Source: a virus. From it: DNA of 22,485 nucleotides. The stretch spans positions 11,930 to 34,414 of the IMG/VR virus record IMGVR_UViG_3300030110_001446; one strand, given 5' to 3'. The notes beneath the pieces are model-generated. The model searched no databases. It saw only the letters and a program-made list of their open reading frames with translations, and had not been told where the DNA came from. Below are positions 1 to 22,485 of the stretch, piece after piece. Made by a program: the position numbers and the translations under genes. The number at the start of each line of letters is the position of its first letter. The first letter of the stretch is position 1.

Positions 1-99
1 TCAAGGTCAGAGGTAAAGCAGGAGATGCACGGAGTGATGGAAGCATTACACAGACTAGAAGATAAGTTAGATAGAGTATTAAGTAGAGAGAGCAAATGA
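1..99 (+). CDS. 3' end of a phage protein, C-terminal 32 residues only
   Basis: An open frame enters at base 1 and ends at a TGA (97-99), giving the last 32 residues of a protein. The tail is charged and helical, with LHRLEDKLDRVL giving an i/i+3/i+4 pattern of leucines typical of a short coiled coil. The stop overlaps the next start in an ATGA arrangement, so this gene belongs to the same + strand structural operon. Nothing in the fragment names a function. Its place just before the internal virion protein genes makes a virion or assembly role likely, but that is inference. Confidence 0.6.
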   Translation, partial: SRSEVKQEMHGVMEALHRLEDKLDRVLSRESK

Positions 100-2102
100 A
101 TACATTTCAAGGATTTAAACCTTCAGGCATGGAAAAGATAGCCAATGCTATGGGGTTTCAAGGTAATATAAAAGACTTTCAAAAGTTTTTACAAGACAAT
201 CCTGATAGACAGACAGAGATGATGCGTTATCAAGACATGGCACGTAAGATGGTAGAAGGTGGTTATGTAAAGAAGATGAGTAGAGGTGGAGATATGTTAA
301 GTGTTTCTCCTGATCCGTTAAAACCAAAAACTACCATCACAGGTATAACAGCTAAACGAGTTACAGATCCTAAGTTACCCAAAGGTGCTGTTGTAAATCC
401 CTATGGTATACCTACATCTCCAGATCAAGACATAGATCCCAGTGCATCTAAGCTAGGCACTACACCTACAGGCACTGCTACAGATGCAGGATCTGCTTCC
501 ACAGCTACTGCCTTTAATCCTAATCCAACCTTTAGTTTTTTTGGTCCACAGGATATGAGAAGGCAGGATTCATCAGATCCAAGAAGCATGGTGGCATCCT
601 CTCCATTTCTTATTTCGAATGAAGCTCAAGCAAGAACCTATGATGCAGATCAAAAGGCTACACAAGTAGACAGTGTAAACAAAGCACTAGAAGCTGCCCA
701 AACAAATCCAGATGATGTAAGAGCAAAGGTAAATGCACAATCTGCTACTGAATCTTTAGTCGGTGGCAAAGAAGCTGCTCAAGGTAACGCACATCTAATA
801 AACAGTCCTGCAAGAAGAGAGCTTGAAGCAGGTGAGATTGTAGACCCTGTAGCTAATGCTGAGAAAGCATCTAAGTTTACAGAAGAAGTACAGGCAGCCA
901 CTGCTACACCATCAGAGAAAGCCACTGTACAAGGACAGTTAGCTACGCTTACAGCAGACTTTGATGCAACTGACCCACCTGCGTGGGCTGCAGGTGCTTT
1001 AAGAGGTGTGCAAGCACAGATGCAAGCCAGAGGTATGGGAGCATCTAGTATAGCAGGACAGGCTATGGTTCAGGCAGCCCTAGAGTCTGCTCTACCTATT
1101 GCATCAGCCGATGCACAAACTCAAGCATCTTTTGAAGCACAGAACTTATCTAACAGACAGCAACGTGCCATGCTTGCTGCCCAACAACGTGCTACATTTA
1201 TGGGCATGGAGTTTGATCAAGGGTTTCAAGCCAAAGTTATGAATGCATCTAAGGTTAGTGACATAGCTAATATGAACTTTAATGCAGAGCAACAAGTCAT
1301 ACTAGAGAACAGCAGAGCCGTAAATACTATGAATCTTGCTAATCTAAGCAATAGACAAGCTCTAGTGATGTCAGAAGCAAGTTCACTGGCTAACTTGGAC
1401 ATGGCTAATCTAAGTAACAGACAGCAAGCACAGGTTATGAATGCACAAAGCTTCTTGCAAATGGATATGGCTAACTTATCTAATAAACAGCAGACAGAGT
1501 TATTCAAAGCTCAGTCAATGCAGACTGCTCTGTTCAATGACCAAGCTGCAGAAAATGCATCAAGACAGTTTAATGCAACAAGTCAGAATCAAGTAGATCA
1601 GTTCTTTGCAAATCTAAAAACTCAAACATCTCAGTTCAATGCTGCCCAACAAAATGCTCACAAGCAATTTAATGCAGGTGAAGCAAATGCAATGGAAAAG
1701 TTTAACAAGGAGATGCAGAATCAGCGTGACCAGTTTAATTCAAAGAACAGACTCATCATAGATCAGAATAATGCACAGTGGAGAAGAGAGATAGCTACTG
1801 CTGATACTACAGCCATAAACAGAGCTAATGAACTCAATGCTACTGCATTACTCAATATGTCAAATAGTTCGTACAATAACTTGTGGAATTACTATAATGA
1901 TGTAATGGAAATGTCATGGGAAAGTTCTGAGAATGAAAGACAAAGAATTGTGCAGATGGCAATAGCACAGTTACAGTCTGAAACATCTAAGGAGTTAACA
2001 GAGATGAAAGCAGATTATGATAGTGCAGTAGGTTTTGGCAGTCTGATAGGAACATTCCTTACTGCAGGAACAGATAGTATATTAGGGAGCTTTTTTAAAT
2101 GA
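96..2102 (+). CDS. Virion structural protein with hendecad repeats (probable internal/ejected protein)
   Basis: A 668-residue protein with no enzymatic motif that I recognise. Residues 1-65 contain a GGYVKKMSRGG segment of a kind I associate with marine phage structural proteins. Residues 75-330 are low-complexity, rich in Ala, Thr, Ser and Pro. Residues 350-569 form a regular array: six 22-residue units, four of them opening with NLSN(R/K)Q, then about eight 11-residue units that mostly begin with N and end in F. Eleven and 22 residues are one and two hendecads, the signature of a right-handed coiled-coil helix. The C-terminus is hydrophobic (GFGSLIGTFLTAG...). The start follows an AG-rich site (AGAGAGAGC) and overlaps the preceding stop. 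Its position before a gp16-sized protein suggests a component of the ejected internal core; a tail or fibre role is possible. Confidence 0.7.
   Translation: MNTFQGFKPSGMEKIANAMGFQGNIKDFQKFLQDNPDRQTEMMRYQDMARKMVEGGYVKKMSRGGDMLSVSPDPLKPKTTITGITAKRVTDPKLPKGAVVNPYGIPTSPDQDIDPSASKLGTTPTGTATDAGSASTATAFNPNPTFSFFGPQDMRRQDSSDPRSMVASSPFLISNEAQARTYDADQKATQVDSVNKALEAAQTNPDDVRAKVNAQSATESLVGGKEAAQGNAHLINSPARRELEAGEIVDPVANAEKASKFTEEVQAATATPSEKATVQGQLATLTADFDATDPPAWAAGALRGVQAQMQARGMGASSIAGQAMVQAALESALPIASADAQTQASFEAQNLSNRQQRAMLAAQQRATFMGMEFDQGFQAKVMNASKVSDIANMNFNAEQQVILENSRAVNTMNLANLSNRQALVMSEASSLANLDMANLSNRQQAQVMNAQSFLQMDMANLSNKQQTELFKAQSMQTALFNDQAAENASRQFNATSQNQVDQFFANLKTQTSQFNAAQQNAHKQFNAGEANAMEKFNKEMQNQRDQFNSKNRLIIDQNNAQWRREIATADTTAINRANELNATALLNMSNSSYNNLWNYYNDVMEMSWESSENERQRIVQMAIAQLQSETSKELTEMKADYDSAVGFGSLIGTFLTAGTDSILGSFFK
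1143..1802 (+). repeat. Tandem 22- and 11-residue coding repeats in the 668-residue virion protein
   Basis: Read in frame, residues 350, 372, 394, 416, 438 and 460 start six consecutive 22-residue units. Units 1, 4, 5 and 6 open with NLSNRQQ or close variants; units 2 and 3 are degenerate. From residue 482 the period becomes 11: successive units end in RQF, DQF, SQF, KQF, EKF and DQF, and most begin with NA or N. The DNA copies have diverged at synonymous and non-synonymous sites, so the array is old and held by protein structure rather than by recent slippage. Confidence 0.8.
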
Positions 2103-2323
2103 GTAGATACAGCCCAACAAACCCTGCCGTAGATGCTTGCTTAAATTTAGAAGCAATAATCAATAGGCAAAAACCTATAGAGCTAGAATCAAAATCTACT
2201 AAAGGATTTTTTAAAAAACAAACACCAACTCCATCTGAAGCAAAAGAGGATGTAATGGATAGAGTAGCTTCCTATGTGAAGGCAATTAGAGTAATAAGAG
2301 AGAAGTATAAAAAAGATGGCTGA
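2099..2323 (+). CDS. Small hypothetical protein in the structural operon
   Basis: A 74-residue protein with a basic, helical C-terminus (ASYVKAIRVIREKYKKDG). I do not recognise the family. No membrane segment or cysteine cluster is visible. Its ATG lies in an ATGA overlap with the stop of the 668-residue gene, and its own stop overlaps the next gene by 8 bases, so it is firmly embedded in the operon and probably translated by coupling. A small virion or chaperone-like role is possible from context only. Confidence 0.65.
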   Translation: MSRYSPTNPAVDACLNLEAIINRQKPIELESKSTKGFFKKQTPTPSEAKEDVMDRVASYVKAIRVIREKYKKDG

Positions 2324-2828
2324 TGATAGACAAATACCAATGGATTCACCTATTCCCGGAATGGGGATGACTGCACCTGTAGGTGGTAGACCTTGGCAAC
2401 AACCACCACAAATGGCTACAGTAGAAGAAGCTATGGAATATTATATAGCAAAACTTGAAGATCCAGACTTTGCACCAGAATTATTAACAGTTATAGAACT
2501 AGGTGTGCCACTGACAACTCTTTCTAATACTATGCAACTAGCATCTGTTATGGAGGGTAAACACAGCATTGATGTGGGTATGCTTGTAATACCCATACTG
2601 GTAGAACTTATGTCAAACATGGCTGAAGCTAACCAAATACCATTTAAAAGTGGTATGGAGAGAGAAGATCAAGGTATCAGTCCTGCTACCATAGCTCTTG
2701 CTAGAAAGAAAGGCAGACTAAAATCAATGCAACAGCAGGATGACACTCCACCACCTGCACAACCAGAGCAGACAGAGCAACCAACAGAACAATCACCTAT
2801 GGGTTTGATGGCAAGAAGGGAACAATAG
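2316..2828 (+). CDS. Conserved marine-phage protein of unknown function
   Basis: A 170-residue protein. The N-terminus is Pro/Gly/Met-rich (PIPGMGMTAP, then GRPWQQPPQ). Next comes a helical core with VEEAMEYYIAKL, LGVPLTTLSNTMQLASVMEGKHSIDVGM and a hydrophobic stretch, LVIPILVELM. The tail (about 140-165) is Gln/Pro-rich and probably disordered. The pattern of a Pro-rich opening, a PW..PP segment and a VMEG.HSIDV motif resembles a family I associate with marine phages, always hypothetical; this is from memory, not a search. It overlaps the 74-residue gene by 8 bases and ends one base before the next ATG. A structural or assembly role is inferred from context. Confidence 0.65.
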   Translation: MADDRQIPMDSPIPGMGMTAPVGGRPWQQPPQMATVEEAMEYYIAKLEDPDFAPELLTVIELGVPLTTLSNTMQLASVMEGKHSIDVGMLVIPILVELMSNMAEANQIPFKSGMEREDQGISPATIALARKKGRLKSMQQQDDTPPPAQPEQTEQPTEQSPMGLMARREQ

Positions 2829-2829
2829 T

Positions 2830-4044
2830 ATGAGTCTACCAAGATTTTTAGGATTAGGTGCGAAAGGAATGGCTACCAGTTTTCAAGCAGCTTTAGATAG
2901 AGAAGAAAAAGGAAAAGACAGAGCATCTAGGGAAGCTTCAGCCGCAGCTAATAGAGCGCATGATTTAGATTTATTGTATACTAGAAGAAGAAATGAAAAA
3001 CTAGATGGATTAGTTGCAGTAGAAGAAGCATTAAGAGCTTTAAATCTTGATGAGAATGTTATTGCTGCAAATCTTGCAGGTGGTCTGCCCGGAGCAGAGA
3101 GATTAAAAGCACTACACGGCATAGCATTAGAAAATGATATAGATTTTAATTCATCAATAACAGCTACACTAGGCGATAACTTTAATATGGATGAGTTAGA
3201 GGGGGGTGCTGTAAATTATGTGAGAAGCAATTTATTAGATGCACGAGTAGATGGCAAGATATACAAAAATCCATATAAGATACAAATATCAGATGAGTTA
3301 AAAGCGTTTGAAGCCATAGGAGATCCTAGAGGTTTTAAGAAACAGATAGAATCTGCACAAATGAAAGTGTTTAAATTACAACAACTTGCAGATCAAACCA
3401 CAGATCCTATTAAGAAGAATCAATATAAGACCACTATAGAAAAGCAGAACAAGTTTGTTGATAAATTAACAGATAAATATCTAGAGCTAGAGAATGAAGG
3501 GTCTGCAGGATTTGATAGCACTGTAAACTCTTTGGCACTCCGTCTTGTAAACAACACAAAGAAGCAAAGATTTGGTGGGCTTGTTACAGAGGACAGTTTG
3601 GGCAACTTAAAAGTAAAGCTAGAGGGCAATCATGGAAGAGCTTTTGAGTCCTACCTTTCTACTTTTGAGTCTCTAAAGAATCTTAGATTTGATTATAGCC
3701 CAAGCAATCCAAATGCAACAGTGAGTAAACCTATGTATAATGCTCTTACTACTTTTGGTAGAAGTGTAGTAAAAGAAGAGTATGAAAATGAAACAGCAAA
3801 CTATTTAAGATCAAAAAAACAAGGTGATCAAATTGTGGGTAATCAGAGAAAGGCTGTAATTAATATTTCAGGTATGACAAAGGCAAATATACAACAAGCA
3901 GTAAAACGAGGAGATGTTGTTAAAAATAATGCAGGACAGTATAAAATATTTAGAGGATTTGGAGAGCCAAATCAGAGTAATCCTGCAGGAGTAGTATTTT
4001 TTCCTGAAACACTAGCACAATTAGAATTATACACGGATAACTAA
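2830..4044 (+). CDS. Probable internal virion protein, 404 residues
   Basis: A 404-residue protein of mainly helical, charged composition. The N-terminus (MSLPRFLGLGAKGMATSFQ) is followed by a strongly charged helix (about 25-60, rich in Arg, Glu and Ala) and another Lys-rich helical region (about 175-215). No catalytic motif or membrane segment is evident. It sits one base after the upstream stop and its TAA shares its last A with the ATG of the 1368-residue gene (TAATG), which implies coupled synthesis. Size and position between two large probable ejection proteins suggest an internal core or injected protein comparable in role to those of T7-like phages. There is no direct sequence evidence for a function. 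Confidence 0.6.
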   Translation: MSLPRFLGLGAKGMATSFQAALDREEKGKDRASREASAAANRAHDLDLLYTRRRNEKLDGLVAVEEALRALNLDENVIAANLAGGLPGAERLKALHGIALENDIDFNSSITATLGDNFNMDELEGGAVNYVRSNLLDARVDGKIYKNPYKIQISDELKAFEAIGDPRGFKKQIESAQMKVFKLQQLADQTTDPIKKNQYKTTIEKQNKFVDKLTDKYLELENEGSAGFDSTVNSLALRLVNNTKKQRFGGLVTEDSLGNLKVKLEGNHGRAFESYLSTFESLKNLRFDYSPSNPNATVSKPMYNALTTFGRSVVKEEYENETANYLRSKKQGDQIVGNQRKAVINISGMTKANIQQAVKRGDVVKNNAGQYKIFRGFGEPNQSNPAGVVFFPETLAQLELYTDN

Positions 4045-7000
4045 TGAACCCACTAACTACGACACCAGAAGATGATGCATTTTTTGAGGGGGTCAGTAGC
4101 CCTAATATAAATACGTCTACTCCTGCTCCTACATTTAAGGGAATGCAATCATCAGAAGAAGATGACGCATTCTTTACTGAGTCACCTCCTGTTGAACGAG
4201 AAGACAGTATGGGTGACAATGCTAATATTCCCCCAACCAAAACTACAGAAGAACAAAAAACAGAGACTGCTCCTGAAGGAGAGGAGTGGGGCTTTGGTAA
4301 TTATGTACAAGATATAACAAAGGGTGCAATAAGAGGTGTACCTAGTGCCATAGCTGAATTTACACAGTTTGTTGGGGATATAGATGAAGCATCAAAAAAG
4401 TATTTAGGCACATTAAACTTTGAAGATAAAGGTAAAAAAGGTTTTGATGTCTCAGATTTATTTCAGATACCAGACTACATATCAGGTGATGAATATGTAA
4501 AATTAAAACAGCAGTATGGTGATGAAATAAAGAACGGAAATTTACTATACAAAATATCTAACGAGATTGAGCAAGGTAGAGACAAATTTGTTACAGGTAT
4601 AGGAAAGGTTACAGGCTTAGAAGAGTTTCAAACACCTGAAGCTGAGTCTGTTGTAGGATTGATAGCAGAGGGTACAACACAGTTTGCTACAGGTTGGGGT
4701 GTTGTAGGCAAATTAACTAAACTAGGTAACTATGGTTACAAGAATTTGTTTCTAAGAGAAGCCATAGTGGGTGCGGCATTCTTTGATCCTGAAGATTCTC
4801 TGATAACAAACTTTGTAAGTCCTGCAATGAAATCTTATTTTAGTGAGATGTCAGAGGAAGAGCTTGAAGAGTGGATGGCACAAGAGAAAGAAAAAGCAAA
4901 AGATAACGTGTGGGTAGAAAGAGGTAAGTTAGCTGTAGAAGGTGGAATTTTTGGTGTAGGATTTCAGGCTACAGGTAATGCAGTCACTAAAGTATTTGAT
5001 GCCATAAGAGGTAAAAAGATTGCAATAGAAGATGCAAAGCTAGAGCAGAAAAAAGAAGGTAAAGTCTCTGATGAGACTATGGAACGTATAGATGCCAAAG
5101 GTAAAATTATTGCAGAGAATGCAGAAGAAGCAGAGGAGATACTAGCAAAGGCAAAACCAAGTAAAGATACAATCAAAAAGGGCAAGAAGATTAGTGACAA
5201 TGTCCAAAAGATAAAAGCAAAGACAGAAGAGGTAAAGCAAAAGAAAGTACAGGCTAATAAAGAGGTTGTTAAATCAGAAAAAAAAATACACAATGAGTTA
5301 GTAGAAGAGTTTGAGGATAATCTTGGTATAAACAGAGACTTTATACGAGGAGAGACTGGTTATATAACTATAAGTACAGTCAAGGGTGGCAAGAGAATGT
5401 TAGACCCAACGAAACTAGAAGCTGCAAAGAATCTAGCTGTACGTAAGATAGAAGAAGCTGATATAGCAACTAATAAATTACAAACTCAACAAGATCCTAG
5501 GATGCCACAGAGTATATACATAGAGAAGGGCATTGAAGATCAGTATGATATGAACGAATTGTTTGACAGAGTACTAAAAGTTGAGAACATTGAAGCTCTG
5601 ACAGTCGTAGCCAAAGAACTAAGAGATGCAGATCCAGATGGATGGAACAAATTAAAAAGCCAAACATATTTAGATAAGGAAACAGGTGTTAAGAAAAAAA
5701 GACAGGTGCAAAGATCTGTTATGGAAAAAATATTTGATTCTGTAGTAAGCAAAAGACTAACATTACGTGATGATCATCCATTATTTGATGCATTAGACAA
5801 AGCAGGTATGTCATTTGAAGACTTCACTCTGATGCATCTAGGCTCTGCAAGTCAGGCAGGTAAGATACTAAATAAGTATTCTCAGTTAGCTAGAAAGGTA
5901 AAGCCAAAGAGCCTGAAGCAACAAGAAGAACTTGATGAGATGCTCAAGAATCAAAGCAGAACTGCTCAGTGGTTTAGAAGGGTGGAGAATGTTAGACGTG
6001 GTCTTCTTGTATCTCAGATAGCAACTGCTGCCAGAAACTTAGAGTCAGGTTTAATACGTGTGCCAGTAGAAGCATTAAATAATATTATTGAAACAGCAAC
6101 GTCAGACATAGCTAGTGGTCAGTTCTTTACTGGTAAAAATAGATTATTAAAAAGAGCTACTTGGACAGACAGCTTTGCAGGTATGCGATATATCTACTCT
6201 GATAGAAAGACTGCTAAAGAATTTACTGATATACTTCTTGGTGATCCTAACAATCCTGATCTTGTAGCCCATCCGAAGTTAGAAGAGTTTTCTAACATGA
6301 TGTTTCAGACAATCAACGAGATTCAGTTAGCTACTGGTAGAGGGAGTAATACCACCTTTGATAAAATTATGACAAAGGCAGAGGATTTTACACAGTTACT
6401 TAACACACCAAACCGTTGGCAGGATTTTATGCTAAGACGTGGTATGTTTATGGGTGAAGCACAGCGTCTGTTTAGAGATAAGTGGGGCATAGATCTTATA
6501 GAGCAACTAGAGAATGGTAGATTAGAAGATTTATTAAATGATGCCAGAGATCTGAATCCTACATTTAAGGTGGGAGAAGATGGCAAACAAAAGCTAGGTA
6601 TAACAGCCGTAGAGATATTTGCAGAAGCTACAGAAAGAGCTATGGATCTTACCTATGCCAACCCACCAGAGTCCCCATTTGGTAAAACATTTGCTAATTT
6701 TATAACAAATTACAACTTAACAGTTCTAGTACCCTTCCCAAGGTTCATGGCAAAGAGTATGGAGCTTATGGCTGAGAACTCTGTAGGAGCATTGTTACCT
6801 GTGGTTAGAAGAATATCTGGGCATGCAGGATATGGGGCAAAAACTTTTGGAGATAAGCTAACTCAGAGAGAGCATCGCATGATAGCACGTAATACTACAG
6901 GCGCTTTAGGCATAATGGCTGCCATGCAGATGTTACAAGAAACTGATCAACAGGGAGAGGATTATAAACTTGTGCCTGTCGGTGATGGTACAGTGCTAGA

Positions 7001-8150
7001 TGTTACACCTTTGTTTCCTCTCAGGCAGTTCTTCTTTTTAGGAAAAATAGCCAATGAATATTTTAGAGCATCAGAGCAAACAGATTGGCTGTCAGGTGGT
7101 AAAGAAGCATTCTTTCAGACATTCGATGCAAGAGAGTGGGCTGAGACATTCTTAGGTACGAGCTTTAGAACAGGTGTAGCAGGTAATCTAGTAGATGAAG
7201 CTGCATCTTTGTTTAATAACCAAGACTTGACCAACGATGAATGGTTAGCAAAGAATGTAGGTCAGGTATTAGGGGATTACCTATCCACATTTGCTGTGCC
7301 TATGAATCAGGTTATAGATCTTCAAAGAGGATTGGGTGCTAGAGGACTTGCGTACAAAGAGACAGGCAAAGATCCTGAGATTGTAAGTGCAGGTGGGGCA
7401 TTTCTTGAAGCAATAAAGAAGCCATTCAGAAAGTATGACCCAACAGGAATGATTATAGATGAGAGTGCCTTACCTAAAAAAGAAGACCCACTACAGGAAG
7501 AAAGAAGACGTGTTGCTCCACTAGCAAAGGTAGCACTAGGTCTTAACATGTATACTGCTGATAGTGAAGAGGGTAAGAAGCTAAAAGAGCTTGGCTTTGA
7601 TAAGTGGGATGTTAGCAGTAGGTCTAGAATACCAAGTGTAAGAAACTTTGAGAATAAATTAATACGTCAGAATTTACCTGATATTGTAGCACAGGCAGAG
7701 GGCTTAGAGGATATATGGGGTGGAATGTACGATGCAAACAAAGAATCCCTCTCCCAGAGAGGTGGGGGAAAACTGCTAGGCATAGTTGACACAGGTATCA
7801 GCAGAGAAAAATATATAAAAGATGAGGTAAAGAGTTACATTAATGAAATGTTAAACCTGTTTAGAGATCCTGACAATGCTGCCGTAGCCATAGATGATCC
7901 TCAAAAAGTTGCAGAGGTGACAGCTATGACAGGGTACAGAAGGTTGCCTACAGATCTTAGGAACAAGGGGTGGAAAAGATTTATAGAGATAGAAAAAAGA
8001 TCGCCTTTTGAATTAAGTCCTGAGTATATACAAAGTCAGTATCCTGAATTTGATGAGCTATCAGATGAAATGAAACAAAAGGCGATAAAGGGGCTAAAGC
8101 TTAGAGACTTATTAGCAATAGCTGAACTAGGGAAGGCTTCGGCTAACTAA
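4044..8150 (+). CDS. Giant internal virion protein (T7 gp16-sized, candidate DNA-ejection protein)
   Basis: A 1368-residue protein, close to the size of T7 gp16. The N-terminal 60 residues are acidic and low-complexity and hold two copies of EDDAFF (residues 9-14 and 39-44). Amphipathic or hydrophobic segments follow (about 70-90, 215-255 and 292-315), the kind expected in proteins that must cross or line a membrane. Residues about 315-425 form a Lys/Glu-rich coiled coil. The remainder is helical, with another hydrophobic patch near 950 (TGALGIMAAMQML). I see no lytic transglycosylase motif, unlike T7 gp16. It is the last gene of the + strand module, with its start coupled by TAATG. The ejection role is inferred from size, order and composition; a tail-associated protein is the alternative. 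Confidence 0.65.
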   Translation: MNPLTTTPEDDAFFEGVSSPNINTSTPAPTFKGMQSSEEDDAFFTESPPVEREDSMGDNANIPPTKTTEEQKTETAPEGEEWGFGNYVQDITKGAIRGVPSAIAEFTQFVGDIDEASKKYLGTLNFEDKGKKGFDVSDLFQIPDYISGDEYVKLKQQYGDEIKNGNLLYKISNEIEQGRDKFVTGIGKVTGLEEFQTPEAESVVGLIAEGTTQFATGWGVVGKLTKLGNYGYKNLFLREAIVGAAFFDPEDSLITNFVSPAMKSYFSEMSEEELEEWMAQEKEKAKDNVWVERGKLAVEGGIFGVGFQATGNAVTKVFDAIRGKKIAIEDAKLEQKKEGKVSDETMERIDAKGKIIAENAEEAEEILAKAKPSKDTIKKGKKISDNVQKIKAKTEEVKQKKVQANKEVVKSEKKIHNELVEEFEDNLGINRDFIRGETGYITISTVKGGKRMLDPTKLEAAKNLAVRKIEEADIATNKLQTQQDPRMPQSIYIEKGIEDQYDMNELFDRVLKVENIEALTVVAKELRDADPDGWNKLKSQTYLDKETGVKKKRQVQRSVMEKIFDSVVSKRLTLRDDHPLFDALDKAGMSFEDFTLMHLGSASQAGKILNKYSQLARKVKPKSLKQQEELDEMLKNQSRTAQWFRRVENVRRGLLVSQIATAARNLESGLIRVPVEALNNIIETATSDIASGQFFTGKNRLLKRATWTDSFAGMRYIYSDRKTAKEFTDILLGDPNNPDLVAHPKLEEFSNMMFQTINEIQLATGRGSNTTFDKIMTKAEDFTQLLNTPNRWQDFMLRRGMFMGEAQRLFRDKWGIDLIEQLENGRLEDLLNDARDLNPTFKVGEDGKQKLGITAVEIFAEATERAMDLTYANPPESPFGKTFANFITNYNLTVLVPFPRFMAKSMELMAENSVGALLPVVRRISGHAGYGAKTFGDKLTQREHRMIARNTTGALGIMAAMQMLQETDQQGEDYKLVPVGDGTVLDVTPLFPLRQFFFLGKIANEYFRASEQTDWLSGGKEAFFQTFDAREWAETFLGTSFRTGVAGNLVDEAASLFNNQDLTNDEWLAKNVGQVLGDYLSTFAVPMNQVIDLQRGLGARGLAYKETGKDPEIVSAGGAFLEAIKKPFRKYDPTGMIIDESALPKKEDPLQEERRRVAPLAKVALGLNMYTADSEEGKKLKELGFDKWDVSSRSRIPSVRNFENKLIRQNLPDIVAQAEGLEDIWGGMYDANKESLSQRGGGKLLGIVDTGISREKYIKDEVKSYINEMLNLFRDPDNAAVAIDDPQKVAEVTAMTGYRRLPTDLRNKGWKRFIEIEKRSPFELSPEYIQSQYPEFDELSDEMKQKAIKGLKLRDLLAIAELGKASAN

Positions 8151-8294
8151 TTTTTTTATAGAATCTTTAATATCTTTTAGATTCTTGTCGCACTCTCTTA
8201 GTCTGTAGTTCATCTCTGTGAGAACTTCGAACATTGTCTTGGGTTCTCTGCTTCTTTTGTCCATGAAAGCCTTTGCTTCTTTTTCTAAGTCCAT
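8127..8294 (-). CDS. Small helical hypothetical protein, 55 residues
   Basis: A 55-residue charged helical protein (MDLEKEAKAFMDKRS...ECDKNLKDIKDSIKKLV). I chose the ATG at 8294 because GAGG lies five bases before it. An in-frame ATG at 8318 would add eight residues, and the longer open frame to 8408 reads like non-coding sequence. The gene overlaps much of the 3' half of the RMF-like gene in another frame, and its own last 24 bases overlap the end of the oppositely oriented 1368-residue gene. It is the last gene of the leftward module. Function unknown. Confidence 0.5.
   Translation of the reverse strand: MDLEKEAKAFMDKRSREPKTMFEVLTEMNYRLRECDKNLKDIKDSIKKLVSRSLP
8135..8157 (+). terminator. 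Possible weak terminator at the convergent junction
   Basis: A short hairpin closed by a TTCG tetraloop (GGC-TTCG-GCT, 8135-8144) is followed six bases later by seven T (8151-8157). The stem is only three base pairs, one of them G-T, so this is a poor match to an intrinsic terminator. The location, at the end of the + strand module where transcripts from both sides converge, is what makes it worth listing. Confidence 0.25.
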
Positions 8295-8487
8295 CTCGTC
8301 CTCTATGTATGTTATCATAATAGGCTGTGTTAAAGCCACGTTCCCACTCTCTATATAACATAGTGTCGGAACTATATGGGTTGCGAATCTTTCCATATAT
8401 AAAGGCATCGTAGCCTTTCATCCACTGAATCTTTAGTGGGGCATCGTGCTTACCTAGACCACGTTCCTTTCTGGATAAGTGTCTCAT
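8167..8487 (-). CDS. Ribosome modulation factor (RMF)-like small protein
   Basis: A 106-residue basic protein. Residues about 22-60 (GYDAFIYGKIRNPY, then REWERGFNTAYYDN) follow the RMF layout: G-x-x-A, a glycine a few residues on, NPY, then a W-x-x-G-F/W helix. RMF binds and silences 70S ribosomes in E. coli; small phage proteins with the same fold are common, but their role is unknown. The C-terminal 45 residues are very basic and low-complexity, and may partly be constrained by the overlapping 55-residue gene. The ATG is in an ATGA overlap with the upstream membrane protein gene and has AGGGAG seven bases before it. The RMF assignment rests on motif recall. Confidence 0.55.
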   Translation of the reverse strand: MRHLSRKERGLGKHDAPLKIQWMKGYDAFIYGKIRNPYSSDTMLYREWERGFNTAYYDNIHRGRDGLRKRSKGFHGQKKQRTQDNVRSSHRDELQTKRVRQESKRY

Positions 8488-8720
8488 GTCAAATCTCCCT
8501 CTGTAGCAAACTTACTTCTTTCTGAACACCCTATAAATAAAACAACGGCATCTCCACCCTTCATATCTAGGTGATCCTGTAATGTTTTATTAACGTGAGT
8601 GTTGTATGTCTGTAAATATGACACACACTCTTCATTAGTTTTAAATATCTCAGCCTTATACTGAATTACTTCAACAATACCACCAATTAATATCGTTGCA
8701 TATATTACTACTGCTCCCAT
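8484..8720 (-). CDS. Small membrane-anchored or secreted protein, 78 residues
   Basis: A 78-residue protein with a hydrophobic N-terminus (about 2-17, VVIYATILIGGIVEVI) that could be a membrane anchor or uncleaved signal, followed by a soluble domain with two cysteines (C33 and C65). I do not recognise the family. The ATG lies one base after the nrdJ stop (TAACATG) and uses an AGGAG site inside the last codons of nrdJ. Its stop overlaps the RMF-like start in ATGA. If the soluble part faces the periplasm, C33 and C65 could form a disulfide; this is inference. Confidence 0.6.
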   Translation of the reverse strand: MGAVVIYATILIGGIVEVIQYKAEIFKTNEECVSYLQTYNTHVNKTLQDHLDMKGGDAVVLFIGCSERSKFATEGDLT

Positions 8721-8721
8721 G

Positions 8722-10608
8722 TTATGCTCCTATGTCTACAATCTCACAGTTATCACCTGAACAGGCAAATGTCTGTGAAGATTTTGTGTTATCTTCTTTT
8801 TCATAAGTCGTAAACTTATTCCAATCAATATGAGTGAACTTACTGCTAAAATCATTGTATACAGCTTCTGTGCAATCCTGATATGGTGCTTGCTGATAAG
8901 TATGATCGGAGTGTGGTAGAAAAGAAACACCTGACATCTCATCAAAATGTTTGAATACAAATGCTCCTACTTCCATCCATTCTTCATCACGCACTGATAC
9001 AGTAACAGAAGGTTTATGCTCACACCAATGTCGCTGATAGAGAAGCCACATCTCTAGCTGTTCTATAGCTGTCATGTCATTCCTAACTACAGACTTCTTT
9101 GGTGACTTCATAGGAAAGCTAAACACAGTTTGCGTATCTGGCTTCATAAAGTCTGGTTCGTTAGGTATCTTACTGTCAATCATGAACTGTGTGAGAGGAT
9201 CTTTATTATCACCACGCACAGTCCTAACGTAAAAAGAGCTATGACGAGGGTGTATGCCACTGCTTGAGTCAACAAGTTGCGATACTGTTCCACTTGGTTT
9301 GACACACGTAATTGCTGTGCTTTGTGGAATACTGAAGATAGCTGACCATTCTTTGTTTGTTTCAACAGCAACTTCTCTGAGTGCTGTGAGGGTTTTTTCA
9401 AGCCCATGTTTTCTCCCATTCGTTAATTCATTATCCATAATACCTGTAAGGCTGACACCAAGAAGTCTTTCTTCTTCTGTGTTCTTCTGCCATATCTTTC
9501 TAAGGTATGGAAACTTAGTAAGAGTAGACTGTGCCGTGCCAAGTATGGTAGCCAACATAACCTTTCTCTTTAGATCATCAAACTTATCCTTCTCTCTTAC
9601 TACAACCTCAGTAAGATTGCAGAACTGGTAAGGTCTAAGAATAATCTCACTGCAAGGATTACAACCAAAGTCATGATTTGGATCTCTTCTACCAAACTTA
9701 CTTGCCTGTTCCTTGGCTGACAGCCTGTTAAATATACCACGTTCTCCTGACTTAGATTCTACAAGAGATGCCCACTCACGTAAGAATGTCTCACCATCAG
9801 GCTTGGCTGTATAAACAACAGAGTTATTTGATAGTGCCATCTGTGGTGCAGTCTCCCACCACTTACCTGACTTAGCATGTCTCATGCGTCCATCAGATAG
9901 ATTAGATAAACTAATCATGGCAGATCTACGTACACCACCAGAGACTACAACTTCCCCAACTTTGCACATTAGATTATGACAGTCGTAGCTAGATAATTTA
10001 CGTCCTTCATTGTGACGAAATAGTGCTACTGTAAAATTAAATAAATCTATAAGAGGTGCAGGTCCACTAGCTCTACCACCAAACACTTTGAGCCTAGCAC
10101 CTGCAGGTCTTACCTTAGACATGTCCCATACAGGAACTTCACCCATATACAAGTGTCCTATCAGCTTGCGTAAAGATCTTGCCCATCCTTCTTTACTGTC
10201 TTGCACCTGTATACATGTATCAACATGATCTAGCTTCTGTGGTATCTCTGGTAATTGATCTACGTATTGTCTCTCAACAGAAAAGCCTACACCTGTACCA
10301 CATAATAATATATACATAGCTTCATCAAAAGCTTTTGGGTCATCGACAGGAAGATAACTACAGTTGTACCCTGCTGTGTTATCTCTTTCTAAAGCAACTC
10401 CTGCTGTCATCAAAGCTCTCATTGAAGGCATAACTTCTAGCTTAGTTATAGCATCTTTTATCTGTACCAAAGGAAGATGTCCCTTAACTTTCTGTGACAT
10501 GTACGATACATATCTATCTACAGTTTCTTCCCATGTCTCTCGTCTATTCTCCTCGTCTATCCATCTAGCGTATCTAGATATTGCTATAAATTTTTGATAA
10601 TCATTCAT
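8722..10608 (-). CDS. nrdJ: Adenosylcobalamin-dependent class II ribonucleoside-triphosphate reductase
   Basis: Reduces ribonucleotides to deoxyribonucleotides using a B12-derived radical, supplying dNTPs for phage replication. The 628 residues show the monomeric RTPR type. NPCSE (317-321) holds the thiyl-radical cysteine C319 and E321, and N317 completes the site, as N406/C408/E410 do in the Lactobacillus leichmannii enzyme. C83 (NCSYLP) and C330 (QFCNLTE) match the active-site disulfide pair. The C-terminal CSGDNC (C616 and C621, CX4C) matches the re-reducing tail pair. There is no N-terminal ATP cone. At 628 residues it is shorter than the bacterial enzyme. A GGAG site lies seven bases before the ATG. 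It follows a 56-residue gene and the DUF3310 gene in one operon. B12 dependence means the host must take up or make cobalamin. Confidence 0.93.
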   Translation of the reverse strand: MNDYQKFIAISRYARWIDEENRRETWEETVDRYVSYMSQKVKGHLPLVQIKDAITKLEVMPSMRALMTAGVALERDNTAGYNCSYLPVDDPKAFDEAMYILLCGTGVGFSVERQYVDQLPEIPQKLDHVDTCIQVQDSKEGWARSLRKLIGHLYMGEVPVWDMSKVRPAGARLKVFGGRASGPAPLIDLFNFTVALFRHNEGRKLSSYDCHNLMCKVGEVVVSGGVRRSAMISLSNLSDGRMRHAKSGKWWETAPQMALSNNSVVYTAKPDGETFLREWASLVESKSGERGIFNRLSAKEQASKFGRRDPNHDFGCNPCSEIILRPYQFCNLTEVVVREKDKFDDLKRKVMLATILGTAQSTLTKFPYLRKIWQKNTEEERLLGVSLTGIMDNELTNGRKHGLEKTLTALREVAVETNKEWSAIFSIPQSTAITCVKPSGTVSQLVDSSSGIHPRHSSFYVRTVRGDNKDPLTQFMIDSKIPNEPDFMKPDTQTVFSFPMKSPKKSVVRNDMTAIEQLEMWLLYQRHWCEHKPSVTVSVRDEEWMEVGAFVFKHFDEMSGVSFLPHSDHTYQQAPYQDCTEAVYNDFSSKFTHIDWNKFTTYEKEDNTKSSQTFACSGDNCEIVDIGA

Positions 10609-10771
10609 GTTTATTCTCCATTGTTATTCTTATGTGTTTTACTTTTAGCCCATCAATATCGTAGATAAACTCCTCTAGTGCTTCTTTTATTTCTTGAGTA
10701 GGATCACCATCAGCAGGTACAGGATAATCATCCTCATCGACATTAAGAGTGAGATATACTTTAACAACCAT
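10601..10771 (-). CDS. Small acidic protein, 56 residues, bridging the DUF3310 gene and nrdJ
   Basis: An ATG at 10771 opens a 56-residue frame that ends at a TGA eight bases inside nrdJ. The protein begins MVVKVYLTLNVDEDDYPVP, then continues with a helix (TQEIKEALEEFIYDIDG) and a basic strand (LKVKHIRITME), a plausible small beta-alpha-beta layout. It starts 11 bases inside the DUF3310 gene. No good Shine-Dalgarno site precedes it, so it would depend on coupling. It fills what would otherwise be a 152-base gap in a module with almost no gaps, which supports it being real. Function unknown. Confidence 0.6.
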   Translation of the reverse strand: MVVKVYLTLNVDEDDYPVPADGDPTQEIKEALEEFIYDIDGLKVKHIRITMENKHE

Positions 10772-11060
10772 CGCTATAGTCAGTCAGTCCTTCAAGAAGA
10801 TCAACTTGATCTGAGTCTGTTTTCTTCTTGACCTCAATAAGTCTGCTGAGATACCACTGTGCTTTCTCTAAGTCTTGCACACCATCCTTATATCGATATC
10901 TCCAGAGATACTTAATAATATTACCCTGCAAATAATATTCGTATCCCTCTCCTGTAGCTGACTGAATAGCTTCTATACATTCTACACCATACTTGTTGTA
11001 GTGTGGTGGACTATTAACCATATCTTTATTTTTACAATTGTTTATTTCCCATTTTGCCAT
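10761..11060 (-). CDS. DUF3310 family protein (T7 gp1.7-like, possible nucleotide kinase)
   Basis: About 99 residues with the DUF3310 core: VNSPPHYNKYGVECIEAIQ, then LQGNIIKYLWRYRYKDGVQDLEKAQWYLSRLI. Family members are widespread in phages; T7 gp1.7, which carries this domain, has been described as a nucleotide kinase, so a role in dNTP supply is plausible, especially next to nrdJ. I prefer the ATG at 11060 (MAKWE), one base after the upstream stop and eight bases after a GGGAG. An in-frame ATG at 11075 would add five residues. The C-terminus overlaps the 56-residue gene by 11 bases. Confidence 0.8.
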   Translation of the reverse strand: MAKWEINNCKNKDMVNSPPHYNKYGVECIEAIQSATGEGYEYYLQGNIIKYLWRYRYKDGVQDLEKAQWYLSRLIEVKKKTDSDQVDLLEGLTDYSDGC

Positions 11061-11061
11061 A

Positions 11062-11430
11062 TCATGCACTCCCATTTAGTTTCTCTTTCATTGCTTTGAA
11101 GTCTACCTTAATTACATTACCTTGTCTACCAGTAATTGCAACTGGTGGCTTTTCTCTTGGCTCTTCCATCTCTGATCTAACTATCTCATATACTTTCTTA
11201 GCATGATCTTCATCAGATCTAAGTAGATCAATACTTACGAGTGTCATACGAGCAAAGAACATAATTTCATTAAAGTCTCTATCTGATAAAGGATTGTGAA
11301 CTGAGTCTATGACTTGTAAGTTAACATCTCCTGTCCAATTGTTTTGGTGATCTAGTATAGGTTTCATTCTTATTATAATATCTTGGTCATCTAATTTAAA
11401 ATGTAAGTCTTTAAATCCGTTTTGTGTCAT
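11062..11430 (-). CDS. Hypothetical phage protein, 122 residues
   Basis: A 122-residue soluble protein with an N-terminal beta-rich part (about 1-45), a helical middle (DRDFNEIMFFARMTLVSIDLL) and a basic C-terminus (GNVIKVDFKAMKEKL). I do not recognise a family or catalytic motif. The ATG is preceded by AAGGAG at a seven-base distance and overlaps the endonuclease I stop in ATGA. It lies between the endonuclease I and DUF3310 genes, so a DNA or nucleotide metabolism role would fit, but there is no direct evidence. Confidence 0.6.
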   Translation of the reverse strand: MTQNGFKDLHFKLDDQDIIIRMKPILDHQNNWTGDVNLQVIDSVHNPLSDRDFNEIMFFARMTLVSIDLLRSDEDHAKKVYEIVRSEMEEPREKPPVAITGRQGNVIKVDFKAMKEKLNGSA

Positions 11431-11891
11431 TTAAAACTCCTTATAATCTTTTTCCTTGGAAACTCTATGAGTTCAGGAAGTGGTTTCTTTTTACGTTCTT
11501 TAAGCCAAGGCTCTGGTATTACTCTATCATAGTACAGGAACTTGTTCTTCTCACACCAATCCCCATAGCTAGTCTTAGAGCCTTTCTTAATCTTTCTTTT
11601 ACTACTTGTAAACACAAAGCGTATGTCTAATTTAGGGTGCTGTTTCTTAATACATATGTGTTTTCTTCTGTCTTCTACAGTGAAGAGTCCTTTGGTTTCT
11701 ATTATGATACCATTAGGTAGCACAAAGTCAGGTGTGTAATGTCTGTAAGCCAAGTCTTCCCACTCTATCTTGATGCCCTCGTAAATATATTTTACTTTTA
11801 GTTCATCAAGAAACTCTGAGAGCTTTACTTCTAGCCCACTACGATAGCCTAACTTACGTGCTACCTTGTACTGTTTAGAGGTGTATAACAC
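11427..11891 (-). CDS. T7 endonuclease I family Holliday-junction resolvase
   Basis: Cleaves branched DNA such as four-way junctions; in T7 (gp3) it resolves replication intermediates and helps degrade host DNA. The 154 residues match T7 gp3 along most of the length: GYRSGLEVKL, YTPDFVLPNGIIIETKGL, then KGSKTSYGDWCEKN. The PD-(D/E)XK residues of T7 (E20, E35, D55, E65, K67) are found as E21, E38, D55, E65 and K67. The start is a GTG directly after the stop of the 66-residue gene (TAAGTG); no strong Shine-Dalgarno site is seen, so coupling is likely. It lies two genes downstream of the Cas4-like exonuclease, as T7 gp3 sits within its own DNA-metabolism cluster. Confidence 0.92.
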   Translation of the reverse strand: MLYTSKQYKVARKLGYRSGLEVKLSEFLDELKVKYIYEGIKIEWEDLAYRHYTPDFVLPNGIIIETKGLFTVEDRRKHICIKKQHPKLDIRFVFTSSKRKIKKGSKTSYGDWCEKNKFLYYDRVIPEPWLKERKKKPLPELIEFPRKKIIRSFK

Positions 11892-12092
11892 TTACCACTT
11901 GTACCAGAGAGTAAGAGGACTCTCTAGTTCTTTCCCATACAGAGCTTTATGCTCCATTAAGAATGCTTCTCTGGCAGCATTATACGATGCATACTTCTTT
12001 TCATGGTATGCTTTTTTCATTTCGGCTAACTTCTTTTGAGTCATCTCAATTTGTTCAGCCATCTCCTCTAACGTAGGTTCTTTCTCTGTCAT
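11892..12092 (-). CDS. Small coiled-coil protein, 66 residues
   Basis: A 66-residue protein, almost entirely one charged helix (TLEEMAEQIEMTQKKLAEM) with a Tyr-rich second half ending in LTLWYKW. The family is not recognised. It has a strong site (AAGGAG eight bases before the ATG), one of the best in the module, and its ATG overlaps the exonuclease stop in ATGA. It lies between two nucleases, so an accessory or inhibitory partner is conceivable; that is speculation. Confidence 0.6.
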   Translation of the reverse strand: MTEKEPTLEEMAEQIEMTQKKLAEMKKAYHEKKYASYNAAREAFLMEHKALYGKELESPLTLWYKW

Positions 12093-12952
12093 ATAAGTTT
12101 CTCCTTTCTTATTTCAACATATGAAACAATCTTTGGTTCTTTTGCCTGAGACACCAGAGAAGGTAACTCCTGCAAGTTAGTCCAACAAGAGTGCTTAAAT
12201 CTACAGAAAGAACATGTAGTTCCTAAGATTTTATTTCCTGTGGGCTTCCCTCTGAATGTTTCTTCTACTGCATCAAAACATCTTTTAAACTTGTTACTCT
12301 GTACTACACTTACATTATCAGATAGTTTATCTACTTCTTTTGTCAAGTCTAAACCAGTAGCAGGTACATATTTAAAACTACCATTAGCTTTATTTATAAC
12401 CCACCAACCACCTGCTTTCTTATTTAAAGCCTGTGCGTACCCTGCCAACTGTCCTACATAACCAAAAGGATCTTCTTTGGCAAGAGTATCAAATGATTCA
12501 AACTTATTTCTATATGACCAATCAGATGCTGACTTGATATCATCAACGGCATCATCCATAATTATGTCATATGTTCCTTCTATTTTGGAATCTATAGTTA
12601 ATTCCATAGACACCTTCTTAGAATCTTCGTAGGCTACACCTGCCTGTCTAAGTAAACCTTTAAATATAGACTCAACAATATCTCCTAACATCATATTCAT
12701 AACAAAGTTATTAGGAAATGGTAGAGCTTTATCAGGCTCGTGCTTCTCATACCAAAGCTGACAGGTAGGCTTGCCTATATTAGACATCCTAAGTCTGAAC
12801 TCTTTCCTAGTATTATTAGAGCCAAACTGACGGTGTAAGGCTTCTTTAATGTCATCACAAATCTTATCAATGTTTGCATCAGACAATACCTTCTTACCGT
12901 CAGTGGCTTGGTCTAGGAATCGGTGCAGTTTAAGTTCTGCCTTATGATTCAT
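12089..12952 (-). CDS. Cas4/RecB-like PD-(D/E)XK exonuclease with Fe-S cluster cysteines
   Basis: Probable DNA exonuclease for recombination or end processing, in the position held by the gp6-type exonuclease in T7-like genomes. The 287 residues show the Cas4 pattern. An N-terminal cysteine (C64, KPTCQLWYEKH) pairs with a C-terminal CX2C-X5-C cluster (C247, C250 and C256), four likely ligands of a 4Fe-4S cluster. The nuclease motifs are G126-x-x-D129 followed by D138-I-K140, and a QxxxY motif at Q168-Y172 (GQLAGYAQAL). The gene is two bases from the 302-residue gene and overlaps the next start by ATGA. The start has only a weak ribosome site. No cas gene lies nearby, so this is a phage recombination nuclease rather than part of a CRISPR locus. 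Confidence 0.85.
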   Translation of the reverse strand: MNHKAELKLHRFLDQATDGKKVLSDANIDKICDDIKEALHRQFGSNNTRKEFRLRMSNIGKPTCQLWYEKHEPDKALPFPNNFVMNMMLGDIVESIFKGLLRQAGVAYEDSKKVSMELTIDSKIEGTYDIIMDDAVDDIKSASDWSYRNKFESFDTLAKEDPFGYVGQLAGYAQALNKKAGGWWVINKANGSFKYVPATGLDLTKEVDKLSDNVSVVQSNKFKRCFDAVEETFRGKPTGNKILGTTCSFCRFKHSCWTNLQELPSLVSQAKEPKIVSYVEIRKEKLI

Positions 12953-12954
12953 GG

Positions 12955-13863
12955 CTACTGAACTTTCTCATCATTAGAGATGTCGATGAAAGTTTCCACA
13001 ACAGCAGGATCAATGTCCTCTTTGGAATGAACGTTCTCATCCCACTGATTCATGATGTACTGGTTGTAGTTAGTAACCCAAGACAGAAGATCACCAAAGA
13101 GTTCCTGATCTTTATCAGATGTCTCTACCTTAGAGGTAAGATCTAGCCTTGTGCTAGGCACGTAGTAGCTGTTACCATTCGGTAGTTTTCTCTCTTCAGA
13201 TGAAGCGTACACAGTGTGATTAACTGGTAGTCTCTTCATCTTAGAAAGCTTTACAAAGACATCACCAACAGTTTTAAATGCTTCACGGTTATCTACTTCC
13301 CATATGAAAGGAACATAACCTAGATCAGCATCACTGTTGTAGTCTCCTTCTACTTTAAGAGCCTTATCAAACTTGGCAAGTCCTAGTATAACTCTGACTC
13401 GTTTGATCTGTCTGATCAGTTCTTTCTGCTTGTCAGGCAGAGAAGCAAAGTCCTGTATATATCCTGCAGGTTTGCCACAGTTGAAGCCACCATCGTTATC
13501 CTTTAAGTCAACGTTAAGATTATCAGACATGACTGTCTTGACATAACGATTGGGTGTACTGTCATTGCCCTTGATAAACCTTTTATACATATAACGTTGC
13601 ATGAAAGGTCTGATCTCAATGTCAGTTTGAAAGTACTGACCATCATCAGGTACTTCTAATTTAAAAGAACCAGATGGTATGGTTTCAACATTCACTGTTT
13701 TACCATTGATCTCTGTTGTACCCATGATAGGTGTGTGACTAAGCTTTAGTCTAGCCAAAGAACTAGCAGACTTCTTAGTGATCTCTGTACCCACAGGCTC
13801 TGACATGCCCATAGCTTTAGCCATATCGTCAAAGTTTCCGTTTATTGTTACTACTTCATTCAT
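12955..13863 (-). CDS. Hypothetical protein, candidate ssDNA-binding protein
   Basis: A 302-residue soluble protein with no motif that I can name securely. It has alternating beta segments (about 40-110: IPSGSFKLEVPD, YFQTDIEIRPFMQRYMYKRF), basic stretches, and an acidic last 30 residues (SKEDIDPAVVETFIDISNDE). An acidic tail on a beta-rich body is the layout of phage single-stranded DNA-binding proteins such as T7 gp2.5. The position between polymerase and exonuclease fits. It has a strong site of its own (AAGGAG, seven bases before ATG) after a 43-base gap, which would suit a protein needed in many copies. The SSB role is inference; a recombination mediator is another option. Confidence 0.6.
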   Translation of the reverse strand: MNEVVTINGNFDDMAKAMGMSEPVGTEITKKSASSLARLKLSHTPIMGTTEINGKTVNVETIPSGSFKLEVPDDGQYFQTDIEIRPFMQRYMYKRFIKGNDSTPNRYVKTVMSDNLNVDLKDNDGGFNCGKPAGYIQDFASLPDKQKELIRQIKRVRVILGLAKFDKALKVEGDYNSDADLGYVPFIWEVDNREAFKTVGDVFVKLSKMKRLPVNHTVYASSEERKLPNGNSYYVPSTRLDLTSKVETSDKDQELFGDLLSWVTNYNQYIMNQWDENVHSKEDIDPAVVETFIDISNDEKVQ

Positions 13864-13906
13864 ATATATTCTCCTTATAATTTAAAAAAGTGTTATAGTT
13901 ATATCA
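13864..13906 (-). promoter_or_regulatory. Gap after polA with an imperfect palindrome and T-run
   Basis: This is one of only two spaced gaps inside the leftward replication module. Just after (and touching the last base of) the polymerase stop, an 18-base imperfect palindrome (13890-13907, one mismatched pair) is followed on the - strand by six T, then by an AT-rich leader with AAGGAG before the next ATG. It could act as an attenuator or weak terminator, as an mRNA processing site, or as an operator. The stem is short and AT-rich, so any of these is uncertain. Confidence 0.3.
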
Positions 13907-15940
13907 CTATACATCTTTAGTGTCAAGCCAGTTGTTACCTATTTTTGCATCTAATTTTAAAGGTACATTAAAGTCTATATTCCAACGTGTATCAATGATA
14001 TTCTTCATTGAACTGTTAATACTATTTACTATGTTTAGAACATCATCCACTTCGTCAGGATGAACATCTATTACTATCGAATCATGCACAGTGTTTACTA
14101 TGCAACTGTTCATACTCATGAGCATGTTATCAAAAGTCATAAGAATCAGTGGCACTATATCTGCTGTAGCAAATGCTTGCACAGGGTAGTTCTTTATCTG
14201 TGTAAAGTATGTAACCGTGCCATTACCTTTGCGTACTACATCAGGAAAAGAGAAGGAACGTCCTGAGGGAATACCAATGCGTCCTGTATTGATAGCTTCC
14301 TTGCCTAGCTCTTTGTGCCATGCCGACACACCTTTGTACTTATCACCAAACTGCTCGTAGTACATAGCTTCTGCTTCAGATCTGCCAAACCCTGTAGCTC
14401 CATACAGAGGAGCAAAGGTATGTGCTTTAGCTTCTTGTCTGGATGTAGGCTGTCCTGCATCCGTGATGACCTGTGCAGTATAACTATGCACATCAAAGCC
14501 TTCAGCTATCTCTTGCATTGCAACTTTGTCCTGTGACAAATATGCTGCAGTTCGAAACTCTAGCTGTGCAAAGTCAGCTTCAAGTATCTTACCACCTTCC
14601 CAACGTGACACAAAGATCTTCTTCACAGGGAATGTACCACCTCTAGGCATGTTCTGCATGTTAGGATCTGCACCACTGAACCGTCCTGTAGATGTACGAT
14701 GCTGTAATAATCTAACATGTAGCTTACCATCAGGCTTAGTGTATGTAGATATTCCCTCTACAAAGCTAGAGAGATATGTATCCAAGGCAGACAGTCTACG
14801 AACATTCTTGAGAAACAACTCTGCCTTTGTATTACCTGTACGCTTGGCATAGTGTTCAAGTATCTCAAGGTTTAGTTTGTTTGTGCTAAACCCATTGGCA
14901 CTCACCCACTTAGCAGAAGGTGCAGTAAATCTAAGACCTGCTATCTGCTGTCGTGGTGTGTATACCCAACCAGATTCTTCACACCTGACACACTTGTTTG
15001 GTTTCTTAAATGGTGTACCATCCTTCTTAACCTTTGTAATCTTGCCACGTCCTCTGCATACAGGGCAGGTACTAGCTGTAACCTTGTACACAATGTCTGT
15101 ATGATCATTGACAGCATCTGTGAATGCATCCTTTCTCATGTAAGGCTCAAAGTAATTAGCCCACATTGACTTGTCCTTTGGCTTACGACTATAGATTACC
15201 CATGATAACTGCTCTGGACTATTTAAATTAATAGGTCTGTCACCCATAAGATCACGAACCTGTTGACTAAGATCATTCAAGATACCCAACTTTTCTTTCT
15301 CAAACTCCTTACGCACTTCATGTAACTTATCCAAGTCTACATTAAACCCACGTTGATATATCTTACATAAGCAGACAGCAACCATGTTGGTGTGTGTAAC
15401 AGTATCCATAAGATCTGCGTCACCATTACTGAGCCTGTGATGTATCTTATCAGCCAGATCATATGTAGCACGTAAGTCATGCACTAAATACTCTGATAAC
15501 TCAGCATGTGGTATCTCAGCTACAGATACACCTCTCTTAAAATAATCTTTCATAGTGTCCTGTTTTTTGTTGGATAACATGTAACGTTCAGCACACTGCT
15601 CTAATGACAGAGGTTGTTTCTGCCCACGCTGTAGCACATACTCACCAAGCATAGTATCAAACACAATGCCATCATACTTAAATCCAGATTCCCACAACCA
15701 TATAAGATCATGTGACACATTGTGACACACAAGCACAGTGGTATTATCTAGTGCCTGTTGTACCATAGCATGTCCATTTTCTGTGGGTAGTTCTTGAGCA
15801 TGATCAAACGTGACTACTCTCTCCCAATTATCTGTCTTCATACCTACCATAACAAGGCTGTTACTCTCCTCAAAAGGATCTAAGTGTAGCTTGTCATTAC
15901 GTTTTGTTACAGTATTCTCTACGTCTAGTATTAATCTCAT
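13907..15940 (-). CDS. polA: Family A DNA polymerase with DnaJ-like zinc insertion (HMO-2011 type)
   Basis: Replicative polymerase with 3'-5' proofreading, 677 residues. Exonuclease motifs: D6-x-E8 (Exo I), D78 (NVSHDLIW, Exo II), Y151-x3-D155 (Exo III). Polymerase motifs: D456 in ADFAQLEFR (A), R501-x3-K505-x3-F509-x3-Y513 (B), H619-D620 (C). Between the two domains, residues about 288-328 hold C292-PV-C295-RGRG and C317-VR-C320, one zinc site built like half of a DnaJ central domain. This insertion is known from the SAR116 phage HMO-2011 and its relatives. F509 aligns with E. coli Pol I F762. The start has AAGGAAG and overlaps the upstream gene by ATGA. What the zinc element binds (DNA, helicase or a processivity partner) is not known to me. 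Confidence 0.93.
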   Translation of the reverse strand: MRLILDVENTVTKRNDKLHLDPFEESNSLVMVGMKTDNWERVVTFDHAQELPTENGHAMVQQALDNTTVLVCHNVSHDLIWLWESGFKYDGIVFDTMLGEYVLQRGQKQPLSLEQCAERYMLSNKKQDTMKDYFKRGVSVAEIPHAELSEYLVHDLRATYDLADKIHHRLSNGDADLMDTVTHTNMVAVCLCKIYQRGFNVDLDKLHEVRKEFEKEKLGILNDLSQQVRDLMGDRPINLNSPEQLSWVIYSRKPKDKSMWANYFEPYMRKDAFTDAVNDHTDIVYKVTASTCPVCRGRGKITKVKKDGTPFKKPNKCVRCEESGWVYTPRQQIAGLRFTAPSAKWVSANGFSTNKLNLEILEHYAKRTGNTKAELFLKNVRRLSALDTYLSSFVEGISTYTKPDGKLHVRLLQHRTSTGRFSGADPNMQNMPRGGTFPVKKIFVSRWEGGKILEADFAQLEFRTAAYLSQDKVAMQEIAEGFDVHSYTAQVITDAGQPTSRQEAKAHTFAPLYGATGFGRSEAEAMYYEQFGDKYKGVSAWHKELGKEAINTGRIGIPSGRSFSFPDVVRKGNGTVTYFTQIKNYPVQAFATADIVPLILMTFDNMLMSMNSCIVNTVHDSIVIDVHPDEVDDVLNIVNSINSSMKNIIDTRWNIDFNVPLKLDAKIGNNWLDTKDV

Positions 15941-16425
15941 TTGTCTTCCTTTAGTTGAACCAGTTCAGCTTCCTGATAGGGTATGTGAAAGAAGTACTCA
16001 TATCTTCTTGCGTTAGATAGGTATATCTCTTGCACAGTCTCAGGTGTAAACTGATAATCTTTTATTCTCCATGCATACTCCATGTCACCTCTTATAACAT
16101 AAAAATTAAAGAATGCATCTGTTTGTTTCATTTCTTTAAACTTATTTAACAATTTAAATTTACGATAGGGAATCCTAATCTCTTTCCAAGATGGTAGCCA
16201 ATCCCCAAACCATTGTCTCTTCATCTCAACCTCTGAATAGTATGTGTTACCATTCTTCTCACTCTTAATATCAAAAGAATAATCTTCTTCAGTAGATAAG
16301 ATAGTGTGTCCGTTATTAATTAAGTAACCTGACACTGCATCTTTAGCTACACCATCATTCTTGGCATACGAATAGGGTCTAAATTTCCTAGTGTATGCAC
16401 CTTTAATAGGCTTAAATGTATTCAT
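15937..16425 (-). CDS. Hypothetical protein with a PD-(D/E)XK-like signature
   Basis: A 162-residue protein coupled by ATGA at both ends, to helicase upstream and polymerase downstream. Residues 48-70 read DYSFDIK, a short turn, then SEVEMKRQW: an acidic residue (D52) on one strand followed 15 residues later by E67-x-K69 on the next, the spacing seen in PD-(D/E)XK nucleases. A conserved-looking aromatic, basic middle follows (WKEIRIPYRKFKLLNKF). Resolvases and Vsr-like nucleases have this size. The nuclease idea rests on a short pattern only; a structural replisome protein is equally possible. A GAGG site precedes the ATG. Confidence 0.6.
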   Translation of the reverse strand: MNTFKPIKGAYTRKFRPYSYAKNDGVAKDAVSGYLINNGHTILSTEEDYSFDIKSEKNGNTYYSEVEMKRQWFGDWLPSWKEIRIPYRKFKLLNKFKEMKQTDAFFNFYVIRGDMEYAWRIKDYQFTPETVQEIYLSNARRYEYFFHIPYQEAELVQLKEDK

Positions 16426-17645
16426 GCTGTGTACCTCGCTGTCTTGTAGTCTAGTTCACAGACAATCTTGCCATGCCAACCAGATAGTTTGTTCTTTACA
16501 ACGTTTATATGTCTCTGAGGAGATTGTTCCTCTTCACCTTCAACGTCAGGGTTCTTGGCAAGTAATAGCATAAGGTCAGCTTCGGCTGCCTTACCTGTTC
16601 TACTACCTTCCATCATGGCTTGGTTAAGTATAACCTTACCTTCTGCTTCAGCAGATAGCTGTGACATATAGAATATAGCACAACCATATTGCTTGGCAAT
16701 CATTCTTGCATGGACTGCATTTGCTTTGAGTGCTTCATCTTGTCTGGCAAATCCTGCAGTCTTAGCAAACTTGTCACCCATGTCTAACACAACGACATCA
16801 GGTTTAAAAGATTTAGCAATGCTCTCAACCCAAGACATATCACGTCCTGTAGAGTCATACAATTTTATATTCTCTTTGACTGCGCCATACTTCTCATGGG
16901 CAAGCTTGGGATTATCTTTGATCTCGTATTGATTCATATTAGAACTGGCAGTCAGGTATCGCATACCCACTCTATGCACTGACTCTTCGTTACATAGAAC
17001 AACACACTTAGCACCTTGTCTGGCAAAGCCCTGCTCTCCTGCAATCATAGATGCATGGAAAGAAGTCTTACCTGTATTAGGTCTAGCTCCTACCTCTATC
17101 AGATGTCCTTCATTTACACCCTCTATCTTACGAGTCAAGCTAGGTATATTAAATGCCCAACGTGCTTCCATATCATTCCTTGCAAGAAGGTTCTCAATAG
17201 ATATGTCAGCCCACTCTATATTCATAGAAGGTATGAAGTCATCTCCATACTGCTCTAGCAGATTACGGAGTGGCTCAAGGCTAGTCTGTGAACCATTTAC
17301 ATAATCAAACCCAAGGTTTGCTATCTCTTCACCAACTACCTGTTGGAATAACTTGGATAACACCTCTTGTGCTATGTCATTACCAAGAGGGGATTCCTTC
17401 TTGATACGTGAGAACAGATCACCATATGCACTCTTCTGTGCCGTTGTAAGAGTAGGGTTGTTTGACATAAACAATACCTCTACCTCGTCTGGTGTTACTG
17501 TCCTGTTGTATGTCTTCATGGCATAATCAACAGAGTTTTTTATCTTTCGCATGTCCTTGCTAAATAATTTATCAGGGCAACGAATACCTCTATGATCATC
17601 GTAGAAGTCTTTAGTCATTAGACTACGTATTAGTGCTTGTTCCAT
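16422..17645 (-). CDS. Replicative DNA helicase, DnaB/T7 gp4 C-terminal type
   Basis: Unwinds DNA ahead of the polymerase as a ring-shaped NTPase. In 407 residues it shows a helical N-terminus of about 160 residues, then the RecA-like core: Walker A GARPNTGKTS (186-195), Walker B VVVLDMGD (284-291), a sensor-type MSQLS with Q329, and KNKLSGWHGK (384-393), matching the KNR-G-G segment of DnaB proteins. There is no primase domain; the primase is the overlapping upstream gene. Start: ATG at 17645, with GGAG nine bases before it inside the primase reading frame. The 23-base overlap with primase and the ATGA to the following gene imply coupled synthesis. Confidence 0.9.
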   Translation of the reverse strand: MEQALIRSLMTKDFYDDHRGIRCPDKLFSKDMRKIKNSVDYAMKTYNRTVTPDEVEVLFMSNNPTLTTAQKSAYGDLFSRIKKESPLGNDIAQEVLSKLFQQVVGEEIANLGFDYVNGSQTSLEPLRNLLEQYGDDFIPSMNIEWADISIENLLARNDMEARWAFNIPSLTRKIEGVNEGHLIEVGARPNTGKTSFHASMIAGEQGFARQGAKCVVLCNEESVHRVGMRYLTASSNMNQYEIKDNPKLAHEKYGAVKENIKLYDSTGRDMSWVESIAKSFKPDVVVLDMGDKFAKTAGFARQDEALKANAVHARMIAKQYGCAIFYMSQLSAEAEGKVILNQAMMEGSRTGKAAEADLMLLLAKNPDVEGEEEQSPQRHINVVKNKLSGWHGKIVCELDYKTARYTA

Positions 17646-18414
17646 TTAATTCATCTCCTATTGCTGTTAGTTTTTCAATGTCGTTAGGGTGTTGGTATTT
17701 AAGATCGTCTTTTAATCTGATCACTCGTACTGTATCCACTACACTTGATAAGTCTTTACACATCTGCAATCCTTTTGGTAGGGCATCAGGATCTAGGGCA
17801 ACTACTATTGTAGAGAACTGTGACAAGTACCTCTTGTGTATGTCTGATAGTGACGTGCCTAACACAGCAACCCCAACATACACGTCACTACCTACAACTA
17901 CGGCACTGACACAATCCTCTACAACTACAGCGATCTTACCATGTCCACGAACATAAGGCAAGCCACTATTCCCATATCTTTTCCACTTAGGTAATTTATT
18001 TTTTAAACTCCTACCTATTGCATCCACTATAATGCCCTCATGCTGTATGGGAAACACAGCACGATTATCCTTTACGTCATGCCACATCTCAAATGTATCT
18101 GCATTTAAGTTGTACCTACTGGCAAACCTACCAAGCTCACTGTTGTTTCTGTTTGGTACAATAAACTCTGGCATAACAAACTGCTCTGCTTTCTTTTCCT
18201 CTTTGTGTATTGTTCTCTTGATATCGTCAATTGAAAGATGCACAGGCTTCGACCCACTGATACTGCACGATACCTTATAACAATTCCACAACAGTCTGCC
18301 CATGTTGTTTGATATAGTAAAGGTCTTGTACCCACCACACTCAGGACAATTCATTCTCTTTGTTTCATTATTTAATATATCTATATCACTTATAATGTTA
18401 TATATATTATGCAT
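17623..18414 (-). CDS. DNA primase, T7 gp4 N-terminal type (zinc finger plus TOPRIM)
   Basis: Makes RNA primers for lagging-strand synthesis. I chose the ATG at 18414 (MHNIYNI), eight bases after AAGGAG; the longer frame to 18450 lies inside the integrase gene. In the 263 residues, C23-x2-C26 and C45-x4-C50 form a template-reading zinc ribbon, a Lys-rich linker follows, and the TOPRIM fold has E166 (VVVED), LGT (185-187) and D208-x-D210 (ALDPDA). The layout is that of the primase half of T7 gp4, here split from the helicase, with the two frames overlapping by 23 bases. Its start overlaps the integrase end by eight bases. Confidence 0.88.
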   Translation of the reverse strand: MHNIYNIISDIDILNNETKRMNCPECGGYKTFTISNNMGRLLWNCYKVSCSISGSKPVHLSIDDIKRTIHKEEKKAEQFVMPEFIVPNRNNSELGRFASRYNLNADTFEMWHDVKDNRAVFPIQHEGIIVDAIGRSLKNKLPKWKRYGNSGLPYVRGHGKIAVVVEDCVSAVVVGSDVYVGVAVLGTSLSDIHKRYLSQFSTIVVALDPDALPKGLQMCKDLSSVVDTVRVIRLKDDLKYQHPNDIEKLTAIGDELNGTSTNT

Positions 18415-19492
18415 TGTATTTACTCCTTGTGTTGAGAGCATTCTTAGCACTCTCGTAAGTATGTTTCATGTACGGCTTGACAGATTGTACATTTGTGTGA
18501 CCTGTCACTGACATAAGTTGCCCCATTGGGACTCCACTGTCAATCATTTCTGTAACTCCTGTCCTTCTGAGATCCATAAGTCTGAGTTCATCAGGCAGGT
18601 TTAAACGCTTCATGACACGCTTTGCAATCTTTGATACACTCTCCAACCCATAGGGCTTGTACTCGCCCTGTATGGGGCTTACATTGGGAGCTACGTACTG
18701 TTGAAAGCCAAAGTCACCCTGTTGTTCGTACAACATATCATACAGGCTATCACTGATAGGCAGAAACACCTTTGATCTACGCTTGGACTGCTCTAGTGTG
18801 AGCATACCTTTGTCCATATCAAGGTCATTCCAAGTGAGCAGTCTCATGTCACCTACTCTCTGACACCATTCGTATGCCATCTGCACTATCAAGCCAATGC
18901 TTCTGTACTCGTAGTTGGCATAAGCATAGTCAAGAAATTGACGCACATGTTCCTTTGCCCACACTACACGTCTAGGTTTGGTAGACTTACGTCTTATGTT
19001 AGAGAAAGGATTGTGATTTCCATACTCCATCTCAGTCGCATAGTTGTAGATTCGTGATGCAATACTGCACACATGGTTTGCAAGTGACACACCACGTCTG
19101 ACCCAGAGTTCATAAGTCCTCTTAGCCAACCTACTAGATATAGTATGCCACTTTTTATCACCTAAACTGTGACAAAGTATCTTAATAAAGTAGATATAAT
19201 CAGCTTTAGTTGAGTCACGTAATGCATTGAAATCATTAGACAAAAGATATATGTCACATAATTCTGACAGTGTAGTAGATCGTGTAACTACAGACTCTGT
19301 CAACATTTCTTGACGATAGTCATCTATCAATTTGTTTAATTCATCTGCAACTTTTTTTGCTTCATTAAAATCTTTACCAAGTTCCTTGCGAGATACAATG
19401 CCACTGTCAATTAATTGACGAGGGGGACTGAACCTGAATGTCCGATCCCCCTTGGGTGTGTACCTCTTGTACATGTAGCGAGGTAGATTCAT
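18407..19492 (-). CDS. int: Tyrosine recombinase / phage integrase
   Basis: Site-specific recombinase of 361 residues from the ATG at 19492, which shares its A with the upstream TAA (TAATG). The open frame 42 bases longer is less likely because it lies inside the DUF932 gene. There is a SAM-like N-terminal DNA-binding region (about 70-160), then the catalytic core: R212 (EWCQRVGDMRLLTW), a Lys-rich turn (QSKRRSKVFLPI), R309 in MDLRRTG, H332 in VTGHTN and the nucleophile Y341 in KPYMKHT, nine residues after H332. The usual first His of the HxxR box is Met (M306). No ribosome site is visible, so translation is probably coupled. No intergenic space for an attP lies next to it. Integration, genome-dimer resolution and loss of function all remain possible. 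Confidence 0.85.
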   Translation of the reverse strand: MNLPRYMYKRYTPKGDRTFRFSPPRQLIDSGIVSRKELGKDFNEAKKVADELNKLIDDYRQEMLTESVVTRSTTLSELCDIYLLSNDFNALRDSTKADYIYFIKILCHSLGDKKWHTISSRLAKRTYELWVRRGVSLANHVCSIASRIYNYATEMEYGNHNPFSNIRRKSTKPRRVVWAKEHVRQFLDYAYANYEYRSIGLIVQMAYEWCQRVGDMRLLTWNDLDMDKGMLTLEQSKRRSKVFLPISDSLYDMLYEQQGDFGFQQYVAPNVSPIQGEYKPYGLESVSKIAKRVMKRLNLPDELRLMDLRRTGVTEMIDSGVPMGQLMSVTGHTNVQSVKPYMKHTYESAKNALNTRSKYNA

Positions 19493-20343
19493 TAAGCAGC
19501 AACCAGTTCTTTGAACTGCTTGGACGATACCCACTTGGTAACTTCCTGCTCACGTCCCCACATGCTGATTGAGTTGGTGTCGTTGCCTGTGTCACGTAGC
19601 TTGAAACCATTTCTTTCATCTGCATATGATGCATAGTTAGTGAACGCTGAGTACAAAGCAAAAGCATTACGTCCCCTCTTGCCTATCTCTTGTCCATATA
19701 ATGATAGCATCTTCTCACTTTTCTTCTCAGATCCCATGAGAGAGTTTAGCATTGTTTGAACACTCTGATCATCAAGAGGTGTGTCAGCCCAAGTCTGTAG
19801 CTGTTCAGCCTGTGAATAGAAGTCACTGTTAGCATTCTCTAGCTCCCTGATAAAGGTAGACATACTAAAGTTAGTAGTGTTCTTCCTTCGCACCTTATCA
19901 TGCTCACCTCTGATCATGCCGTTTGTGCAGAAGTAATCTATAGCACCAAAGAATACTTGGTTAGAACACAGACCATCCACACCATGCAGAGCTATCACTC
20001 GTTGTGATATTTCTGTCTGTTGCTTGTCAGTTGTGATCAGTGCCTTAGTGCTAGGCATAGTAGCATCAAGCATAGCAAATGCACCATTACGTGCAGTGTT
20101 CCATCTAACTTGCACATCTTTCATTGCATCATCTCCTAGCTGTTCAGCCATAGTTCTGCACACCTTATCATAGAACTCTCTATGTGTAACAGAGTTAAAC
20201 TTACTACCAACAATACCTAACACTTCATCAGTGTTATTGTTGATAACATATTTCTTACCTTGCATACGAGTCTTCTCAGTACGTGTAGTGAAGTCCAAGT
20301 CAATTGGTAGTTCTATTATGTTGTTTGTAAAATCTAAAGCCAT
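19492..20343 (-). CDS. DUF932 phage/plasmid protein
   Basis: A 283-residue protein matching the DUF932 layout. An early segment reads NNNTDEVLGIVGSKFNSVTH, a middle ISQRVIALHGVDGLCSNQVF is followed by YFCTNGMIRG, and the C-terminal half is helical. Family members are common on phages and plasmids and often lie near recombination genes, but their biochemical role is not established. This is the first gene of the leftward replication module as seen here. It has a strong AAGGAG site and the larger of the two leader gaps (64 bases) upstream, which suggests a local promoter. The next gene, the integrase, is coupled to it by TAATG. Confidence 0.7.
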   Translation of the reverse strand: MALDFTNNIIELPIDLDFTTRTEKTRMQGKKYVINNNTDEVLGIVGSKFNSVTHREFYDKVCRTMAEQLGDDAMKDVQVRWNTARNGAFAMLDATMPSTKALITTDKQQTEISQRVIALHGVDGLCSNQVFFGAIDYFCTNGMIRGEHDKVRRKNTTNFSMSTFIRELENANSDFYSQAEQLQTWADTPLDDQSVQTMLNSLMGSEKKSEKMLSLYGQEIGKRGRNAFALYSAFTNYASYADERNGFKLRDTGNDTNSISMWGREQEVTKWVSSKQFKELVAA

Positions 20344-20407
20344 GTTAGTTCTCCTTATGTTATGTGTTATGTATTAAAGATATACTATATAAATAATTAA
20401 TCAAATA
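20344..20407 (-). promoter_or_regulatory. AT-rich leader before the DUF932 gene, candidate promoter
   Basis: A 64-base gap between the hydrolase stop and the DUF932 start. On the - strand it is strongly AT-rich (TTTATATAGTATATC gives several -10-like boxes), then has a direct repeat of CATAACA and AAGGAG six bases before the ATG. No convincing -35 box is at a proper distance. ATAACAC also occurs in the only other spaced leader of the module (before the 302-residue gene). A promoter is likely from context; its exact elements are not. Confidence 0.4.
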
Positions 20408-20839
20408 CTATTTTTCCCAACGATAAAATATATGTCGGTCAATTCTGGTTGTGCGTGTCTTGGTCTTCGCCCATGCAGGTCTTACGTAGGTAGCATGGTA
20501 ATGTGTAGCACCTTCTGTCACATCAAGCACGATTGTGCCTGACAGAACAATGGATGCATACTCTTGTGCATACCACCACTCTTTGCTGTTATACAAAGGC
20601 TCATCCCTCTGCCCATCACAATACCAACTGAACTGGCATTTGTGTAGCACAGGTTTGTCTGTGCCTTTGTATGTAACAGCTTGTGTGACTACATCACACA
20701 CATTATTAGGAAACCTAGTGTCCTCTACCCTGTTCATGACAACTTGCCCCACGGCAATCTGCCCAAGCATGGATTGATTCTTTGCTTCGTGATATATGTT
20801 GAGTGCCATGCACATAAATGCTGTTTCTAAGATAGCCAT
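20408..20839 (-). CDS. SleB-type cell wall hydrolase (candidate endolysin)
   Basis: Cleaves peptidoglycan, most likely for host lysis. The 143 residues match the Hydrolase_2/SleB domain almost end to end: LNIYHEAKNQ with the likely catalytic E18, GQIAVGQVVMNRV, FPNNVCDVV, CQFSWYCDG, DVTEGATHYHATYV, and a final HIFYRW. No cleavable signal peptide is seen, so export would need a holin. The ATG follows GAGGTAGGC and lies inside the last codons of a 30-residue membrane peptide gene, which supports a lysis cassette. An alternative is a virion-associated hydrolase used at entry, but its location away from the structural genes argues against that. Confidence 0.85.
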   Translation of the reverse strand: MAILETAFMCMALNIYHEAKNQSMLGQIAVGQVVMNRVEDTRFPNNVCDVVTQAVTYKGTDKPVLHKCQFSWYCDGQRDEPLYNSKEWWYAQEYASIVLSGTIVLDVTEGATHYHATYVRPAWAKTKTRTTRIDRHIFYRWEK

Positions 20840-20919
20840 TTGCCTACCTCATATGTTGTCACTGCCAAGAAAAAGTTAATCCAAATTATTAGCAGTGTAA
20901 TTCTAAGATTCTCACTCAT
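20827..20919 (-). CDS. 30-residue single-TM peptide upstream of the hydrolase
   Basis: An ATG at 20919 with GAGG seven bases before it opens a 30-residue frame: a short polar start (MSENLR), a hydrophobic helix (about 7-22, ITLLIIWINFFLAVTT) and a short tail (YEVGKWLS). It overlaps the upstream 45-residue gene by eight bases and the hydrolase start by 13 bases, so all three would be translated together. A single membrane helix right before an endolysin is the arrangement of small holins, antiholins or release peptides. Its reality rests on the ribosome site, tight overlaps and composition. Confidence 0.5.
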   Translation of the reverse strand: MSENLRITLLIIWINFFLAVTTYEVGKWLS

Positions 20920-21049
20920 TTACTATCCTCACTATATCAAAGTGGGCATACACTAGCATCCCACCAATTATTGCTATGCAAACAACAGCCACCAACAGAT
21001 CCGTCAGTATCTCTCGTCTGCTCTTCTTCTTCTTGCTATACTTGTTCAT
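20912..21049 (-). CDS. 45-residue single-TM protein, candidate holin or antiholin
   Basis: An ATG at 21049, in an ATGA overlap with the upstream gene, opens a 45-residue frame. The N-terminus is very basic (MNKYSKKKKSRRE), then a hydrophobic helix (about 14-34, including LLVAVVCIAIIGGML) and a short C-terminus. By the positive-inside rule the N-terminus should be cytoplasmic. Position two genes before the hydrolase and overlapping the 30-residue peptide gene suggests a lysis role. A spanin-like or host-takeover membrane protein is an alternative. The ribosome site (GGATGG) is weak. Confidence 0.55.
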   Translation of the reverse strand: MNKYSKKKKSRREILTDLLVAVVCIAIIGGMLVYAHFDIVRIVNE

Positions 21050-21546
21050 GCAACCATCCACTCAGGCATAGATCTGCCCTTGCTATATCGTGCAAACTTG
21101 AGCTTGTCTGCCTTGTAGAACTCACGATATGCTTTGATAGGATACTGCTCGTCAGTCTTGAGATGATCAAGACCACTGAAGCATTGTGGGTGTGGTGTTC
21201 TAAAGTTAGTTGTATTAGGCACATAGTTTGTACCATAATATAAAGAAGCCCAATGCTTACTTGCACCATGCTTCTTGCCATACCTAGATGTATATTCATT
21301 TAGCATGGCATCATACAACCTAAAAGCAAAGGCATAGTTTAGTTGACACTCCATAGCCCACAATGTGCAAGGATGCTTCTGGTGAACAGGCTTGTACAAG
21401 TCCTTCTCCTCTGCATATTCAGGTGCATGATGCCATAGTGCAGTGCATAGCATCTGTGCTTCTTCTAGTGGCATCTTCACTACATGCTGATCACACAGTG
21501 ACTTTGCAATATCAATTGCATTTTCTTCAATAATAAATCTATTCAT
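21046..21546 (-). CDS. Conserved phage protein with CDxHVVKM motif (sometimes annotated pyrimidine-dimer glycosylase-like)
   Basis: A 166-residue protein. C18-DQHVVKM-25, EEAQMLCTALW and YKPVHQKHPCTLW (51-63) form a recognisable block found in many phages of marine and other hosts, where it is often called hypothetical or compared to pyrimidine-dimer DNA glycosylases. The many Cys and His residues in conserved positions (C18, H21, H55, H58, C60) could bind a metal or form an active site. I know of no demonstrated function, so the repair role is only a possibility. The ATG has AAGGAG seven bases before it and overlaps a 30-residue gene by ATGA. Confidence 0.65.
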   Translation of the reverse strand: MNRFIIEENAIDIAKSLCDQHVVKMPLEEAQMLCTALWHHAPEYAEEKDLYKPVHQKHPCTLWAMECQLNYAFAFRLYDAMLNEYTSRYGKKHGASKHWASLYYGTNYVPNTTNFRTPHPQCFSGLDHLKTDEQYPIKAYREFYKADKLKFARYSKGRSMPEWMVA

Positions 21547-21635
21547 CCTATAACTCCTTGTACTATCATGTTAAGTGCTAATGTTCCTATTACTGCGAAC
21601 ATCATTAATAAAAATAATAAGTGTCCTTCATTCAT
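21543..21635 (-). CDS. 30-residue single-TM peptide
   Basis: An ATG at 21635, ten bases after GGAGG, opens a 30-residue frame: MNEGH, then one long hydrophobic helix (LLFLLMMFAVIGTLALNMIV) and a short tail. It overlaps the 77-residue gene by eight bases and ends in ATGA with the next start. That tight fit on both sides is the main support for it being expressed. Function unknown; a small regulator of a membrane protein or part of a lysis or exclusion system is conceivable. Confidence 0.5.
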   Translation of the reverse strand: MNEGHLLFLLMMFAVIGTLALNMIVQGVIG

Positions 21636-21861
21636 GACAAAAGTTCCTCCAAAATTTACAGTTGTTATCTCCCTTGCATACTCGTTCATGCTTGGATGTC
21701 TCCCAACATTCGGACTGCCAAGGTGAGAAATACTTAGTAGTAAATCTGTCCACCCAATCCTGTCCGTCTACTGCCCACAGTCCTAGTATGGGCAGAGGTA
21801 TCAACAGCAAGAACACTACAAAGAATGCCATGCCAAAGCCTTTATTGTGATATGCTTTCAT
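21628..21861 (-). CDS. Small membrane protein with four C-terminal cysteines
   Basis: A 77-residue protein from the ATG at 21861, seven bases after GAGGAG; an upstream in-frame TTG at 21879 is less likely. Residues about 10-30 form a membrane helix (MAFFVVFLLLIPLPILGLW). The C-terminal domain is rich in Trp and charged residues and has four cysteines (C52, C62, C68 and C75) that could form two disulfides in the periplasm, which would fit the basic N-terminus remaining inside. Such proteins can act in lysis or superinfection exclusion, but no family is recognised. It overlaps its neighbours on both sides. Confidence 0.6.
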   Translation of the reverse strand: MKAYHNKGFGMAFFVVFLLLIPLPILGLWAVDGQDWVDRFTTKYFSPWQSECWETSKHERVCKGDNNCKFWRNFCHE

Positions 21862-21994
21862 CTTTGAACTCCTCTTCAAGCTTCTCTTTTAGTTTCTCTT
21901 TCAGATCGTCAGCTTTCTTTTTGTCCTCTTTATTATTAAAGTCTCCAAAATCTATGATGACATGCTCATCAAACCAATCTTTATATTGACTCAT
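21842..21994 (-). CDS. Small acidic helical protein, 50 residues
   Basis: A 50-residue frame from the ATG at 21994, which lies one base after the stop of the 72-residue gene. It begins MSQYKDWFDEHVIIDFGDF and continues as a Lys/Glu-rich helix (KKKADDLKEKLKEKLEEEF). The end overlaps the 77-residue gene by 20 bases. The upstream AGGAAAGGAAT region can serve as a ribosome site. No family is recognised. Confidence 0.5.
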   Translation of the reverse strand: MSQYKDWFDEHVIIDFGDFNNKEDKKKADDLKEKLKEKLEEEFKDESISQ

Positions 21995-21995
21995 A

Positions 21996-22214
21996 TTATA
22001 TTCCTTTCCTTATATTAAGACCCTTTGGGTCATATTGATCTGCTATCTCTTCTGGTAGATGCCTACTGGCTGTAGGGTCATTGAAGAAATCGTTTAGGTA
22101 CAGCAAGAATATCAGAAACAACATAGTGTATCCAAAGTATTTTAGAAACTTATGGAATATTATGTAGGCTTCCTGTGCTTGCTTTAGTGCTTCTTCTTTT
22201 ACTTTATCATTCAT
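21996..22214 (-). CDS. Small membrane protein, 72 residues
   Basis: A 72-residue protein: an amphipathic charged N-terminus (MNDKVKEEALKQAQEAY), one membrane helix (about 28-41, GYTMLFLIFLLYLN) and a polar C-terminus with Asp, Glu and Arg residues. The ATG is preceded by TAGGAG. No family is recognised. It stands in a run of small membrane proteins that precedes the lysis-like genes, so it may belong with them or with early host-takeover functions. Confidence 0.6.
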   Translation of the reverse strand: MNDKVKEEALKQAQEAYIIFHKFLKYFGYTMLFLIFLLYLNDFFNDPTASRHLPEEIADQYDPKGLNIRKGI

Positions 22215-22222
22215 AGCATCTC

Positions 22223-22396
22223 CTATCCTGTTTGTAATAATTTACCACAGACACCACACTCATAGCCATGATATCTGTGACCATCTTCGTAAAACTCATA
22301 GTGAACTATGTTTTCATCGCAGTCATGTTTATATATAAAATACTTCTGTCCTTCTCTGACAATACCAGAGTACTCGTCTTCTGTTTGCTTATCCAT
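22223..22396 (-). CDS. Small protein with CxxC and His residues, possible zinc ribbon
   Basis: A 57-residue protein from the ATG at 22396, which has AGGTGG six bases upstream; the longer frame to 22459 begins at TTG and lies inside another gene, so I reject it. The C-terminal half holds C26, H32, H40, H43 and a CGVCG knuckle (C47 and C50), enough for one zinc site. Small phage zinc proteins often bind nucleic acid or host proteins, but nothing more specific can be said. It overlaps the end of the upstream gene by eight bases. Confidence 0.55.
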   Translation of the reverse strand: MDKQTEDEYSGIVREGQKYFIYKHDCDENIVHYEFYEDGHRYHGYECGVCGKLLQTG

Positions 22397-22485
22397 ACTG
22401 CACCACCTGTCCTGTGTTCCACTTGTCTGCTTCTTTCTGTGCGTCCTCTTGGGTATCAAATACCTTTACAGGACTCTTGTCATCC
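22389..22485 (-). CDS. 3' end of a gene entering from the right edge
   Basis: A frame open to the window edge encodes the last 31 residues of a protein (ending VFDTQEDAQKEADKWNTG, then QVVQYG) and stops at a TAA (22391-22389). The composition is that of a real protein: a strand, a helix and a final strand. The end overlaps the ATG of the 57-residue gene by eight bases, as at other junctions here. Too little is visible to assign a family. Confidence 0.55.
   Translation of the reverse strand, partial: DDKSPVKVFDTQEDAQKEADKWNTGQVVQYG

Follow-up and report, generated by a model that had tools for sequence, protein, structure and literature searches.

A hendecad-repeat protein of HMO-2011-type podoviruses that changes length in 11-residue steps: a candidate ejected rod or conduit component

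The window analysed here is a stretch of 22,485 nucleotides from a 42,960-base IMG/VR virus record, whose closest cultured relatives are HMO-2011-type podoviruses. It encodes a 668-residue protein in which an 11-residue (hendecad) repeat keeps its phase over twenty units, and the relatives of this protein differ in array length almost always by whole hendecads. The most likely reading is that the gene is the first of an ejection-protein block in an HMO-2011-type podovirus and that its product is an ejected helical rod or a component of a conduit; the overall odds of this reading are about even (roughly 50%). Ejection is favoured because of the gene order and the absence of a tip domain. Gene 25 of Puniceispirillum phage HMO-2011 (phage1322_25) is 54% identical to the hendecad protein across 98%, and the owners of the protein are HMO-2011-type podoviruses, which are very common in the ocean. 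No relative of the protein itself turned up in Pfam, PHROG or the PDB. Its layout in the window is as follows.

96..2102, plus strand: hendecad protein, 668 aa, HMO-2011 gene-25 (phage1322_25) family, from the open reading frame and identity
96..293, plus strand: N-terminal helical domain, residues 1-66, motif GF.G....F..FL..NP, from invariant positions in 45 relatives
294..974, plus strand: low-complexity A/T/P-rich region, residues 67-293, differing in length among relatives and of low pLDDT
975..1121, plus strand: N-terminal anchor, residues 294-342 (PAWAAGA...RGMGASSIAGQA...ALPIASADA), conserved in all relatives, HMM anchor
1143..1538, plus strand: array part 1, residues 350-481, twelve hendecads of N-L-S-N-R-Q-Q type, from the layout
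1539..1802, plus strand: array part 2, residues 482-569, eight hendecads with F every 11, from the layout and the phase profile
1803..1868, plus strand: two extra in-phase hendecads, residues 570-591, from the layout, the phase profile running beyond W562
1740..1931, plus strand: C-terminal anchor, residues 549-612 (AQWRREIATADT...NNLWNYYNDVMEMSWESSE), overlapping the array end, conserved HMM anchor
2028..2099, plus strand: C-terminal Gly-rich hydrophobic segment, residues 645-668, maximum hydropathy 1.22 at 648-666

The N-terminal domain is modelled by AlphaFold2 as helices within residues 9-53 at pLDDT 70-80. Outside hendecad genes it is matched in just three ORFs, none of them anchored at both ends, and one of the three (L080) is a truncated hendecad ORF. 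A C-terminal membrane segment was rejected as a general feature of the family, many relatives having no hydrophobic segment at this end. Unlike the window protein, the HMO-2011 copy (L002 12001-14121) is extended at its C-terminus (CWVAREVYGEGDPRW...). Short runs of unreadable bases, seen as X in the translations, lie upstream of the window at ~11900 and ~7900 of L233, one of them very close to the window's left end.

The original prediction had placed six 22-residue units and about eight 11-residue units in residues 350-569 (1143-1802); the coordinates match exactly and the layout agrees. In the first part the twelve hendecads pair as the six longer units, while repeats of the second part are of the N-A-x-x-x-N-x-x-x-Q-F type, with one phenylalanine per 11 residues (F492, 503, 514, 525, 536 and 547). 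The phase is unbroken over the twenty hendecads and persists for about two more (570-591). Autocorrelation on residues 341-590, compared with 500 shuffles, gave z values of 5.8, 8.8, 4.5 and 6.6 at lags 11, 22, 33 and 44. At lag 7 the autocorrelation is negative, so that the array is hendecad, and a heptad coil was rejected.

The spacing of conserved anchors provides the main evolutionary evidence. Relatives were gathered from IMG/VR and annotated phages, and in 215 ORFs the distance was measured between two anchor-profile positions, P334 (in PIASADA) before the array and W562 (in WRR) after it. This spacing equals 8 mod 11 in 214 of the 215; the sole exception (L119, spacing 317) has one additional residue at the C-terminal edge. 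The regular spacings take 17 values from 151 to 668 residues, corresponding to 13, 14, 15, 16, 20, 21, 27, 28, 30, 32, 33, 38, 40, 48, 50, 58 and 60 hendecads. Roseobacter phage CRP-207, with 19 hendecads by its layout (P314 to W531), brings the array lengths to 18, spanning 13 to 60 hendecads. All 34 representatives left after clustering at 70% identity follow the rule, and the flank lengths (W to stop codon; first Met to P) are scattered across residue classes mod 11. Among about 80 relatives at 47-88% identity there are zero indels in residues 345-600 and many outside. Together with the layout and the shuffle-tested autocorrelation, the 8 mod 11 rule bears out the claim of about twenty hendecads without a phase break; chance or low complexity as the cause of the repeat was rejected by the shuffles and this rule, and the repeat is stronger than had originally been claimed.

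The phase is also kept within the arrays. A phase profile trained on the other length classes was applied to one held-out representative per regular length, and every three-hendecad window was found in the expected phase, with no slip seen. Proline is absent from the 34 representatives' 912 hendecads (10,032 residues); glycine makes up 1.3% and marks no regular turn, and 68% of the hendecads have Asn at position 1. Phase-perfect periodicity of up to 660 residues shows that single-residue length changes are not tolerated whereas whole 11-residue steps are, which is a strong and testable statement. The 22-residue unit was rejected as the length quantum, since odd (13, 15, 19, 21, 27, 33) and even counts both occur.

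Long arrays fall on two ladders of length, 28-38-48-58 and 30-40-50-60, each rising by ten hendecads at a time, and arrays of 48-60 hendecads (L228, L225, L229, L230, L211, L212 and L208) show a higher-order repeat of 110 residues, that is, ten hendecads. Tandem duplication is the sole explanation offered for this ten-unit step. Such duplications would also be expected if a 33-base repeat had simply grown neutrally, with no structural constraint, but this explanation is very improbable and already disfavoured. On a quick and poorly resolved maximum-likelihood tree of 93 representatives and 137 anchor columns, parsimony gives roughly 22 changes of hendecad number, against a minimum of 16 for 17 states; the 18 classes need at least 17. 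The chance of a multiple of 11 is 1 in 11 per change, and, with any in-frame length allowed, the chance that all of 16 changes are multiples of 11 is ~1e-17. Moreover, the phase survives in units that have diverged to low sequence identity, and proline is kept out of the arrays.

Two single-chain AlphaFold2 runs were made, one on the full length with 45 relatives and one on residues 290-668 with 43. The models are nearly all helix, with mean pLDDT of 52.6 and 64.4 and pTM of 0.22, and place helices at 319-368, 375-395, 398-457 and 463-586, the last being the longest and unbroken at about 70-80 pLDDT. Foldseek with the first, low-confidence full-length model found no match. The long hendecad helix of the original prediction is phase-perfect by sequence and evolution and may be a single continuous helix, with low-confidence breaks modelled at 369-374 and 458-462. 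These breaks, together with Gly370 and Gly528, almost invariant within the 20-hendecad class, are what could be expected if the array were several helices packed together as hairpins or a solenoid, with no long rod. This arrangement is quite unlikely, considering the composition of the 912 hendecads (no proline, little glycine, no regular turn position) and the phase held in every three-hendecad window of each regular class up to 60 units; a turn would not require the same 11-residue phase on either side. AlphaFold2 single-chain models often break long oligomeric helices.

When the array is plotted on an 11/3 helical wheel, the hydrophobic residues of its first part occupy two sides (positions 2 and 10; 8, 11 and 4), with Gln in position 7 and charges in positions 5 and 9, whereas the second part has a single hydrophobic side. 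The one-sided pattern of the second part in the window protein reaches a permutation p of 0.025, as one of many tests. The two-sided pattern would suit a barrel, but neither pattern is strongly supported: in pooled arrays the wheel harmonics do not differ from permutation (p 0.1-0.4). The sequence therefore gives no oligomer, and an oligomer state taken from the wheel was rejected as not significant.

Array length was compared with the dimensions that it might follow. At 1.65 nm per hendecad, the family would span 21 to 99 nm if straight (13-60 units). The suggestion that the helix is long enough to cross a Gram-negative periplasm holds as arithmetic (33 nm for 20 hendecads) but not as a general rule, given the range of the family and the arrays found on one host. 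In strain FZCC0040, the phages CRP-3, CRP-212 and CRP-235 carry 14 units and CRP-207 carries 19; length is thus not set by the host envelope, and a ruler of the host periplasm was rejected. The cultured relatives are short-tailed (PMC6918029, PMC8528129), so the array measures no tail. Finally, the outer head diameter of CRP-1, 9 and 13 is ~70 nm (PMC8528129), and 48-60 hendecads would extend over 79-99 nm. Straight storage of such arrays inside the head is unlikely because 99 nm exceeds this diameter and the contigs of the long-array phages are ~54-58 kb long. This mismatch is the best argument for either an external fibre or a bent or folded stored form.

The gene neighbourhood downstream of the hendecad gene consists of the following ORFs.

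2099..2323, plus strand: 74-aa ORF, next in the block, with relatives in just 12 near loci
2316..2828, plus strand: 170-aa partner, motif PIPG.SLT...RPW..PP, with relatives in 186 loci
2830..4044, plus strand: 404-aa protein, judged gp15/gp20-like solely from its position and size, from synteny, with no family match
4044..8150, plus strand: 1368-aa protein, judged gp16-like solely from its position and size, with conserved counterparts in HMO-2011 and CRP-1

The 170-aa partner is conserved across HMO-2011-type, Pelagibacter and rhizobial phages, including HMO-2011, HTVC103P, phiM6 and RHph_N3_19, and has no family or PDB relative. The 404-aa and 1368-aa proteins gave no Pfam, PHROG or PDB match, and profile searches of the neighbours against the PDB returned nothing. 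The same gene order (hendecad gene, small ORF or ORFs, then proteins of 165-200, 370-930 and 800-1700+ aa) is common to HMO-2011, MQM1, phiM6, CRP-1, CHOED, CRP-3 and RHph_N3_19. In these phages tail genes, including tail-fibre genes, lie upstream, and in most of the records the very large gene is followed by genes on the opposite strand. The Pelagibacter phages HTVC103P and HTVC115P have extra small genes interposed in the block. The hendecad gene precedes two large putative internal proteins, so named by position and size alone, and opens what looks like a podovirus ejection-protein block; the blocks of T7, P22 and kuraviruses have a comparable arrangement (PMC8954989). Elsewhere in the window, an ORF on the minus strand (18407-19534) has an end that by eye resembles a tyrosine recombinase (LMDLRRTGVTEMIDSGV...TGHTNVQSVKPYMKHTY), and the phage may accordingly be temperate; CRP-3 has been reported as temperate (PMC6918029).

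A further link to ejection proteins comes from one clade of relatives. The cultured phages CRP-3, 212, 235 and 738, all with 14 hendecads, bear a C-terminal Peptidase_S74 domain (PF13884) above the Pfam cut-off, and of the 20 loci in the 14-hendecad class a home-made profile detects S74 in 15, while it detects the domain at no other length. The window protein and most relatives have no PF13884 domain. The profiles matched by the S74-bearing relatives, mainly via S74, are phrog_6121, annotated as "virion structural protein", and phrog_4287, annotated as "DNA ejection protein". S74 proteins also fill the gp7 slot in the P22-like Pseudomonas phage AH02 and in H6/1, where in both cases phrog_598 ("DNA ejection") covers the N-terminal parts, and S74 is present in the annotated ejection proteins of kuravirus relatives. 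Salmonella phage 7-11 gp20, a full-length member of phrog_4287, aligns with SU10_022 at 31.5% over 39% (E 6e-4). In the SU10 study five proteins, gp20-24, belong to the virion but leave it, being absent from the genome-release intermediate (PMC9509320), and gp22 is covered by this range. SU10 gp22 is assigned by sequence comparison to a more distant S74 ejection-protein family. The proposed chain from the hendecad family to an experimentally ejected protein would thus pass through S74, a domain also found in tail fibres. Once S74 is removed, the matches to ejection-protein profiles disappear throughout the family, and the window protein itself has none; the link to ejection therefore consists of a mobile domain and gene order. 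In this sense the original suggestion of an ejected virion protein is favoured by the gene order and by the ejection profiles of the S74 relatives, but those profile matches arise mainly through S74. No virion mass spectrometry for the family was found in the literature on MQM1 or phiM6.

Some relatives are extended at the N-terminus. CRP-235 (L102 1411-3945) has a LysM domain, a peptidoglycan-binding domain, at residues 71-110 of its extension (E 9e-11). In L085, L038, L039, L048 and L053 about 440-500 extra residues precede the conserved N-terminal domain, and a Pfam scan of the L085 and L048 extensions gave no match. A murein-hydrolase domain was sought in the long extensions and none was found.

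Two other placements of the rod have to be weighed against ejection. Known S74 domains include ones that assemble trimeric fibres, and the protein could be a trimeric, alpha-helical fibre or tail needle on the outside of the particle, with a rod outside the head whose length is free to vary; in one clade the C-terminal S74 chaperone would nucleate folding and then be cleaved off. Although doubtful, this placement is a serious one: it agrees with the frequency of S74 in the 14-hendecad clade and with the tail-fibre genes upstream, and it allows rods of up to 99 nm that do not have to fit the head. Nevertheless, S74 is also found in annotated ejection proteins (the P22 gp7 slot and kuravirus relatives) and is missing from most hendecad relatives. 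Among the 17 relatives with long N-terminal extensions, none showed a receptor-binding or beta-rich tip domain, no Pfam domain occurs beyond S74 and one LysM, and the termini are conserved, whereas fibre termini are hypervariable.

Alternatively, the protein might be an internal core or assembly protein, such as a portal-barrel-like scaffold or a head ruler, that is retained in the virion. A helical rod whose length is fixed inside a clade, with no indel in about 80 relatives, and a gene adjoining those of putative internal proteins would fit such a function. It is nonetheless unlikely, since the length varies more than fourfold while the genomes of the phages examined are all ~53-68 kb. Between the two roles originally envisaged, scaffold of an ejection tube and rod of a tail spike, the ejection tube is favoured as the likelier.

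Resemblances to known systems are of a general kind. Some tape measure proteins carry 11-residue repeats (Belcaid et al. 2011, PMC3271669; TP901-1 TMP, PMC5099701). Like the hendecad family, they repeat an 11-residue helical unit a whole but variable number of times, have aromatic residues every 11 positions, as in F492-F547 of the window protein, and change their rod by duplication and loss; in contrast, their gene determines tail length, whereas the cultured phages of the hendecad family are short-tailed. The seven-fold [FW]-x(10) pattern of Belcaid is present in none of the 215 relatives, a six-fold one being found in 86, including the window protein at six, and no Pfam tape-measure domain was detected in the hendecad protein. 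Another comparison is protein H of phiX174 (PDB 4JPP), a tube carrying DNA across the cell wall in which 18 of 23 inward residues are N, Q or R (PMC7354561). Amide-rich hendecads are common to the window array and to the alpha-helical N/Q/R-rich hendecads of H. The H tube is decameric and has an amide-lined lumen between two hydrophobic seams; part 1 of the window array looks two-seamed, though at a permutation p of 0.1-0.4. However, H is built of 3 hendecads, a kink and 11 heptads, unlike the 13-60 hendecads without heptads described here, and phiX174 is a tailless ssDNA microvirus rather than a short-tailed podovirus. Searches of PDB sequences with phmmer and hmmsearch matched neither H nor any other PDB chain; thus, no homology to tape measure proteins or to phiX174 H was detected in the searches made.

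The podovirus ejection proteins (P22 gp7/gp20/gp16, T7 gp14/gp15/gp16, SU10 gp20-24) offer a comparable start of the gene block but no detectable homology to the array or the anchors, and the helical array of the hendecad family is far longer than in any of them. With Peptidase_S74 (PF13884) proteins, the likeness is confined to the C-terminal domain of four cultured relatives and is not shared by the window protein. A search of bacterial genomes with CRP-3 as query found no relatives, and weak tblastn matches to Vibrio 489E54-1 and Helicobacter prophage proteins were judged unrelated coil matches. Vibrio D279_15 and Escherichia Pondi_83 (L094 6782-7354 and L105 4005-5123) share an RG.G.(S/T)(S/T) motif with a helical coil behind it; their genes are placed much like the hendecad gene, and they are possible distant relatives.

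If the protein is ejected, its action may be pictured as follows. Residues 350-591 would fold into an alpha-helical, nearly straight rod of 20-22 hendecads, ~33 nm long if unbroken, and the rods of several copies would pack side by side. These copies would be held in the head near the portal, exit via the short tail before the DNA, and then form or brace a conduit through the cell envelope. A more specific and tentative proposal is that the ejected bundle itself builds the trans-envelope conduit, as a tape-measure-like rod in short-tailed phages, with a length that changes over evolution in increments of 1.65 nm (whole hendecads, often ten at a time) between 21 and 99 nm and is uncoupled from tail length and from the host strain.

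Should ejection hold, the hendecad family would add a third setting to the tape-measure and phiX174 H themes, and its natural length variants would be available for testing the role of rod or conduit length. If it is instead an external fibre, the hendecad protein would represent a new kind of all-helical fibre. The strict 11-residue quantisation bears, in a testable manner, on a straight helical bundle.
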